DNA from: Actinomycetes bacterium
GTDB lineage: Bacteria; Actinomycetota; Acidimicrobiia; Acidimicrobiales; Ilumatobacteraceae
Length of the DNA: 62,411 nucleotides
Reading direction: 5' to 3'
Assembly: GCA_025359865.1 (NCBI GenBank)
Contig: JANYDH010000197.1
Location: forward strand, 1 to 62,411
How positions within the stretch are numbered: position 1 is the stretch's first letter; each line of letters opens with the position of its first letter. Below are positions 1-62,411 of this stretch, piece after piece. The notes beneath the pieces are model-generated. The model saw only the letters and a program-made list of their open reading frames with translations, searched no databases and was not told the origin of the DNA. The position numbers were made by a program, and so were the translations under genes.

Positions 1-53
1 GTGAAGGTGGCCGTACCGTTGGCGCCGGCCGCGTCACCAAGATCATCAAGTGA
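1..53 (+). CDS. tuf: Elongation factor Tu, C-terminal end only
   Basis: Only the last 16 codons and the TGA stop are in the window. Read from base 3 the peptide is [16 protein letters not shown], the conserved final strand of EF-Tu, the GTPase that carries aminoacyl-tRNA to the ribosome. The rest of the gene lies to the left. rpsJ follows after 16 bases, so the two are probably co-transcribed as the tail of a str-type operon. The identification is firm because this C-terminus is nearly invariant in the family. Confidence 0.9.
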
Positions 54-69
54 CCGGACGGAACTGAAC

Positions 70-387
70 ATGGCACAGAGCAGCATTCGCATCCGCCTCA
101 AGGCATTCGATCACGAGATCATCGACCAGTCGACTCGCAAGATCGTCGAGACGGTGACCCGTACCAACGCAACCATCCGTGGTCCCATCCCGTTGCCGAC
201 CGACAAGCACCGCTACACGGTCATCCGCGGACCGCACATCGACAAGGATTCACGTGAGCACTTCGAGATGCGTGTCCACAAGCGTCTGATCGACATCATT
301 GATCCCAACGCGAAGACCATCGACAGCTTGCAGCGCATTGAGTTGCCGGCGGGTGTCGACATCGAAATCAAGATCCAGTCCAGCTGA
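70..387 (+). CDS. rpsJ: 30S ribosomal protein S10
   Basis: S10 (105 aa) sits in the head of the small subunit and doubles as NusE, the link between RNA polymerase antitermination factors and the ribosome. The protein opens [19 protein letters not shown] and has the typical IRGPIPLPT loop and a normal length. The ATG at 70 is preferred over an in-frame GTG at base 1, which lies inside tuf. It follows tuf directly and is followed by a strong hairpin. It is cut off from the rest of the S10 cluster (rplC) by 4.6 kb of unrelated genes, so it probably belongs to the tuf transcript. Confidence 0.97.
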
Positions 388-411
388 GCTCAGCCGGAGA
401 AATTGGCTAGG

Positions 412-474
412 AAGTCCGACCGTTGGCGTTTGGTTGCTGCATACAGCATCTGAACGCCAAAGGTCGGACTTTTC
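412..474 (+). terminator. Nested hairpin after rpsJ
   Basis: A 19-base arm starting AAGTCCGACC (412-430) pairs with 453-471 with one mismatch. The loop between them contains a second small stem (TGCTG with CAGCA). The right arm runs into a short T run at 471-473. It lies 24 bases after the rpsJ stop and upstream of the protease gene, so it probably ends the tuf-rpsJ transcript. Confidence 0.75.
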
Positions 475-540
475 CGGTAGACAAGAGGGATCGACGACGA
501 CGACGCTTTCCCGCTCGAACCCGCACCGCTTGCGCTGCCA

Positions 541-1731
541 GTGTTCCCCCCGCCGCGGGGTGCGAGTGCGAACGAACTGACGTTGCTGGAGTTCGACCCC
601 GACGAATTCTCCGCCGTTGACGTAGTGCCCGAGAAACAGCGCGAGCGTGGCCGTCGACCGGGTCGTGCGTGGGTCTTGCTCACCGTGTGCGCGGCATGGC
701 TGAGCGGCATGGGCGGTGCCTTCGTGGGTACCTATCTTGCCAATCGGCGTGACGACCCACCACACCGCCCATCGTCGCTCGGCGTCGTGGTGGCCCCGCC
801 CCGCGACCAGGAGTATGGGCCCATCGACGTCGCCTCGGTCAACGCGGTGGTCGGCGCAAGCGTTGTGGCGATCCAACGCGTGATCGCCGACGGTCCGCTT
901 CAAGGCGAGTCGTTCGGAACCGGCGTGATCATCACCACCGATGGCGAGATCCTGACCAACGCACACGTCGTCGCCGACGCCAAGACAGTCAATGTGCGTC
1001 TTGCCGGCGAGACCGAGCCACGTCTCGGCGCCGTCGTTGCGCGCGACGCGGCCAACGATCTTGCGCTCATCCGTGTCGATGCAGTTGGTCTCACTGCGGC
1101 CACGTTCGCCGCGGTCGGCAGCGTGCGAATCGGCGACGAAGTGGTGGCCATCGGGTACGCCCTCGATCTTGATGGCGACCCATCGGTCACTCGTGGCATC
1201 GTGTCCGCACTCGACCGCACGCTGAACACCGACGGCGGGGCGTTGAATGGGATGGTCCAGACCGACGCGGCTATCTCGTCCGGCAACTCCGGCGGCCCGC
1301 TCGTCAACGCTGCAGGTGAGGTGCTGGGTATCAACACCGCCGTCGCTACCAGCAGCTCCGACACGGCGGCAAACAACGTCGGCTTTGCCATCTCGGTCGA
1401 GCGGCTGCTCGCGGAGATCGACCGACTGCGTAGCTCATCCGACGGTGCACCGCTCGTCGAGGGATACCTCGGGGTCTCGCTCGATCAACGTCACGACGGC
1501 GGCAGCGGTGCGCTCGTCACCGGGGTCGAAACGGGTTCGCCGGCCGACATGGCCGGGTTGAAGACCGACGACGTTGTGACGGCAGTAGACGGTGAGATCA
1601 TCAACGGCCCGTCCGATCTGGTGGCCACCATTCGCAATGTCGCCCCAGGAACCACCATCAAGCTCACTGTGGTGCGTGATCGCGACCGGAAGGAACTCGA
1701 CGCCACCCTGGTCGAGCGAGCAAAGACCTGA
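541..1731 (+). CDS. HtrA/DegP-type membrane-anchored serine protease
   Basis: Trypsin-like protease with a C-terminal PDZ domain, expected to degrade or sense misfolded proteins outside the membrane. A cytoplasmic N-terminus is followed by one membrane segment (about residues 44-67), then the protease domain with H142 (TNAHVV), D173 (NDLAL) and S250 (SGNSGGP), and a PDZ domain at about 305-390. All three catalytic residues are present. The start is uncertain: GTG 541 is the first standard start after an in-frame stop at 478-480, but it has no clear ribosome-binding site and the acidic frame upstream looks coding-like. The gene ends 9 bases before a convergent VOC gene. Confidence 0.88.
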   Translation: MFPPPRGASANELTLLEFDPDEFSAVDVVPEKQRERGRRPGRAWVLLTVCAAWLSGMGGAFVGTYLANRRDDPPHRPSSLGVVVAPPRDQEYGPIDVASVNAVVGASVVAIQRVIADGPLQGESFGTGVIITTDGEILTNAHVVADAKTVNVRLAGETEPRLGAVVARDAANDLALIRVDAVGLTAATFAAVGSVRIGDEVVAIGYALDLDGDPSVTRGIVSALDRTLNTDGGALNGMVQTDAAISSGNSGGPLVNAAGEVLGINTAVATSSSDTAANNVGFAISVERLLAEIDRLRSSSDGAPLVEGYLGVSLDQRHDGGSGALVTGVETGSPADMAGLKTDDVVTAVDGEIINGPSDLVATIRNVAPGTTIKLTVVRDRDRKELDATLVERAKT

Positions 1732-1740
1732 GCGCGCGGC

Positions 1741-2100
1741 TCAGATCCACTGGAAGAAGACCAGCTCCAAACCTGAAGGGTCGAGAATACCAAAGCTGCG
1801 GTGGCCCCACGGCTGATCCGCGAGCGGCCTGGTGATCTCGACGTTCGCAGCTCGCAGCCGCTGGTGTAGCGCTGCTACATCGGGGTCTTCGATCGAGACG
1901 AACATGCCGCTGACCGTTTCCACTGGATCACCCGTCGACGGTGCTTCCATCAGTTCGATCCGGCCGACATCGCCGTAGCCGAAGATCCGGCCCCTGCCGC
2001 CTTCGTCCCATTCACGTGTGACGGGCCATCCCAGCAAGGTGCCGTACAGGTAACACGATTCGTCGAAGTTGTCGGTGACACGAACGATCCGGAGTTCCAT
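1741..2100 (-). CDS. VOC (glyoxalase/bleomycin resistance) family protein
   Basis: A 119-residue single-module VOC protein. Members use a paired beta-alpha-beta-beta-beta fold to bind a metal and act as isomerases, dioxygenases or binding proteins. The N-terminal strand (MELRIVRVTDNFDES), the central FVSIEDPDVAALHQRL segment and the final DPSGLELVFFQW are typical. ATG 2100 is chosen because the longer frame runs into the divergent hydrolase gene. Substrate is unknown. It is divergent from the hydrolase at 2138 and convergent with the protease. Confidence 0.78.
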   Translation of the reverse strand: MELRIVRVTDNFDESCYLYGTLLGWPVTREWDEGGRGRIFGYGDVGRIELMEAPSTGDPVETVSGMFVSIEDPDVAALHQRLRAANVEITRPLADQPWGHRSFGILDPSGLELVFFQWI

Positions 2101-2137
2101 CTCGCCGACCCTACCGACCGCTTCGTAGTGTGCGCCC

Positions 2138-3367
2138 ATGGAGCACCGTGATGCACACTTGGACACACAGCCAGACGCGCTCGACGTACACCTTGGTGGC
2201 AAGCGGCCGTTCGGCTACAACTACTGGCCGCTCCCGCAGGACGATCCGGGGGTCGAGATTCCTCGTGAGCCGATCCGCCTGGTCAGCCCAGACGGCGCGC
2301 TTGTTCGCGGCACACTCTGGACTCCTCCTGGCGGAAAGCCGTGGAAGACAGCAGTCATTCTGTCGCATCCCCGTGGAGACTTCAGCGTGCACTACGCGTG
2401 CCCGCTGCTCGCCGCGGCGGGTTACGCAGTGTTGGGGTTCGGCACGCGCTATCAGAACAACGACACCGACTGTTTGCACGAGAGTTGCATCGTCGATGTG
2501 CAGACGGCCTACGACGAGATGAAGCGTCGTGGGGCCGAGGCCGTGGTACTGCTCGGCAACTCTGGCGGCGGATCGCTGATGGCGCTCGCCAATGCTGAAC
2601 TCGGTATCGGCGACGGCTGGATCGGGATGGCCGCGCACCCGGGCGAGGGGGTGTTCATGCTGCAGGTGATCGACCCCAGCGTGGCCGACGAGTTGGATCC
2701 GTTCTCCACGGTCCCAGAGCTCGACATGTATCACCCCGACAACGGATGGAGGCCGTGGCCCGAGCCGTGCGAGTACGACACCGATTGGCTGGTCCGCTAC
2801 CGCACCGCGCAGGTCGAGCGAGTGGCGCGGATTGACGCGATCGCGAAAGCGTCGATTGCCGATGCCGCCGATGCAGGCAACCGGTTGCGCGATGTCGACA
2901 AGAGCGATGTGGCGCCGTGGCGAGAACTACGTCGTCGCGCCGTGTTCACCAAGTACCTCACGATCTATCGCACGCTCGCAGATCCGGCGTACCTCGATCT
3001 GTCGATCGATCCGGACGAACGCCCGATGGGGTCGCTGTTCGCCTTTCCGGATCCGTTCGATGCCAATTACGGCCGGGGTGGTTTGGCGCGCACGATGACC
3101 GCTCGCGGCTGGTTGTCCACCTGGAGCGGGTTGTCGAGTCACGCCAAACTGGCCGACACCATGCCGCTGATCACCGTTCCGACAATCCTGGTGCACCCCA
3201 CTGCCGACACCGAGATTCGGCTGTGGCAAGCCAAGGAGATCGTCGACAACGCCGGCGCGGCAGATACCACCTACGTCGAACTGAAAGGCGCCCCGCACTA
3301 TCTGGAAGGGCACCGTCTTGAAGCCCTTGGCATCGTCGCCGAGTGGATGGCCAAGCGTTTCCCCTGA
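2138..3367 (+). CDS. Alpha/beta-hydrolase family protein
   Basis: A 409-residue serine hydrolase of the alpha/beta fold. The nucleophile elbow is GNSGG with S142. HPTAD near residue 350 carries the likely acid, and H387 lies in APHYLEGH. A long insertion (about residues 190-310), rich in charged and aromatic residues, forms the cap. The ATG at 2138 has no strong Shine-Dalgarno sequence. Its neighbour is a luciferase-like monooxygenase 105 bases downstream on the same strand, so both may act on one small organic substrate. The reaction (ester, lactone or C-C hydrolysis) cannot be told from sequence. Confidence 0.82.
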   Translation: MEHRDAHLDTQPDALDVHLGGKRPFGYNYWPLPQDDPGVEIPREPIRLVSPDGALVRGTLWTPPGGKPWKTAVILSHPRGDFSVHYACPLLAAAGYAVLGFGTRYQNNDTDCLHESCIVDVQTAYDEMKRRGAEAVVLLGNSGGGSLMALANAELGIGDGWIGMAAHPGEGVFMLQVIDPSVADELDPFSTVPELDMYHPDNGWRPWPEPCEYDTDWLVRYRTAQVERVARIDAIAKASIADAADAGNRLRDVDKSDVAPWRELRRRAVFTKYLTIYRTLADPAYLDLSIDPDERPMGSLFAFPDPFDANYGRGGLARTMTARGWLSTWSGLSSHAKLADTMPLITVPTILVHPTADTEIRLWQAKEIVDNAGAADTTYVELKGAPHYLEGHRLEALGIVAEWMAKRFP

Positions 3368-3472
3368 TCAGGAGACCGGTTCGACTCTTGACGCTTAATG
3401 GCAGATGGGTACGGTGTCTGCCAGGTACCAACGACGATGAAACGACGATCAAACGACGATGGGGGTCGCACT

Positions 3473-4672
3473 GTGAAGTTCGGAGTGTTCTACGAGTTGC
3501 AGTTGCCCAAGCCGTGGCATCGCGACGATGAGTACGAGTTGTTCAACCACGCCCTCGATCAGGTCGAGCTGGCCGACAAGCTCGGCTTCGATTACGCGTG
3601 GGAGGTCGAGCACCATTTCCTCGAGGAGTACAGCCACTCGTCGGCGCCCGAGGTTTTTCTTGCCGCAGCGAGTCAGCGGACCAAGAACATTCGGCTCGGG
3701 CATGGCATCGTGCAGTTGACCACCAACCATCCGGCGCGTGTTGCCGAGCGTGTCAGCACACTCGACCTGCTCAGCCACGGCCGGGTGGAGCTTGGTGTCG
3801 GTGAGGGCAGCAGCGTTACTGAACTGCACCCGTTCGACCGTCGCTTTCGTGACAAGCGGGCGATCTGGGAAGACGCGATGCGCTGCCTGTTGCCGATGTT
3901 CTGGGAAGAGGGTTGGGAATATCACGGGGAGTACTTCGACTTTCCGTTGCGGAATGTGGTCCCGAAGCCCCGCCAGTACCCGCACCCCCCGCTGTGGGTT
4001 GCCTGTAGCCAGTTGGAAACGATCGAGATGGCTGGCCGCCGGGGGATCGGCGCGTTGGGATTCCAATTCGTCAGCGCTGAGGCTGCTCACGCGTGGGTGC
4101 ACGCCTACTACAACTCGTTCACCAAGCGCCTTGATCTACTCGGGCCGTATTCGACCAACCCGAATATTGCCCTCGTCAGCCAGTTCATGTGTGCGCCGAC
4201 CGATGAAGAGGCTCAGGCGCGCGCCGATGGCAGTACCTTTTTCCAGTTCGCGCTCCGGTTTTACAACGAGAACGGTCCGGTGGTGCCAGGCACGGTGAGC
4301 CTGTGGGACGAGTACCAGACGTGGAAGGAAGGCCCGTCGGGTCAGAAGGTGCAAAACGGAGGACTGGTCGGCTCGCCAGCCACCATCCGCGCCAAACTGC
4401 ACCGGTTCGCCGAATCCAACGTCGACCAGATCATCTTGCTCAACCAAGCCGGCCGCAACCGTCATGAACACATCTGCGAGGCACTCGAGCTCTTCGCAAC
4501 TGAAGTGATGCCCGAATTCCATGCGATGGAACCCGATCATCAGGCGTGGAAGTCAGCCGTGCTGTCCGGCGATCTTGAGCTCGATGAGATCGACACCGAT
4601 CCGTACAACCCGATTGGCCTGCAATCAACGAAGTGGAAGCCGGGTGCGGCGGTCCCCGTCGCGGGTGCCTAG
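3473..4672 (+). CDS. Luciferase-like flavin-dependent monooxygenase (LLM class)
   Basis: A 399-residue TIM-barrel protein of the bacterial luciferase/F420-dependent oxidoreductase superfamily, which oxidises organic substrates with reduced flavin or F420. The N-terminus VKFGVFYELQLPKPW, the WEVEHHF segment, RLGHGIVQLTTNHPARVAERV and GRVELGVGEG are typical family blocks. GTG 3473 is preferred because the family begins at this strand and a GGGGGT lies 8 bases upstream; an in-frame ATG at 3398 would add 25 unrelated residues. Substrate and cofactor are not determined. The gene precedes the structured leader of rplC. Confidence 0.85.
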   Translation: MKFGVFYELQLPKPWHRDDEYELFNHALDQVELADKLGFDYAWEVEHHFLEEYSHSSAPEVFLAAASQRTKNIRLGHGIVQLTTNHPARVAERVSTLDLLSHGRVELGVGEGSSVTELHPFDRRFRDKRAIWEDAMRCLLPMFWEEGWEYHGEYFDFPLRNVVPKPRQYPHPPLWVACSQLETIEMAGRRGIGALGFQFVSAEAAHAWVHAYYNSFTKRLDLLGPYSTNPNIALVSQFMCAPTDEEAQARADGSTFFQFALRFYNENGPVVPGTVSLWDEYQTWKEGPSGQKVQNGGLVGSPATIRAKLHRFAESNVDQIILLNQAGRNRHEHICEALELFATEVMPEFHAMEPDHQAWKSAVLSGDLELDEIDTDPYNPIGLQSTKWKPGAAVPVAGA

Positions 4673-4988
4673 CCAGACCTCGGTATTGGGCTGCCGTGTG
4701 CAGTGTTGGGGGCAGTGTTGGGGAGCGGGTTGGTACGAGCGGGGCGGGCCGGTAGCGTTGCCCAGTCAATTTGCGTCCGTGTACGCCCTGGTCTGTTACT
4801 TCGGTAGCGCGTCGGGGAACCACACGGCAGCGACCAAACTCGGTGCTCTGCCGGTCTTTTGACCAGCGGAGCATTTGCGTGAATGGCGCCGGTATCAGCC
4901 GGCGACGTTCGAACGGTACCAGCCACATCGGTGCCGAGTAGGCAATCCATTGCCCGGTTTCCCGGGTCTGACGGAAAAGGCTGCCATC
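4673..4988 (+). promoter_or_regulatory. Gene-free, structured leader before rplC
   Basis: A 316-base gap holds no credible gene but several hairpins. At 4844-4873 TGCTC...GAGCA encloses GGTC-TTTT-GACC and is followed by TTT. At 4887-4904 CGCCGG pairs with CCGGCG. Further on are CGGTACC with GGTGCCG, and CCCGG with CCGGG just before the start. The first may end the upstream monooxygenase transcript; the rest could form the 5' leader of the ribosomal operon, whose L3/L4 genes are autoregulated through leader RNA in some bacteria. I see no convincing promoter hexamers. Confidence 0.45.
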
Positions 4989-5624
4989 ATGGCACTGAAA
5001 GCGATCGTTGGCGAGAAAGTCGCCATGAGCCAGGTGTGGGTGAACGACAAGGTCGTACCCGTCACCGTGCTCCGCGTCGAGCCTGCACGCATTGTCCAGG
5101 TCAAGACCCTCGAGCGCGACGGATACACCGCGCTGCAGGTCACCTACGGACACAAGGATGCGAAGAAGCTCACCAAGCCCGAGGCTGGTCACTTCGCGAA
5201 GGCGGGCGTCGAGCCCGGTCGTCGTGTTGTCGAACTGCGACTCGACTCGGTCGACGGGTTCGTTGTCGGCCAGGAGATCACGGTCGACCAACTCGTCGAG
5301 GGCCAGAAGGTCGACGTCACGGCGGTGAGCCGTGGTAAGGGTTTCGCCGGCACCATGAAGCGTCACAACTTCAAGGGCCAAGGCGCTAGCCACGGTAACC
5401 ACAAGCACCACCGTGCTCCCGGCTCGATCGGGTCGTGCAGCTATCCCGGCCGCGTGTTGAAGGGCCTCAAGATGTCCGGTCACATGGGACATGAGCAGGT
5501 CACGACGCTGAACCTCGAAGTGGTTTCCGCCGATGCCGAACGCCACCTGTTGTTGGTGAAGGGCTCGGTCCCCGGCCCGAATGGCGGCGTGGTCATCGTC
5601 CGCAATGCAGTGAAGGGCAAGTGA
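4989..5624 (+). CDS. rplC: 50S ribosomal protein L3
   Basis: L3 (211 aa) is a primary binder of 23S rRNA near the peptidyl transferase centre. The protein starts [17 protein letters not shown] and carries the long internal loop [13 protein letters not shown] followed by [14 protein letters not shown] that reaches the catalytic core. ATG 4989 is chosen because AAAAGG lies 9 bases upstream and homologues begin here; the frame stays open 114 bases further up without family similarity. It heads the main ribosomal cluster, one base before rplD. Confidence 0.97.
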
Positions 5625-5625
5625 C

Positions 5626-6309
5626 ATGGCAACCGTGACACTCAAGACTGTTGCTGGCAAGTCTGCAGGCGACCTCGAACTCGATGCCGATGTGTTCGGT
5701 ATCCAGCCCAACGTGCCGGTGCTTCACCAAGTTGTCACCGCTCAGCTCGCTGCCCGCCGCGCTGGCACCCAGAGCACCAAGACCCGCGCCGAAGTCAGTG
5801 GCGGCGGCAAGAAGCCGTTCAAGCAAAAAGGTACTGGTAGCGCCCGCCAGGGTTCGACCCGCTCCCCGCACTTCAGCGGTGGTGGTGTTGCCCTTGGGCC
5901 CAAGCCGCGCAAGTACGACCAGCGCACCCCGAAGAAGATGATCAAGCTCGCGCTGCGCTCGGCACTGTCCGACCGTGCCGCCGAGGGCAAGATCGTCGTC
6001 GTCGACACGTGGGGCTTCGAGGCCCCGAAGACGAAGTCGGCCAAGGCTGCGCTCAGCTCGCTCGGTATTGATGGTCGCGCACTCGTCGTCATCGACCGCA
6101 ACGACATCAACACAATCAAGAGCTTCATGAACCTCCCCGAGGTGCAACTCATCGAGCGTGCCGAATTGAATGCCTACGACGTGCTGTGCAACGAATGGCT
6201 CGTGTTTTCGAAGGCGACCCTGCCGACCAACGCGCCCGCACCAGCGGCCGCCGCCACTGAAACATCCGACGAAACATCCGATGAAACTTCCGAGGAGAGC
6301 GCGTCGTGA
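5626..6309 (+). CDS. rplD: 50S ribosomal protein L4 with acidic C-terminal tail
   Basis: L4 (227 aa) binds domain I of 23S rRNA and lines the exit tunnel with the loop containing [18 protein letters not shown], which is intact. After the conserved core it adds about 25 residues ([20 protein letters not shown]...), encoded in part by a 12-base tandem repeat at 6259-6294. Usual length is near 205-215 aa. The stop overlaps the GTG of rplW by 4 bases, suggesting coupled translation. In some bacteria L4 also represses its own operon. Confidence 0.97.
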
Positions 6310-6596
6310 AGGATCCCCGCGACATCATCATCGCCCCCGTCGTCTCTGAGAAGAGCTACGCGCTCATCGAACGAGGCGTTTACACGTTCAAAGTGCATCC
6401 GAGCGCCAGCAAGCCCGAAATCCACGACGCAGTCCAGGCAATCTGGGGTGTGAAGGTGGTCAAGGTGAACACGCTCAACCGGGTCGGCAAGAAGACCCGT
6501 GCACGCAAGTCGAACCGCACCGGTTCAAAGCCCGATTCAAAGCGGGCCATCGTCACCCTGGCAGCGGGCGAAGACATCCCGCTGTTCGAGAACTGA
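6306..6596 (+). CDS. rplW: 50S ribosomal protein L23
   Basis: L23 (96 aa) sits at the tunnel exit and is the docking site for trigger factor and SRP. The typical blocks [29 protein letters not shown] and [15 protein letters not shown] are present and the length is normal. Translation starts at a GTG that overlaps the rplD stop (GTGA), so initiation is probably by coupling. rplB follows after 11 bases. Confidence 0.97.
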
Positions 6597-6607
6597 GGAC
6601 GCAGGTC

Positions 6608-7444
6608 ATGGCCATTCGTTCCCGCAAGCCCACCAGTGCTGGTCGTCGTTTCCAGACGAGCTCCGATTTCTCGGAGATCACCAAGACGACGCCCGAGAAG
6701 TCACTGCTGACGCCCGCCCCGAAGACCGGTGGGCGAAATGTCTACGGTCGCAAGACCTCCCGCCATCGCGGTGGGGGCCACAAGCGCCAGTACCGCATGG
6801 TCGACTTCAAGCGTGTCAAGGACGGCGTCACTGCCAAGGTCGCCGCTATCGAATACGACCCGAACCGCACCTGTCGCATCGCGTTGCTGCACTACGCAGA
6901 TGGCCAGAAGGCATACATCTTGGCGCCGAAGGGCCTCAACGTTGGTGCCCACGTGTCGAGCGGCCAGGGTTCTGACATCAAGCCGGGAAACGCACTTGCG
7001 TTGCGCTTCATCCCGGTTGGTACCGTCATCCACAACGTCGAGCTTCGCCCGGGCCAGGGTGGCCGCATTGCTCGTGCCGCCGGTATGGCCGTGCAGCTCG
7101 TCGCAAAGGAAGGCGACTATGCCACCTTGCGCATGCCGTCCACCGAAATGCGCCGTGTCGATATCAACTGTCGCGCAACGGTCGGCGAGGTAGGCAACAG
7201 CGAGCACGAGTTGGTCAAGATCGGTAAGGCCGGTCGCAACCGCTGGAAGGGCCGTCGTCCGCAGACTCGTGGCGTTGCCATGAACCCGGTCGACCACCCA
7301 CTCGGTGGTGGAGAAGGCCGTACGTCCGGTGGTCGTCCCGCCGTGTCGCCGTGGGGTAAGCCCGAGGGGCGTACCCGCAACAAGAAGAAGCCGTCGCAGC
7401 AGCTGATCGTCCGTCGCCGTCGTAGCGGCAAGGGCCGTCGGTAA
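6608..7444 (+). CDS. rplB: 50S ribosomal protein L2
   Basis: L2 (278 aa) is a universally conserved 23S rRNA binder needed for subunit association and peptidyl transfer. It shows [15 protein letters not shown] in the N-terminal part, the OB and SH3-like core, and the C-terminal [20 protein letters not shown] segment containing the conserved histidine. Length is normal. It is followed 19 bases later by rpsS with an AGGAGC-like ribosome-binding site. Confidence 0.98.
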
Positions 7445-7463
7445 GGGTTAGGAGCAAACCACC

Positions 7464-7748
7464 ATGTCCCGCAGCCTCAAGAAGGGCCCGTTCGTCGACG
7501 ATCACCTGCTCAAGAAGGTCGACGTTCAAAACTCGACCGGTGAGCGCAAGGTCATCAAGACCTGGAGCCGTCGCAGCACCATCATCCCCGACATGGTCGG
7601 GCATACCATCGCCGTTCACGACGGGCGCAAGCATGTACCGGTGTACGTCACCGAGAACATGGTGGGCCACAAGCTCGGCGAGTTCAGCCCGACACGTACC
7701 TTCCGGTACCACGCCGGCCAGGAAAAGAACACGAAGGGTCGCCGCTAA
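7464..7748 (+). CDS. rpsS: 30S ribosomal protein S19
   Basis: S19 (94 aa) forms a complex with S13 in the head of the small subunit close to the A-site tRNA. The start [19 protein letters not shown], the central [20 protein letters not shown] and the end [18 protein letters not shown] are standard. The TAA stop shares one base with the ATG of rplV (TAATG), a tight coupling arrangement. Confidence 0.98.
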
Positions 7749-8497
7749 TGACTGGTCCGAAGCTGAACGAGAAGTCGTTCGTCGCCGGAGAGCGCAGCGG
7801 CACCAAGGCCAGCGCGCTCTACGTGCACACAGGCGCATGGAAGGCCCGTGTGGTGTTGAACCTCATCCGCGGTCTGCCGGTCCGCGCCGCCGACGAGGTT
7901 TTGCAGTTCACCGACCGTGAAGTGGCCATCACCATTCGCAAGGTGCTCGCCTCCGCTGTTGCCAATGCAGTCCACAACGACGAACTCGATGCCGAAGAAC
8001 TGTACGTCAAGGCGTGTTTCGCCGACGAAGGCCCGACCCAGAAGCGCTTTACGCCACGTGCCCGTGGTCGTGCAGGCCGCATCAAGAAGCGCTCATGCCA
8101 CATCACCATTGTGGTGGCCCGCCTCGACGATGACCGATTGGAAGTCGTCCAGGCCCGTGAGGCTAGGCGTACTGCTGCTGGCCGCCGTCGCGGAGCCGCC
8201 ACTACTGGAGTTGCCTCTCGTCGCGCCCGTGTCGAGCGCAGCCGTGCTCGCGCCACCGGCCTGAAGGACGGCGATACGGTCGACGAGGCATTGGTCGACG
8301 AGGCATTGGTCGACGATCAGGTCGATGATCTGACTACGACCGAGGTCTCCACCGAGGCAGAGTCCGACTCGGCCGAAGCTGCCGAAGCTGCCGAAGTTGC
8401 CGAAGCTGCCGAAGTTGCCGAAGCTGCCGAAGTTGCCGACGACAAGCCCGCCACCAGCACCGACGACGAGCCCGCCGCCGACGAGGAGACCAACTGA
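7748..8497 (+). CDS. rplV: 50S ribosomal protein L22 with long basic-then-acidic tail
   Basis: L22 binds all six 23S rRNA domains and its beta hairpin lines the exit tunnel. The core is residues 20-133, including the hairpin segment [21 protein letters not shown]. The protein is 249 aa where about 110-130 is usual. The extra C-terminus has an Arg/Ala-rich stretch (about 137-171) and then an acidic Ala/Glu/Val stretch (about 175-249) encoded by tandem DNA repeats. The tail stays in frame up to a stop one base before rpsC, so this is an extension and not a frameshift. Its function is unknown. Confidence 0.95.
8279..8434 (+). repeat. Two in-frame tandem repeats in the rplV tail
   Basis: At 8279-8308 a 15-base unit (GTCGACGAGGCATTG) occurs twice and is followed by a partial third copy, coding VDEAL. 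At 8372-8434 a 9-base unit (GCCGAAGCT or GCCGAAGTT) occurs seven times, coding AEA/AEV. Both units are multiples of three, so copy-number change would lengthen or shorten the acidic tail without a frameshift. Confidence 0.9.
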
Positions 8498-8498
8498 C

Positions 8499-9377
8499 AT
8501 GGGCCAGAAGATCAACCCGTACGGCTTCCGTTTGGGTATCACTACCGAGTGGAAGAGCCGTTGGTTCTCCGAGCGCGACTACAAGGCGTACCTCACCGAG
8601 GACTGGCAGATTCGCCGTGCGCTGATGCAAAAGCTCGAGACCGCTGCAGTGAGTCGGATCGAGATCGAGCGCACTCGCGACAAGGTCCGCATCGATATCC
8701 ACACCGCGCGTCCGGGCATCGTCATCGGCCGGCGGGGCGCTCAGGCCGATGAACTGCGAACGCTGCTGACCAAGATCACAGGTAACCCGAAGGTTCAGCT
8801 GAACATCGTCGAGATCAAGACTCCCGAGCTCGACGCTGCGCTCATCGCCCAAGGCGTGGCCGATCAGCTGGTCAATCGAATTGCATTCCGTCGTGCCATG
8901 AAGCGTGCCGTGCAGAACGCGCAACGTGCTGGCGCACTCGGTGTGCGCGTGCAGTGTTCAGGTCGCCTCGGCGGTGCCGAGATGAGCCGTACCGAGTGGT
9001 ACCGAGAAGGTCGCGTACCGTTGCACACACTGCGCGCCGACATCGACTACGGCATGCGCGAAGCCAAGACATCCAGCGGACGCGTCGGTGTCAAGGTGTG
9101 GATCTACAAGGGCGACATCGTGCCGTACAAGGCGCTGGCCGACGACAAGATCACCCGTGAAGCAGCGATGGCAGTCGGCGAGACCTCCGGCGATATCGCT
9201 CCCCGCAAGGTCGTGTCCTCGGTCGCTCCCCGCAAGGTGGAAGATGCTGAGCCCGATTTGTCGCCTTTGCTGAAAGAAGCTGATCCCGAGCTCGAGAAGT
9301 TGCTCGACGAAGAAGAAGACATCGCCCGGCGCACCACTGACGGGCATGAAGCTCCACACTTCCGTGGGGAGGACTGA
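8499..9377 (+). CDS. rpsC: 30S ribosomal protein S3
   Basis: S3 (292 aa) lies at the mRNA entry site of the small subunit and helps unwind mRNA. The start [14 protein letters not shown], the KH-domain motif GRRGAQ and the C-terminal domain with [31 protein letters not shown] are intact. About 60 residues beyond the conserved core form an acidic tail ([20 protein letters not shown]). ATG 8499 follows the rplV stop by one base. Actinobacterial S3 is often extended, but this tail is at the long end. Confidence 0.97.
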
Positions 9378-9382
9378 CCACC

Positions 9383-9799
9383 ATGTTGATGCCACGTAAA
9401 GTCGCACACCGCAAACACCACCGTGGCCGGATGACCGGCCTGACCAAGGGTGGATCCGAATTGGCCTTCGGCGAATACGGAATCCAAGCGCTCGAGCCAG
9501 GCTGGCTGAGCGCCCGCCAGATCGAGGCCGCACGTATTGCCATGACCCGCGCTATCAAGCGTGGTGGCAAGGTGTGGATCAACATCTTCCCGGACAAGCC
9601 CGTTACGAAGAAGCCAGCCGAGACCCGCATGGGTTCTGGCAAGGGCAACCCCGAGTTCTGGGTGGCAGTCGTCCGCCCGGGTCGAGTGCTGTTTGAGTTG
9701 TCGTACCCCAATGAGGAGACGGCGAAGGCTGCTCTCGCCAAGGCGATCCAGAAGCTGCCGATCAAGGCTCGCATCATCACCCGCGAGGAGACGTTCTGA
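9383..9799 (+). CDS. rplP: 50S ribosomal protein L16
   Basis: L16 (138 aa) binds at the base of the central protuberance and helps position A-site tRNA. The start [19 protein letters not shown], the ITREE ending and the central [20 protein letters not shown] block are typical and the length is normal. Two ATGs lie two codons apart (9383 and 9389); the family's usual MLMP start supports the first. rpmC begins one base after the stop. Confidence 0.97.
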
Positions 9800-9800
9800 C

Positions 9801-10016
9801 ATGGCCAAGACCAACACTGAGCTAAATGAGCTCGATCTGGCAGCGCTCGTCGACGAACTGCGCGCCACCAAGCAAGAGGCGCTGAACCTCCGGTTCCGCA
9901 ACGCCACCGGCCAACTCGACAACAACGCCGAGATCAGCAAGGTGCGCCGTCAGATCGGGCGCATCAATACCTACATCCGTCAGCGCGAAATCGCCGCTGC
10001 CGAGAGCGGGAAGTAA
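9801..10016 (+). CDS. rpmC: 50S ribosomal protein L29
   Basis: L29 (71 aa) is a two-helix protein at the exit of the peptide tunnel next to L23. The sequence contains the signature [16 protein letters not shown] and [19 protein letters not shown]. The true start is ATG 9801, one base after rplP; the open frame extends further upstream inside rplP but that part is meaningless. rpsQ follows after 5 bases. Confidence 0.96.
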
Positions 10017-10021
10017 CCAGC

Positions 10022-10351
10022 ATGTCCAGCGAAATCACCGAGGCCAGCGAAGCGACGGATGTTCCGGTCGCCGCCAAGGCGCCTGCGGCCACCGACGCCG
10101 TCCGCCACCAGCGCAAGACGCGTGAAGGCACGGTCGTGTCCAACAAGATGGAAAAGACCGCCGTGGTCGCTGTCATCGAGCGCGTCCGTCACCCGAAGTA
10201 CGGCAAGTTCATGATGCGCACCAAGAAGCTGTACGCACACGACGAAGCCAACGACGTCAATATCGGCGACAAGGTCCGCGTCATGGAAACTCGACCGCTG
10301 AGCAAGAACAAGCGGTGGCGCGTCGTGGAGATCCTGGAAAGGGCCAAGTGA
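10022..10351 (+). CDS. rpsQ: 30S ribosomal protein S17 with N-terminal extension
   Basis: S17 binds the 5' domain of 16S rRNA through an OB fold. The core starts at about residue 30 ([21 protein letters not shown]) and includes [19 protein letters not shown]. The first 30 residues ([20 protein letters not shown]...) are an acidic, Ala-rich extension not found in short S17 proteins; total 109 aa against a usual 80-90. ATG 10022 sits 5 bases after rpmC. No standard start lies closer to the core, so the extension is probably translated. Confidence 0.95.
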
Positions 10352-10358
10352 TCCAGTC

Positions 10359-10727
10359 ATGATCCAGCAAGAATCCCGACTTCGTGTCGCCGACAACAGT
10401 GGCGCCAAAGAAGTGTTGTGCATCAAGGTGCTCGGCGGCACGCGCCGTCGCTACGCCTCGATTGGCGACATCTTTGTAGCTGCCGTGAAGGATGCTATTC
10501 CCGGTGCGGCGGTCAAGAAGGGCGACGTCGTGAAGTGCGTCGTTGTTCGTGTCAAGAAAGAAAAGCGCCGTCCCGACGGCAGCTACATCCGCTTCGACGA
10601 AAATGCAGCCGTCATCATCAAAGACGACCTCACCCCACGTGGAACTCGCATCTTCGGGCCAGTGGGTCGCGAACTGCGCGACAAGAAGTTCATGCGGATT
10701 GTCTCCCTGGCTCCGGAGGTGCTTTGA
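10359..10727 (+). CDS. rplN: 50S ribosomal protein L14
   Basis: L14 (122 aa) forms part of the intersubunit bridge and the GTPase-proximal face. [37 protein letters not shown] and [23 protein letters not shown] are near-universal blocks, and the length is exactly the family norm. Its 3' end carries GGAGGT, which serves as the ribosome-binding site for rplX one base downstream. Confidence 0.98.
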
Positions 10728-10728
10728 G

Positions 10729-11034
10729 ATGAAGCTGAAAAAGGGTGACAACGTCATCGTCATCACGGGCAAGGACAAGGGCAAAGAGGGCGAGATTATT
10801 CATGTCTCGCCGTCCGAGAACAAGATCATCGTCAGTGGTGTCAATACTGCCAAGAAGCACCAGAAGCCGCGCCGAGCCAATGAACCCGGTGGAATCATCG
10901 ACCGCGACATGCCTGTGCACGCCAGCAACGTGATGCTGGTTCACAAGGGCAAGCCGACCCGCGTTGGCTACGGCGTTAATGCCGACGGCAAGAAGGTGCG
11001 CATTGCAAAGCGAACCGGAGAGGTGATCGGATGA
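10729..11034 (+). CDS. rplX: 50S ribosomal protein L24
   Basis: L24 (101 aa) initiates 50S assembly through its KOW motif, seen as [20 protein letters not shown]. The C-terminal [22 protein letters not shown] segment is typical. ATG 10729 begins one base after the rplN stop with GGAGGT inside rplN as ribosome-binding site; the frame is open further upstream within rplN but without similarity. The stop overlaps rplE by 4 bases (ATGA). Confidence 0.97.
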
Positions 11035-11702
11035 GCACCGACACAACAGTGGCCCCGGCACCCATGCCGCGGCTGAAGCAGAAGTACCACGACGAGGTGA
11101 AAGCAGCGCTCCAAGAGCAGCTCGAACTTGCCAACGTGATGCAGGTACCTCGGCTCGAAAAGATCGTCATCAACATGGGGGTCGGCAAAGCGACTCAGCA
11201 GCCGTCACTGCTCGAAGGCGCGGTACGCGATCTCACCGCGCTGTCGGGCCAAAAGCCGATCATCACTAAGTCGCGTGATTCCATCGCCAACTTCAAGTTG
11301 CGCGAGAACCAAGCAATCGGCTGCAAGGTCACCCTTCGTGGCGACCGGATGTGGGAGTTCCTCGATCGCCTCATCAGTGTTGCGATCCCACGTATCCGTG
11401 ACTTCCGAGGTCTCCCGGCTCACAGCTGGGATGGTCGGGGCAACTACACGTTCGGCCTCTCGGAACAAACCGTGTTCCCCGAGATCGATTACGACAAGAT
11501 CGATGCCCCCCGCGGCATGGACATCACACTGGTCACTACCGGTGTCACCAACGCCCAAGGTCGGGCATTGCTCGACGCATACGGGTTCCCGTTCAAACGG
11601 GGCGACGAGGGCGGCCCGCCGCCGAAGCCGGTCAAGCGTCGTGGTCCGTCACGCGGCGGTAAGGGCTCAGCCAAGTCGGCTGGGTCGTCGAAGAAGCAGT
11701 AG
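11031..11702 (+). CDS. rplE: 50S ribosomal protein L5 with basic tail
   Basis: L5 (223 aa) binds 5S rRNA in the central protuberance and contacts P-site tRNA. Core blocks include [51 protein letters not shown] and [21 protein letters not shown]. About 35 residues after the core are Gly/Pro/Lys/Ser-rich ([19 protein letters not shown]), where the family usually ends near 180-190 aa. Translation is coupled to rplX through an ATGA overlap. Confidence 0.96.
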
Positions 11703-11717
11703 GGAAGGGCGAAGGAC

Positions 11718-11903
11718 ATGGCAAAGAAGTCACAGATCAATCGGTCGAACGCCACCCCGAAGTTCAAGGTACGCGGGTATACCCGTTGCCGTCGCTGTGG
11801 TCGTGCTCGTTCGGTGTATCGCCAGTTCGGGCTCTGCCGCATCTGCTTGCGTGAGATGGCTCACGCAGGCGAAATCCCAGGCCTGACCAAGGCGAGCTGG
11901 TGA
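11718..11903 (+). CDS. rpsN: 30S ribosomal protein S14, zinc type
   Basis: The short, zinc-binding form of S14 (61 aa), located in the 30S head. Cysteines 24, 27, 40 and 43 (CRRC, CRIC) form the zinc site. Keeping the zinc form inside the spc cluster is the ancestral arrangement; many actinobacteria also carry a zinc-free copy elsewhere for zinc starvation, which cannot be judged from this window. A GGGAAGGG-type ribosome-binding region precedes the ATG. Confidence 0.97.
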
Positions 11904-11912
11904 GGAAGACCA

Positions 11913-12314
11913 ATGCTGACTGATCCCATCGCCGACATGCTCACGCGTATCCGCAACGCCAACACGGCGATGCACGACGACGTGCCCATGCCCAACTCGA
12001 AGCAGAAGGTTGCGCTTGCTGCGATCCTGCAAAAGGAGGGCTACATCAACGGTTTCAGCGTGGCCCCCTCTAAGAAGGGCCCCGGGGACACCCTGACGAT
12101 CTCGCTGAAGTATTCAGCTGACCGCCAGCGGACCATCTCCGGCATTCGCCGCATCTCCACACCAGGCCTTCGGGTCTACCGTCAGGGCAACGCTGTTCCG
12201 CGCGTGCTCGGCGGCCTCGGTGTTGCCGTTCTATCCACCAGCCAGGGTCTCCTCACCGATCGTGAAGCGCGAAAGCGCAACGTCGGTGGCGAAGTGCTCT
12301 GCTACGTGTGGTGA
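11913..12314 (+). CDS. rpsH: 30S ribosomal protein S8
   Basis: S8 (133 aa) binds the central domain of 16S rRNA early in assembly and in enteric bacteria represses the spc operon. [17 protein letters not shown] at the start, the [12 protein letters not shown] block and the C-terminal [26 protein letters not shown] are canonical and full length. It follows rpsN by 9 bases and is separated from rplF by 27 bases. Confidence 0.98.
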
Positions 12315-12341
12315 CCCAGGTCCCAGAAGTAGGTATTTCCA

Positions 12342-12884
12342 ATGTCACGCATCGGTAAAGCACCCATCATCGTTCCCGGCAGTGTCGACGTCACCATCAG
12401 TGGCTCCGACGTCGTTGTCAAAGGCCCAAAGGGGACACTGTCGCGCACCGTTCCCGGTGTGATCACTGTCCGCAAAGACGAAGGTCTGATCCTGGTCGAG
12501 CGCCCCAATGACGAGCGCGACAGCCGCGCGCTTCACGGTCTGACACGCACCTTGGTCAGCAACATGGTGGTCGGCGTGACCGACGGGTTCTCGAAAGAAC
12601 TCGAGATCATCGGTGTCGGTTACCGTGCTGAGGCACAGACACCTACGACCCTGAGGTTGGCGCTGGGCTTCAGCCATCCGGTCATCCTGCAAGCACCCGA
12701 AGGGATCACCTTCGAGGTACCTGTGCAGACCCGTGTGATCGTCAAAGGCATCGACAAAGAGGTAGTCGGCCAAGTCGCGGCCAACATTCGCGCCGTCCGC
12801 AAGCCCGAACCCTACAAGGGTAAGGGCGTCCGCTATCTCGGCGAAAAGGTTCGGCGTAAGGCCGGCAAGACCGGGAAGAAGTGA
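12342..12884 (+). CDS. rplF: 50S ribosomal protein L6
   Basis: L6 (180 aa) is a two-domain protein near the sarcin-ricin loop. [30 protein letters not shown] and the C-terminal [25 protein letters not shown] are diagnostic, and the length is normal. rplR follows after 10 bases, with the ribosome-binding site GTGAGG overlapping the stop. Confidence 0.98.
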
Positions 12885-12894
12885 GGCCAAGATC

Positions 12895-13263
12895 ATGACT
12901 AAAGTAGCAAAGAAGCGTCGCGAAGGCCGTCTTGTCCGTCACTACCGCGTTCGCAAGAAGATCCACGGAACCGCGGCGCGTCCGCGTCTCGCTGTGTTTC
13001 GGTCGAACAAGCATCTTGTCTTGCAGGTGATCGACGATGACGCTGGACGTACGTTGGCAGCAGCATCGAGTAACGAGGCCGCGCAGCGTGGCGAAGGCGG
13101 CGGATCAACCGTCGGCGGAGCTAGCCGTCTCGGTCAACTGGTTGCCGAGCGTGCCAAGGCCGCCGGTATCGACAAGGTCGTGTTCGATCGTGGTGGATTT
13201 CTCTATCACGGTCGCGTCGCCGCTGCCGCCGAGGCAGCCCGTGCAGCAGGTTTGGAGTTCTGA
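12895..13263 (+). CDS. rplR: 50S ribosomal protein L18
   Basis: L18 (122 aa) binds 5S rRNA with L5 in the central protuberance. The basic start [31 protein letters not shown] and the end [28 protein letters not shown] are standard. The stop shares one base with the rpsE ATG (TGATG), so translation is coupled. Confidence 0.97.
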
Positions 13264-13859
13264 TGGCTGGTCCCAGTAACTACGGTGGAAACCGTAACGA
13301 GCCGCCCGCACCGGATCCGAGTGGTCTGCGTGAATCACGAGTGGTGCACATCAATCGCGTCGCCAAGGTTGTCAAGGGCGGTCGTCGGTTTTCGTTTACC
13401 GCGCTCGTCGTCGTGGGCGATGGCAACGGCCGCGTCGGTCTTGGCTATGGCAAGGCGAAAGAGGTGCCGTTGGCAATTCAAAAGGGAACAGAAGAGGCCA
13501 AGAAGAATCTGTTTGATGTCCCGTTGGCCGGTAGCACGATCACTCACCCGATCATCGGCGTCAACTCTGCCGGCCGAGTGATGATGAAGCCTGCTGCGGC
13601 TGGTACCGGCGTCATCGCCGGTGGCGCGGCTCGGATCATCCTCGAAGAAGCGGGTGTCCACGACGTCCTGTGCAAGTCGCTCGGCTCGTCGAATGTGATC
13701 AACGTTGCCCGCGCCACCATCAACGGCTTGAAGTCGTTGCAACGCCCCGATGTGGTCGCCGCGCGTCGCGGTCTGGCCGCCGAGGACTTCGTACCGAAGG
13801 GCGTGCTCAACTCGTACAACGAGCGCAAGAAGCAGCTCGCAGCAGGAGAGGCACACTGA
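13263..13859 (+). CDS. rpsE: 30S ribosomal protein S5
   Basis: S5 (198 aa) helps hold mRNA at the entry channel and affects decoding accuracy. After an N-terminal Gly/Asn/Pro-rich leader of about 25 residues come [40 protein letters not shown] and [18 protein letters not shown], all typical. It overlaps rplR by one base and rpmD by one base (TGATG). Confidence 0.97.
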
Positions 13860-14107
13860 TGCCCGGTCGCAAGAAGAACTCGTATACGGGCGAGTCGACC
13901 ATCACGGTCACCCAGGTTCGCTCAGCTATCGGCAACAAGCCGAAGGCGCATGGAACGCTGCGTGCGCTCGGCCTCGGCCGGATCGGTAACACGAACACGT
14001 TGCCCGACCGTCCCGAGATCCGCGGCATGCTCGCTCGCGTGCCGCACCTGATTACGGTCACAGAGAACACCGTCACCGAGAACACCGCTTCGGCGGAAGG
14101 GGTCTGA
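13859..14107 (+). CDS. rpmD: 50S ribosomal protein L30 with C-terminal extension
   Basis: L30 is normally about 60 aa; here it is 82. The core runs from ITVTQVRSAIGNKPKAHGTLRALGL to RGMLARVPHLITV. The remaining residues (TENTVTENTASAEGV) come from a near-perfect 15-base direct repeat at 14056-14087. ATG 13859 overlaps the rpsE stop. rplO begins one base after the stop. Confidence 0.93.
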   Translation: MPGRKKNSYTGESTITVTQVRSAIGNKPKAHGTLRALGLGRIGNTNTLPDRPEIRGMLARVPHLITVTENTVTENTASAEGV

Positions 14108-14108
14108 C

Positions 14109-14603
14109 ATGCGTGTCGACGAAATTTCACCAGCTCCTGGTTCCACCAAGAACAAGAAGCGCGTTGGTCGTGGTACCGGCGGCAAGGGCGGCAAGACCGC
14201 CGGTGCCGGTACCAAGGGCCAGCAGTCACGTGGACGCGGCAAGGTCGCGCGCGGTTTCGAGGGCGGGCAGATGCCCCTCAAGCAGCGCGTGCCAAAGCTG
14301 AAGGGGTTCAACAACCCGTTCCGCATCGAATACTCCCCGGTCAACCTCGACCAGGTCGCCGGGCTCGAGGCCGCCACAGTCACCCCGGAATCGCTGATCG
14401 GGGCTGGACTGATTCGCAAGGGTACCTTCGTCAAGGTGCTCGGTCGCGGCGAAGTGTCGTCGGCCATGACGGTCAGCGTTCATGCCGTATCGAAGTCGGC
14501 CGAGGCAGCCATCACCGCCGCAGGTGGTACTGTTACGATCATCCCACTGCCGTACAAGTCGGGCCGTCCGCCGGCCAAGGGCAACCAGTTCACCAACCGT
14601 TGA
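14109..14603 (+). CDS. rplO: 50S ribosomal protein L15
   Basis: L15 (164 aa) is an assembly protein with a long, glycine-rich N-terminal arm that threads into 23S rRNA. The arm reads KKRVGRGTGGKGGKTAGAGTKGQQSRG, followed by FEGGQMPLKQRVPKLKGF. The globular C-terminus ends AKGNQFTNR. The gene ends the tightly packed run; 99 bases then separate it from secY. Confidence 0.97.
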   Translation: MRVDEISPAPGSTKNKKRVGRGTGGKGGKTAGAGTKGQQSRGRGKVARGFEGGQMPLKQRVPKLKGFNNPFRIEYSPVNLDQVAGLEAATVTPESLIGAGLIRKGTFVKVLGRGEVSSAMTVSVHAVSKSAEAAITAAGGTVTIIPLPYKSGRPPAKGNQFTNR

Positions 14604-14608
14604 GTCCT

Positions 14609-14661
14609 GTTGGCGGCTGCGAGTTTCATGGCCGCCCTGCTGGGTCATAGACTCCGCCAAC
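14609..14661 (+). promoter_or_regulatory. Mutually exclusive stems between rplO and secY
   Basis: GTTGGCGG (14609-14616) can pair with CCGCCAAC (14654-14661), while GGCGGC (14612-14617) can instead pair with GCCGCC (14631-14636). The two pairings share bases, so the RNA could switch. This resembles an attenuator layout, but no T run follows either stem and the region may simply be structured. Confidence 0.3.
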
Positions 14662-14688
14662 TGTCAGTCCGTAGCCGACCCGTACGAT
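14661..14688 (+). promoter_or_regulatory. Possible secY promoter
   Basis: CTGTCA (14661-14666) and TACGAT (14683-14688) are spaced by 16 bases, a fair match to a main sigma factor promoter. The expected start point near 14695 would leave a very short leader before the secY GTG at 14703. The -35 element overlaps the last base of the hairpin described at 14609-14661. Confidence 0.35.
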
Positions 14689-14702
14689 CCGTGTAGGAGA
14701 CC

Positions 14703-16034
14703 GTGGTGTTTTCGAACTTGAAGAACATCTTCAAGGTGGCCGATCTCCGCAACAAGATCCTGTTCACCCTTGCCCTCGTGGCCCTCTATCGCTTCGGTGT
14801 CGCGATCCGCGTGCCGGGTATCGATAACGAAGCAGTGAAGCAGTTCCAGGAGGGCGTCAAGTCCCAAGGAGCGCTCGGGTTCCTCGACCTGTTCTCGGGT
14901 GGCGCGTTTGGCAGCTTCTCAATTTTTGCGTTGGGTATCATGCCGTACATCACCGGCAGCATCATCATGCAAGTGCTTGGCGTGGTGATCCCCAAGCTCG
15001 AAAAATTGCAACAAGAAGGTGCGGTTGGGCAGCGCAAGATCACCCAGTACACCCGGTACTTGGCGATTGCGATTGCGCTACTCCAGGCCACTGGGCTGAC
15101 GTTCATCTTCGGTAATGGGCGCGGTAACGCGTTCTTCAGCGCTGCGCAACGAGTCCCCAACGTCAAGCTGCTGACCAATGGGATGTGGCCCCGCGGCTAT
15201 CTCGTCATCCTCACGTTGGTGGCGGGTACTGCGGTGCTGATGTGGATCGGCGAACTGATCAGCCAGCGTGGTATCGGCAACGGGATGAGCTTGCTCATCA
15301 TGGCCTCGGTGGTCAGCCGTTTGCCGTACAACTACTACTCGATCTTGCAGAGCAAGAAGTGGTTCATCTTTGCGCTGTTGGTGGCGTTGAGCATCGGCAT
15401 CGTGATCGCGGTGGTCCGTGTCGACATCGCTCAGCGGCGCATCCCGGTCCAGTTTGCGAAGCGTGTCGTGGGGCGGCGGATGTATGGCGGGCAGAACACC
15501 TACATTCCGCTGAAGGTCAATCAAAGTGGCGTGGTCCCGATCATCTTTGCCAGTTCCGTTCTGCTACTTCCAGTTCTGCTCAGCAACATGCTGGGCGCGA
15601 ACGACGGCACCGGTTGGCGGGCCTGGATTCAACGCAACATCGACACGTACATCGTCAACAGCCAGAACATCGTGTATATCTCGTTGTTCGCCGTCATGAT
15701 CGTTGCCTTCGCGTACTTCTACAACTCCATCGCGTTCGATCCAATCCGCCAGGCCGATCAGCTCCGTCGACAAGGTGGGTTCATCCCCGGCATCCGACCC
15801 GGTCCGCAGACCGAGCGCTACTTGGCCAAGGCAGTCAACCGCATCACCCTTCCGGGCGCGGTGTTTGTTGCATCGATCGCAATTCTGCCGTACATCTTGT
15901 TGTGGGCGGGCGGTGTTCGGAGCTTCCCATTCGCCGGAACCACCGTGCTCATCGCCGTTGGTGTTGCGCTCGAGCTCATGCGCCAGATCGACAGCCAGTT
16001 GATGCTGCGCAACTACGAGGGCTTCCTGAAGTGA
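14703..16034 (+). CDS. secY: Protein translocase subunit SecY
   Basis: SecY (443 aa) is the ten-helix pore of the Sec translocon in the cytoplasmic membrane. Typical blocks are the N-terminal NIFKVADLRNKILFTLALVALYR helix, GIMPYITGSIIMQ in helix 2, QRGIGNGMSL in helix 4 and GGQNTYIPLKVNQSGVVPIIFA. Two GTG codons (14703, 14706) are possible starts, with AGGAGA just upstream. Its position after rplO is the usual one. adk follows after 39 bases. Confidence 0.97.
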   Translation: MVFSNLKNIFKVADLRNKILFTLALVALYRFGVAIRVPGIDNEAVKQFQEGVKSQGALGFLDLFSGGAFGSFSIFALGIMPYITGSIIMQVLGVVIPKLEKLQQEGAVGQRKITQYTRYLAIAIALLQATGLTFIFGNGRGNAFFSAAQRVPNVKLLTNGMWPRGYLVILTLVAGTAVLMWIGELISQRGIGNGMSLLIMASVVSRLPYNYYSILQSKKWFIFALLVALSIGIVIAVVRVDIAQRRIPVQFAKRVVGRRMYGGQNTYIPLKVNQSGVVPIIFASSVLLLPVLLSNMLGANDGTGWRAWIQRNIDTYIVNSQNIVYISLFAVMIVAFAYFYNSIAFDPIRQADQLRRQGGFIPGIRPGPQTERYLAKAVNRITLPGAVFVASIAILPYILLWAGGVRSFPFAGTTVLIAVGVALELMRQIDSQLMLRNYEGFLK

Positions 16035-16073
16035 TCGTTGCCCGTATTCTCTGCGGGCAGATCTGAGCGGCAC

Positions 16074-16739
16074 ATGATTCCGGGTGCCCGGCTTATTCTG
16101 CTTGGTCGCCAGGGTGCCGGTAAAGGCACTCAGTGCGTTCGGATCTCGCGTCACTTCGTGGTGCCACATATCTCTACCGGCGACATCCTCCGGGCGGCCG
16201 TGCGTGAGCGAACCGAGCTCGGAGCGATTGCCAAGCGGGTGATGGACGCGGGCGGTCTGGTAGGCGACGAGATCATGGTCGGTCTCGTCAAGGAGCGATT
16301 GAATCGTGACGATGCGCGTACTCGCGGCTACATCCTCGATGGGTTCCCGCGCACGGTCGGCCAGGCAGTAGCGCTCGACGAGATCACAGCGAGCCGTCCC
16401 ATCGACGTCGTCCTCGACCTCGATGTGCCGCGTCTTTTGGTTCTCGAGCGGATCACTGCGCGCAGAGTATGTCGAGACTGTGGCACTAACTACGTCGCCG
16501 ACCACCATGAGCGCAGCCCGTGGATCTGCGAAGTGTGCGGAGGTGAGGTGATGCAGCGTGACGATGACACCACCGAGGCGATCAATTGTCGTCTCGATCT
16601 CTACGAGGAGCAGACCTCGCCGTTGATCGAGTTCTATGGCCGCCACGGTCGACTCGCCGTGATCGACGGTGTCGGCTCACCCGACGATGTGTTCGTGAGG
16701 CTCATCACGGCTGTCGACGACGCCAGACGACCAGGCTGA
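16074..16739 (+). CDS. adk: Adenylate kinase with zinc-type LID
   Basis: Adenylate kinase (221 aa) interconverts ATP + AMP and 2 ADP in the cytosol. The P-loop is GRQGAGKGT (residues 11-19), where most relatives have GPPGAGKGT. GYILDGFPRT lies at about 85-94. The LID carries four cysteines (133, 136, 152, 155: CRDC and CEVC), the zinc-binding form common in Gram-positives. ATG 16074 is chosen because the P-loop then sits at the usual distance from the N-terminus. map follows after 12 bases. Confidence 0.96.
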   Translation: MIPGARLILLGRQGAGKGTQCVRISRHFVVPHISTGDILRAAVRERTELGAIAKRVMDAGGLVGDEIMVGLVKERLNRDDARTRGYILDGFPRTVGQAVALDEITASRPIDVVLDLDVPRLLVLERITARRVCRDCGTNYVADHHERSPWICEVCGGEVMQRDDDTTEAINCRLDLYEEQTSPLIEFYGRHGRLAVIDGVGSPDDVFVRLITAVDDARRPG

Positions 16740-16751
16740 CGAGCAGCAGCG

Positions 16752-17510
16752 ATGGCACGCCGGATTCCGCGCCGATCGCCCGAGCAGCTCCGCCTTATGC
16801 GCGCCGCCGGCCGTGTGGTTGCCGAGATGCACGACGTGATCCGTAATGCGGCCGACGTGGGGGTCAGCACGGCTCAACTCGACCGGTTGGCGCGCGATGT
16901 ACTGTCGCGCCGAGGGGCCACCAGCAACTTCCTCGGTTACCACGGCTTTCCAGCGGTGATCTGTTCCTCGGTGAACGATCAGGTGATCCATGGCATTCCC
17001 GGTGACTACGTGTTGGAAGACGGCGATGTGTTGTCGGTCGACTGTGGGGCCATTATCAGCGGCTGGCACGGCGACGCCGCGTTCACGATGGGGATCGGTG
17101 AGATCACGGGCGAGGCACAGCGGTTGATCGACGTTGCCGATCGGGCGTTGCTCGCCGGAATCGCCGCGATGGTTCCCGGTGGTGCTGTGGGCGATATCGG
17201 CGCCGCCGTCAACGCTGTGGTCAAGCCCGCTGGGTATGGATCTCCCGAGGACTACTGCGGTCACGGCATCGGCAAGGCGATGCACGAAGCCCCGGACGTG
17301 GCGAACCGCGGTCGACGCGGGCGTGGCGCAGCGCTCGAAGTTGGGGTGGTGTTGGCGATCGAGCCGATGCTGCTCGGCGGCGGACGTGACGAGGTCGACG
17401 AACTCGACGACGGGTGGACCATCGTCACCCGTGACCATTCCCTCGCCGCGCATGTGGAACACACCGTGCTCGTGACCGACCATGGTCCCGAGATCCTCAC
17501 CCGCCTCTAA
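16752..17510 (+). CDS. map: Methionine aminopeptidase, type I
   Basis: Removes the N-terminal methionine from new proteins (252 aa). Metal ligands of the pita-bread fold are visible: aspartates in SVDCGAIISGWHGDAAF, histidine in CGHGIGKAMHEAP, and glutamates in AIEPML and HVEHTVLV. The N-terminus RIPRRSPEQLRLMRAAGRVV is typical and there is no SH3 linker extension. It ends the left half of the ribosomal cluster; infA, its usual neighbour, is 27 kb away. Confidence 0.96.
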   Translation: MARRIPRRSPEQLRLMRAAGRVVAEMHDVIRNAADVGVSTAQLDRLARDVLSRRGATSNFLGYHGFPAVICSSVNDQVIHGIPGDYVLEDGDVLSVDCGAIISGWHGDAAFTMGIGEITGEAQRLIDVADRALLAGIAAMVPGGAVGDIGAAVNAVVKPAGYGSPEDYCGHGIGKAMHEAPDVANRGRRGRGAALEVGVVLAIEPMLLGGGRDEVDELDDGWTIVTRDHSLAAHVEHTVLVTDHGPEILTRL

Positions 17511-17528
17511 CCCAACCCCGCCATCAGC

Positions 17529-17575
17529 AGCTTTGGTCGTGAGATGTCGCTGAGCGACAGCTCACGACCAAAGCT
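17529..17575. terminator. Long nested hairpin between map and the GT-C gene
   Basis: AGCTTTGGTCGTGAG (17529-17543) pairs perfectly with 17561-17575. The loop contains a second stem TGTCGC-TGA-GCGACA. It lies between two converging transcripts and could terminate both. No T run follows on either strand, so the terminator role rests on position and stability. Confidence 0.65.
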
Positions 17576-17592
17576 GGAGGGTGGACTGGGCG

Positions 17593-19227
17593 TTACGGGG
17601 CGACCTCGGGAGGGCACGGCTCGCGGCCGTCGATCGCCGTAGGGTGCACACGGTAGAGCGACCAGATGTCGTTGTGCCACACTCGGACGAGACCGTGCTC
17701 GGCAGCGTTGTACTCGCCGACCTGGGGTTCGTAGTAATCGACATCACTGTTGTCGACCACCATCCAGTCCGAGCGACGGACTGCCTCTTCGAGGCCACCC
17801 GTCTGGATCGCCCGCCGACCCGTATACAGGTTCATCGCACGGGCGCGATTGAACATCACCACGTCGTCACCGCGCGTGCAGCGCCGCACTGCGTCGAACA
17901 TCTCGTGCGAGGTGGCCATTTCCGGACCCTCCTCAACGTAGTCGTAGTCGCGATGGTACGAGATCCCGTGGGAGAGCACAGTCCAGTTCGACTGGATCAT
18001 CGGAGCAAACAACGCTAAGGACACGAACGGTGCTGCCCTCACCAGGCGGGTGGTCGCTGGCACAGACTGTTCCGGCACCCGTCGTCGCTGTGTGAACGGC
18101 GCGATTGCGGCTGCGACCGATGGGACGGCTTGAAACGCGAAGTATGCCATCAGCGGTGTGATAGCGAACAGGTAACGGCCCTCATGGAAGGGCAATCTGC
18201 CAATAACCAGCACGACGGCCAGAAGGTAGGCGGCCAGGTGTGCGTCGCGTGAACGGTGGAGCACCAACTGGCCGATCAGCCCGATGAGAACTAGAGCGAC
18301 AAACGTTCCAAATACGACGATGCCGAGGGTCCGGCTGCCATAGAGGTCAAACTCGGCGACACCGGCCTGACGCAGGCCGAGATGTTCGGCCAGGATGTCG
18401 CGAAACCAGATGATGTTCGGTTTCAGCTGTGCCCATCCGCCCCCGGGGACCGACAAGCCGATGCTGCTCGGCAGCATCACCTGGAGCCCGATGACCAACC
18501 CGAACGCCGCTGCCCACGGCGCAGCGAGGTGCTTCCACGGCAACGCTCGCACCGTCTCCATCGACCGTTTTGCACGCCACCGTCCGGCCACATACAGAAG
18601 TTGGATTGCGGCAAGAGCAGCGAGCAGCGCGGCGGGTTCGCGCCGGATACTCATGCTCCATCCAGCCAACAGTCCGAGCATGATCAGTGGCCTGAACCGG
18701 GGTCCGCCGAACAGATCGAGCCGGCGACACCGGTCGATCCACAACAGCGTCAGAAAGACAAACGCGAGTGCCGGGAAATCGGATGTGACGGAGTCGGTCC
18801 AAAACGCATACGACGGCGAGAGGGCAATCAAGAGGGTGAGACTCCACGCTGCCCAGTCCGCCATCCGCCTGCGCAGCAGTAAGTGGAACGCCACGACGAA
18901 GATGCACAGGCAGATCACCGCGACGAATTTGAACGCCGCATAGTTGATCCCAAAGGCCACGAACACCGGTAACAGCATGATCGGAAAGCCCCATGGATAG
19001 ACATACGGGCTGAACGTCGACGAGCCCGAGTTCTCGAGCGCGTATCGGTTGTCGGCTACCACCTGGGCGACGGTGCCGTTGGCCAGCCCGCGCGCCTGGT
19101 TGATGTACAACGCGAAATCGTCACCCCAGTCGTGACCCTGGAACTGCACCGAGCGGTAGATCCAGCACAGCGCCACGATGAACAACGCCATCGGAAGCAC
19201 CCGTCGAATGTTGCCTCGCGTGATCAC
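17593..19227 (-). CDS. GT-C-fold membrane glycosyltransferase (GT39/ArnT-like)
   Basis: A 544-residue polytopic protein with about ten or more membrane segments and a soluble C-terminal domain of about 150 residues. After helix 1 the sequence HDWGDDFALYINQARGL has the acidic pair and position typical of GT-C enzymes that use polyprenyl-phosphate sugars. DSVTSDFPALAF and LPFHEGRYLFAITPL are also family-like. It is expected to transfer a sugar to protein or lipid on the outer face of the membrane; donor and acceptor are unknown. It is the last gene of the leftward pyr run, 63 bases after pyrC. Confidence 0.75.
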   Translation of the reverse strand: MITRGNIRRVLPMALFIVALCWIYRSVQFQGHDWGDDFALYINQARGLANGTVAQVVADNRYALENSGSSTFSPYVYPWGFPIMLLPVFVAFGINYAAFKFVAVICLCIFVVAFHLLLRRRMADWAAWSLTLLIALSPSYAFWTDSVTSDFPALAFVFLTLLWIDRCRRLDLFGGPRFRPLIMLGLLAGWSMSIRREPAALLAALAAIQLLYVAGRWRAKRSMETVRALPWKHLAAPWAAAFGLVIGLQVMLPSSIGLSVPGGGWAQLKPNIIWFRDILAEHLGLRQAGVAEFDLYGSRTLGIVVFGTFVALVLIGLIGQLVLHRSRDAHLAAYLLAVVLVIGRLPFHEGRYLFAITPLMAYFAFQAVPSVAAAIAPFTQRRRVPEQSVPATTRLVRAAPFVSLALFAPMIQSNWTVLSHGISYHRDYDYVEEGPEMATSHEMFDAVRRCTRGDDVVMFNRARAMNLYTGRRAIQTGGLEEAVRRSDWMVVDNSDVDYYEPQVGEYNAAEHGLVRVWHNDIWSLYRVHPTAIDGREPCPPEVAP

Positions 19228-19290
19228 GACGAGGAGTATGGCACGGTCGACCGGGCGGCAACCGGAACCTGCGCCGCAGGTGAAGAGGGG

Positions 19291-20601
19291 TCAGCGTTGG
19301 GCTCGACCGTTGATGACTACTGGGACTCCCGCGAAGATGGTGTGGCGCACCTTGCCGCGCAGCGTGCGTCCGGCGTAGGGGGTGTTGCGGCTCAGGCTGG
19401 CCAGTTGGGCAGGCACCACGGTCCACTGGAGCGCCGGGTCGAAGACGGTGATGTTGGCGGGCGAGCCGGAGATGATCGGGCATCCGTGGCGGCCCGCCAA
19501 TCCGGCAATGGCGGCCGGTTTCCAGCTAAGTGCGGCGATCACATCGGCGATCGGCATGTCGAGTTCGGTGATCGCCAGGGCGAGCGCAGTTTCGAGCCCC
19601 AGCATTCCGGGTGGGGCCTCGTCCAACGGCGCCTCCTTGGCCTCCGGCGGGTGCGGTGCGTGGTCGGTGGCGATGGCATCGATCGTCCCGTCAGCCAGGC
19701 CCGCTTTGATCGCAGCGATATCGGCCGGAGTTCGCAGCGGGGGGTTGACCTTGTACACGGCATCGAACGACGCGAGCAGTTCGTCGGAGAGTGTGAAGTG
19801 GTGCGGTGCAGCCTCGGCGGTGACCGGGAGTCCGTCGGCCTTTGCCGCCCGCACCAAAGCGACGCTACGGGCGGTGGAAAGGTGCAGGAAGTGGACAGGT
19901 GCTCCGGTGAGCCGGACGAGTTCGATGTCACGGTGCACCATCAACTCCTCGGCGATGGCGGGCCAGCCTGGTAGTCCGAGATGGCTACAACACGAACCCT
20001 CGTGCATCACGGCCCCTTTGGTGAGGCTTGTCACCTCGCAGTGTTGGGCGAGGGTGATGCCCAACGGGCGGGCATACTCGAGCGCTCGGCGCATGAGCCC
20101 CGGGTCTTGTACACCGTTGCCGTCGTCGGTGAAAAGGTGCACGCCAGCCGCCGCCAACTCGCCGAGTGGTGCCAGCGCCACACCCGCTCGGGCGACGGTG
20201 ATACATCCGGCCGGCACGACATCGCACAACCCGGCGCGTCGGCCCTGCGCTCTCACGAATTCGATGGTGGCAAGCGTGTCGTGCGGAGGTTCGGTGTTGG
20301 GCATCGCCACGATGGCGGTGAATCCGCCGAGTGCTGCGGCGCGGCTGCCGGTTTGAATCGTCTCGGCCTCTTCGCGTCCGGGCTCGCGGAGATGTACGTG
20401 GAGATCGACGAGACCGGGGGTGACGTAGCACCCGCGCGCGTCGAGCACGACGGCGGCGCTGGCCATGTCATCAGCTCCGGTCGCGCCGTCAGGTCCGGTA
20501 GCGCCGACGGCTGTGATGATGCCGTCGACGATGGTGACGTCGGCTGGGCGTTCACCGTGCTGGTCCAAAACGGTACCGCCGCGAATGATCACTGTGGTCA
20601 T
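19291..20601 (-). CDS. pyrC: Dihydroorotase
   Basis: Cyclises N-carbamoyl-aspartate to dihydroorotate in pyrimidine synthesis (436 aa). Zinc-binding signatures are present: DLHVHLREPG, HFLHLSTARS and ATDHAPHPPEAK. ATG 20601 is chosen because it begins MTTVIIRGGTVLDQHGE, the usual family start; a longer frame enters pyrB. It lies 28 bases after pyrB in a pyrR-pyrB-pyrC operon. Confidence 0.95.
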   Translation of the reverse strand: MTTVIIRGGTVLDQHGERPADVTIVDGIITAVGATGPDGATGADDMASAAVVLDARGCYVTPGLVDLHVHLREPGREEAETIQTGSRAAALGGFTAIVAMPNTEPPHDTLATIEFVRAQGRRAGLCDVVPAGCITVARAGVALAPLGELAAAGVHLFTDDGNGVQDPGLMRRALEYARPLGITLAQHCEVTSLTKGAVMHEGSCCSHLGLPGWPAIAEELMVHRDIELVRLTGAPVHFLHLSTARSVALVRAAKADGLPVTAEAAPHHFTLSDELLASFDAVYKVNPPLRTPADIAAIKAGLADGTIDAIATDHAPHPPEAKEAPLDEAPPGMLGLETALALAITELDMPIADVIAALSWKPAAIAGLAGRHGCPIISGSPANITVFDPALQWTVVPAQLASLSRNTPYAGRTLRGKVRHTIFAGVPVVINGRAQR

Positions 20602-20629
20602 GCCTGCTCCGCTCTCAGTGCTTGTCGGC

Positions 20630-21568
20630 TCATGCGCTGGTGGCCAGGTCGGCACCGCTACCCAGCAACTCGAACAGCACCGCCATTCGTACGGCGACGC
20701 CATTGGTCACCTGGTGTAGCACCATCGAACCCGGTAGCTCGGATGGATCGACAGCCATCTCGACACCGCGGTTCATCGGGCCGGGGTGCATCACCAGAGC
20801 GTGGGGCCGCAGACGCGCAGCTCGCAGCGGGGTGAGTCCGTACGCGCCGGTGTATTCGCGCAATGATGGCACTAAGGCATCGACCATTCGCTCGCGTTGC
20901 ATGCGTAACAGGTACAACACGTCGACCTTCGCGATGAGTGAATCAAGGTCGTGACTGACCGTGACCGGCCACGTCTCGACGGCTGGCGGTAGCAGCGTGG
21001 GAGGAGCGACCAGGGTGACGTGCGCGCCGAGGGCGGTGAATGCCTGCACGTTGCTACGCGCCACCCTGCTGTGTTTGATGTCGCCGACGATCGCGATGTG
21101 CAGACCATCGAACCCGGTGCGCCGGTTGAGGTGGGTACGGATCGTGTAGCAGTCGAGTAGCGCCTGTGTGGGGTGTTGGTGCCAGCCGTCACCGGCGTTG
21201 ACCACCGAGGCGTTCGTCCATTTGGTGACCTGCATGGGCGCGCCGCTGGACTTGTGGCGCACCACGAATGCATCGACGCCCATTGCGCTGATGGTCTCGA
21301 TCGTGTCACGCAAGCTCTCACCTTTGTTGACGCTGCTGGACGACACTGCGAAGTTCATCACATCGGCACTCAGTCGGCGAGCAGCGGTGTCGAAACTGGT
21401 GAGCGTGCGCGTGGAGTTTTCGAAGAACAGGTTCACGACCGTCTTGCCGCGCAGCGCTGGCACCTTGGGGATCGGCCGCTGGTTGACCTCGACCATGTGA
21501 TCCGTGAGTGCCATCAAGTGGTGCAGATCATCGGGTGTGAGCACGCCGATGTCGAGTAAATGCTTCAC
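20630..21568 (-). CDS. pyrB: Aspartate carbamoyltransferase catalytic subunit
   Basis: Joins carbamoyl phosphate and aspartate in the first committed step of pyrimidine synthesis (312 aa). Carbamoyl phosphate motif [12 protein letters not shown] and aspartate-side motif [10 protein letters not shown] are intact, as is the C-terminal [10 protein letters not shown]. Translation starts at a GTG that overlaps the pyrR stop (GTGA), indicating coupling. No regulatory-subunit gene (pyrI) is nearby, as expected in actinobacteria. Confidence 0.96.
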
Positions 21569-22131
21569 CGCAGCACCACCCCATTGGGTTGCACCGTCAC
21601 GTTCTCGTGACGACTGGTCGGCAGGTTCTTGCCGACGAAGTCGGGCCGAATGGGTAGCTCGCGGTGACCTCGATCGACGATCACCGCCAGCTGTACTGCG
21701 CGTGGGCGGCCGTGATCGCCGAGCGCATCGAGTGCGGCGCGCACCGTTCGACCGGTGAACAGTACGTCATCGACGAGCACGACCGTCTTGCCTCCCAAGT
21801 GGACCGGGATGGTGGTGACGCTGCCGGGCACCAAGGGACGAAGCCCCACGTCGTCGCGGTAGAGGCTGACGTCGACGGATCCAACAGGCACGGAGCGGCC
21901 GTTCTCGATGCGGCCGAGGGCAGCGGCCAGTTCCTGGGCGATCCATACACCACCGCGCTGCAAGCCGATCACGACAACATCGTCGAGGCCGTGGTTGCGT
22001 TCCACGATTTCGTGGCTGATGCGGGCGATGGCCCGGCGAACGTCGTCGGCCGACATCACCGTCCGGCCATTCTCTGGGCCGCTGTCGTCGGGCTGGTTGT
22101 CCAAAGTTCCTCCACGGCGTACGAGCCTCAC
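21565..22131 (-). CDS. pyrR: Bifunctional pyrimidine regulator / uracil phosphoribosyltransferase PyrR
   Basis: PyrR binds pyr mRNA when UMP is high and may also make UMP from uracil. The PRPP loop [21 protein letters not shown] and the [14 protein letters not shown] segment identify it. GTG 22131 gives 188 aa. A TTG at 22104, preceded by a good GGAGGA, or the ATG 25 codons in ([10 protein letters not shown]), are alternative starts. It leads the pyr operon; only 48 bases separate it from the upstream transpeptidase stop, leaving little room for a separate attenuator. Confidence 0.93.
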
Positions 22132-22179
22132 GGAACCCGTTTCACGCCGACCACGATGGTAGTCGTTGCTGGTTGGGAG

Positions 22180-24150
22180 TCAGTCGTGGATGACGACGCG
22201 CGAGCCTTGAGGCATGGCATTGGTGCCCCAAATCATGTCCATCGCCGCATTCGTGACCCGAACGCAACCGTGCGAGGCGGGGTAGTTGGGCACGCTGCTG
22301 TAGCCATGCACAGCGACTCCGCCAACGATGAATCGTGGCCGGTAGAGCGTGCCGAGCGAGCCCTCGTACTTCGGTTCATCGGCAACGCGGTAGACCTTGA
22401 AGGTACCCGATGGCGTAATTGCTTCCCCATCGACCTTCTCGCCCGTCTTTTTGTCGGTGGCCGTATAGAAGTAGTTGCCACCGGTGGACACGTTGACGAT
22501 CCACTGCGTCTTGCCGCCGCGGATGATGAACATCAGCTGTCGGCCCTTGTCGACTTCGGCCAGATCACCCGAGTTGATGCCGGGCGCCGGGCGACACATC
22601 TCGTTGTTGAGCGCCACGGCTGTGGCCTCGTCGATTTGGGTCGTTCGTGGCAGGCCAGCCCACTTTTGGAATGCCATCACCGCCTGCGAGGTGGTGAGCC
22701 CGTACGACCCGTCGGTGGCCGCGAGCCAGAACCCGAGGTCGAGTAGACGTTGCTGAGCGGTCGAGACAGCGGCGCGTGTACTGCCGTAGACGATTGCGCC
22801 GGTGGCCTGTTTGGGAAACCCGATGCATCCGACCGCGGCGGGGTTGATGTTGCCAGCGGCGGCGAAGGGTGACGGCACCGGTGAGCCGAGGTAGTAACCG
22901 GCAACATCGGCCACGACATTCGAGCCGTTGAGGGAGAACACATCGAAACCACGTGATGACACCGCCACCACTGCGTGGCCGGCCACGATTTGGCCGGCAC
23001 GGACGATGCTCACGGTGGCGGTGCTGCGACTCGTGGCAACAGGATCGTTGGTGCCCGCCGGCGTTACACTGACGTACCCGTTACTCAAGGGGTCGGTGAC
23101 AGTGACGTTAAGGGTCACGGCCGACACGTCGGGTCGGTTGATAGCGGCGTTTGTGGCCACCGGAACTTCGAAGCTCCAGCCGGGGAGCGCGCTCTGAACA
23201 CCTCCGAGCGGGTTCAACGCCGGGTCACGAGTATCGAGGAACCGCGTAGGTGTCGACAGCGGAACAAAGAGACCGTCGGTGGAGACTGCAGCACTGGGGC
23301 CTGTCACCAACGCCGCGAGATCGACGATCACGTGTCCGCCACTCTGCGAATACACATCGAAGTTGCCGGATGGATCGAGTGGGACGATCACTTGATTGGC
23401 AGTGACATGCAGTGGATAGAGCGAGTTGAGGTTGGCCGATGTCGGCCTGGGGGTACCCGTCGGATACAGGGTCCAAAAACCGGGGGCGACGGCGATCGTG
23501 GTGACGGTAAGCACGGCCGCTGCTGCGCCGCCAGAGTTCGGGACGTTGATCGTCATCGCCGAGTCGGCCGACAGCAAAACGGTCGACCGGGTGTCGACGA
23601 TGCGCTGCGGCGTGCTGAGCGGCTGAAGCCGGCCGGCCGCTGTTGCCTCGCTGGTCTGATACGAACCGAGCATGTCGACAACGATCTGGCCGCCGGATTG
23701 CGAGAAGATGTCGACCGAGCCGTCGGCAGCAACCGGGACGGTGACCAGGTTCGGCATCGCTAACACGTCGCCGACGAGTGCGGCGCGTTCATCGACGTAC
23801 AAGTTGGCAGCTAACGGCCGTGCAGCACCATGGGGGTACGCGGTCCAAAATCCGACGCCTGCCGGGCCGACGACGGTGATGTTCAGGACTGCCGCAACGG
23901 TGAGTCCGGGTGCCGGTAGCGGTGCGTCGCCGGTGACGGCCACCGTGGCGACCCCGCCTGGCCCAAGTGCGCCGATCGAAGTGCGTGAGTCGAGTAGTCG
24001 CGTGGGGCTGAGTAGCGGTACATAGGCAGAGGTCGCAGCCGTTGCGTGAGCTATATCGGGCACGAATGTGGCGATCGCGATCGCTGCCGCCGATGTTGGT
24101 AGAACACTGAGCAGGGACGCGGTGACAACACCGAGGGAACGTAGGCGCAC
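22180..24150 (-). CDS. Secreted L,D-transpeptidase with three N-terminal repeats and a peptidoglycan-binding domain
   Basis: A 656-residue exported protein. Layout: signal peptide (about 1-38); three homologous repeats at about 43-164, 176-283 and 295-421, each opening with PLS(T/P)PxRxxDxR and ending near SQSGGxxVVD; a peptidoglycan-binding_1 helix bundle (about 455-515); a YkuD domain (about 530-656) with H615, H627 and catalytic C629 in SHGCVRV. YkuD enzymes cross-link peptidoglycan between diaminopimelate residues. GTG 24150 is chosen because the signal peptide begins there. The repeats probably bind the wall or another surface partner; their function is not known to me. Confidence 0.88.
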   Translation of the reverse strand: MRLRSLGVVTASLLSVLPTSAAAIAIATFVPDIAHATAATSAYVPLLSPTRLLDSRTSIGALGPGGVATVAVTGDAPLPAPGLTVAAVLNITVVGPAGVGFWTAYPHGAARPLAANLYVDERAALVGDVLAMPNLVTVPVAADGSVDIFSQSGGQIVVDMLGSYQTSEATAAGRLQPLSTPQRIVDTRSTVLLSADSAMTINVPNSGGAAAAVLTVTTIAVAPGFWTLYPTGTPRPTSANLNSLYPLHVTANQVIVPLDPSGNFDVYSQSGGHVIVDLAALVTGPSAAVSTDGLFVPLSTPTRFLDTRDPALNPLGGVQSALPGWSFEVPVATNAAINRPDVSAVTLNVTVTDPLSNGYVSVTPAGTNDPVATSRSTATVSIVRAGQIVAGHAVVAVSSRGFDVFSLNGSNVVADVAGYYLGSPVPSPFAAAGNINPAAVGCIGFPKQATGAIVYGSTRAAVSTAQQRLLDLGFWLAATDGSYGLTTSQAVMAFQKWAGLPRTTQIDEATAVALNNEMCRPAPGINSGDLAEVDKGRQLMFIIRGGKTQWIVNVSTGGNYFYTATDKKTGEKVDGEAITPSGTFKVYRVADEPKYEGSLGTLYRPRFIVGGVAVHGYSSVPNYPASHGCVRVTNAAMDMIWGTNAMPQGSRVVIHD

Positions 24151-24187
24151 GAACCCTAACGTACCGGATGGGTATCGGCGGACGCGG

Positions 24188-25036
24188 TCAGGGGCGTCGC
24201 GGCGGACGGATACCGCGAAACTCCCAGTCGCCACCGAGTGCTGTGGAGACGACCTCTTCGCTGCTGGTCGGTTGGGCGCCGACATCGTCACGGATGGCCG
24301 TTGGACCGGTGACGATCGTGTTGGTGAGTGCGCCCAGTCCCTCGACCTCAACGGTCACGACGTCGCCAGGCTCGACGGGTCGACTGTAGGCGGGGGTGCC
24401 GGAAAAGATCATGTCGCCAGGTAACAGCGTGATGGTGCGGGCCAGATCGGCGACGAGGTAGTGCATGTCCCACGTCATCTCATTCGTGTTGCCATCTTGG
24501 CGCACCTCACCGTTGACGAGCGTGCGGATCTGCTTGTCGTGGAAATCCCAATCGGTCACCACATGGGGCCCTACGGGACAGAGCGTGTCGCTGCCCTTGA
24601 CCCGCAGCATCGACCCGGCATCGGTGTCACGGAAGTCATGCAGCCCGTAGTCATTGCCGATCGTGTAGCCGAGGATGTGCTCGCCGGCCTGAGCGGGCGA
24701 GATGTTGCGGCACGGCGTGCCGATCACGATCACCACCTCGCCTTCGTAGTTCAACCACTGGCACCCCTTGGGTCGCACCACATGCCCACGGTGACTGTTG
24801 AGCGCAGACACCGGCTTTTGGAAATACGTCGGTGCGGGCGTCAGTTGGATCTGGAACTCGTGGACGCGGCTGATGTGGTTCAGGTGCACGCACAGGATCT
24901 TCGATGGCTCCGACGGTGGCAGATAGACGGCCTCGTGTTCGAGGATGCGTCGGCCGTCGCGCGCAACGAGATGCTCGCCGTCGGACACGACGTGGGTGGC
25001 GACTCCCTCGAACAGGATGCGGCTGTAGCTGGCCAT
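24188..25036 (-). CDS. Fumarylacetoacetate hydrolase family protein, HpaG/HpcE-like
   Basis: A 282-residue FAH-fold enzyme. The acidic metal site is in NYEGEVVIVIG, and IGNDYGLHDF...LRVKGSDTLCPVGPHVV, LVNGEVRQDGNTNEM and LLPGDMIFSGTPA follow the pattern of HpaG/HpcE, which isomerises and decarboxylates ring-cleavage products of homoprotocatechuate. ATG 25036 has GAGGG 7 bases upstream. It is divergent from the acetoacetate-decarboxylase-like gene, and an inverted repeat shared by the catabolic genes (25064-25083) lies between them. Exact reaction is inferred from family resemblance. Confidence 0.85.
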   Translation of the reverse strand: MASYSRILFEGVATHVVSDGEHLVARDGRRILEHEAVYLPPSEPSKILCVHLNHISRVHEFQIQLTPAPTYFQKPVSALNSHRGHVVRPKGCQWLNYEGEVVIVIGTPCRNISPAQAGEHILGYTIGNDYGLHDFRDTDAGSMLRVKGSDTLCPVGPHVVTDWDFHDKQIRTLVNGEVRQDGNTNEMTWDMHYLVADLARTITLLPGDMIFSGTPAYSRPVEPGDVVTVEVEGLGALTNTIVTGPTAIRDDVGAQPTSSEEVVSTALGGDWEFRGIRPPRRP

Positions 25037-25063
25037 GGTCGGTCCCTCTTGCATAGTCGGTAA

Positions 25064-25083
25064 ATCGTTTGGATCCTAATGAT
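25064..25083. promoter_or_regulatory. Shared operator O1 (FAH / ADC-like divergent promoter)
   Basis: A 20-bp inverted repeat with half-sites ATCGTTTGGA and ATCATTAGGA (both read towards the centre). The left half is the exact consensus of five sites in the island. It lies 27 bases from the FAH start and 14 bases from the ADC-like start. TATGCT at 25084-25089 directly abuts it and could be a -10 element giving a nearly leaderless ADC-like mRNA. The nearby MarR protein is the likely binder (inference). Confidence 0.7.
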
Positions 25084-25097
25084 TATGCTTCGCACTC

Positions 25098-25895
25098 ATG
25101 ACCGAAGGTTTTATGTTCCCCCGCAGTGCGACGGGTAGGGCGTCGCTGGTGCCGCCGCCGCCGTGGCACTACAGCGGCCAGATGCTCACGATCGAATACC
25201 GCGCCGATCCGGCGGCTGTGGCCGAGTTGCTACCGGCGCCGCTCGAACCAGCTGACGACGATCCGGGCGCTGTAGCGGTGATCTGGGCCGATTGGCAGAG
25301 CTGCAGTGACACGTATGACGAACTGCTCGACCCCGTTCGCAGCCAGTACATGGAGACGTTCGTGGTCGTGCGTTGTAAGTACCAGGGGCAGTTGTACAGC
25401 CGCTGTGTGTATATCTGGGTCGACAAGGACTTCGCGATGGTGCGCGGTCATCACCAGGGCTACCCGAAGAAGATGGGCGAGTTGTACCTCACCCGCGCTG
25501 TCCGTGCCGGTAAGGCGGGCCCGCGGCTGCAACCGGGTGGTCGCTTCGGTGCAACGTGCGCGGCATCCGGGCGACGCCTCATCGACGCCACGTTCACCAT
25601 CGAAGGCGAGGCGGACAACGCTGGGTTCGTCAATGCGCTCCCGATGCTCCATCACCGGCTGATGCCCGCCATCGAAGGTGATGGAACCGACAGCCTGAAC
25701 GAGCTGGTCACGATGCGTGGGTTCGATGCCGAGGTCGGCCCGTGCTACTCGGGGCCGGCGACCGTGCAGGTGTATGAGTCGCCCGTCGAAGAACTCACCC
25801 GCCTCGCACCGCTCGAAATGATCGGGGGATTTTGGCGCGAAGTCGGCACCTCGTGGAAAGCCGGAACCACCCTGGAGAGGAGAAACCTGTCATGA
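25098..25895 (+). CDS. Acetoacetate decarboxylase family protein
   Basis: A 265-residue protein of the ADC fold. The segment RGHHQGYPKKMGELYL aligns with the catalytic-lysine region of acetoacetate decarboxylase (two adjacent lysines), and the N-terminal beta-sheet part contains VAELLPAPLEP. ADC relatives include decarboxylases and aldolase-dehydratases acting on beta- or alpha-keto acids, which would fit a step after ring opening. Its stop overlaps the P450 start by 4 bases (ATGA), so the two form an operon. Substrate is unknown. Confidence 0.82.
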   Translation: MTEGFMFPRSATGRASLVPPPPWHYSGQMLTIEYRADPAAVAELLPAPLEPADDDPGAVAVIWADWQSCSDTYDELLDPVRSQYMETFVVVRCKYQGQLYSRCVYIWVDKDFAMVRGHHQGYPKKMGELYLTRAVRAGKAGPRLQPGGRFGATCAASGRRLIDATFTIEGEADNAGFVNALPMLHHRLMPAIEGDGTDSLNELVTMRGFDAEVGPCYSGPATVQVYESPVEELTRLAPLEMIGGFWREVGTSWKAGTTLERRNLS

Positions 25896-27208
25896 GTTCC
25901 GATGGCCATACCGCTGATGAGCGAGTCGAGCTCGTTCTCGGTCGTGCCGACGCCGACATCACCAATCCCGATTCGTACACCGAAGGCGTCCCCTATGCCA
26001 CGTTCGAGAGACTCCGCCGAGATGACCCCGTCAGCTGGTGGGAGGAGCACGCCGAAACGTCCGGTGCCGATGGCTCAGGGTTCTGGGCGATCACCCGGTA
26101 CGACGATCTGCTCGAAGTCAGTCGGCGCGTCGATGTGTTCTCGTCCGCGCAGGGAGTCACGCTGGAGGAGATGGACCGCGAGGACTTCCTCGCCCGACGC
26201 AACATGTTGGAGTACGACCCTCCGGAACACACCCGGTACCGACGACTGGTATCGAAGCCGTTCGCCCGACGCGAGGTCTACGCGTACGAGAACGCGATCC
26301 GTCTCCTAGCCCGGACCGTGGTGGATGAAGCGCTTGCCGGTCCGCCAACGTTCGACTTCGTGGAACATGTCGCGAAGCAGTTGCCGATGCGGATGCTCGG
26401 TCAGCTGCTTGGGGTGCCCGATGAAGACGGCCCGTGGCTGGTCGAGCGCGGTGATGCATTGCTCGGCAACTTCGATCCGGAGTTCACCGATCATCCGCTT
26501 GGTCTCAGCGATACGGACGAGTTCAAACACATCCCGTTTCGTTCCCCGGCCGCACTCGACCTGTACCGGTACGCCGAGCAGCAGGCTGAGTTGCGTCGGG
26601 AGCATCCCACCGACGACGTGATTAGTCGGTTGCTGGCTCCCACGATCGACGGCGAGCAGCTGACCGAGTTGGAGTTCAAGAACTTCTTCGTCCTGCTCGT
26701 AAGTGCCGGCAACGACACCACCCGCTACACGATGGCCGCAGGAATGAAGGCGCTGATCGAACACCCCGAGCAGATGGCAGAACTTCGCGCATCGGTGGGA
26801 AGGGATCCGGCTCTGATGGACAGTGCGGTCGAGGAGATCCTGCGTTGGTCGACGGTCACGATGCACTTCCGGCGTACGGCAACGTGCGATGTCGAACTGC
26901 GCGGAAAGCAGATTAGAGCCGGAGACAAGGTGGTCATCTGGTTCGTCTCTGCCAATTACGACAGCGGCCAGTTTCCCGAGCCGTACCACTTCGACATCCA
27001 CCGCAGTCCTAACGATCAGGTCGCGCTCGGGCGAATGAGCCCCCACCTGTGTCTCGGGTCTCAACTCGCCAAGATGGAGTTGAAAGTGCTGTTCGAGGAG
27101 CTCTTGCCCCGGCTGTCCGATGTCCAGCTAGCGGGGCCGATCGAACGGTTGCGCTCGAACTTCATCAGTGGGATCAAGCGGATGCCGATCACGGTGTCGC
27201 TCGCCTGA
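25892..27208 (+). CDS. Cytochrome P450 with atypical haem-binding loop
   Basis: A 438-residue soluble bacterial P450. The oxygen-binding I-helix motif AGNDTT (272-277), the K-helix EEILR and the ligand Cys387 in PHLCLG are present. The loop before the cysteine reads LGRMSPHLCLG where relatives, including the second P450 in this window, have FGGGGPHLCLG: the phenylalanine and most glycines are replaced. Overall resemblance is to the CYP124/125/142-type group. ATG 25892 has GGAGAGGAG upstream and overlaps the ADC-like stop. Electron partners are not encoded nearby. Confidence 0.9.
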   Translation: MSSDGHTADERVELVLGRADADITNPDSYTEGVPYATFERLRRDDPVSWWEEHAETSGADGSGFWAITRYDDLLEVSRRVDVFSSAQGVTLEEMDREDFLARRNMLEYDPPEHTRYRRLVSKPFARREVYAYENAIRLLARTVVDEALAGPPTFDFVEHVAKQLPMRMLGQLLGVPDEDGPWLVERGDALLGNFDPEFTDHPLGLSDTDEFKHIPFRSPAALDLYRYAEQQAELRREHPTDDVISRLLAPTIDGEQLTELEFKNFFVLLVSAGNDTTRYTMAAGMKALIEHPEQMAELRASVGRDPALMDSAVEEILRWSTVTMHFRRTATCDVELRGKQIRAGDKVVIWFVSANYDSGQFPEPYHFDIHRSPNDQVALGRMSPHLCLGSQLAKMELKVLFEELLPRLSDVQLAGPIERLRSNFISGIKRMPITVSLA

Positions 27209-27224
27209 GCCTCACGTGGCGGAG

Positions 27225-27244
27225 ATCGTTTGCTTCCAAACGAT
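27225..27244. promoter_or_regulatory. Shared operator O2 upstream of the ABC importer
   Basis: A 20-bp inverted repeat with half-sites ATCGTTTGCT and ATCGTTTGGA. It lies 16 bases after the P450 stop and 63 bases before the importer's first gene. It overlaps the -35 element of the predicted promoter at 27234-27261, a position suited to repression. Confidence 0.75.
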
Positions 27245-27261
27245 TTCGAATGGGCTATTCT
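27234..27261 (+). promoter_or_regulatory. Predicted promoter of the ABC importer operon
   Basis: TTCCAA (27234-27239) and TATTCT (27256-27261) are 16 bases apart. The expected start near 27268 leaves a leader of about 40 bases that ends with AGGGGG 6 bases before the ATG at 27308. The -35 hexamer is inside operator O2. Confidence 0.5.
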
Positions 27262-27307
27262 CGGTCCGTCCGCTGCATGCGGGTTTCGTTCGTACAAGGG
27301 GGAATCT

Positions 27308-28615
27308 ATGAGCAAGCGTTTCGTACCGGCCGCACTGGTGGCGCTCGGTCTCGTCATGGTCAGTTGCAGTAGCGACAAAGCCGCCGGTACCACCACGGTT
27401 GCACCTGGCACCACCGCTGCGCCGGCGGGTACGGATGCTCCGGCGGGTACGGATGCTCCGGCGGGTACGGATGTCGCTCCTGATGGCGGAGCTACCGGCG
27501 CGCTGGGCACCAACCCGGCGGTCAACGACTGCAAGCTCGAGTCGCCGTTGAAGATCGGATTCGCCGCCGACCTTGGCGAACTTGGTGCGTTCTCCGATCA
27601 GCCTGGCAGCGAAGCCGCCAAGGTGCAGGTCGACCTCCTCAACAAAGACGGCGGCGTTGGCGGTCTGCCGATCGAGTACGTCGTGAAAGATGTCCAGGGT
27701 GACCCTGCTGCATCCCAACGTGCAGCCCAGGAGATGCTTGATGGCGGTGTCAACGCGATCATCGGCCCACCCTTTGCCGCAACCGGCGCACCGTTGCTCG
27801 ACACGGTCGATGGCAAGGCCCCGGTGATCTTCATGGCATCGACCGATCCGGCGCTTGCTGATCCGAGCCGTGGTGCATTCCTCGCGAGCTTCAGTGACCC
27901 GGTGCAGGCTTCAGCCGCAGCGCAGTTTATGTACGAACAGGGTAAGACCACCGCGGTCACGTTCAGTTCGTCGGACGACATCTACTTCTCCGGCAACCCC
28001 GCCTACTTCAAAGATGCGTTCGAGCATGACGGCGGCACCGTGGTGCAGGACTTCAGCTTCAGTCTGGCCGACTCGGATTTCTCCACGCAGGTGAATGAAC
28101 TCGCCGGGCTCGATCCTGCCCCGGAAGTGTTGTTCACCGCAATGGTGATGCCCCAGATCGGAACCTTGCTCGAACAACTCAAGGGAGCGGGCCTCACTGA
28201 CATCTCGGTGATCGGTGCCGATGCCTTCGACGCCACCGTGGTTTGGAGCGCCGGCGATATCGCCAACGGGGTGTTCTTCGCCGCGCACACGTTTCCTTCC
28301 GACACGAACGGGGTGCAGGATTTCCTTGATGCAGCCGCAGCAACTGGGGCGAAGATCGAAACGGTCAGCTTCGGTGCACTCGCGAGCGATGCCGTGAAGA
28401 TCTTGGTGGCTGCCGCAGCGCAGTCTTGTTCGACCGATGCAGCCACCTTGATCGACACCATCAACAACTTCGTCGATCTCCCGGTCACCACCGGCACGGT
28501 CACATACAAAGACACCAACGGTGTACCGGCCAAGGATGTGCAGATCCTGACGGTGAAAGACGGCGCGCCGGCGTTCGTGCAGTCGATGCGCCCCGACTAC
28601 ATCCCCGCCGCCTGA
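27308..28615 (+). CDS. ABC transporter substrate-binding lipoprotein, branched-chain amino acid (LivK) type
   Basis: A 435-residue periplasmic-binding-protein type I lipoprotein. A signal peptide with lipobox VMVSC puts the lipid anchor on C20. A Thr/Ala/Gly-rich linker with repeated APAGTD follows, then the two-lobed ligand domain beginning LKIGFAADLGELGAFSDQPG. This class binds amino acids, amides, urea or aromatic acids, so the ligand cannot be named. It heads a livK-livF-livH-livMG operon controlled by O2 and is probably the importer of the catabolic pathway's substrate. Confidence 0.9.
   Translation: MSKRFVPAALVALGLVMVSCSSDKAAGTTTVAPGTTAAPAGTDAPAGTDAPAGTDVAPDGGATGALGTNPAVNDCKLESPLKIGFAADLGELGAFSDQPGSEAAKVQVDLLNKDGGVGGLPIEYVVKDVQGDPAASQRAAQEMLDGGVNAIIGPPFAATGAPLLDTVDGKAPVIFMASTDPALADPSRGAFLASFSDPVQASAAAQFMYEQGKTTAVTFSSSDDIYFSGNPAYFKDAFEHDGGTVVQDFSFSLADSDFSTQVNELAGLDPAPEVLFTAMVMPQIGTLLEQLKGAGLTDISVIGADAFDATVVWSAGDIANGVFFAAHTFPSDTNGVQDFLDAAAATGAKIETVSFGALASDAVKILVAAAAQSCSTDAATLIDTINNFVDLPVTTGTVTYKDTNGVPAKDVQILTVKDGAPAFVQSMRPDYIPAA
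27420..27472 (+). repeat. 18-base in-frame repeat in the lipoprotein linker
   Basis: About three copies of an 18-base unit (GCTCCGGCGGGTACGGAT) encode APAGTD in the flexible linker between the lipid anchor and the binding domain. The unit is a multiple of three, so copy number changes only linker length. Confidence 0.85.
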
Positions 28616-28633
28616 TTCAGAGCTGCCTGCCGC

Positions 28634-29341
28634 GTGCTCGAACTCGCTGACGTCACAACCCGCTACGGCGCGGTCACGGCCCTCGACGCCGTGTCGATAC
28701 ACGTCGACGAGGGCGAACTCGTTGCGCTCGTGGGGCCGAATGGGGCGGGTAAGACAACGTTGTTGAACACGGTGGCCGGGCTGTTGACGCCGGCCACCGG
28801 AACGATCTCGTTCAGTGGCGAGAGGATCAACGGAACCGAACCCGCGACGCTGGTGCGGCGCGGCCTCGCACTGGTGCCTGAGCATCGGCGGATCTTCAAG
28901 GACCTGACGGTCGAGGAGAACCTCAAGCTCGCCGGGGTCACCGTGGCGCGACGGCTTCGGCGCGAGCGCGTCGACGAAGTCGGTTCGCTGTTCGCGGTGT
29001 TGCGAGCGAAGTGGAACACCAACGCCGGGTTCCTCTCCGGCGGCGAGGCCCAGCAGTTAGCGGTTGCTCGCGCATTGATGTGCAACCCGAAGCTGCTGTT
29101 GCTCGACGAACCGACACTCGGGTTGGCCCCCACCCTGGTCGACGCCATCTTCGAGCTGCTGGTAACGCTGCGTTCGCAAGGCCGTACCGTGCTCGTGGTC
29201 GAACAGAATGCACATCGAGCACTCGAGATCGCCGACCGTGGCTACGTACTGCGTAGCGGACGATTGGTGGCCGAAGGGCTCGGCTCAGACTTGGCCGGAG
29301 ACCCGCAACTGTTCGAAGCGTTCCTTGGTGGTGGATTGTGA
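28634..29341 (+). CDS. ABC transporter ATPase, LivF type
   Basis: A 235-residue ATPase of the branched-chain amino acid uptake family. Walker A GPNGAGKTTL (about 34-43), the PEHRRIFKDLTVEENL segment typical of LivF, signature LSGGEAQQLAVARAL and Walker B LLLLDEPTLGLAP are complete. It starts at a GTG 18 bases after the binding protein. The LivG-type ATPase is fused to the permease two genes further on, so the importer has two different ATPases as usual for the family. Confidence 0.93.
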   Translation: MLELADVTTRYGAVTALDAVSIHVDEGELVALVGPNGAGKTTLLNTVAGLLTPATGTISFSGERINGTEPATLVRRGLALVPEHRRIFKDLTVEENLKLAGVTVARRLRRERVDEVGSLFAVLRAKWNTNAGFLSGGEAQQLAVARALMCNPKLLLLDEPTLGLAPTLVDAIFELLVTLRSQGRTVLVVEQNAHRALEIADRGYVLRSGRLVAEGLGSDLAGDPQLFEAFLGGGL

Positions 29342-29363
29342 CACCGCCGGGTTGGCACACGCG

Positions 29364-30257
29364 ATGACACAGTTGATCCAGAACCTGGTCGACAGTCTTG
29401 GCCTCGGCGGCACCTACGCGCTCTTGGCGTTGGGAATCTCGTTGATCTTCGGCGTGATGCATCTGGTCAACTTCGCCCACGGTGAACTCATCACGGTCGG
29501 TGCCTACACGGCGTACTTCTTGTTCAGCACGGTCGGCGGCAGCTGGTGGTGGATGCCGGTCGCGATCATCGCGTCGTGCGTGCTCGCTTCGGTGCTCACC
29601 GAGCGGATCGCGTTCCGGTGGGTTCGCACTGCGAACCCGTTCACGATGTTGCTGACGTCGTTCGCCCTCGAGCGGCTGTCGCACGCATTGTGGCAGATCG
29701 GCGTCTCGCCGAAGGCAAAGGCGTTTCCCAAAGTCTCGTGGGCCTTCGATACGTACCAGTTCGGCGATGTCCGCATCGAAAAGATGGACCTTGTTACCAT
29801 TTTTGTGACGGCGCTCGCGCTGGTCGTCACGGCGCTCGTGTTCAAGCGAACACTGTTCGGGATCGCTGTTCGTGGCGCAGCGGAGGATTTCGATGCCGCC
29901 CGCCTCATGGGCGTGAAGGCAAATCGGGTGATCCTTGGCGCCTTCGCGTATGCGGGTCTCCTTGCAGGTGTCGCGGCGGTGTTGATCCTGATGCGCACCC
30001 CGTCGGCCAAACCCGACATGGGGTCCGCATGGCTGCTCGCTGCCGTGATCGCCGCTGTCATCGGAGGCATGGGTAGCTTCACAGGTGCGGTCGCCGGCGG
30101 CGTGGCGCTCGGGATGTTGCAGACGTTTCTGCAGTCGTATCTACCCGAGGGGACGTTGTCGTACTTGAACGATGCGTTCGTGTTCGGCGTGATCGCGGTG
30201 TTCTTCGTCATCCGCCCGCAGGGTCTGTTCGACGTCACTCATGCGGAGCGGGTATGA
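29364..30257 (+). CDS. ABC transporter permease, LivH type
   Basis: A 297-residue integral membrane permease with about eight helices. The block LGLGGTYALLALGISLIFGVMHLVNFAHGE is the family signature. AAEDFDAARLMGVKANRVI is the cytoplasmic EAA-like loop that contacts the ATPase. ATG 29364 is chosen; an upstream GTG overlapping livF would add a few residues. Its TGA overlaps the ATG of the next gene (ATGA). Confidence 0.92.
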   Translation: MTQLIQNLVDSLGLGGTYALLALGISLIFGVMHLVNFAHGELITVGAYTAYFLFSTVGGSWWWMPVAIIASCVLASVLTERIAFRWVRTANPFTMLLTSFALERLSHALWQIGVSPKAKAFPKVSWAFDTYQFGDVRIEKMDLVTIFVTALALVVTALVFKRTLFGIAVRGAAEDFDAARLMGVKANRVILGAFAYAGLLAGVAAVLILMRTPSAKPDMGSAWLLAAVIAAVIGGMGSFTGAVAGGVALGMLQTFLQSYLPEGTLSYLNDAFVFGVIAVFFVIRPQGLFDVTHAERV

Positions 30258-32014
30258 ACCGTTCCGTGACGCTGCGTATCGGTCGTTCCCTCGCCACCAG
30301 CGCGGCTCTGCTTGCCGTGATCGGTGTCCTCGCCGTGATCTACACGTCCACCGGGGGGGCCTCGCGACACTCGCTCGTCGACGAGATGCTCGTCAACTTG
30401 ATGCTTGTGGCGGGCATGCAGATCTTCGTCGGTAACACCGGCGTACTCAGTTTTGGTCACCTCGCCTTTGCCCAGATAGCGGGCTATTCCGCTGCCATTG
30501 CCGCACTCCCGCTGGCGTCGAAGGCAAAGGTGCTCCCGGGTCTTCCATTCGGTCTCGGCGATGTTCACCTGGGCGCTCTCGGTGCCGTGATCGCAGCGGT
30601 CGTCGTTGCCCTCGTCGTTGGCGCAGTCGTAGGCGTCGTCGTTGCCCGGGCTCATGGGCTGGCGCCCACCATGATCACCCTGGCTGTACTCGTGGTCGTC
30701 GAACAAGTGGTCAAGAACTGGAAAGAGTTGACGCGCGGAGCGGGTGGGTTGTCCGGCGTTCCGGTGGTACACGGGAGCGGATGGTTGTATGTGGCTGCCT
30801 TCGTGGCGTTGCTTGTGGCATGCCTGTTTCACGAAAGCCGTATCGGTCGGTTCGCCGTTGCCACCCGAGAGGACGAACTCGCAGCCCCCGCGCTCGGCAT
30901 CAGGCTGTTCTCGGCCCGGTACAGCGCATGGGTGGTATCGATCGCGGTCGTCGGTCTCGGCGGGGCGATGTTGGTGCTCAGCCTGGGCAGTGTCAACCCC
31001 AAGCAGTTCACGCTCGACCGCAGCATCTTGGTCATCGCGATGCTGGTACTGGGCGGCATGCGGACCGTCACCGGCGCGGCTGTCGGTACGGTGCTCATCA
31101 CCGCTGGCAACGAACTGTTCCGGCAGTTGGGCGACCGTTGGAAGATCGAACGGTTCTCCGATCTGTTCCTCGGCGGCGTGTTGTTGGCGGTGATGCTGCT
31201 GCGCCCCGGTGGGTTGCTCGGTGACCGTGATCTGCTCGGGTATCTGCGCCGCCGCTTCCGGGCGCCCGACCGACCGGCACCGCCTGTACCGGAGCGCTCC
31301 GCAGCGTTGGTAGCCGCCGACATCGTGGTCAACTTCGGAGGGTTCCGCGCGCTCGACGACGCAGGCATTCGCGTTCGTCCTGGCGAAGTGGTCGGCCTCA
31401 TCGGCCCGAACGGTGCCGGTAAGACCACGCTGTTCAACGTGGTCACCGGCCTGGTCGACGAGACGTCGGGTTCCGTCCATCTCGGCGATCAGGATCTCAG
31501 TGATGCGATGCCATATCAGGTGGCGCGCGCTGGCCTGGCGCGCACGTTCCAGAACCTGAGATTGTTCAAGAACCTCACGGTTCGCGAAAATGTTGAACTC
31601 ACATCGCTCGTGGCATGGCGTCACAGAACCGGCAGCCTGCCGGTGAATGAACTACTCGCCGATGCCGGGCTCACCGCTGTGGCCGATCGTGCGGCGGGAA
31701 CACTCGACTACGGCAACCAGCGCCGACTCGAGCTTGCCAGGGCCGCCGCGCTTTCGCCCGCATATCTGTTGCTCGACGAACCGACGAGCGGGATGAGCGA
31801 TGCCGAGAGCCAGGCGATGGTTGAACAGGTTCGCGCTGTCGCTGCCAAGGTTGGTGCCGGTGTTCTGGTGATCGACCACGATCTCGGGTTCATCACCCGG
31901 ATCAGCGATCACATGGTCGTGCTTGCCGAAGGTCGGATACTCGCCGAAGGCACCCCGGCCGAGGTGCGCGCCAATCCGGCCGTCGCCGAGGCATATCTCG
32001 GCTCCCAAGCCTGA
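30254..32014 (+). CDS. Fused ABC permease (LivM) and ATPase (LivG)
   Basis: A 586-residue fusion. Residues 1 to about 330 are a LivM-type permease (VGNTGVLSFGHLAFAQIAGY is the signature loop); residues from about 350 are a LivG-type ATPase with Walker A GPNGAGKTTLFN, the LARTFQNLRLFKNLTVREN segment, signature LDYGNQRRLELARA and Walker B LLLDEPTSGMSDAE. Such fusions occur in actinobacterial Liv systems. It completes the importer. The gene is followed by the short repeat array at the end of the convergent ligase gene. Confidence 0.92.
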   Translation: MNRSVTLRIGRSLATSAALLAVIGVLAVIYTSTGGASRHSLVDEMLVNLMLVAGMQIFVGNTGVLSFGHLAFAQIAGYSAAIAALPLASKAKVLPGLPFGLGDVHLGALGAVIAAVVVALVVGAVVGVVVARAHGLAPTMITLAVLVVVEQVVKNWKELTRGAGGLSGVPVVHGSGWLYVAAFVALLVACLFHESRIGRFAVATREDELAAPALGIRLFSARYSAWVVSIAVVGLGGAMLVLSLGSVNPKQFTLDRSILVIAMLVLGGMRTVTGAAVGTVLITAGNELFRQLGDRWKIERFSDLFLGGVLLAVMLLRPGGLLGDRDLLGYLRRRFRAPDRPAPPVPERSAALVAADIVVNFGGFRALDDAGIRVRPGEVVGLIGPNGAGKTTLFNVVTGLVDETSGSVHLGDQDLSDAMPYQVARAGLARTFQNLRLFKNLTVRENVELTSLVAWRHRTGSLPVNELLADAGLTAVADRAAGTLDYGNQRRLELARAAALSPAYLLLDEPTSGMSDAESQAMVEQVRAVAAKVGAGVLVIDHDLGFITRISDHMVVLAEGRILAEGTPAEVRANPAVAEAYLGSQA

Positions 32015-32024
32015 CACGCCTGCA

Positions 32025-32098
32025 TCAGTAGAAGGGCCGCGGTGCTCAGTGGAAAGGCCAGGGGATCAGTAGAAAGGCCGCGGTGCTCAGTAGAAGGG
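32025..32098. repeat. Imperfect ~21-bp tandem repeat at the 3' end of the ligase gene
   Basis: Four copies of TCAGTRGAARGG occur at 32025, 32046, 32066 and 32087, spaced 21, 20 and 21 bases. The last one is the real end of the ligase gene (its final codons PFY and stop, on the minus strand). The three others lie beyond the stop in the gap before the importer operon, as if the gene's last codons had been duplicated by slippage. Confidence 0.8.
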
Positions 32099-33400
32099 GA
32101 GGTATTCGGCGAGTTCCCAATCGCTGATCGACTCGACCGACCACTCGGTTCCCGTCGCCAGATAACGGGCCAACTCATCACGGCGTAATGCCAGGAAACC
32201 GCGGACGAGATCGGCGCCCAATGCCTCGCAGAGCACGCTGTCGGCCTCGAACGCGTCGAGCGCGTCGCCGAGGGAATGCGGTGTATGCCGGTCGGTGTTC
32301 GGCTCGGCATCACCATCACCGGTCTGCGGATCGCCGCAGTCGAGACCGTCGACCACGCCCAACAGAGCGGCGTTCAACATCGCCGCAGCGGCGAGGTAGG
32401 GGCTTGCCGATCCGCATGGCATGCGGTTCTCGATGCGCGTCGCCGCACCACGCTCACCCGGTACACGGAACGTGCTCATCCGGTTGTCGAGACCCCAGTT
32501 GGCCCAGTAGCCAGCGATGATGCCGGGAACGAGGCGCTTGTAGCTGTTGACGGTTGGTGCTGACATTGCGGCCAGCCCCTCGTGGTGCGCGATGAGCCCG
32601 CCGAGGCATTGCCGCGCCAGGCCGGCCAGGCCGTGCTCGCCCGACGGATCGTCGAAAACGTTGCGCCCGCCGCCCACCGGGATCAGCGAGAAGTTGATGT
32701 GCATGCCACTGCCGACGTACTCGGCAATGGGGCGGCCCATGTAGGTGATCCAGTAGCCCTTCGCCGCGGCGACCTCGCGGGTCATCTCCTTGCAGATGAA
32801 CGCGCGATCGGCAGCGTCGAGTGCCGGGCAGTACTTCATGTTCAATTCCATCTGCCCGGGATGGAACTCGCCCATGATGCCCTCGAGATCGAGTTCGCAC
32901 TGTTCGGCAGCGTCGAACAGTGCGAACGTGAGACCGGACGTGTCGCCACCGATGCCGACGCCGTACACGCGATGTGATGGGACGCGCAGCGGTACGTAGC
33001 CACCGGGTGCATTGGCGTCAGGCTCCATCACGTAGAACTCCATCTCGAAGCCGAGCATCGGTTCGTAGCCCAATGCTCGCCAGGCGTCGACGGCGCGCTT
33101 CAGTGCGTTGCGCGGCCCAAGAGCCAGCGGTCCACCGCCAAACTCGAGATCGGCGATGACGACGTCGGTGTCGACTTCCCAACCGGGGCGACGTGTTTCG
33201 ATGAGGGGTACCGTCGACAGATCCGGAAAACCCACATCGGCCGCGTAGCCCTCGACAGGCAGGATCTCGCGGTTGATGCCCATCGTGAGCGTGGTCACGG
33301 CGTGATGACCGTGCTCGTGGAGACGTCGTTCTGGGATGTACCTCCCGTGCGACAGACCGTTGAGGTCGCTCCACATCACCCGGACTCGTCGGTTCGCCAT
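32087..33400 (-). CDS. Glutamine-synthetase-like gamma-glutamyl ligase (GlnA/PuuA family)
   Basis: A 437-residue protein of the GS catalytic fold. Metal and ATP regions are visible: GFEMEFYVM, GEFHPGQMELN, SGMHINFSL (GS has GMHVHQS here) and RIENRMPCGSASPYLA. The lengths and altered ammonia-site motif fit ligases that join glutamate to an amine (PuuA for putrescine, TdnQ/AtdA1 for aniline, IpuC for isopropylamine) better than true glutamine synthetase. ATG 33400 is preferred over the 12-residue longer form at 33436, which would start inside operator O3. Two amidotransferase-like hydrolases are its neighbours. The amine substrate is unknown. Confidence 0.88.
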   Translation of the reverse strand: MANRRVRVMWSDLNGLSHGRYIPERRLHEHGHHAVTTLTMGINREILPVEGYAADVGFPDLSTVPLIETRRPGWEVDTDVVIADLEFGGGPLALGPRNALKRAVDAWRALGYEPMLGFEMEFYVMEPDANAPGGYVPLRVPSHRVYGVGIGGDTSGLTFALFDAAEQCELDLEGIMGEFHPGQMELNMKYCPALDAADRAFICKEMTREVAAAKGYWITYMGRPIAEYVGSGMHINFSLIPVGGGRNVFDDPSGEHGLAGLARQCLGGLIAHHEGLAAMSAPTVNSYKRLVPGIIAGYWANWGLDNRMSTFRVPGERGAATRIENRMPCGSASPYLAAAAMLNAALLGVVDGLDCGDPQTGDGDAEPNTDRHTPHSLGDALDAFEADSVLCEALGADLVRGFLALRRDELARYLATGTEWSVESISDWELAEYLPFY

Positions 33401-33431
33401 GAGCGCGAAAGTAGCAGAGCCGACCGGCAAG

Positions 33432-33451
33432 TTCATTTGGAACCAAACGAT
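33432..33451. promoter_or_regulatory. Shared operator O3 upstream of the ligase
   Basis: A 20-bp inverted repeat with half-sites TTCATTTGGA and ATCGTTTGGT in the 56-base gap between the hydrolase stop (33457) and the ligase start (33400). It would let the ligase be controlled separately from the upstream hydrolase. Confidence 0.7.
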
Positions 33452-33456
33452 CGGCG

Positions 33457-34188
33457 TCAGCCAAGCACCAAGGTTTCGATGAAGTGGCGGAACAGCACAT
33501 CGTCACCTTCATGGCGGAGCTTTTCGGGATGCCACTGTACGGCGATGACTCTGGCGCGTTCGTCGTCGGGTTCGATCGCTTCGATCGTGCCGTCCTGTGC
33601 CCACGCGACCGGGTGGAATCCGGGAGCCACATCATCGATTGCCTGATGATGGATGCTGTTGACCTTGCGATGGGTCGCGCCGCCGTAGGCCTTCGACAAC
33701 TGAGATCCGGGCGCCACCCGGATGTGATGCCGCGCGCCCATCACCTCGTCGGGCGTATCGCTGATGGGGCGGTGGATGCCATCGTCGCTCGTGAAGTCCT
33801 GGTGGAGGGTGCCGCCCATGGCCACGTTGAGCGCCTGGTAACCGCGGCAGATGGCAAACAGTGGAATCGCGAGCCGCATCGCCGCAGCGGCGAACGCGAG
33901 GTCACTCTCATCGGCGGATTCGCTCGTGCCTTTCGACACCCCCTCATCCGGCCTGCCATAGCGGCCAGGATGGATGTCGTCACCACCGACCAGTACGAGC
34001 CCGTCGAAGCCTTCAAGTACGCGCTCGGCGTCAGCAGGGTCGTGGTGGGGGAGTAGCAGCGCAAGCCCTCCGGCATCGAGGACCGATTGCGGATATTCCG
34101 CGCCGAGCGTGTACAGGTCTGTTCGGTCGGATACGAACGTTGGCATGACCCGTCGCCAGGTGCTCATTGCGATGCGCGGCTTCGTCAC
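33457..34188 (-). CDS. Gamma-glutamyl hydrolase, PuuD/peptidase C26 family
   Basis: A 243-residue class-I glutamine-amidotransferase-like hydrolase. The nucleophile cysteine is in FAICRGYQALNVA, and histidines are in VNSIHHQAI and AVQWHPEKL. In the putrescine pathway PuuD removes glutamate from gamma-glutamyl-GABA after the amine has been oxidised. Next to a PuuA-like ligase the same deglutamylating role is likely. GTG 34188 is used; ATG 34167 is an alternative start. It is divergent from a second amidotransferase-like gene with 72 bases between. Confidence 0.88.
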   Translation of the reverse strand: MTKPRIAMSTWRRVMPTFVSDRTDLYTLGAEYPQSVLDAGGLALLLPHHDPADAERVLEGFDGLVLVGGDDIHPGRYGRPDEGVSKGTSESADESDLAFAAAAMRLAIPLFAICRGYQALNVAMGGTLHQDFTSDDGIHRPISDTPDEVMGARHHIRVAPGSQLSKAYGGATHRKVNSIHHQAIDDVAPGFHPVAWAQDGTIEAIEPDDERARVIAVQWHPEKLRHEGDDVLFRHFIETLVLG

Positions 34189-34260
34189 ATGGGTCAGGTT
34201 AGTACTCGCCCATCAGCAGAGCACCCCAACAAGGCAGCGCGCTGATGTACCGTCGCGCCC

Positions 34261-34965
34261 ATGTCGGCGAGGCGCGCACTCATCATTCAGCACGAGCATG
34301 ATGGGCCTGCCGGCTTGGCCGCTGATCACCTCACTGCCCGAGGCTACGAATTGACGGTGTTGCAGGTGATGGACGAGGGTTCGACGTACAGCGACATTTC
34401 GTACCCGGACCCGACCGCGTTCGATGTCGTTGTTCCGCTCGGATCGGTCAATGGTGTGTACGAACACGACGTGATCGGTTCGTGGATCCACCGAGAACTC
34501 GCCATGCTCGGTCAGGCGCACGAAGCAGGCGTGCCGATGTTCGGCATCTGCTTCGGCGCCCAGTCCATCGCTGCAGCACTTGGCGGAACGGTCGAGAAGG
34601 CACCCGGCTACGAGATCGGCTGGTTCACCTATGAGACCGAACTGCCCGATGTGATCGGGCCGGGGCCGTGGTTCACGTGGCATGGCGACCGTTTCAACCT
34701 TCCCGCCGGCGCTGTGGAACTCGCGCGGACCGAAATGTGTACGCAAGCGTTCCGGTGTGGACGGTCCGCAGGCGTGCAGTTTCATCCCGAGGTCACTCGC
34801 GACCTTGTCGCTGGCTGGGCGGCGAAGTGCCCACCGCAGTACTTCGCCGATCGCGGCGTATCAGCCGACGAGATCATTGCCGGGTTCGACGCGAACGCAG
34901 TGCGAGCAGCACAACAGGCCGCCACGTTGTTCGACTGGTTCCTCGACGACGTTGCGGTGTCCTGA
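34261..34965 (+). CDS. Class-I glutamine amidotransferase-like protein
   Basis: A 234-residue GATase domain without a synthetase partner. The catalytic cysteine is in MFGICFGAQSIAAALGG and the histidine-glutamate pair in GVQFHPEV. In aniline-degradation clusters a similar stand-alone protein (TdnT/AtdA2) accompanies the GS-like ligase and is thought to hydrolyse gamma-glutamyl amides or supply glutamate handling. Here it is followed 3 bases later by a P450, so the two are co-transcribed. Why the locus needs two such hydrolases is unclear. Confidence 0.85.
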   Translation: MSARRALIIQHEHDGPAGLAADHLTARGYELTVLQVMDEGSTYSDISYPDPTAFDVVVPLGSVNGVYEHDVIGSWIHRELAMLGQAHEAGVPMFGICFGAQSIAAALGGTVEKAPGYEIGWFTYETELPDVIGPGPWFTWHGDRFNLPAGAVELARTEMCTQAFRCGRSAGVQFHPEVTRDLVAGWAAKCPPQYFADRGVSADEIIAGFDANAVRAAQQAATLFDWFLDDVAVS

Positions 34966-34968
34966 GCG

Positions 34969-36291
34969 ATGTCGACGCTGACTCCGATGTCACCAGCCGC
35001 CCGTCCTGACTCGATCCCCGAGCTCGACATCGTCTCCCACGATGTGTACGAGCGCGGCGTTCCCTTCGACTCGTACGACCGTTTTCGCGCCGAGGCACCG
35101 GTCGCCTGGATCAACGAGGGCATTCACAACGGTCAGACGGGCACCGGGTTCTGGTCGCTCACTCGCTGGGACGATGTGGTTGCGGTACACAAGGACTGGC
35201 GGACGTTTTCGAGTGAGGTCGGCGGCACCGAACTCGAGGAGCTGGCACCCGACGCGCTCGCTGCCCGCAGGACGATGCTCGAAACCGACCCGCCGCGCCA
35301 CACCCGATTTCGCCAGCTCGTGAACCCGGCCTTTGCGAGGCAAACCGTCGACCGCCACGCAACGATGGCCACACGGGTGATCGGCGAACTGGTCGATCAG
35401 GTCGGAGGTGAGCTGGCGGGCGGTGGTGAGTTCGACGTCGTGAACGCGCTCGCCCGCGAACTGCCAATCAGGATGCTGGTCGAGATCCTCGGCGTGCCGA
35501 TCGCCGATGCCCAACAACTGTTCCACTGGACCGATCAGATCGTCTATCACGCCGACCCCGATTTTTCGGCCGCTGTGATCGACCGTACCGATACCGACGA
35601 GTACCGGCTGCTGCCGTTCCGCAGCCCTGTGTCGCTGAAGGTGTTCGAGTACGTCGAGCGGTTGGCTGCCGCTCGGCGGGTGAATCCTGCGGCCGATGTC
35701 GTCACTGTGCTTGCCGACGCGGCGGTCGACGGCCACCCGCTGTCGGGCCGCGAACGGGGCACGTTCTTGCTGCTGCTGTTGATCGCCGGGAACGAAACGA
35801 CGCGTCATTCGCTCACCCAGGCGGTACTCGCGTTCGCCGCTCACCCCGACCAGTTCCTTCGCCTACAACGAGGCGTCGATGACCCGGTTGTCGTTGATCG
35901 AGCGGTGGAGGAGGTGCTGCGCTGGGCCTGTCCGCAGGTGCACTTTCGCCGTACGGCCACCGTGGCCGCCGAAGTTGGTGGGCAGCAGATCGCCGCGGGC
36001 GACAAAGTCGTCACCTGGTATCCGGCCGCCAATACCGACCCGCACGTGTTTGCCGACCCGTACCGGTTCGACATCGGTCGATCACCGAACCGGCACGTCA
36101 CCTTCGGCGGGGGTGGGCCACACCTGTGTCTCGGACAGTGGATCGCACGGCTGGAGGTTCGAGTGTTCATCGAAGCCCTTGCCCGACGGGTGGAGACGAT
36201 CGAAGTCGCGGGTCCGGTGAAACGTGTGCGCAGCAACTTCATCAACGGCATCAAGTACTGCCCGGTAGTAATGACTCCGAAGCGCGGCTGA
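34969..36291 (+). CDS. Cytochrome P450 with canonical haem loop
   Basis: A 440-residue soluble P450. I-helix AGNETT, K-helix EEVLR and haem loop FGGGGPHLCLG with Cys387 are all canonical; the pattern resembles the CYP124/125/142-type group. It is clearly related to the P450 at 25892 (same spacing, shared HFRRTATVAAEVGG-like block) and the two may be ancient duplicates. It starts 3 bases after the amidotransferase-like gene and is followed by a TIM-barrel isomerase gene. No ferredoxin or reductase gene is adjacent. Confidence 0.93.
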   Translation: MSTLTPMSPAARPDSIPELDIVSHDVYERGVPFDSYDRFRAEAPVAWINEGIHNGQTGTGFWSLTRWDDVVAVHKDWRTFSSEVGGTELEELAPDALAARRTMLETDPPRHTRFRQLVNPAFARQTVDRHATMATRVIGELVDQVGGELAGGGEFDVVNALARELPIRMLVEILGVPIADAQQLFHWTDQIVYHADPDFSAAVIDRTDTDEYRLLPFRSPVSLKVFEYVERLAAARRVNPAADVVTVLADAAVDGHPLSGRERGTFLLLLLIAGNETTRHSLTQAVLAFAAHPDQFLRLQRGVDDPVVVDRAVEEVLRWACPQVHFRRTATVAAEVGGQQIAAGDKVVTWYPAANTDPHVFADPYRFDIGRSPNRHVTFGGGGPHLCLGQWIARLEVRVFIEALARRVETIEVAGPVKRVRSNFINGIKYCPVVMTPKRG

Positions 36292-36338
36292 CGACGCGGA
36301 CGTTGGCACCGGACGCCCGAGTGCGCCACGATGTAGTC

Positions 36339-37109
36339 ATGACCCGGCAGACCGTGCTCGCCCACTTCAGTATTCGTAATGCCTCGTTCGCTGATCGGTG
36401 CCACGCGGCAAGCGCAGCTGGCTTCTCGGGGATTGGTATGTATGTCGGCGACTACTCGCGCCAACGCGCCGATGGCCGCACCGATGACGAACTGCTTGCG
36501 CTACTGGCCGAGCATGGCACGAGGGTGCTCGAACTGGAGGCGCTGCCGTTCTTCACCGACGCCGCCCTGGACACGTTCGTCCACCTAGTGGCCACGTTCG
36601 GGGCGGAACGGATCCAGGTGACGCCGCCGTTTTCGGGTGCCGTCGACCGGGCCGCTGCTGCCGAGTGGCTCGGCGGTTTCGCGGATCGTGTCGCGCCGTT
36701 CGGCGCATCGCTGGCGATCGAGTTCCTTCCGTTCACCGACGTTGCCGATGCTGCGTCTGCTGTAGAAATCGTCGAGCGGGCTGGACGATCGAACGTCGGC
36801 TTGTGCGTCGATAGTTGGCATGTGTTCCGCGGGGCAGGGTTGCTGTCGATCGTGGGCCTCGACCCGGCGTTGGTGGTCAACGTACAGTTCGACGATGGCC
36901 CGCTCGAGCCGGTGCTGGACGACTACGTCCAGGACTGCCTGCATTATCGCGAGCCCCCCGGTGACGGTGAGTTCGACCTGCGCGCGTTCCTCGAACTGCT
37001 CCCCGACACTGCCCCACTGAGCGTAGAGGTGATCGACGACGACCTCGATCTACTCGCGCCGGCCGCCGCTGCGGCGCTGCTGATGGAGGCCACCCGGTCG
37101 TACCTCTAG
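36339..37109 (+). CDS. Sugar phosphate isomerase/epimerase-like TIM barrel protein
   Basis: A 256-residue protein of the xylose-isomerase-like/AP endonuclease 2 superfamily. The signature stretches ERIQVTPPFSG, ASLAIEFLPF (metal glutamate), VGLCVDSWHVFRGAG (Asp/His) and LSVEVID (Glu) give the usual metal site. Members isomerise keto sugars or hydroxypyruvate-type compounds and some act in inositol or aromatic side pathways. ATG 36339 is used; GTG 36321 is possible. It is the third gene of the rightward GATase-P450-isomerase run. Its substrate is unknown. Confidence 0.8.
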   Translation: MTRQTVLAHFSIRNASFADRCHAASAAGFSGIGMYVGDYSRQRADGRTDDELLALLAEHGTRVLELEALPFFTDAALDTFVHLVATFGAERIQVTPPFSGAVDRAAAAEWLGGFADRVAPFGASLAIEFLPFTDVADAASAVEIVERAGRSNVGLCVDSWHVFRGAGLLSIVGLDPALVVNVQFDDGPLEPVLDDYVQDCLHYREPPGDGEFDLRAFLELLPDTAPLSVEVIDDDLDLLAPAAAAALLMEATRSYL

Positions 37110-37120
37110 AAGATGGTGGG

Positions 37121-38623
37121 TCAGGGACACGCGTCGGCGGAAGCCGGGGCGAGGGTGTACTGCTCGGTCCCACTTCCAGATTGACCGGCAATCGAGCCGG
37201 CGCTGCTCGCAGACATCGTTCCCGGCTTGCCCGGCCCATCTGGCAGAGCGATGGTGTAGGTACCGCTGTAGCTGAGGTTGAACACACCCTCAGCGGTGTA
37301 TGTGCCGGTCAGGGTGTCACTGCCACTGAAGACAGCAGTGGCGACACCGGGGCTGTCCAACGTGAACGGTTTACGGATGTCGCAGACGAGTTGCGACACC
37401 ACCTGGAAGTCCTCCAGCCCGCCGGTGATGAAGTACGAGTACGACTCGCAGATGTTCTGTGCGTTCTTCTCGTCGAGGGAGGCGGGGTGGTTGGGGTTGG
37501 GCGGCAGTCCGAGACCTGACCGCCATTTCCGCATCTCTTTCCAGAAGTTGCTGAGGATGGTGTGGTCGGGTGCTTCCTGGCATTGCTTGATGCGTTCCTT
37601 CTCGCAGGCGGCCTCCATGGTGAGGAACGCTGTCTGGGCGACCAGCTTCATGGAGACGATCGAGCTGGGGAGCGAGTTCCTCAGCCAGCTGTCGTAGTAG
37701 TGGCGGGTCGCATGGGCGACGGCAAGGGTAGCGGCGCAGCTGCCGTCGGACCCCTCGATGAGCGGGGTGATGACCTGCTCCTGATACTTGTTGAACAGAA
37801 TCTGCAGGACAAGGTCGATCTCGGCTGTCGACTTGCCTTCTCGGACGTATTCGCTGCGGATCGCGACGTTGGTGGCGATGTCGTTCCACAGTTGCGCTTC
37901 GGTGTTTCGCGCTGGTGAGCGGACGGTGATTTCGTCGATGACGGCGTCGATGATGGCGATTCCGGTGGTGCTGAAGTGGTCGACGAGGATGGTGGTGCTA
38001 TCGGGGTGGCCGTCGAGTATTCCGACGCGAAGATCGGTGCCGTCGCCCGCTGCTTGGAACGGAAGTATGTGGGCGTTGTCGACAGGGGCGACGGGTTGGA
38101 TTCGAAGCGCAGCCGAACCGATGAACTGCAGTCCTTCTGGTTGAAAGTTGACGGCGTGTAGCGCGCCGGCACCGGTGATACCCGAGACGATGGCGGCTGC
38201 GGTCGCTGTGACCCTGGTATCTGCGGCGAGTGCGTCGGGCGGTACCGCCAGGGTGAACACCGTGCCATCAGCGGCAGTCGCTACGAGCGTGCCCCCGGTG
38301 GTGGCGCTGATCAGTGCGCTGGTGGTGGTAGCGGGGTCGGGGGTGAACCCCAGCCGTTCGTCAAGGGTGATGATGGTGACGCCCGTTGTTGTCGGTTCGG
38401 GTGCTGTTACGCCGGTGGGAGCCTCGCCGTTGCCCGGATCCGCCGCCGAGTCTGCCGATGGTGCAGTGGTGAATGTGACGACGGTGGAGTCGTCGCTGCG
38501 CACGGTGCGCGGAGCATCGCCACTCCCGCACGCTGCCAGGGAGCTTGAAGCCAGTACGACCATCGCCACCAGTGCTGCGCCGCCCCGGCGCGTACAGCGC
38601 ACCTTCGTGTCGATGGCTGACAT
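37121..38623 (-). CDS. Predicted lipoprotein of unknown function
   Basis: A 500-residue exported protein. The signal peptide ends in a lipobox LAAC (lipid anchor on C32) and is followed by a Ser/Thr/Ala/Pro-rich linker to about residue 85. A beta-rich segment with TLAVPPDALAADTRVTATA resembles ZU5-like domains of surface proteins. The middle (about 230-400) is helical and contains paired cysteines. A C-terminal beta domain (FSGSDTLTGTYTAEGVFNLSYSGTYTI) follows. I do not recognise the family as a whole. It ends 11 bases from the convergent isomerase gene. Confidence 0.75.
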   Translation of the reverse strand: MSAIDTKVRCTRRGGAALVAMVVLASSSLAACGSGDAPRTVRSDDSTVVTFTTAPSADSAADPGNGEAPTGVTAPEPTTTGVTIITLDERLGFTPDPATTTSALISATTGGTLVATAADGTVFTLAVPPDALAADTRVTATAAAIVSGITGAGALHAVNFQPEGLQFIGSAALRIQPVAPVDNAHILPFQAAGDGTDLRVGILDGHPDSTTILVDHFSTTGIAIIDAVIDEITVRSPARNTEAQLWNDIATNVAIRSEYVREGKSTAEIDLVLQILFNKYQEQVITPLIEGSDGSCAATLAVAHATRHYYDSWLRNSLPSSIVSMKLVAQTAFLTMEAACEKERIKQCQEAPDHTILSNFWKEMRKWRSGLGLPPNPNHPASLDEKNAQNICESYSYFITGGLEDFQVVSQLVCDIRKPFTLDSPGVATAVFSGSDTLTGTYTAEGVFNLSYSGTYTIALPDGPGKPGTMSASSAGSIAGQSGSGTEQYTLAPASADACP

Positions 38624-38697
38624 CGGCTCACGGTACCAGCCCGCCGATGGGCTCTTGTGTCAGGTCCGTCGCTCGGCCGGATCTCGACCAACTCCCC

Positions 38698-38749
38698 CAG
38701 TGTTTGGTAGGTCGAGCCCCCCGGAGGGGGCCGAACCTACCAAACACTG
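38698..38749. terminator. Long nested hairpin after the monooxygenase operon
   Basis: CAGTGTTTGGTAGGT (38698-38712) pairs perfectly with 38735-38749. The interior has a second stem GCCCCC with GGGGGC. It lies 41 bases beyond the monooxygenase stop and 74 bases before the lipoprotein start, both leftward, so it probably terminates the dioxygenase-to-monooxygenase operon. Confidence 0.7.
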
Positions 38750-38790
38750 CGCGGCATCGGGGTGCCGACGAGCGCAACCGGTGAAAGGGG

Positions 38791-40080
38791 TCAGCGGATA
38801 GCGGCCGCGATGTAGCGGTCAGGGCGGGCCAGCACGGCGATGCATCCATAGGTGGCGCGTGGCTCGACCACGATGGGATGGCGGTCGGGTGCGGTGAAGT
38901 GCTCGTCGGTGGCGATCCACACCCATCCATCCGGCAGGCCTTCGTCGAGGCGGTCCGGCTGGGGGAGTTGATGCCCTACCGGAAAGTCGCCGCCGAGGTC
39001 GATCCCGGGTAGGCGTGACCACCGGTCCGGATCGGGTGTGTCGGCTACAGGCACAGCAGTCGGATCGGCGGCAAGTTGGGCAAGGAGCGAGCCGGCCTCG
39101 ATCGAGAGCTTCGTCACCGCCTCGACATGCGGACGGCGTTCGGATTCGTACGAGTCGAGCAACGCGTCGTCGTTTCCGTCATGGATGACGGCCGCCAGCT
39201 TCCAGACCAGGTTGGCCGCATCGCGAATACCGCTACACATGCCCTGGCCCATGAACGGCGGCATCTGGTGTGCGGCATCGCCGGCCAGGAACACGTTGCC
39301 GACCCGCCACGGTGAAGCCATCAACGCATGAAACCGGTAGCCGACCGCGCGTTCGAGTACACCGTGGTCACTGGTGACGCCCCATGGGGCGAGCAGCCGC
39401 CACACATCGGGCACGACCTCATCATCGGCGAGTCGGAACTCCCAGCGGCGGTGCCGACCGTGCGACGGAACGAACGTGGCGAGGCGCGAACGATCGCAGA
39501 CCTGCTGGATGGTTGAGGGGAGCACCGGCTCAACCGGGTCGTGTATCGTCAGGTCGACAACAAGCCACCGCTCGTCGTAACCGAGGTCATGAAGGTGCAC
39601 GCCGACTTGCTCGCGGACCTTACTGGTGGCGCCATCGGCGGCGATCACATAGCGGGCTGTCTGGCACAACTCGTCCAGCGACGGTGCTTGTTCGCCGAGG
39701 TGCACGTCGATGTGCCCGTACTGCTGTAAGCCGGACCGAAGCATGGCATCGATCTCGGGTTGGACAAAGACGTAGTCCTCGTGCCATCCGAGCAGTGGCG
39801 CACGCTCGAAACCTTCGTAGGTGAAGATCTGCTGTCCGGCACCGTCGACATAATCCATGCCAGCCGAGACGGTGAGCAGATCATGGAGTTGGTCCTCGAA
39901 TCCGAGGTGCTGGAACACGCGGGCGATCTCGGCGTCGAGGTGACACGCGCGAGGCTGCGGATACGGCGCGACCGACTGCTCGTACACGATCGTGCGCAGA
40001 CCCCACATGCCACACAGATTGGCGAACGTCGCTCCAGTCGGGCCGAGGCCAACGATTGCAACGTCGTACGCCGGTGTCAT
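38791..40080 (-). CDS. FAD-dependent aromatic hydroxylase (MhpA/PheA-like)
   Basis: A 429-residue group A flavoprotein monooxygenase. The FAD fold motif GLGPTG (11-16), the ADGATSKVRE motif and FLAGDAAHQMPPFMGQGMCSGIRDAANLVWKL identify it; these enzymes add a hydroxyl group ortho to a phenol using NAD(P)H and O2. It resembles 3-(3-hydroxyphenyl)propionate hydroxylase but is about 120 residues shorter, lacking most of that enzyme's C-terminal thioredoxin-like domain. ATG 40080 begins two bases after the cupin stop region; a longer frame inside the cupin is rejected. As last gene of the dioxygenase operon it could make the catechol that the dioxygenase cleaves. Confidence 0.87.
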   Translation of the reverse strand: MTPAYDVAIVGLGPTGATFANLCGMWGLRTIVYEQSVAPYPQPRACHLDAEIARVFQHLGFEDQLHDLLTVSAGMDYVDGAGQQIFTYEGFERAPLLGWHEDYVFVQPEIDAMLRSGLQQYGHIDVHLGEQAPSLDELCQTARYVIAADGATSKVREQVGVHLHDLGYDERWLVVDLTIHDPVEPVLPSTIQQVCDRSRLATFVPSHGRHRRWEFRLADDEVVPDVWRLLAPWGVTSDHGVLERAVGYRFHALMASPWRVGNVFLAGDAAHQMPPFMGQGMCSGIRDAANLVWKLAAVIHDGNDDALLDSYESERRPHVEAVTKLSIEAGSLLAQLAADPTAVPVADTPDPDRWSRLPGIDLGGDFPVGHQLPQPDRLDEGLPDGWVWIATDEHFTAPDRHPIVVEPRATYGCIAVLARPDRYIAAAIR

Positions 40081-40081
40081 T

Positions 40082-40459
40082 TCAGACCGGTGCTCGATCG
40101 GTCCACACAGTGGTTCCCCACGTGATCGCCAGGAGTGTGGTGTCACAGTCCGGCATCGCGCCATGCCAATGGGCTTCGTCAGCCGGGCAGACGACCAGAG
40201 CGCCGACAGACAGCGAGATCTCACCGGTGCCCTCGGTGCCGACGCGAGCCTCGCCACTCACGACATACAACTGCTGCCCGCCGGGATGCGAATGCCAGAA
40301 CGTGACAGCACCGTTTCGGAAGTGCACGAGCGCGGTGTCGGGACCATCGACACCAGCATCGATCTCCGGCGGGGTCGTGTTCAACATCTCCAACTCGACC
40401 GTGCCAGTGAAACGCCCGCCATAGCTGACGCTGCGGTCACCGCCCGCGACCACTCTCAT
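40082..40459 (-). CDS. Small cupin-domain protein
   Basis: A 125-residue single-domain cupin. First motif FWHSHPGGQQLYVVSGE gives H56 and H58 with Gln in place of the usual Glu, and the second motif ADEAHWHG gives H97 and H99. The pattern matches small cupins linked to carboxymuconolactone-decarboxylase-like proteins of aromatic pathways; function may be isomerisation, dioxygenation or binding. The start ATG 40459 is inside a 17-bp tandem duplication that also contains the FAH stop. It ends 1 base before the hydroxylase start. Confidence 0.8.
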   Translation of the reverse strand: MRVVAGGDRSVSYGGRFTGTVELEMLNTTPPEIDAGVDGPDTALVHFRNGAVTFWHSHPGGQQLYVVSGEARVGTEGTGEISLSVGALVVCPADEAHWHGAMPDCDTTLLAITWGTTVWTDRAPV

Positions 40460-40489
40460 CGCACGACCACTCTCATCGCACGACCACTC
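40449..40489. repeat. 17-bp tandem duplication at the FAH-cupin junction
   Basis: The unit ACCACTCTCATCGCACG occurs at 40449-40465 and 40466-40482, with a partial third copy at 40483-40489. Each full copy contains an ATG on the minus strand. The copy nearest the FAH stop would give an ATGA overlap but ends after six codons; the second copy provides the actual cupin start. Confidence 0.9.
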
Positions 40490-41324
40490 GGTTGCGCATC
40501 GTCCCGATACCGCTGACAGTGGTCTCGATGATGTCGCCATCGTGCAGGAATCGTTGAGGCGTACGAGCTTCGCCAACTCCGCCTGGGGTACCGGTCCACA
40601 CCAGGTCGCCCGGACCGAACGTCATGTAGCGGCTGAGCCAGACCACGAGCGCCGGAATCGAAAAGATCAGATCGCTGGTGTTGGTCTGCTGCATTACTTC
40701 GCCGCTGACAACGCCCTTGAGGTCGAGCGAATTGCGATCGGCGAACTCGTCAGGGGTGACGAGGTACGGGCCGGTGGGGCCGAACGTGTCGTAGCTCTTG
40801 GCAATGGTGAACTGCTTGATCGGCGGACGGAACTGTTCGCCACGATCGGAGATGTCCTGCCCGCACATGACCCCGGCGAGATAGCTCCAGGCGTTCGCCT
40901 CGGTTGCGCCCTTGCACGAACGACCGAAGACGATGACCACCTCGGCTTCGTAGTCGATCTCATGCCGACCCGCCGGCGCAATCACATCGTCGAAGGGTCC
41001 ACAGACGCAGTTGTTGGTCTTGCCGAACAGATGCGGTTCGGTCGGCAACTCGCGACCGCTCTCGGCGGCGTGGGTGCGATAGTTCAGTCCGACACCCAAC
41101 CCCTTCGGTGGATTCGGAACCGGGGCACCCAACCTGGTCGGATCGACGTCGGGCCAATCGTCAGGTTCGGCTGCGGCCGCCAGGTCGGCGAGTGCCGCGT
41201 GATTGGCCAGATCGGCGTACACGGCAGGATCGCTACCGAACCGCCCGTTGGAGGCAGTTTCGATGTCGATGGCCCGGTCGGCGATGACGACCACACCGCG
41301 GTGGTTCAGGTTGGCGAAGCGCAT
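40473..41324 (-). CDS. Second fumarylacetoacetate hydrolase family protein
   Basis: A 283-residue FAH-fold enzyme. DYEAEVVIVFGRSCKG carries the metal-site acids, and GVMCGQDISDR, TNTSDLIFSIPALVVWLSRYMTF and PGDLVWTGTPGGVG are family blocks. Members hydrolyse, hydrate, isomerise or decarboxylate acyl-pyruvates and ring-opening products. It lies 4 bases after the dioxygenase, so it probably handles the ring-cleavage product or a derivative. ATG 41324 is chosen because MRFANLNHRG begins the conserved N-terminal strand. Differs clearly from the FAH protein at 24188, suggesting two different steps. Confidence 0.86.
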   Translation of the reverse strand: MRFANLNHRGVVVIADRAIDIETASNGRFGSDPAVYADLANHAALADLAAAAEPDDWPDVDPTRLGAPVPNPPKGLGVGLNYRTHAAESGRELPTEPHLFGKTNNCVCGPFDDVIAPAGRHEIDYEAEVVIVFGRSCKGATEANAWSYLAGVMCGQDISDRGEQFRPPIKQFTIAKSYDTFGPTGPYLVTPDEFADRNSLDLKGVVSGEVMQQTNTSDLIFSIPALVVWLSRYMTFGPGDLVWTGTPGGVGEARTPQRFLHDGDIIETTVSGIGTMRNRVVVR

Positions 41325-41328
41325 GTGA

Positions 41329-42207
41329 TCAGTCTCGCTGATGAGTCCATGGGGGTTCGAACCAGACGTGTATCTGGCCCGTACCGGCGGACGATTCGTA
41401 TGCGGAGTAGGCGACGCCGGTCGCCGTGCACGCTGCACCGCCGAGCGCCCCCACCATCTGGAGGTAGTGTCCGAAGAGTCCCTCCGGCCCGTGCGGGCGG
41501 TAGCCGGGCATGCCGTCGATCACAGCCGCATGGTCGCCGCGTTCGAACGCGGCGATTACCGCTTGGTCGGCGGCGCGTGCCTCGGGGGTGCGGATGTGTT
41601 CGAGGCCTGCGCTCTCGTGCTGGGAGAATTCACGCATCGGCCAGAAACGGTGCGAGAGGCCGCCGGATGCGAGGAGCACTACTCGACGGTCGAGCGTCGC
41701 AATCGCATCGGCTAACAATCGGCCGGCGAGCAGGAAGTCGGCTGGTTGCGCGGTTTGGCAGATTCCGATGCTGACCCATCGCTCGTCGCCTTGAAGGAAC
41801 GGCAAGAGGTTGGTCGTGGCGTAGCGGATCGGAAGGTACGGATCGACCGAGGCATGGATCCGGGTGTCGTCGCGGCCCGTGGCCTGAGCGGCGAACGCGT
41901 GGGCCAGTTCGGGGTCGCCTGGGAAGTCGTATGGCATTGCGTTCATGCCGCGCGGAAGTTCTTCACTCGTGAAGAATCCCGACCGACGGTCGTGTGCGGA
42001 GACGACGTGTTCGACCGTGGTGAACCAGTGTGTATCGAACACCACGATCGTGTCGGGACGGACCCTGTCGAGCTGTTCGCGACGGAGTCGATGGAGCCCG
42101 TCGACCAACGTAGTTCCCTGAGGGCCGTACAGTTCGCGCAGCACCTCGGCACCCATCACGATCGGGGGTACGTGCGAGACAATTGCCGCGCCGACGATCT
42201 CACCCAT
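41329..42207 (-). CDS. Class III extradiol ring-cleavage dioxygenase, HpaD-like
   Basis: A 292-residue LigB-type iron enzyme. DTIVVFDTHWFTTVEHV, FTSEELPRGMNAMPYDFPGDPEL, VVLLASGGLSHRF and the ending SSAGTGQIHVWF closely follow the order of 3,4-dihydroxyphenylacetate 2,3-dioxygenase (HpaD/HpcB) of E. coli. Reaction: O2-dependent opening of a catechol next to one hydroxyl to give a semialdehyde. GAGGAG lies 6 bases before the ATG and operator O4 24 bases before it. It heads the operon dioxygenase-FAH-cupin-hydroxylase. The natural substrate could be homoprotocatechuate or a larger catechol. Confidence 0.88.
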   Translation of the reverse strand: MGEIVGAAIVSHVPPIVMGAEVLRELYGPQGTTLVDGLHRLRREQLDRVRPDTIVVFDTHWFTTVEHVVSAHDRRSGFFTSEELPRGMNAMPYDFPGDPELAHAFAAQATGRDDTRIHASVDPYLPIRYATTNLLPFLQGDERWVSIGICQTAQPADFLLAGRLLADAIATLDRRVVLLASGGLSHRFWPMREFSQHESAGLEHIRTPEARAADQAVIAAFERGDHAAVIDGMPGYRPHGPEGLFGHYLQMVGALGGAACTATGVAYSAYESSAGTGQIHVWFEPPWTHQRD

Positions 42208-42230
42208 GTTCGGCTCCTCGCTCCATAGAA

Positions 42231-42250
42231 ATCGTTTGGACCCAAACGAT
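42231..42250. promoter_or_regulatory. Shared operator O4 upstream of the dioxygenase operon
   Basis: The most symmetric of the five sites: half-sites ATCGTTTGGA and ATCGTTTGGG. It lies between marR and the dioxygenase start. A possible -10 element TACGAT (minus strand) overlaps its upstream edge, so a bound protein would cover the transcription start. Confidence 0.78.
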
Positions 42251-42308
42251 CGTAGTCGATCGGCGAGGGACCAATGCCATGCCGGGGCGATGCTCGATCC
42301 CGGCGGGT

Positions 42309-42827
42309 CTACACCTCGGTGTCGAGCGTGCGCAGCACGGTGCGCAACAGCCTGGCGAGTTGGGTGCGATCATCGCCGGTCAACCCTGACGTGACGATCG
42401 CCTCGTGTTGGTTGAACACCGGCATGATCTCATCGATCGTGCGCCTGCCCTTGGCGGTGGGCGAGACAACGAGTCGCCGACCATCGGTCGGGTGTTCTGC
42501 GCGTTTCACCAGTCCCCGCCGCTCGAGGGTGTTCAACACGCCGGTGAGCGTGCCGCCCGTGATGCCTGCCTCACTTGCCAACTCGTTGGACTGTTTCGGT
42601 CCCCAGACACGCAAGACGAACAGCACCACGAAGGCGCTCCAGCCGAGTTGGTGGCGAGCCAGCACTTCACGCTCCATGTGGCTGCGTACAGCCGTGGCCG
42701 CGCGAAACACGTTGCTGACAGCGAGCAGTGCTTCGAAGTCGAATGACTCGTCGATGAAGACGGCGTTCACATCGCGTTCGGCCTGGCGCAGCTCGACTTC
42801 ATCATCACTCGAGAACGCGCCGGGCAC
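42309..42827 (-). CDS. MarR-family transcriptional regulator
   Basis: A winged-helix regulator of about 172 residues. LASEAGITGGTLTGVLNTLERRGLV is the recognition region and HPTDGRRLVVSPTAKGRR the wing. MarR proteins are usually repressors released by small aromatic ligands; HpaR of E. coli controls the homoprotocatechuate operon this way. The reading frame continues upstream to 42932, but the inverted repeat O5 lies inside that extra part, so GTG 42827 (or TTG 42839) is the more likely start, with TATTGT just upstream as a possible -10 for a leaderless mRNA. It is the likely binder of O1-O5 and of its own promoter. Confidence 0.9.
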   Translation of the reverse strand: MPGAFSSDDEVELRQAERDVNAVFIDESFDFEALLAVSNVFRAATAVRSHMEREVLARHQLGWSAFVVLFVLRVWGPKQSNELASEAGITGGTLTGVLNTLERRGLVKRAEHPTDGRRLVVSPTAKGRRTIDEIMPVFNQHEAIVTSGLTGDDRTQLARLLRTVLRTLDTEV

Positions 42828-42840
42828 AAGACGTGACAAT

Positions 42841-42860
42841 ATCGTTCGGTAGCGAACGAC
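42841..42860. promoter_or_regulatory. Shared operator O5 (marR / aldehyde dehydrogenase)
   Basis: Half-sites ATCGTTCGGT and GTCGTTCGCT with perfect 7-base arms (TCGTTCG / CGAACGA). It differs from the other sites by C for T at position 7. It is 40 bases before the aldehyde dehydrogenase start and just upstream of the proposed marR start, so it could serve for autoregulation and divergent control. Confidence 0.65.
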
Positions 42861-42900
42861 ATCGCGCTCCCGCCGAGATGCGGGTCGACAGGGCAGGGGA

Positions 42901-44406
42901 ATGCCATGCACACCAGCAATCATGCACACCACTAAGGAGGTCGCCGGTGTCTCGGTCTCGGGTGATCACTGGATCGGGGGACAGCGGGTCGCCTCGTCGT
43001 CGGCATTCGAGGATGTGTCGCCGATCGACGAGACGGTCATTGCCCACATCGCTCGCGGCGGCCCAGTAGAAGCTGCTATGGCGATAGCGGCGGCCGAACA
43101 GGCATTCCCACAGTGGGCTGCGACGCCGCCGGCTGAACGCGCCCGGTTGCTGCACCGAGTCGCCGACCTGGTCGAGGAGCGGATCGAGCAGTTGGCAATC
43201 GTGGAGACAACTGACAACGGCGCGCTGTTGCGGTCGCACCTCCGTGGTGTGATGCCTCGTGTGGCGCACAACTTCCGGTTCTTCGCCGACTATCTCGTCA
43301 ACGACTTGCATCATCCGGAGTTCGACACCCGAGGTCATACCAATCGGGTCAGCTGGGATCCGAGTGGGGTGGCGGTGTTGATCACCCCATGGAACGCGCC
43401 ATTGATGCTGGCGACATGGAAGGTTGCCCCGGCGTTGGCGGCCGGCTGCACGGTAGTGCTGAAACCCGCGGAGTGGAGCCCGCTCACTGCGTCGTTACTT
43501 GCCGACATCACGGCCGAGGCGGGGCTTCCGCCTGGAGTTTTCAATGTGGTGCAGGGTTACGGCGAGGATGTCGGCGACGCCCTCACGGGCGATCCGCATG
43601 TGAGCCGGATCAGCTTCACGGGATCGGTGCCCACCGCCCGGCTGATCGCGATGTCAGCAGCGGCCAACCTCACGCCGTGCAGCTTCGAACTGGGAGGCAA
43701 GAGCCCGTTCATCGTGTTTGCCGATGCAGACATGGACTCCGCGGTCGCCAATGCGGTGGAGCAATACGACAATGCCGGCCAGGTCTGCCTGGCGGGTGTG
43801 CGGCTGCTCGTCCAATCGAGCGTCCATGATGAGTTCGTCGCCCGGTTCGTTGCCCGTGCGTCGGCGCTTCGTCAGGGTGATCCCCGCGACCTTGCCACCG
43901 ATGTCGGGCCGCAGATCAGTCGTGAGCACTTCGACCGAATCGACGGCTTCGTCCAACGCGCACTAGCAAGTGGCGCAGAAGCGGTCATCGGCGGCGGCCC
44001 GAACGTCGACGTCGCGGCACCCGGTCGCGGCAACCTGTATTACCAACCGACCTTGCTCACCGGAGCCCGCCCGGGGTCGGAGGTGCTCACCGACGAGGTG
44101 TTCGGCCCGGTGCTCACCATTTCGACCTTCGACACCGAAGACGAAGCGGTCGCGCTTGCGAATGGCACCGAATTCGGTCTGGCCGGGGTGTTGTTCACCG
44201 GTGATCCCGACCGCGCAACGCGAGTGGGAGCACGTCTCGTGGCCGGAACGTTGTGGGTGAATTGCTTCTTCGTGCGTGACCTTCGGGCACCATTCGGAGG
44301 CAGCCGGCACAGCGGAGTGGGACGCGAGGGCGGAAGCTGGAGCTTCGACTTCTACTGCGATGTCAAGAACACATGTACGAACAACGACCGGTGGATCACC
44401 CCCTGA
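42901..44406 (+). CDS. NAD(P)-dependent aldehyde dehydrogenase, HpaE/XylG-like
   Basis: A 501-residue aldehyde dehydrogenase. Catalytic C296 in GQVCLAG, E263 in FELGGKSP and cofactor motif SFTGSVPTARLI are complete. The family pattern is close to hydroxymuconic semialdehyde dehydrogenases, which oxidise the aldehyde made by extradiol ring cleavage. ATG 42901 has AGGGG only one base away; ATG 42922 is an alternative start. The AGGAGG at 42935-42940 is inside the gene. Divergent from marR with O5 between. This supplies the HpaE-like step to the dioxygenase operon. Confidence 0.9.
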   Translation: MPCTPAIMHTTKEVAGVSVSGDHWIGGQRVASSSAFEDVSPIDETVIAHIARGGPVEAAMAIAAAEQAFPQWAATPPAERARLLHRVADLVEERIEQLAIVETTDNGALLRSHLRGVMPRVAHNFRFFADYLVNDLHHPEFDTRGHTNRVSWDPSGVAVLITPWNAPLMLATWKVAPALAAGCTVVLKPAEWSPLTASLLADITAEAGLPPGVFNVVQGYGEDVGDALTGDPHVSRISFTGSVPTARLIAMSAAANLTPCSFELGGKSPFIVFADADMDSAVANAVEQYDNAGQVCLAGVRLLVQSSVHDEFVARFVARASALRQGDPRDLATDVGPQISREHFDRIDGFVQRALASGAEAVIGGGPNVDVAAPGRGNLYYQPTLLTGARPGSEVLTDEVFGPVLTISTFDTEDEAVALANGTEFGLAGVLFTGDPDRATRVGARLVAGTLWVNCFFVRDLRAPFGGSRHSGVGREGGSWSFDFYCDVKNTCTNNDRWITP

Positions 44407-44499
44407 ACCAATCGAGTACCTGCTCAGAGGTGATGCACTGGTCGAGCGAGGGACATTGCTAGCCTTCTAGAAGTCGGTTGATCGTCTTCGCTCACAGGC

Positions 44500-44528
44500 T
44501 TGGCGTTGTGGATGTCGGGCGATAGCAT
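44500..44528 (+). promoter_or_regulatory. Predicted promoter of the infA-rpmJ-rpsM operon
   Basis: TTGGCG (44500-44505) and TAGCAT (44523-44528) are separated by 17 bases, the optimal spacing for the main sigma factor. The start point would fall near 44535, about 70 bases before infA. The 200-base gap after the aldehyde dehydrogenase holds nothing else that I can recognise. Confidence 0.6.
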
Positions 44529-44606
44529 TGATCTCTGCCCTACCGAGCCTGCGCGTGCGCGGTTCGTTCGGGGCCTGCCACGACCCACCGATGTAGGGAG
44601 CTACTC

Positions 44607-44831
44607 CTGTCCAAGACGAAAGACGACGCCATCGTGCTCGAGGGCACGATCCTCGAATCCTTGCCGAACGCCATGTTTCGGGTAGAACTCGAGAACAACC
44701 ACAAGGTGTTGGCGCACATTTCCGGCAAGATGCGGATGCACTACATCCGCATTCTGCCCGGTGACAAAGTGCAGGTGGAGCTCACCCCCTACGACCTCAC
44801 CCGGGGTCGCATCACATACCGCTATAAGTAA
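44607..44831 (+). CDS. infA: Translation initiation factor IF-1, probable CTG start
   Basis: IF-1 binds the 30S A site during initiation. The OB-fold sequence [41 protein letters not shown] and [13 protein letters not shown] is diagnostic. The family starts with an (M)SKTKDDAI-like segment; here that segment is preceded only by CTG at 44607, with AGGGAG 8 bases upstream and no ATG, GTG or TTG further up in frame. The CTG start gives the expected 74 aa; the internal GTG 44634 would remove nine conserved residues. Confidence 0.92.
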
Positions 44832-44870
44832 TCGCAAACCCCCCGTCTGTCGAAAGAAGCGCACGTCACC

Positions 44871-44984
44871 ATGAAGGTCCGACCCAGTGTGAAGAAGATC
44901 TGCGAGAAGTGCAAGGTGATCCGCCGGCACGGCCGCGTCAGGGTGATCTGCGAAAACCCGCGTCACAAGCAGCGTCAAGGCTGA
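44871..44984 (+). CDS. rpmJ: 50S ribosomal protein L36, zinc type
   Basis: A 37-residue protein starting [20 protein letters not shown] and ending RHKQRQG. C11, C14, C27 and H32 form the zinc ribbon, so this is the zinc-containing form. It lies 39 bases after infA and 12 bases before rpsM, its standard place. Length and sequence are normal for the family. Confidence 0.97.
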
Positions 44985-44996
44985 GGAAGTAAGGAC

Positions 44997-45377
44997 ATGG
45001 CACGTATTTCCGGCGTTGATATCCCCCGCGAGAAGCGGCTGGAGATCTCCCTCACGTATATTTTCGGCATCGGTAAGCCGACCGCGCAGAAGATCTGCTC
45101 CGACACCGGGCTCGACCCGAACCAGCGGGTGCGCAACCTCACCGAAGAAGAGGTCAACCAGATCCGCCAGTGGGTCGAGACCAACATCACCGTCGAGGGT
45201 GACCTGCGCCGCAACGTTGCCCAAGACATCAAACGCAAGATCGAGATCGGTTGCTTCCAGGGCATCCGTCACCGCAAGGGCCTGCCCGTGCGCGGCCAGC
45301 GCACCCATACCAACGCTCGCACCCGTAAGGGCCCGAAGAAGACCGTTGCCAACAAGAAGAAGGCCGTGAGGAAGTAG
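44997..45377 (+). CDS. rpsM: 30S ribosomal protein S13
   Basis: S13 (126 aa) lies in the 30S head and contacts the large subunit and P-site t[48 protein letters not shown] and the basic C-terminus NKKKAVRK are canonical. AAGGA lies a few bases before the ATG. rpsK follows after 2 bases. Confidence 0.98.
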
Positions 45378-45379
45378 CG

Positions 45380-45778
45380 ATGGCAAAGCCGAAGCCAGGT
45401 GGGCGCCGCCCACGCAAGCGCGAGCGCAAGAACATCACCACAGGTGTGGTGCACATCAAGAGCTCGTTCAACAACACCATCGTGTCCATCACCGATGTCT
45501 CAGGCAACGTCATTTCATGGGCGTCGTCCGGTGGGGTCGGATTCAAGGGTTCACGCAAGAGCACGCCGTTCGCCGCACAGATGGCCGCCGAGAAGGCAGC
45601 CCGCGCCGCCATCGAGCATGGTCTGAAGCGTGTCGAGGTGCAGGTCAAGGGTCCCGGCTCGGGCCGCGACACCGCAGTTCGCAGCATCCAGAACACCGGC
45701 ATCGAGGTCACGTCGATCAAAGACGTCACCCCGGTACCCCATAACGGCTGCCGTCAGCCGAAGCGTCGGAGGAACTGA
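45380..45778 (+). CDS. rpsK: 30S ribosomal protein S11
   Basis: S11 (132 aa) forms part of the platform near the E site. [28 protein letters not shown] and the C-terminal [18 protein letters not shown] are near-universal. It includes the conserved Asn-Gly-Cys near the C-terminus. rpsD begins 3 bases after the stop. Confidence 0.98.
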
Positions 45779-45781
45779 CTC

Positions 45782-46399
45782 ATGGCACGGTACACCGGCC
45801 CGAAGGTGCGCATCTCGCGCCGCCTGGGCACCAACATCTTCGAAAATGAAAAGGGTCGCAAGGCCCTCGAGCGCAAGCCGTTCCCTCCCGGCCAGCATGG
45901 CCGTACCCGTCGTCGCAACGCCGGTAGCGAGTACCTCGCCCAACTGCAGGAAAAGCAGAAGGCGAAGTACATCTACGGCGTGCTCGAGCGTCAGTTCCGC
46001 CGCACCTACGACGAGGCCAACCGTCTAGCCGGCCCGACGGGCGAAAACCTGTTGCGGCTACTCGAGCAGCGCCTCGACAACGTCGTGTACCGGGCCGGTT
46101 GGGCCAGTACCCGCCCGCAGGCACGTCAGTTCGTCAATCACGGGCTCATCCACGTCAATGGCAAGCGCGTCGACATCGCGTCGTACCGCGTGCGCAAGGG
46201 TGAGGTCGTGTCATTGCCCGCAAAGACTCGTGACATGATCGTCATCCAGCACAACATCGACACCCTCGATCGCCGCGTCGTCGGCTGGCTCGAGACCGGT
46301 GACGCAGGCAAGCAGGTCACGGTTCGCGAGCTTCCCCAGCGCGAGCACATCGACGTTCCGGTGCGCGAATCACTCATCGTCGAGTTGTACTCGAAGTAA
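45782..46399 (+). CDS. rpsD: 30S ribosomal protein S4
   Basis: S4 (205 aa) nucleates 16S rRNA folding and has an S4 RNA-binding domain (about 95-160, ARQFVNHGLIHVNGKRVDI). The N-terminus ARYTGPKVRISRRLGTNIF lacks the cysteine cluster of the zinc form. S4 represses the alpha operon in enteric bacteria; I saw no matching pseudoknot here. rpoA follows after 49 bases. Confidence 0.97.
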   Translation: MARYTGPKVRISRRLGTNIFENEKGRKALERKPFPPGQHGRTRRRNAGSEYLAQLQEKQKAKYIYGVLERQFRRTYDEANRLAGPTGENLLRLLEQRLDNVVYRAGWASTRPQARQFVNHGLIHVNGKRVDIASYRVRKGEVVSLPAKTRDMIVIQHNIDTLDRRVVGWLETGDAGKQVTVRELPQREHIDVPVRESLIVELYSK

Positions 46400-46448
46400 T
46401 CCCCGGTCACGACCAGTTCCCGCATTCGGTAGAGAAGAGACGTCACAC

Positions 46449-47381
46449 ATGCTCGTCATCCAACGCCCAACCGTCGAGTCGATCGGCGACGAGGAGAGCA
46501 ACCGCCAGCGCTTCGCTGTTGGCCCGCTCGAGCCCGGCTTCGGCCACACCATCGGCAACTCATTGCGCCGGGTACTGCTGTCCAGCATCCCCGGCGCTGC
46601 CATCACCGCTGTCCGTTTCGATGACGCACTGCACGAGTTCGACACCATCCAAGGCGTTTCCGAAGACATCACCGACATCATCCTCAACATCAAAGATGTC
46701 GTGATCACCTCGGAATCCGACGAAGATGTCATCGTCCGTCTCGATGTTCGCGGACCTGCCACCATCACTGCCGGCGACATCAAGTGCCCGAGCGACATCG
46801 AGATCCTCAATCCGGGTCAGCACATCGCCACGCTCAACGCAAAGGGCCGCTTGGCTGTCGACCTCACGGTCGGCCGTGGCCGTGGCTACATCTCGAGTGA
46901 TCGCGACAACCAGAACCGCACGATCGGCGTCATCCCGGTCGACGCGATCTTTTCACCCGTACGGCGCGTCATGTTCACCGTCGAGCCAACGCGCGTCGAG
47001 CAGAGCACCAACTACGACCGACTGGTCATCGACATCGAAACCGACAGTTCGATCACCCCTCGCGACGCCCTCGCCTCTGCGGGTGCCACGTTGCGCTCAT
47101 TGGTCGACCTGGTCGCCGCGTTGTCCGATGAGCCCCAAGGCCTCGAGTTGGGTGAGGTGGCATCGATTGCGGCAACCTCGCCCGACCTCGACCTGCCGAT
47201 CGAAGACCTCGACTTGTCCGAGCGGCCGCGGAACTGCCTCAAGCGCGCACAGATCAACACCGTTGGTGAGTTGCTCACCCGTAACGAAGACGATCTGCTC
47301 AACATCACCAACTTTGGCCAGAAGAGCCTCGACGAAGTCAAGCAAAAGCTCGACGAGCGCGGCCTCACGCTGCGCGGCTGA
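46449..47381 (+). CDS. rpoA: DNA-directed RNA polymerase subunit alpha
   Basis: Alpha (310 aa) dimerises to start polymerase assembly and its C-terminal domain binds UP elements and activators. The N-terminal domain contains PLEPGFGHTIGNSLRRVLLSSIPGAAI; the C-terminal domain (about 245-310) contains the RPRNCLKRAQINTVGEL and NFGQKSLDEVKQKL helices. ATG 46449 fits the usual start MLVIQRPTVE. rplQ follows after 30 bases. Confidence 0.98.
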   Translation: MLVIQRPTVESIGDEESNRQRFAVGPLEPGFGHTIGNSLRRVLLSSIPGAAITAVRFDDALHEFDTIQGVSEDITDIILNIKDVVITSESDEDVIVRLDVRGPATITAGDIKCPSDIEILNPGQHIATLNAKGRLAVDLTVGRGRGYISSDRDNQNRTIGVIPVDAIFSPVRRVMFTVEPTRVEQSTNYDRLVIDIETDSSITPRDALASAGATLRSLVDLVAALSDEPQGLELGEVASIAATSPDLDLPIEDLDLSERPRNCLKRAQINTVGELLTRNEDDLLNITNFGQKSLDEVKQKLDERGLTLRG

Positions 47382-47411
47382 CCCGCCAGCAGATCGACAA
47401 GAGAGAACACC

Positions 47412-47783
47412 ATGCCTGCAACCCCACGCAAAGCCCGCAGTTTCGGGCATAGCCCCGCCCACCAGCGGCTGATGCTCGCCAACATGGCCGCATCGCTGTT
47501 CGCGGCCGAGGGCATCGTTACCACCGAGGCCAAGGCCAAGGCGCTGCGCCCCATTGCCGAGAAGCTGATCACGAAGGCGAAGAAGGCTCAAGAGGGCGAG
47601 CCGCTGCGTATTCACCGCATCCGCCAGATCCAGTCGTACCTCAACGACAAAGAGATGACGCACAAGCTCGTCGCCGATGTCGCTCCTCGTTACCTCGAGC
47701 GCAACGGCGGCTACCTCCGGATTCTCAAGCTCGGTCCGCGTCAGGGCGACAACGCCCCGATGGCACGCATCGAACTCGTCTGA
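47412..47783 (+). CDS. rplQ: 50S ribosomal protein L17
   Basis: L17 (123 aa) lies near the tunnel exit. RKARSFGHSPAHQRLMLANMAASLFAAEGIVTTEAKAKALRP is the standard N-terminal domain and NGGYLRILKLGPRQGDNAPMARIELV the standard end. It closes the alpha-operon part; truA follows after 14 bases on the same strand. Confidence 0.97.
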   Translation: MPATPRKARSFGHSPAHQRLMLANMAASLFAAEGIVTTEAKAKALRPIAEKLITKAKKAQEGEPLRIHRIRQIQSYLNDKEMTHKLVADVAPRYLERNGGYLRILKLGPRQGDNAPMARIELV

Positions 47784-47797
47784 GCACACCTGCGTCG

Positions 47798-48691
47798 ATG
47801 AACGCGCCGATCGAGCCCGCCGCGCCGCGGCGGGCTCGTCTCGTTCTGGCCTACAACGGGGCTGAATTCCACGGCTTCGCCGAGAACCCGGGTCAGCGCA
47901 CCGTTCTGGGAAACCTGCGCACGGCGTTGGAAAAGATCTGTCAGATCCCGCTCACGTTGGTTGGGGCGGGCCGAACCGACGCCGGGGTGCATGCCTGGGG
48001 ACAGGTGGTCAGCGGCGACCTGCCGGGTGATGTCGATCTCGACGGCCTGATTCGACGGCTCAACCGGATGTGCGGGCCGGCAATCGTTGTGAGGTTGGCC
48101 GACTGGTGCCACGACCCGCAGTTCAGCGCCCGCTTCAGCGCCACCGACCGTCTCTACCGGTTCGATGTGTGGAACGCCGAATTCGCAGTGCCGGCCCTCG
48201 CTACCACGGCCTGGCACGTGCGGCACCCGCTGCTGCTGTGGGCGATGCAGCTTGCCTGCGACCCGCTCGTCGGCGAACACGACTTCTCCTCGTTTTGTCG
48301 ACGGCCGACCGTTGATGAAGGCAAACGAGAGCCGTCTATGCGACGACGGGTCAGTAGCGCGGCGTGGCACCAAGTGGTCGACGATCATCATCGGGTCGGC
48401 CACGACGAAGGCCTGGGGCTGATCCGCTTCGAGATCCGAGCGAATGCGTTCTGTCACCAGATGGTGCGATCGATCGTCGGCATGCTGGTCGACGTCGGGC
48501 TCGCCAGACTGCACGCCGGCGACGTCCGAGGGCTGATGCTCAGCCATGACCGCACCATGATCCGACGAGTGGCCCCACCGCACGGACTGACGCTGTGGGA
48601 GGTCGGCTATGGCGAGACCGGCTCGCTGCCGGAACGACAGGTCACAGACCCGGGCGACAAACGGGAAGAACTCGGCAACACCGAGTGTTGA
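47798..48691 (+). CDS. truA: tRNA pseudouridine synthase A
   Basis: TruA (297 aa) converts uridines 38-40 of tRNA anticodon arms to pseudouridine. The catalytic aspartate is D61 in GAGRTDAGVHAWGQVV. HDFSSFCRRPTVDEG and the C-terminal NAFCHQMVRSIVGMLVDVG are typical. The ATG has no strong ribosome-binding site, so it may be translated by read-through from rplQ. Its position after rplQ is common in Gram-positives. Confidence 0.95.
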   Translation: MNAPIEPAAPRRARLVLAYNGAEFHGFAENPGQRTVLGNLRTALEKICQIPLTLVGAGRTDAGVHAWGQVVSGDLPGDVDLDGLIRRLNRMCGPAIVVRLADWCHDPQFSARFSATDRLYRFDVWNAEFAVPALATTAWHVRHPLLLWAMQLACDPLVGEHDFSSFCRRPTVDEGKREPSMRRRVSSAAWHQVVDDHHRVGHDEGLGLIRFEIRANAFCHQMVRSIVGMLVDVGLARLHAGDVRGLMLSHDRTMIRRVAPPHGLTLWEVGYGETGSLPERQVTDPGDKREELGNTEC

Positions 48692-48753
48692 ACAGGCGGA
48701 CCTGAACGACGGGACCGTCACGACGACCAGCGCAACACCTAGAGAGGCACTTC

Positions 48754-49854
48754 ATGCCGACAAAGCGCATTCTCATCTGTTCGACCCCCGTTGGACCGCT
48801 CGGCAGTGGTGTCGGCGGGGGCGTTGAACTAACACTGCATAGCTTGGTGTTGGGCTTGTCAGGTCGAGGTCATCATGTTGAAGTCGTGGCACCGGAGGGG
48901 TCGCTGCACGTCGGCGCCAGAGTGCATCAGATTCCGGGGAGCTATCAGGTGAGCAGCCAGACCGAGTCGCGCGATGCGGCCATCGCGATGCCCCCGTCGC
49001 CTGTGCTCGGAGCAATGTGGGAATGGGTTCGGCTACACCAACAGCACTACGACATCGTGCTCAACCTGGCATACGACTGGCTCCCATGGTTCCTCACACC
49101 GTTCCTGCAGGTTCCGGTGGCGCATCTGGTGTCGATGGCTTCCGTCAATGACGCCATGGACGTCGCTCTCACCGAGTTGGTGGTCGCCCGTCCTGGATCG
49201 GTGGCGGTGCATAGTTTCGCCCAGGCCGAAACCTTCCCGGCCGTCACGGAGCGCCTTCGCGTGCTCGGCAACGGTATTGCGGTCGAGCGATACGACCTGC
49301 ACGCCACCGCTGACGAACCGCGCACGCTTGGGTTCATCGGCAGGATCTCACCCGAGAAAGGCATCGACGACGTGTTTGCCGTTGCTGCGGCGACCGGCCT
49401 GACGGTGAAGGCATGGGGACTCATGCAGCACCCGTCATGTTGGCAGGCGGCGCAGGCGGCCTTCCCGACAGCAAGCGTTTCGTATGAAGGGTTCTTGCCG
49501 ACCGATGAGTTGCAGTTCGCGATCGGCGGCTGTGCCGCGGTGCTGATGACGCCGAAGTGGGTCGAGGCCTTCGGCAACGTCGCGATCGAGGCGATGGCTT
49601 GTGGCGTCCCCGTGATTGCCTATCGCCGCGGTGGCCCGGCCGAGATCGTGATCGACGGCGAGACCGGGTTTTTGGTCGAGCCCGATGATGTCGCAGGACT
49701 GGTCGACGCAGTCCGTCGACTTTCCGAGATCGATCGCGCCGTTTGCCGCCAACAGGTGGTCGAGCGATACTCGACCGACGCCATGGCCATGCGCGTCGAT
49801 GCCTGGTTCGACGACCTGATTCGGTCCAATCGGCGCGCGGACGCGAGTTCCTGA
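48754..49854 (+). CDS. Glycosyltransferase family 4 protein
   Basis: A 366-residue GT-B enzyme. The N-terminal STPVGPLGSGVGGGVELTLHSL resembles the nucleotide-sugar glycosyltransferases annotated as tetrahydrobiopterin glucosyltransferase in cyanobacteria. The C-terminal domain has LGFIGRISPEKGIDDVF, TPKWVEAFGNVAIEAMACGVPVIAYRRGGPAEIV and ETGFLVEPDD with the EX7E-type donor site. Retaining transfer of a sugar to an unknown acceptor is expected. It is lodged between truA and rplM, where most relatives have neither. The acceptor is not determined. Confidence 0.85.
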   Translation: MPTKRILICSTPVGPLGSGVGGGVELTLHSLVLGLSGRGHHVEVVAPEGSLHVGARVHQIPGSYQVSSQTESRDAAIAMPPSPVLGAMWEWVRLHQQHYDIVLNLAYDWLPWFLTPFLQVPVAHLVSMASVNDAMDVALTELVVARPGSVAVHSFAQAETFPAVTERLRVLGNGIAVERYDLHATADEPRTLGFIGRISPEKGIDDVFAVAAATGLTVKAWGLMQHPSCWQAAQAAFPTASVSYEGFLPTDELQFAIGGCAAVLMTPKWVEAFGNVAIEAMACGVPVIAYRRGGPAEIVIDGETGFLVEPDDVAGLVDAVRRLSEIDRAVCRQQVVERYSTDAMAMRVDAWFDDLIRSNRRADASS

Positions 49855-49886
49855 CCAAGGATCGCAACGAAAACGACCGCGGACGT

Positions 49887-49914
49887 TTGTCGGCGGCACA
49901 TGCCGCCGTATCCT
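49887..49914 (+). promoter_or_regulatory. Predicted promoter of rplM-rpsI with palindromic spacer
   Basis: TTGTCG (49887-49892) and TATCCT (49909-49914) are 16 bases apart. The spacer is itself an inverted repeat: CGGCGGC-ACAT-GCCGCCG (49891-49908), which could be a protein-binding site or a chance GC-rich repeat. The start near 49921 leaves a leader of about 40 bases. Confidence 0.55.
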
Positions 49915-49959
49915 TTCCGGGTTCCCTGGCGGTTCCTGCTGGGTGTCGAAGGATTCGAG

Positions 49960-50406
49960 ATGAGCACGTACAGCCCCAAAGCAAGTGAAATTAACCGCGC
50001 CTGGCACGTTGTCGACGCCGAGGGCATGGTGCTTGGTCGCCTTTGCACCGAGGTCGCCCGAGTCCTGCGTGGAAAGCACAAGACCATGTTCGCTCCGCAC
50101 ATCGACACGGGCGACCATGTCGTGATCGTGAACGCCGACAAGATCGTGCTCACCAAGGGGAAGGCACACAGCAAAAACGTGTACCGCCATACTGGTTACC
50201 CCGGTGGACTCAAGACCGAAACCTATGCGAACCTGCTGGTGCGCAAGCCGGCCGACGCAATTCGACTCAGCGTTCGTGGCATGTTGCCTCATGGCCCACT
50301 CGGCCGGCAGCAGATCAAGAAGCTGAAGGTCTACGTCGGCCCCGAGCACCCGCATTCCGCCCAGAACCCCGTCGTACTCGACATCGCAGCGGCCAAGGCT
50401 CGCTGA
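49960..50406 (+). CDS. rplM: 50S ribosomal protein L13
   Basis: L13 (148 aa) is an early assembly protein of the large subunit. [43 protein letters not shown] and [21 protein letters not shown] are canonical. ATG 49960 is chosen over an upstream frame start at 49900 because [20 protein letters not shown] matches the family start. It forms the usual two-gene operon with rpsI. Confidence 0.97.
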
Positions 50407-50429
50407 GTTACCAAGAGAGCTGCACCACC

Positions 50430-50825
50430 ATGGCCACCAAGCCCCTCACTCAGACCACCGGACGTCGCAAGGAAGCGGTCGCCCGTGCTCGTCTGCGGCC
50501 CGGAACCGGCACACACACCATCAACGGTCGTGCCTTCGATGCGTACTTCACCACTGCCGTGCAGCGGATGATCGTCGCCGAGGCGCTACGCGTCACCGAT
50601 ACCGAGACGGCATACGATGTCGATGCAACCATCCATGGTGGGGGCGTCAGCGGTCAGGCTGGCGCATTGCGGATGGCCATTGCGCGCTCCTTGGTCGAAC
50701 TCGACCCTGAGAGTCGCCCACTCCTCAAAAAGGCTGGCCTTCTCACGCGTGACTCGCGTAAGAAGGAGAGCAAGAAGTACGGCCTCGTCAAGGCGCGTAA
50801 GGCCAAGCAGTACACCAAGCGTTGA
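50430..50825 (+). CDS. rpsI: 30S ribosomal protein S9
   Basis: S9 (131 aa) has a C-terminal tail that touches P-site tRNA. TTGRRKEAVARARLRPGTG and the tail DSRKKESKKYGLVKARKAKQYTKR with terminal Lys-Arg are standard. It lies 23 bases after rplM. glmM follows after 36 bases on the same strand. Confidence 0.97.
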   Translation: MATKPLTQTTGRRKEAVARARLRPGTGTHTINGRAFDAYFTTAVQRMIVAEALRVTDTETAYDVDATIHGGGVSGQAGALRMAIARSLVELDPESRPLLKKAGLLTRDSRKKESKKYGLVKARKAKQYTKR

Positions 50826-50861
50826 TCCGCTGCTGCGGGTCCTGGCGATCGCAATCACATT

Positions 50862-52172
50862 GTGCTGAGGTTCGGGACAGACGGCGTTCGCGGCGTCGCA
50901 TACACCGAGGTCACGACGGAGTACGTCGCGGCACTCGGACGTGCCGCCGCTCAGGTGCTCGGCGGTGGAAATTGGTTGGTTGGCCGTGACCCTCGTGAAT
51001 CAAGTTTCGACCTCGCCGGATCCCTTGCGTCGGGCCTGGTCGATGGCGGAGCCGACGTCACCCTGACCGACGTGCTCCCCACCCCAGCGGTTGCCTACTG
51101 GGCCGCTCGCCACGATCGCCCCGCTGCCATGGTCACGGCGTCACACAATCCCTACCATGACAATGGCGTCAAAATCTTCGGACCGGGTGGGGTCAAACTG
51201 AGTGATGAGGTCGAGAGGTCGATCGAGGCGGCCCTTGCGGCCTCGGTGAAACCCGACGAGGGCTGGTACAGCTACGAACACGCCACCGAACTGGTTGATG
51301 ACTACATCGACCATCTCACTGCGATGTTCGAGCCGGGTGCGCTCGGCGGGCTCCGGGTCGTGCTCGATTGCGCCAACGGTTCGATGTCCGAGATCGCCGA
51401 GCGACCGTTCCTAGCGTTGGGTGCAATGGTTTCAGTCATCCACGCCGCTCCCGACGGTCGCAACATCAACGATGCTTGTGGTGCCACGTCGCCAGGCTCG
51501 CTGTGCGCGGCCGTGATCGAACAGGAAGCGCATCTGGGGCTCGCTTTCGACGGCGACGGCGACCGAGTCATCGCGGTCGACGAGCACGGAGATGTGGTCG
51601 ACGGTGATCGCCTGATCGCGCTTGCCGCATTGCAGCTTCGCGACGAAGGTCGTCTCTACAACGACACCGTTGTCGTCACCGTGATGAGCAACCTCGGGTT
51701 TCGTCGGGCAATGCAAGCAGCTGGTATCAAGGTCATCGAAACAGCCGTAGGTGACCGCTATGTGCTCGAGGCACTCGATGCTGGGGGGTTCTCGGTGGGG
51801 GGCGAACAGAGTGGCCACATCATCTACCGCGATCTGGCCACTACCGGCGACGGGCTACTCGCGGGCCTGCGCCTTGCCGCCTCCCTGGTCCAACGGGCCA
51901 CGTCGTTGGCCGAACTGGCCGAAGCGGTGATGAACACGTTCCCACAGGTGTTGGTCAATGTGCGGGTAGCTGTTCGTCACCCTGGTATTGCGTCGGAACT
52001 GGCTGACGAGATTGCGTTGGCCGAGCTGGCCCTTGGTGGTGAGGGCCGAGTGCTCGTTCGAGCCAGTGGCACCGAGCCGTTGATCAGAGTGATGGTCGAA
52101 GCCGCCACCGAAGAACTTGCGCGGCGCACTGCGGCGTCGTTGGCAACGGTGGTGCTTGACCGTTTCGGCTGA
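50862..52172 (+). CDS. glmM: Phosphoglucosamine mutase
   Basis: GlmM (436 aa) converts glucosamine-6-phosphate to glucosamine-1-phosphate on the way to UDP-GlcNAc. The phosphoserine is S94 in TASHNPYHDNG, the metal loop is DGDGDR, the sugar loop GGEQSGHI and the phosphate loop RASGTEPLIRV. The protein starts at GTG (VLRFGTDGVRG), the usual family start. It lies just upstream of the glmS-like gene, giving two successive steps of the same pathway. Confidence 0.95.
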   Translation: MLRFGTDGVRGVAYTEVTTEYVAALGRAAAQVLGGGNWLVGRDPRESSFDLAGSLASGLVDGGADVTLTDVLPTPAVAYWAARHDRPAAMVTASHNPYHDNGVKIFGPGGVKLSDEVERSIEAALAASVKPDEGWYSYEHATELVDDYIDHLTAMFEPGALGGLRVVLDCANGSMSEIAERPFLALGAMVSVIHAAPDGRNINDACGATSPGSLCAAVIEQEAHLGLAFDGDGDRVIAVDEHGDVVDGDRLIALAALQLRDEGRLYNDTVVVTVMSNLGFRRAMQAAGIKVIETAVGDRYVLEALDAGGFSVGGEQSGHIIYRDLATTGDGLLAGLRLAASLVQRATSLAELAEAVMNTFPQVLVNVRVAVRHPGIASELADEIALAELALGGEGRVLVRASGTEPLIRVMVEAATEELARRTAASLATVVLDRFG

Positions 52173-52269
52173 ACAACTCGCTTCGGTCGGGAGATCTTGA
52201 CGCGATCCTGATCCCTCGTCGAATGGGGCGACCGATTCGGCTGCTCACCCGTCGGTAGCCTTGTCTCGT

Positions 52270-55200
52270 ATGTGCGGCATCGTCTCGATCCTGGCTCGAC
52301 CATCTACCCGCGCCGTACCCGCGGCGGCAGAGCTGGTTGCGTTGCTCGATGCTGCTGTCGCAGCCGCCGATCTGGCGTCGGCTACCGCCCACGTCGCCGA
52401 GGTCGATCGGTTGTTGCACGGCACGCCTGGTGTCGCTGCATTGATCGGCCATTTCGAACTCGTCGCCGCGCTCAGTACTCGTCTCGACCTGCTCGACGCC
52501 AGAGCATCCGCCCGTGAGGCTGAACTCGAGGTAGCAGCCGACCTGGCTGTTGACGAACTCGAATCTGCTAATAGTGAACTCATTGCATTTCGCGACGCCA
52601 CATGGGCAGTACGTAACGACCGGTTCCGCACCGCAGCCGCAGTCGACTTGTTAGCCGGTCGACAGGCGGGGCCTGCGGCCATCGCTGCATATCTCGCCGT
52701 GCAACAGGCGCTGTCGGCGATCGACCGTATGGAAGTCCGCGGCCGCGACTCCGCCGGGTTGCACCTCTATGTGTGGCAGCACGGGCTGTCGCTGGGCGAT
52801 CCGTCGGTCGCTGCATCGTTGTCGGCGCGCACCGCCGATCCGCTTTTTCAGAACGGCTCGGTTCGTGTGGCCAACGAATGCTTCAGCTTCGTCTACAAGG
52901 CGGCGGCCGAGATCGGCGAACTCGGCGACAATACGGCGGCCTTGCGGCGCGGCATCCACGCCGACGATCTGCTTCGGCTTGCGTTGTCACAGCCGGACGC
53001 GCGCATCTCGGTGGTCGGCCACACCCGTTGGGCAAGCGTCGGAATCATCAGCGAGGCGAACTGCCACCCGATCAACAGCGAAGAAAGCGAGTTGATGGGC
53101 GGTGAACTTCAGCCCTACGTGGTTGCCGCGTTGAACGGCGATGTCGACAATCACGCCGACATCAAGGCAGGGTTCGGGCTGCGCATCGCAGGCCCAATCA
53201 CCACCGATGCCAAGATAATTCCCGCTGCCACTGCTCGCCACGCGGCCAACACCGGTGGCGATCTGGTTGAGGCGTTTCGTCGCAGTGTTGCCAGCTTCGA
53301 CGGCAGCGTGGCCATCGCCGCCTCGGGTGCCGCACATCCCGATCAGGTCTACCTTGCGCTGCGTGGAAGTGGGCAGGGCATCTACATCGGTCTCGCGCAA
53401 GACATGTTCATCGTGGCCAGCGAACCGTACGGGATGGTCGAAGAGACCATGCGCTACGTGCGCGTCGACGGCGAAACGCCCGCACGACCTGGCGAACCGC
53501 AAAGCCGCGGTCAGGTGTATGTGCTCGATGCCGCGCATGCGGGCGACTTGCAGGGCATGCGCCGGATGGCCTACGACGGAACACCGCTGCCGCTGTCTGA
53601 CGCCGACGTGGCGATTGCGCAGGTCACCACCCGCGACATCGACCGCGGCGATGCACCGCACTTCTTGCTGAAGGAGATCACCGAAGCGCCGGAAAGCCTG
53701 CGCAAGACCCTGCGTGGCAAGATCGTCGAACACGAGGGATTGCTGCGGGCAGTGGTTGGCGATCGCGCCCTGCCAGCGGCTGTGATCGCTCGCTTGGGCC
53801 GCGGAGAGCTGCGCAAGATCCGCGTGATCGGTCAGGGAACTGCCGCGGTGGCCGGACGGAGCGCTGCGGCCGTGCTCGATGAGCTCGCAGACGGCGAGCT
53901 CGATGTCGAATCCATCACTGCGACCGAGTTGAGCGGGTTCCACATGCGTCTCGACATGTCTGACACGCTCGTCATCGCCGTCAGCCAAAGCGGGACCACG
54001 ACCGACACCAATCGCACGGTCGATCTGGTGCGTGCCCGTGGGGCCACCGTGTTGGCCATCGTCAACCGGCGCAACAGCGATCTCACCGACAAGTCCGATG
54101 GTGTGTTCTACACTAGCGATGGCCGCGATGTGGAGATGAGCGTGGCGTCGACGAAGGCGTTCTATGCACAAGTTGCTGCTGGAACGTTGCTGGCGTGCGC
54201 CATCACTGATGCGCTTGGTGTTGGCACTCCGAAACGGCGTCACGAGGTGCTCTCGTCGCTACGCGAGCTACCCGCCGCGCTACGCGAGGTGTTGACCCGT
54301 CGCCCCGAGGTTGCCCTGGCCGCGCAACGGTTTGCCCCATCAAAGCGGTACTGGGCCGTGGTCGGCAGCGGCCCGAACACGATTGCGGCCAACGAGGTAC
54401 GGATCAAGCTCAGCGAGTTGTGTTACAAGTCGATCGCCTGCGACGTCACCGAAGACAAGAAGCACATCGATCTCTCCAGTGAGCCACTGATTCTGGTCTG
54501 CGCCGCCGGACTAGTCGGTGGCACCGCCGACGACGTGGCCAAGGAGGTAGCGATCTACAAGGCGCACAAGGCCACTCCGATTGTGATTGCCACCGAGGGC
54601 GATGAACGGTTCGCAGCTGCGTCTGCAGTCCTCAGTGTCCCGGCCGTCGACAAGGCGCTCGGGTTCGTGCTTTCGGCGATGGTCGGGCACCTGTGGGGCT
54701 ACGAGGCAGCGTTGGCGATTGACGGCTCGGCCCGCCCGCTGCGTGAAGCCCGCGATGTCATCGAGCGTGCGGTTGGGGTGACACCCGATGGCGAGCAGGT
54801 ACTGCGCCGGGTTCGCGTCGAGTTACCGCTGCTGGCCGACCGGTTCTTCGACACGCTTCACTCGGGTGGCTACGACGGTCACCTCGAGGCATCCACCGCA
54901 GTGCGGCTTGCGGCCATCTTGCGTGACGCGCTCAGCGAGCGCCCGCTCGAGGACTACCAGCGTGCAACGGGCAAGATCTCCACGCCGAGTGTGCTCATCG
55001 ACGACCTCACTGCTGCGCTCACTCGGGCGATCGAAGAGCTCACCCGGCCGGTCGATGCAATCAAGCATCAGGCAAAGACCGTTACCGTTGGCATCAGTCG
55101 TAATGACGAAGGTGTGCTCGACCGACCGCTCGTGCAGGCCTTGCTCGATGCCGGCGCCAGCCGCGACCGGCTCACGTATCGCACGCTCAAGATCGTCGCC

Positions 55201-55680
55201 GACCTCGACCCAGCGGTCGCCGCGGTGGTCGGGTACACCCGCTACGCCATCGACGGTGATCCCAACGGCGAGGCCGGAGACGGCACCATCACGGTGGTCG
55301 ACCGGGGCGGGCTTTCACGCGATGTGCCCAGTCGAGTCGACGTGAACAGCCAATTGGTGGGCACCAAGCGTCGCGTGGCCAGCGAGCGTGAAGTGCTGGT
55401 GGTGCGCGGTCGTTCCGATGGTCGCACCGTCATCTTGGTGCCCGAGGTAAAGGCCGGTGTGTGCACTGGCATCACGCTGTTGCACGTGCGGTTTCACGAC
55501 CATCTTCCGGTGGCAGCCATCCGTGGCGTGTTGCAGGGCTACGACCGGCGGTATGACCGCCTTGTCGACTGGGTGTCCGAGACCGAGGGCACATTCCGCA
55601 ACGACCGGCTTGCCGATCTGAGCGTGGCCGATCTGCTGATCAATCCGATTTCCGATGTAGCCGACCACTGGCAGGCATGA
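52270..55680 (+). CDS. Giant glucosamine-6-phosphate synthase-like protein (GATase II + two SIS domains)
   Basis: A 1136-residue relative of GlmS, which makes glucosamine-6-phosphate from fructose-6-phosphate and glutamine; GlmS is normally about 610 aa. ATG 52270 is chosen so that Cys2 (MCGIVS) is the amidotransferase nucleophile; a TTG 9 bases upstream would bury it. A helical insert of about 140-180 residues follows the first strand. The rest of the glutaminase (RDSAGLHL, GHTRWASVG at 250-258, LNGDVDN), SIS1 (SQSGTTTDT at 572, STKAF at 627) and SIS2 follow. About 320 extra residues after roughly residue 817 match nothing I know. Substrate may differ from GlmS. Confidence 0.85.
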   Translation: MCGIVSILARPSTRAVPAAAELVALLDAAVAAADLASATAHVAEVDRLLHGTPGVAALIGHFELVAALSTRLDLLDARASAREAELEVAADLAVDELESANSELIAFRDATWAVRNDRFRTAAAVDLLAGRQAGPAAIAAYLAVQQALSAIDRMEVRGRDSAGLHLYVWQHGLSLGDPSVAASLSARTADPLFQNGSVRVANECFSFVYKAAAEIGELGDNTAALRRGIHADDLLRLALSQPDARISVVGHTRWASVGIISEANCHPINSEESELMGGELQPYVVAALNGDVDNHADIKAGFGLRIAGPITTDAKIIPAATARHAANTGGDLVEAFRRSVASFDGSVAIAASGAAHPDQVYLALRGSGQGIYIGLAQDMFIVASEPYGMVEETMRYVRVDGETPARPGEPQSRGQVYVLDAAHAGDLQGMRRMAYDGTPLPLSDADVAIAQVTTRDIDRGDAPHFLLKEITEAPESLRKTLRGKIVEHEGLLRAVVGDRALPAAVIARLGRGELRKIRVIGQGTAAVAGRSAAAVLDELADGELDVESITATELSGFHMRLDMSDTLVIAVSQSGTTTDTNRTVDLVRARGATVLAIVNRRNSDLTDKSDGVFYTSDGRDVEMSVASTKAFYAQVAAGTLLACAITDALGVGTPKRRHEVLSSLRELPAALREVLTRRPEVALAAQRFAPSKRYWAVVGSGPNTIAANEVRIKLSELCYKSIACDVTEDKKHIDLSSEPLILVCAAGLVGGTADDVAKEVAIYKAHKATPIVIATEGDERFAAASAVLSVPAVDKALGFVLSAMVGHLWGYEAALAIDGSARPLREARDVIERAVGVTPDGEQVLRRVRVELPLLADRFFDTLHSGGYDGHLEASTAVRLAAILRDALSERPLEDYQRATGKISTPSVLIDDLTAALTRAIEELTRPVDAIKHQAKTVTVGISRNDEGVLDRPLVQALLDAGASRDRLTYRTLKIVADLDPAVAAVVGYTRYAIDGDPNGEAGDGTITVVDRGGLSRDVPSRVDVNSQLVGTKRRVASEREVLVVRGRSDGRTVILVPEVKAGVCTGITLLHVRFHDHLPVAAIRGVLQGYDRRYDRLVDWVSETEGTFRNDRLADLSVADLLINPISDVADHWQA

Positions 55681-56060
55681 CCGGCACCGCCGGGGTGAAG
55701 GGTATCGGTGTCGACGCGGTCGACATCGAGCGCTTTCGGCGCTCCTTGCTGCGGACCCCGTCGATGCGTGAGCGCCTGTTCACCGAAGTCGAATTGGCCT
55801 ATGTCGAGCCGAAGGCCGACCCGGTTCCGTCGTTGGCGGCCAGGTTCGCCGCTCGTGAGGCGGTCATGAAAGCAATGGGTGTCGGGCTAGGAGCGTTCGG
55901 CTTCCACGAGGTCTGGGTCAGTCGGGCTCAGAGCGGGGAACCCTCGCTCGTGGTCACTGGTTCAGCGTTGGTGCTGGCCGAACAGGCAGGCATCGAGCGG
56001 TGGCATCTCTCGATCACGCACACCGCGTTGGTGGCAATCGCCTACGTCGTCGCCACATGA
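55677..56060 (+). CDS. acpS: Holo-[acyl-carrier-protein] synthase
   Basis: AcpS (127 aa) transfers phosphopantetheine from CoA to acyl carrier protein. The metal site is formed by GIGVDAVDIERF (Asp) and RFAAREAVMKAMG (Glu); the ending HLSITHTALVAIAYVVA is typical. The start overlaps the glmS-like stop by 4 bases (ATGA), so translation is coupled. A hairpin follows 20 bases later. Confidence 0.94.
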   Translation: MTGTAGVKGIGVDAVDIERFRRSLLRTPSMRERLFTEVELAYVEPKADPVPSLAARFAAREAVMKAMGVGLGAFGFHEVWVSRAQSGEPSLVVTGSALVLAEQAGIERWHLSITHTALVAIAYVVAT

Positions 56061-56080
56061 GTGTGTCGTCTGGCTGAGTC

Positions 56081-56119
56081 GCGTCGAGTTTCCTGTCGCT
56101 GGCGACGACAACTCGACGC
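56081..56119. terminator. Hairpin after acpS
   Basis: GCGTCGAGTT (56081-56090) pairs perfectly with AACTCGACGC (56110-56119), and the loop contains GTCGC paired with GCGAC. No T run follows. Its place between acpS and the next gene, and its nested form, match the other three terminator-like hairpins in the window. Confidence 0.6.
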
Positions 56120-56195
56120 GGTGTCGACCGGCTGGGGTGGCGGAGGTGGGTGCGCGAACGGGTCGTCTGGGTGAGCCGCAGTAGGCTCAGCGCGG

Positions 56196-57554
56196 ATGCT
56201 GCCGATCCTGACGCCCGACGAGATGCGCGCCATCGATGCCTGGGCACCTGATCCGGTCGAGGTGCTTGTCGAGAGGGCCGGATCAGCGGTCGCTCGGGCG
56301 GCCGTGCGGATGTTGGGCGGCACATACGGTCGTACGGTCAACGTGATCGTCGGTACCGGAAACAATGGTGCCGACGGGCGAGTGGCCGCGCAGCACCTTG
56401 CGGCGCGCGGTGTGAAGGTGCGCGTGTTCACGGTGGCTGCATGTCCGACACGTCTGCCTGAAGCCGATCTGGTGATAGACGCAGCCTTTGGCACGGGGTT
56501 CCGAGGCACCTGGCATCCTCCCGACATCGGCGATTGCCGGGTGCTGGCGGTCGATGTCCCGAGCGGAGTCGACGGGCTCACCGGAACCGCAGGTGCTGGC
56601 GTGCTCGCCGCTGACCACACGATCACGTTCGCAGCCCTGAAGCCCGGACTGTTGTTTCCGCCCGGCAGTGGTCTAGCTGGCGAGTTGGAGTTGGTCGACA
56701 TTCAACTCGACGTAGGTGTCACGAACGCCCACCTCGTGCAGCGCAGTGATGTCGCCGGCTGGTGGCCGCACCGGATCGCTTCTGCGCACAAGTGGGATGC
56801 CGCGGTGCGGATCATCGCCGGAAGCCGCACCATGGGTGGCGCCGCGGCACTCGCTGCGGCCGGTGCGCAGCGCAGTGGGGCAGGCATGTTGCACGTCTCT
56901 AGTCCGGGCGTCGAGATGGCCCCGTACCTCCCGCTCGAAGTGGTGCAACGTTCGCTGCCGGCGAGCGGCTGGGCCGACGAAGCGCTGAGCACACTTGACC
57001 GCTTCCACGCGGTCGTACTCGGCCCGGGACTCGGTCGGAATGACGAAATGGCAGCGAGCACGCGACACATGACCGTCAACACGCCGCTACCCCTTGTAGT
57101 CGATGGAGATGCGCTGTTCGCCCTTGCGTGGAACTCGGAAGGCGCAGCCGCGCTGTTGAATCAACGTCATGCGCCAACCGTGCTCACCCCCCACGACGGC
57201 GAGTATCAGTTGCTCACCGGGGCGGCACCTGCTGTAGACCGCATTGCGGCCGCTCGCCGACTTGCCCGCGACACCAATTGTGTCGTGCTGCTCAAAGGCG
57301 CAGCCACCGTTGTGGCCGACCCGCACGGCCGAGTGCTCGTCGTCACTGCGGGCGACGAACGGCTGGCCACTGCCGGAACCGGCGACGTACTTGCCGGCAT
57401 CGTCGGCGCTCTCCTCGCCCATCAGGTTCCGGCGTTCGAGGCAGCTGCCGCTGCAGCTTGGGTGCACGGACGTGCGGCGCGGCTTGGTCCGACCGTTGGA
57501 TTCGTCGCCTCCGATCTACCGGGGCTCATTCCGCGGGTGCTTGCGGAACTGTGA
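56196..57554 (+). CDS. nnr: Bifunctional NAD(P)H-hydrate repair enzyme (epimerase + dehydratase)
   Basis: A 452-residue two-domain protein that repairs hydrated NAD(P)H. The N-terminal YjeF_N epimerase domain (about 1-195) has VIVGTGNNGADGRVAAQHLA, DAAFGTGF and DVPSGVDGLTG. The C-terminal ADP/ATP-dependent dehydratase domain (about 205-452) has VVLGPGLGRN, PTVLTPHDGEY, LLKGAATVV and the phosphate loop ATAGTGDVLAGIVGALLA. Both active sites look complete. The stop overlaps the alr GTG by 4 bases. Its place beside acpS and alr is common in Gram-positives. Confidence 0.93.
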   Translation: MLPILTPDEMRAIDAWAPDPVEVLVERAGSAVARAAVRMLGGTYGRTVNVIVGTGNNGADGRVAAQHLAARGVKVRVFTVAACPTRLPEADLVIDAAFGTGFRGTWHPPDIGDCRVLAVDVPSGVDGLTGTAGAGVLAADHTITFAALKPGLLFPPGSGLAGELELVDIQLDVGVTNAHLVQRSDVAGWWPHRIASAHKWDAAVRIIAGSRTMGGAAALAAAGAQRSGAGMLHVSSPGVEMAPYLPLEVVQRSLPASGWADEALSTLDRFHAVVLGPGLGRNDEMAASTRHMTVNTPLPLVVDGDALFALAWNSEGAAALLNQRHAPTVLTPHDGEYQLLTGAAPAVDRIAAARRLARDTNCVVLLKGAATVVADPHGRVLVVTAGDERLATAGTGDVLAGIVGALLAHQVPAFEAAAAAAWVHGRAARLGPTVGFVASDLPGLIPRVLAEL

Positions 57555-58654
57555 GTCGCTGGGCCTGGGCGGAAGTTGATCTTGCCGCGATCGAGCACAA
57601 CGTCGGGCTGCTCGGTGCCTCAGTGGCCCCGAGCGACGTGTGGGTCGCGGTCAAGGCCGATGGATACGGGCACGGTGCGGTGGCGGTGGCTCGTACCGCG
57701 CTCAGCGCGGGCGCTACGGGGTTGTGTGTCGCTTTGGTGCAAGAGGGGGTTGCGCTGCGAGAGGCGGGGATCGATGCGCCGATCCTGGTGCTCAGCGAGC
57801 AACCACCCGAGGAACTCGCAGCCGCCGTACGGCACAGGCTTATCGGAACGGTCTACTCCGTGGCCCAGATCAGGGCATGGGAAGCGGCGGGAGCGATCGA
57901 TCACCCGGTACATCTCAAGATCGACACCGGGATGCGCCGGGTAGGAGTGTCACCGGATCAGGCGATGGCGGTCGCGGACGCGATTGCGGCGAGCCCGTCG
58001 GTCGAGTTGGCCGGCGTGTTCACCCATCTGGCAGTCGCCGATCTGCTTGACGATCCGTTCACACAGCGGCAACTCGATACCTTCGAGGGGGTGCTCGCCA
58101 CGTTGGCTGCGGCAGGCCATGCCGCGCCGATGGTGCATGTGTCCAACTCGGCAGCGGCACTTGCCCACCCGGCAGCGCGGCGCTCGGTCGTGCGGGCAGG
58201 CATCGGAGCGTATGGCATCTCTCCTGGGTCGGGTGTCCATGATCTGGCGGCCGGTCTGCTGCCGGCGCTGTCGCTCCACGCACGCGTTTCGCATGCGAAA
58301 CGCGTGTCCGCCGGCGAGCGAATCTCGTACGGTTTGCGGCATCTGTTTACGCACGACACCACCGTGGCAACACTGCCGATCGGGTACGCGGATGGGGTGC
58401 CGCGTCGGCTGTCATCCGTTGGAGGTCAGGTGCTGGTCGGAGGTCGCCGCCGGCTGATCGTGGGTGTGGTCACCATGGATCAGTTGATGGTAGATGTGGG
58501 CGACAGTACGGTAGAGATTGGGGATCATGCGGTGCTGATCGGTTCGCAGGGTGACGAAACCATCACGGCGACCGAATGGGCCGACCGCCTCGGCACCATC
58601 GCGTATGAGATCGTGTGTGGTATCTCCGCGCGTATCGAGCGTCGCCCGCGCTGA
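57551..58654 (+). CDS. alr: Alanine racemase
   Basis: Alr (367 aa) makes D-alanine for peptidoglycan with PLP. K35 in AVKADGYGHG binds PLP and Y260 in RISYGLRH is the opposite base. KIDTGMRRVGV and LPIGYADGVPRRLS are typical. GTG 57551 overlaps the nnr stop (GTGA); a longer open frame inside nnr is rejected. The DNA for residues 244-252 holds a perfect 26-bp palindrome (58281-58306). tsaE follows after 42 bases. Confidence 0.95.
   Translation: MSRWAWAEVDLAAIEHNVGLLGASVAPSDVWVAVKADGYGHGAVAVARTALSAGATGLCVALVQEGVALREAGIDAPILVLSEQPPEELAAAVRHRLIGTVYSVAQIRAWEAAGAIDHPVHLKIDTGMRRVGVSPDQAMAVADAIAASPSVELAGVFTHLAVADLLDDPFTQRQLDTFEGVLATLAAAGHAAPMVHVSNSAAALAHPAARRSVVRAGIGAYGISPGSGVHDLAAGLLPALSLHARVSHAKRVSAGERISYGLRHLFTHDTTVATLPIGYADGVPRRLSSVGGQVLVGGRRRLIVGVVTMDQLMVDVGDSTVEIGDHAVLIGSQGDETITATEWADRLGTIAYEIVCGISARIERRPR
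58281..58306. repeat. Perfect 26-bp palindrome inside alr
   Basis: The half CACGCGTTTCGCA (58281-58293) is followed immediately by its exact reverse complement. There is no loop, so this is a dyad suited to a dimeric DNA-binding protein rather than an RNA hairpin. It lies in coding DNA for a variable part of alanine racemase. I do not recognise it as a known site. Confidence 0.85.
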
Positions 58655-58696
58655 TTCGTCGACTCGCCCGCGCTGAGGCCCTATCATCAGGTGGGC

Positions 58697-59176
58697 ATGC
58701 TTCGGCTACGTTCCACCTCGCTCGAGTCAACGCACGCCATTGCGGCTGCTCTGGCGCCGCTTGTGCGTAGCGGTGACATGGTCGTGCTTGCGGGCGAGAT
58801 GGGTGCCGGAAAGACCGCGTTTGCGCAGGGTTTCGGCGCGGCGCTGGGTGTGACTGATCCGATCACTTCGCCCACCTTCAACCTGGTTCATAGCCACCCG
58901 GCCGGGCGGCTCACGTTGCACCATGTCGATCTGTACCGGTTGAGTACCCAGCACGAGGTGGCCGACCTGGCGTTGGACGAACTCGCTGATGCTGATGGCA
59001 TCGTGCTCATCGAGTGGGGCGATGTCGTTGCTTCGGGGCTCGGTGATCATCTCGTTGTCCGTCTCGATGTCGACCCCGACGACGATGCCGCCCGCAACGT
59101 TGTGGTCAATGGCGTCGGGCGGAGTTGGGCGCTGCGCTGGGAACGTGTCGAAGCGGTCATGGCGGCATACATATGA
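58697..59176 (+). CDS. tsaE: tRNA threonylcarbamoyladenosine biosynthesis ATPase TsaE
   Basis: TsaE (159 aa) is the ATPase that resets the TsaB-TsaD complex during t6A37 modification of tRNA. The P-loop is GEMGAGKT (33-40). SPTFNLVHSHPAG, HHVDLYRL and LIEWGD are standard. ATG 58697 is used; TATCAT lies ten bases upstream and may be a -10 for a nearly leaderless mRNA. The TGA stop is the start of a hexanucleotide repeat leading to tsaB. Confidence 0.93.
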   Translation: MLRLRSTSLESTHAIAAALAPLVRSGDMVVLAGEMGAGKTAFAQGFGAALGVTDPITSPTFNLVHSHPAGRLTLHHVDLYRLSTQHEVADLALDELADADGIVLIEWGDVVASGLGDHLVVRLDVDPDDDAARNVVVNGVGRSWALRWERVEAVMAAYI

Positions 59177-59232
59177 CAGTGACAGTGATAGTGACAGTGA
59201 CAGTGACAGTGACAGTGACAGTGACAGTGACA
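59175..59232 (+). repeat. Hexanucleotide microsatellite between tsaE and tsaB
   Basis: Nine units of GACAGT (one is GATAGT) plus a partial unit fill the whole gap from the tsaE stop to just before the tsaB start. In the tsaB frame the repeat would read Ser-Asp; in the ATG that overlaps the tsaE stop it reads Val-Thr and ends at a TGA overlapping the tsaB GTG. Copy-number change would alter the distance between the genes but no frame. Confidence 0.95.
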
Positions 59233-59234
59233 TC

Positions 59235-59954
59235 GTGCTGATCCTTGGCATCGAGACCGCGACCGAACAGGTCAGTGTTGCGATCGGCGGGCACGAGGGA
59301 GTGCTCGGGCTGTTCGAGGTGTGTCGTGGCCGACGGCACGCGGAGATCCTCACGCCGGCAATCCAGTTTCTCGTGCAGCAAGCCGACATCGAGTTGAGCG
59401 AGATCGGTGTGGTCGCGGTCGACGTCGGCCCGGGTTTGTTCACCGGCATGCGAGTCGGGTTGGCGTCAGGCAAAGCGCTCGCTCAGGCGCTGAAGGTGCC
59501 GATGATCGGAATGTCGTCGCTCGACCTCCTTGCCTTCCCGTTGCGCCATAGCGACCGGACCATTGCGGCAGTGATTGATGCTCGTAGAGGCGAGGTGTTC
59601 TACTGCCTCTACCGTCCGGTACCGGGTGGGGTGCAACGGGTGACCGAGCCGCGGTGCGGCAGCGTTGACGAGCTCGTTGCTGAAGTCGTTGCCCGTCGAG
59701 ACGACCTGTTATGCGTCGGCGACGGTGCATTGCGCCATCGTGAGCAGATCGAGGCCGAGTTGCGATGTGACTTCGCCGAGCAGTTCTTGTCGAGACCGTC
59801 GGCGGCTCCGCTCGTCCAGCTCGCTCATGCGAAAGCGCTGCGTGAGGAATGGGTCAACCCATGGGAGATCCATGCCCTGTACCTTCGTGCGCCCGACGCC
59901 CAGATCAATTGGTCAACCCGAGCGTCGGCCGTGCCCGGGGCCGGTCTGTCGTGA
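59235..59954 (+). CDS. tsaB: tRNA threonylcarbamoyladenosine biosynthesis protein TsaB
   Basis: TsaB (239 aa) is the inactive ASKHA partner that supports TsaD. VLILGIETATEQVSVAIGG and VDVGPGLFTGMRVGLASGKALAQAL are family signatures, and DARRGEVFYCLY lies in the centre. GTG 59235 is chosen because homologues begin with this strand; the frame is open further upstream through the repeat (poly Ser-Asp) into tsaE, which is rejected. No Shine-Dalgarno sequence precedes it, so coupling through the repeat's small out-of-frame peptide is possible. It overlaps rimI by 4 bases. Confidence 0.93.
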   Translation: MLILGIETATEQVSVAIGGHEGVLGLFEVCRGRRHAEILTPAIQFLVQQADIELSEIGVVAVDVGPGLFTGMRVGLASGKALAQALKVPMIGMSSLDLLAFPLRHSDRTIAAVIDARRGEVFYCLYRPVPGGVQRVTEPRCGSVDELVAEVVARRDDLLCVGDGALRHREQIEAELRCDFAEQFLSRPSAAPLVQLAHAKALREEWVNPWEIHALYLRAPDAQINWSTRASAVPGAGLS

Positions 59955-60502
59955 GTGTGATGTCGTGGTTGTTGCGTCGACCAACCGGAAAACAGGCGCT
60001 ACAGATCGAGCCGTTACGTCGACGCGACCTGAGCGAAATCGAGCCGATCGAGCAGGTCTCGTATCCTCGGCCGTGGACGCCCGGCATCTTTCACAGTGAG
60101 ATCGAGCTAGCGCGCGCGGGTGAGCGCTACTACATCGTCGCCCGCCAGGATGATCATCTGGTGGGGTACGCGGGCTTGATGTTCGTCGTCGGCGATGCCC
60201 ACATCACCAACATCGCCACCTCCCCGGCCCACCAGCGCTCCGGGGTTGCTACTCGACTACTGGCGGACCTGGCGTGGGAGGCGATCACGCGCAACTGTTC
60301 GGCAATGACATTAGAGGTGCGTGCCGCCAACCTTGCCGCGCAGGCGCTGTACCGCAACTTCGGCTTTGCCCCGGTTGGAGTTCGCCAGAAGTACTATGAG
60401 AACGTGGACGATGCCATTGTGATGTGGTGTCACGAGATCGGCGAACCGGCGTATCGACAGCGTCTCATCGAGATCTGTCCGGAGGCCGCCCGTGACGACT
60501 GA
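59951..60502 (+). CDS. rimI: Ribosomal protein alanine acetyltransferase-like GNAT protein
   Basis: A 183-residue GNAT acetyltransferase. The acetyl-CoA loop is HQRSGVATRLLADL and the C-terminal AAQALYRNFGFAPVGVRQKYY is typical of RimI, which acetylates the N-terminus of S18 or other proteins. The first 20 residues before LQIEPLRRRDL are an extension. GTG 59951 overlaps the tsaB stop (GTGA); ATG 59960 is an alternative. Its place between tsaB and tsaD is the standard one. Confidence 0.9.
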   Translation: MSVMSWLLRRPTGKQALQIEPLRRRDLSEIEPIEQVSYPRPWTPGIFHSEIELARAGERYYIVARQDDHLVGYAGLMFVVGDAHITNIATSPAHQRSGVATRLLADLAWEAITRNCSAMTLEVRAANLAAQALYRNFGFAPVGVRQKYYENVDDAIVMWCHEIGEPAYRQRLIEICPEAARDD

Positions 60503-61529
60503 CCCGTCGGGTGTGTCTACGTCGGTCGACCAGTCCACACTGATCTTGGGCATCGAAACTAGTTGCGACGAGACAGCGGCGGCACTCGTGATGGGCGGCC
60601 ACGATGTCGTGTCGAGCGTCGTCAGCACTCAGATCGACCTGCATGCTCGGTACGGAGGCGTCGTACCCGAAATTGCTAGCCGGGCGCACCTCGACACGCT
60701 CAACCCGGTGGTGGCGAGGGCGATCGTCGAGGCCGGCATCGCCGAGTCGCGTATCGATGCGGTGGCATGCACCGTTGGCCCGGGACTCATCGGCGCCCTG
60801 TTGGTCGGTGTTGCCGCGGCGAAGTCGTTCGCCCTCGCGTGGGACGTGCCGTTCGTGGCCGTCAACCACCACGAAGCACATCTGTACTCAGCGTTCTTGG
60901 AGGATCCGAACCTGCAGTTCCCCTTGGTGGTCATGCTGGTGTCCGGTGGCCACACGATGCTCATCGAGATGCGCGGGCATGGCGACTACCGGCTGCTCGG
61001 CCGCACGGTCGACGATGCTGCCGGCGAGGCGTTCGACAAAGTGGCGCGGTTTCTCGGACTCGGATACCCGGGTGGGCCTGCCATGGATCGCGAGGCGAAG
61101 CGCGGCGACCCGACGGCAATCGCGTTCCCCCGGGCGATGCTGCACGAGGGCCTCGATTTCAGCTTTAGCGGCTTGAAGACGGCAGTGATGAACTACGTCC
61201 GTAAACATCCCGATGTCTCGTCACAAGATGTGGCCGCCTCGTTCCAGCAGGCGGTGGTCGACGTGCTCGTCGCCAAGGCCCGTCGCGCGGCGCGCGAGGT
61301 TGGCGCGACCGGTCTGGTGCTTGGTGGTGGGGTGGCGGCCAACTCGTTGCTCCGTGACCGGTTCCTCCTCGCGTGTCAGGAGGATGGGCTGCGCGGGTTC
61401 CTTCCCAGTCTGGCGATGTGTACCGACAATGCGGCGATGATTGCGGCGGCAGGCTGGTACCGGTTGCGATCCGATGGCCCGAGCGGTCTCGACACGGGTG
61501 CGTCTCCAAATCTCCGGTTGTTCGACTGA
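60492..61529 (+). CDS. tsaD: tRNA N6-adenosine threonylcarbamoyltransferase TsaD
   Basis: TsaD (345 aa) transfers the threonylcarbamoyl group to A37 of ANN-decoding tRNAs. ILGIETSCDETAAALV, the metal motif NHHEAHLYSAF (126-135), VSGGHTMLIEM and DDAAGEAFDKVARFLGL are intact. GTG 60492 overlaps rimI by 11 bases; a GTG seven codons in would reduce the overlap. With tsaE, tsaB and rimI it forms one operon; tsaC is not in the window. Confidence 0.95.
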   Translation: MTTDPSGVSTSVDQSTLILGIETSCDETAAALVMGGHDVVSSVVSTQIDLHARYGGVVPEIASRAHLDTLNPVVARAIVEAGIAESRIDAVACTVGPGLIGALLVGVAAAKSFALAWDVPFVAVNHHEAHLYSAFLEDPNLQFPLVVMLVSGGHTMLIEMRGHGDYRLLGRTVDDAAGEAFDKVARFLGLGYPGGPAMDREAKRGDPTAIAFPRAMLHEGLDFSFSGLKTAVMNYVRKHPDVSSQDVAASFQQAVVDVLVAKARRAAREVGATGLVLGGGVAANSLLRDRFLLACQEDGLRGFLPSLAMCTDNAAMIAAAGWYRLRSDGPSGLDTGASPNLRLFD

Positions 61530-61550
61530 CCGCCAGTAGCGTCTTTCGAC

Positions 61551-62411
61551 GTGCAGTTGCGGATCGGATCGTTCATACCGGTGGTCCCGGTGGTACTGGC
61601 GCCCATGGCCGGAGTGACCAATACAGCATTCCGGACGCTGTGCCGGGAGTTCGCTCCCGGGCTGGTCTACGTCAACGAGATGGTGATGGCGACGGCCGTA
61701 GTGCTCGGCAACGCGAAGACCGAGCGGATGATGACGTTCGGTCCGGACGAACACCCGCGCAGCCTGCAGGTATATGGCAGCGATCCCGTCATCATCGGCG
61801 AGGCAATTCGTCGGCTGTGCGATGCCGACCGTGTCGATCATGTCGACATCAACTTCGGATGCCCCGCGGCCAAGGTGACCCGCAAAGGTGGCGGTGCCGC
61901 CGTTCCGGCCAAGCCGAACCTACTGCGCGCCATCCTGCGCGCTGCTGTAGCAGCCGGTCAGCCCTATGGGGTCCCGGTTACGGCAAAGTTCCGGATGGGT
62001 TTGTACGACCAACTGCTGACCTTCATCTCGACCGGCCGTATCGCCGTCGATGAGGGTGTCGCTGCCATTGCGCTCCACGCCCGGACCGCGGAACAGCACT
62101 ATGCCGGAGTCGCCGATTGGAATGCGATCGGTGAGCTGAAGGCAGCCGTTCCCGAGATCCCCGTGCTCGGCAACGGGGACATCTGGGAGGCATCCGACGC
62201 GGTGCGGATGATGCGCGAAACCGGTTGTGATGGCGTGGTGATCGGCCGAGGCTGCTTGGGCCGCCCATGGCTGTTCGCCAACCTCGTCGATGTGCTCAGC
62301 GGTCGGCCGGTCGCCGCGTCGCCGTCCCTCGGTGAGGCAACTGCCGTCATGGCCAGGCACGCGCGACTGCTCGTCGATCACCTCGGTCCCAACCTTGCGC
62401 TGCGCGACTTC
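61551..62411 (+). CDS. dusB: tRNA-dihydrouridine synthase, DusB family, cut by the window edge
   Basis: The first 287 codons of a flavoprotein that reduces uridines in tRNA. VLAPMAGVTNTAFRTLCREF, the catalytic C104 in NFGCPAAKVTRKGGGAA, TAKFRMG, HARTAEQHYAG and GNGDI are diagnostic of the Dus TIM barrel. GTG 61551 is the natural start; it lies 21 bases after tsaD. The frame is still open at the last base, so the C-terminus (roughly 50-100 residues) is outside the window. Confidence 0.94.
   Translation, partial: MQLRIGSFIPVVPVVLAPMAGVTNTAFRTLCREFAPGLVYVNEMVMATAVVLGNAKTERMMTFGPDEHPRSLQVYGSDPVIIGEAIRRLCDADRVDHVDINFGCPAAKVTRKGGGAAVPAKPNLLRAILRAAVAAGQPYGVPVTAKFRMGLYDQLLTFISTGRIAVDEGVAAIALHARTAEQHYAGVADWNAIGELKAAVPEIPVLGNGDIWEASDAVRMMRETGCDGVVIGRGCLGRPWLFANLVDVLSGRPVAASPSLGEATAVMARHARLLVDHLGPNLALRDF

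Follow-up and report, generated by a model that had tools for sequence, protein, structure and literature searches.

A nearly double-sized variant form of the amidotransferase GlmS in actinobacteria

Introduction

GlmS catalyses the opening step towards the amino sugars of the cell wall, and it has been studied as a drug target. The Escherichia coli enzyme contains 609 amino acids (aa), and in canonical GlmS the catalytic C-terminal tail (C-tail) forms the end of the protein. The eukaryotic enzymes GFAT-1 and GFAT-2 share the same fold and represent a member of this kind that carries both an insertion and regulation. The available portions of the published descriptions report an internal loop of 46 residues in the human GFATs (Lys211–Val256 of hGFAT2) (PMC7948480, PMC7000685), name GFAT as the feedback-regulated member of the enzyme kind (PMC7000685), and list Arg343, Gly355, Thr447, Thr458, Gly461, and His463 of GFAT-1 as contacts of UDP-GlcNAc (PMC7000685). 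Those portions mention neither an insert after the first strand nor a further C-terminal domain (PMC7948480, PMC7000685), unlike the long form of GlmS described here.

The gene of this long form lies in a window of 62,411 nucleotides, the whole stretch of DNA that was analysed. No description of a long GlmS was found among the matches listed in the open-licence literature on GlmS/GFAT and the large glutamate dehydrogenases (titles and starts of abstracts).

Results

Locus and architecture of the long GlmS

The host genome is a draft of 219 contigs (96.6% complete), in which the long GlmS gene stands between glmM and acpS (Table 1). This neighbourhood is conserved. Of 73 full-length long-form loci, 56 have sufficient flank to show the upstream side; glmM is the immediate neighbour there in 49 of these and lies somewhere upstream in 55. 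Downstream, acpS is the next gene in 65 of 70 loci. The proximity of glmM in most of the genomes examined is a feature shared with bacterial GlmS. Of 19 hand-picked canonical glmS loci from the class of the host, 14 have a same-strand glmM upstream and 15 a same-strand acpS downstream; the long and canonical genes thus usually share the glmM–acpS place. Neither a glmS ribozyme nor any other RNA element was matched in Rfam at gathering scores between positions 49000 and 57000.

Table 1 Features of the long GlmS locus, in window positions.
Feature	Position	Strand	Remarks
glmM	50862..52172	+	Directly 5' of the long GlmS gene; Pfam PGM_PMM I-IV; conserved neighbour
Long GlmS gene	52270..55680	+	1136 aa + stop; single unbroken ORF, ATG at 52270
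Cys2 codon	52273..52275	+	N-terminal nucleophile after Met removal, E. coli Cys1; invariant in 74/74 long forms
Insert 1, residues 9-138	52294..52683	+	Helical (model), straight after strand 1; absent from E. coli GlmS
Remaining glutaminase (Ntn amidotransferase) domain, residues 139-448	52684..53613	+	Arg253-Trp254, Asn289-Gly290, Asp313
Insert 2a, residues 175-207	52792..52890	+	Just 5' of the conserved VYKAAAEIGELGDN motif
Insert 2b, residues 226-241	52945..52992	+	From alignment to E. coli GlmS
Two SIS domains (isomerase), residues 458-818	53641..54723	+	PF01380 and structural matches
Insert 3, residues 819-925	54724..55044	+	107 aa, helical; SIS2 on one side, C-tail on the other
Catalytic C-tail, residues 926-941	55045..55092	+	Lys936, E. 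coli Lys603
C-terminal domain, residues 942-1136	55093..55677	+	195 aa past the canonical C-terminus
acpS	55677..56060	+	4-base overlap with the glmS end; PF01648; conserved neighbour

The long form shares with E. coli GlmS the glutaminase, the two SIS domains, a C-tail with the equivalent of Lys603, and nearly all catalytic positions that were checked. Domain matches and alignments bear out the amidotransferase and SIS signatures recognised in the initial annotation. The two proteins are 26% identical, and relative to E. coli GlmS the 1136-residue protein carries inserts of 130, 33, 16, and 107 aa, plus two of 9 and 12 aa, in addition to the extension beyond the canonical C-terminus. The first and longest of these follows the strand of Cys2; its position and helical character had been anticipated correctly, whereas its length of 130 aa is slightly below the 140-180 given there. 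Inserts 2a and 2b together add 49 aa. The SIS domains contribute Thr524, Ser572-Gln573-Ser574, Ser627, Lys713, Glu716, and His732. About 320 residues beyond SIS2 had been taken for one new domain. The count is close (318 residues, 819-1136), but the region consists of insert 3, the canonical C-tail, and the terminal domain of 195 aa. Neither insert 1 nor insert 3 matched a Pfam family, and an insert 3 profile run against the PDB returned only chance-level rows (best E 0.23).

The predicted model superposes on E. coli GlmS (1jxa; Z 42.0, 587 aligned, rmsd 4.7, model 1..940 on chain 1..608) and on GFAT-1 (6svq; Z 42.8, 593 aligned, rmsd 4.3). Taken separately, the glutaminase matches 1xff (Z 30.6, rmsd 1.8, 236 aligned, model range 1-452), and the SIS part matches 2zj3, 7dnr, and 1moq (Z 42.4, 41.6, and 40.0; 344-346 aligned). 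Lys936 sits in PVDAIKHQAKTVTVG, which aligned to canonical tails with the same result in two alignments. In canonical GlmS this tail ends the protein, whereas in the long form it is flanked by two added parts; its pLDDT is below 50, so the position between the added parts is not visible in the model.

Conservation of the active site and the added parts

The residue check used 28 E. coli GlmS positions; at 22 of them, every one of 74 long forms has the E. coli residue. These include, in the Ntn-glutaminase, the N-terminal Cys, Arg73, Trp74, Asn98-Gly99, and Asp123, and, in the isomerase half, Thr302, Ser347, Gln348, Ser349, Thr352, Ser401, Lys485, Glu488, His504, and Lys603 (E. coli numbering). 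Five positions are altered, namely Thr76 to Ser, His77 to Val/Ile, Ser303 to Ala, Ser604 to Thr, and Glu608 to Gly, and Ala400 is retained in 72 of the 74. Accordingly, the checked positions of the Fru-6-P site are retained apart from Ser303, Ser604, and the two exceptions at Ala400.

Mean top-residue frequency differs along the protein. It is highest in the C-tail (0.965, 74 sequences), followed by the SIS domains (0.74 and 0.79), the C-terminal domain (0.70), the glutaminase at residues 243-445 (0.69), and insert 3 (0.62), and it is lowest in insert 1 (0.50; residues 9-142, Cys=1 numbering). The C-terminal domain is therefore conserved to about the same degree as the catalytic parts; 39 of its 193 columns are invariant in 19 sequences. 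It comprises 188-201 residues after AKTVTVG in 24 long forms and 195 in the window protein, whereas all 18 canonical proteins of the class that were recovered from the 19 loci stop at the C-tail.

Distribution and exclusivity

The long GlmS is a conserved family. An uninterrupted full-length copy occurs in 73 of the best 80 loci from named genome records; these relatives are 56-73% identical to the window protein and 1109-1160 aa long counted from Cys2, and one of them lies on the complete chromosome of Aquihabitans sp. G128 (L110). In a hand-made list of 296 genomes of the host's class, largely drafts, 119 carry the long form and 159 a canonical glmS (a match over the TIGR01135 cut-off), 18 have neither and none has both; not one of the 119 long-form genomes has a match over that cut-off. 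In the host draft genome, the glmS model found no second, normal glmS of the kind that the initial annotation had proposed to look for, its other matches being one N-terminal amidotransferase-type protein and one SIS-only protein. Matches also occur in 317 plasmid records and 21 phage records, none of which reaches 80% query coverage at one place.

In the tree, 24 long forms fall into one clade (support 87), joined to canonical GlmS by a stem branch of 2.4 substitutions per site. A Halomarina plasmid copy is placed as sister of the clade (node support 100), a position that may reflect long-branch attraction. Given this stem, the placement of the long clade is not fixed by the tree.

Predicted fold of the C-terminal domain

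Among known structures, the C-terminal domain best matches the N-terminal PAS region of L-GDH180 (7jsr), a mycobacterial large glutamate dehydrogenase and hence a different enzyme from GlmS. The match (Z 8.9, 157 aligned, rmsd 4.4, 12% identity) extends over model residues 15-198 (chain 174-358) and takes in the final helices. Foldseek gave the same structure at E 1.7e-3 with a probability of 0.99, a query TM-score of only 0.42, and an rmsd of 8.5, and returned no match to the domain at E ≤0.001. The central part also resembles GAF, PAS, and dCache domains (Z 5.5 to 7.1, mostly model 6-138); these values are within the range reachable by chance arrangements, and the final helices are mostly uncovered. 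Among 74 C-terminal domains Pfam produced scattered weak matches, the best of them at E 0.002 to a domain of unknown function (8 members); the window protein had none. A profile of the domain found nothing in the PDB at E up to 1. The domain is thus weakly PAS/GAF-like in its predicted fold.

No homology of the domain to the L-GDH PAS region emerged when their profiles were compared (hhalign probability 0.2 to 0.7%, best E 0.079). The first comparison gave E 0.24 for the PAS region (14/18 sequences) and E 0.079 for the N-terminal segment (15/18 sequences). The enlarged one set 45/48 L-GDH rows against 93 C-terminal domains, made up of the 74 and of those from 19/20 divergent loci, and gave E 0.34 and 0.19 in local mode; at E 0.34, the value for L-GDH PAS, the query Neff was 2.7 and the template Neff 6.1, a shallow query that limits power. 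As all these comparisons are negative, we claim no more than a likeness of fold. In addition, L-GDH had no match in four long-form genomes (G017, G087, G080, and G062), and its presence is not tied to the long form.

Discussion

The long form excludes canonical glmS, usually occupies its place, and retains nearly all residues checked; it is therefore most likely the GlcN-6-P synthase of its hosts, despite scores below the curated cut-offs. The gene is thus probably the cell's only L-glutamine:fructose-6-phosphate amidotransferase, replacing canonical GlmS in much of the class, and we infer that it is catalytically active and essential. Several observations count against this assignment: the window protein reaches 208.5 bits with TIGR01135 and 226.9 bits with NF001484, where the cut-offs are 418.05 and 381, so that the curated GlmS models reject it; the stem to canonical GlmS is very long; His77 and Ser303 are altered; the C-tail is modelled at low pLDDT; and the exclusivity is drawn largely from draft genomes.

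Judging from the conserved residues and the fold, Cys2 would hydrolyse glutamine, the ammonia would move to the isomerase half, and Fru-6-P would be aminated there with Lys936 of the C-tail, as in E. coli GlmS. The most likely role of insert 1, insert 3, and the C-terminal domain is that of a shell for regulation and assembly. As the C-tail lies between two added parts, we propose that movement of the C-terminal domain would pass straight to the tail, the element that closes the sugar site and the ammonia channel. A new mode of regulation acting via the C-tail is plausible, since one added part adjoins the Cys2 strand, two flank the C-tail, and the last is weakly PAS/GAF-like.

How far the added parts go beyond structure can be read in two ways. 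They may be structural only, setting the oligomer or docking GlmM or another partner without sensing a metabolite, a serious possibility to which we give somewhat less than an even chance. The helical nature of inserts 1 and 3 and their low conservation, lowest in insert 1, as packing surfaces can have, are consistent with it, as are the adjoining glmM, the next gene of the pathway, and the modest fold match of the C-terminal domain. The invariant columns of that domain and its junction with the catalytic tail argue against it, as do the canonical GlmS proteins of the same class, which lack any added part; the added parts are therefore unnecessary for the basic reaction. Alternatively, and more tentatively, the long form could be a ligand-regulated bacterial GlmS, in which a PAS/GAF-like sensor on the C-tail would let a metabolite govern how the sugar site and the ammonia channel close, an arrangement resembling the regulatory segment of the large glutamate dehydrogenases. 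If so, the enzyme itself, and not a glmS RNA, would carry the control over entry into amino-sugar synthesis.

The initial annotation had suggested that the enzyme could serve a different sugar. The very long branch, the low scores against GlmS models, and the change of Ser303 to Ala in the sugar site would fit an enzyme that aminates another sugar phosphate, with GlcN-6-P coming from elsewhere. This is improbable: the long and canonical genes exclude each other and usually occupy the same place, the ten sugar-site and catalytic positions including Lys603 are retained in all 74 long forms, and the host genome yielded no other complete GlmS.

Still less probable is a feedback of the eukaryotic GFAT type, in which UDP-GlcNAc acts at the known GFAT-1 site. 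Structures of human GFAT-1 rank near the top of the structural matches, and GFAT is known as the feedback-regulated member (PMC7000685), but five of the six contacts are changed in the window protein (Arg343 to Lys, Thr447 to Val, Thr458 to Ser, Gly461 to Val, and His463 to Tyr, with Gly355 within an ambiguous stretch), as read by eye from the alignment of this protein alone with the chain numbering shifted by 6 for an internal tag. Misassembly or read-through of neighbouring ORFs, which the draft state of the host genome might have suggested, is refuted as the source of the extra length by the uninterrupted full-length relatives, one of them on a complete chromosome.

With the gene read as the hosts' GlcN-6-P synthase, many relatives of the host among the actinobacteria appear to build the first amino-sugar unit of the cell wall with a nearly double-sized GlmS, which in many members of the class replaces the canonical enzyme, usually at the same locus. 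Should catalysis and control be confirmed, the family offers a natural experiment on ways of regulating GlmS. Since the long form scores below the curated cut-offs, automatic annotation may list such organisms as being without glmS.

Architecture of the long GlmS

The gene under study encodes a long GlmS variant that is real and conserved, for which no earlier description was found in the literature searched. Its reading frame starts 97 bases after the end of glmM (52172), and its last 4 bases are shared with acpS. The product begins with Met-Cys-Gly-Ile, thus Cys becomes the N-terminal residue after Met removal. The Pfam match is limited to the SIS domains; the glutaminase signature is probably missed owing to its interruption by the inserts. 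The NCBIfam GlmS models cover residues 245–815 (Cys=1 numbering) at about half of their cut-offs (208.5/418.05 and 226.9/381 bits), and GlmS and GFAT sequences in the PDB match the protein with E down to 5e-26. The segments absent from canonical GlmS were located by alignment to E. coli K-12 GlmS and canonical GlmS from the same order.

Features of the long glmS gene, its product and neighboring sequence
Feature	Window position	Residues	Strand	Description
Long glmS ORF	52270–55680		+	ATG to stop, 1136 codons, uninterrupted
Insert 1		9–138		130 aa, helical
Insert 2a		175–207		33 aa
FVYKAAAEIGELGDN	52888–52932	207–221		Adjoins insert 2a
Further insert		226–241		16 aa
Two small loops		274–282, 402–413
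Insert 3		819–925		107 aa, helical
C-tail, PVDAIKHQAKTVTV		927–940		Canonical C-tail
C-terminal domain		942–1136		195 aa, past canonical end
Glycosyltransferase gene	48754–49854			Group 1, between truA and rplM
TGACAG array	59174–59232			9.8 copies, 96% matches, across tsaE end

The initial annotation read about 320 residues following the second SIS domain as a single new domain. The length holds (318 residues), while the single domain does not. Since PVDAIKHQAKTVTV corresponds to the canonical C-tail VDQPRNLAKSVTV, with Lys936 aligned to Lys603 in E. coli GlmS, this part divides into an insert, then the catalytic tail, then a domain extending past the usual C-terminus. Among 74 sequences, the C-tail is the most conserved part (mean top-residue frequency 0.965). 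Conservation of the C-terminal domain (0.70) is close to that of the main glutaminase region (0.69) and the SIS regions (0.74 and 0.79), and values are lower for insert 3 (0.62) and insert 1 (0.50). The segment FVYKAAAEIGELGDN is nearly invariant across the aligned long forms, and only a faint counterpart is seen in canonical GlmS.

Predicted structure

An AlphaFold2 model built from the protein and 73 relatives has a mean pLDDT of 88.5 and a pTM of 0.80, with the C-tail poorly modelled (pLDDT <50 at model residues 928–942). VIA-align superposes the full model on GFAT-1 (6svq; Z 42.8, 593 aligned) and on E. coli GlmS (1jxa; Z 42.0, 587 aligned), matching model residues 1–940 with chain residues 1–608 of the latter.

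The C-terminal domain modelled alone reaches a pLDDT of 92.5. Its top PDB match is the 180-kDa M. smegmatis glutamate dehydrogenase (7jsr) over chain residues 174–358 (Foldseek E 1.7e-3, probability 0.99, TM-score on query 0.42; VIA-align Z 8.9, 157 aligned, rmsd 4.4), and no PDB match was found by Foldseek at E ≤0.001. The matched region is presumably the PAS part of that enzyme. GAF, PAS and dCache domains rank next (Z ≤7.1), mostly inside residues 6–138 of the domain model. Profile–profile comparison by hhalign detected no sequence homology between the C-terminal domain and glutamate dehydrogenase (probability 0.2%, E 0.34), so the likeness may be one of fold only.

Catalytic residues and possible regulation

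As the active site we took 28 E. coli GlmS positions known from the GlmS literature. Of these, 22 show the E. coli residue in every one of the 74 long forms, including Cys1, Arg73, Asn98-Gly99, Asp123, Lys485, Glu488, His504 and Lys603, all of which are kept. Ala400 is kept in 72 of 74, and five positions are changed (Thr76 to Ser, His77 to Val/Ile, Ser303 to Ala, Ser604 to Thr, Glu608 to Gly). By the tests available, the chemistry is ordinary; the architecture and the replacement of the standard enzyme are unusual.

Published work on the canonical enzyme implicates its C-tail and Trp74 in closing off the ammonia channel (PMC7948480), and interference from N- or C-terminal tags is stated for human GFAT-1 (PMC7000685). 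A C-terminal His-tag is reported to have little or no effect on hGFAT2 (PMC7948480), so extending this end need not by itself abolish activity. With an added part on either side holding it in place, the C-tail could provide a direct lever for control. The UDP-GlcNAc site of GFAT-1 is mostly not conserved in the protein encoded in the window, so any feedback would need another site, which would most simply be the C-terminal domain. The main rival to such a regulatory role, that the added parts are purely structural, is a serious possibility, though we lean against it.

Distribution and phylogeny

Among 61 close genomes, 60 gave a match and one did not. The long form occurs in 53 (some in fragments; table read by eye), and seven instead contain a frame of 611–750 aa with a weaker match; the three of these that were aligned are canonical. 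Across an even draw of 296 Acidimicrobiia genomes, the long form (A2 profile, E ≤1e-60, hand-compiled count) was found in 119, canonical glmS (above the TIGR01135 cut-off, search E limit 1e-30) in 159, both in none and neither in 18. The top TIGR01135 match among long-form genomes (8.7e-76) is under the cut-off. In the last group of 18, five genomes show a partial or weaker match and 13 show nothing within the E limit of 1e-30. The two forms do not occur together within any family in these tables (read by eye), and no intermediate was met in the genomes compared. In the simplest account, the long GlmS would be its hosts' GlcN-6-P synthase.

Of 246 genomes drawn from the phylum, 20 have the C-terminal domain, seven of these lying outside the class. 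Eighteen matches sit in frames of 1121–1187 aa, and the other two (genomes G337 and G504) reach the contig end. Full reading of five of these seven genomes showed the same architecture (1118–1147 aa). The best 80 named long-form records bear titles of Acidimicrobiia relatives (Ilumatobacteraceae, Acidimicrobiales, Microthrix, Aquihabitans and others) or just Actinomycetota, Actinomycetes or bacterium, apart from a few titles that look mislabelled. Four loci titled Bifidobacterium breve, Acidobacteria or Thermoanaerobacterales (L063, L084, L088, L106) carry a long glmS with 61–68% identity (best segment) and are probably mislabelled metagenome bins. In a two-contig genome, the long glmS (L298, G046:C1:1179500-1183500) is interrupted near residue 735 and continues in a second, overlapping frame, the cause being either a genuine frameshift or an error in sequencing.

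In a tree on core columns, the 24 long forms constitute a single clade (support 87) separated from the 22 canonical sequences by a stem with a length of 2.4 substitutions per site. Distances average 0.97 within long forms, 1.85 within canonical forms and 4.70 between them. The long form could have originated either by rapid change in place or by replacement from elsewhere.

Genomic context

The comparison of long-form loci covered 73 full-length copies. Where at least 1.8 kb of upstream sequence was available (56 loci), glmM immediately precedes glmS on the same strand in 49 and lies somewhere upstream in 55. Where more than 0.8 kb of downstream sequence was available (70 loci), acpS is the next gene in 65. 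rplM, rpsI, nnrD, alr and tsaE also surround these loci. No Rfam elements were found near the long glmS. From the 159 genomes of the class with canonical glmS, 19 loci of 12–14 kb each were picked by hand; glmM precedes the gene on the same strand in 14, and acpS follows it on the same strand in 15, at a distance of some 3 kb in one of these. The host genome contains a glmU-type gene (337.7 bits, under the cut-off of 366.85).

Very small genomes within the class (family f43, 0.6–1.1 Mb) mostly have canonical glmS. The sole one inspected (locus L190) has the row truA-rplM-rpsI-glmM-glmS-alr-tsaE, in which no acpS or nnrD match was found. A glycosyltransferase gene similar to that in the window occurs in at least 7 of 56 related loci; short flanks at many of them make this a minimum. 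The TGACAG array falls inside a longer, tsaB-like ORF that has a TsaD-family domain, where it is read as an Asp-Ser run.
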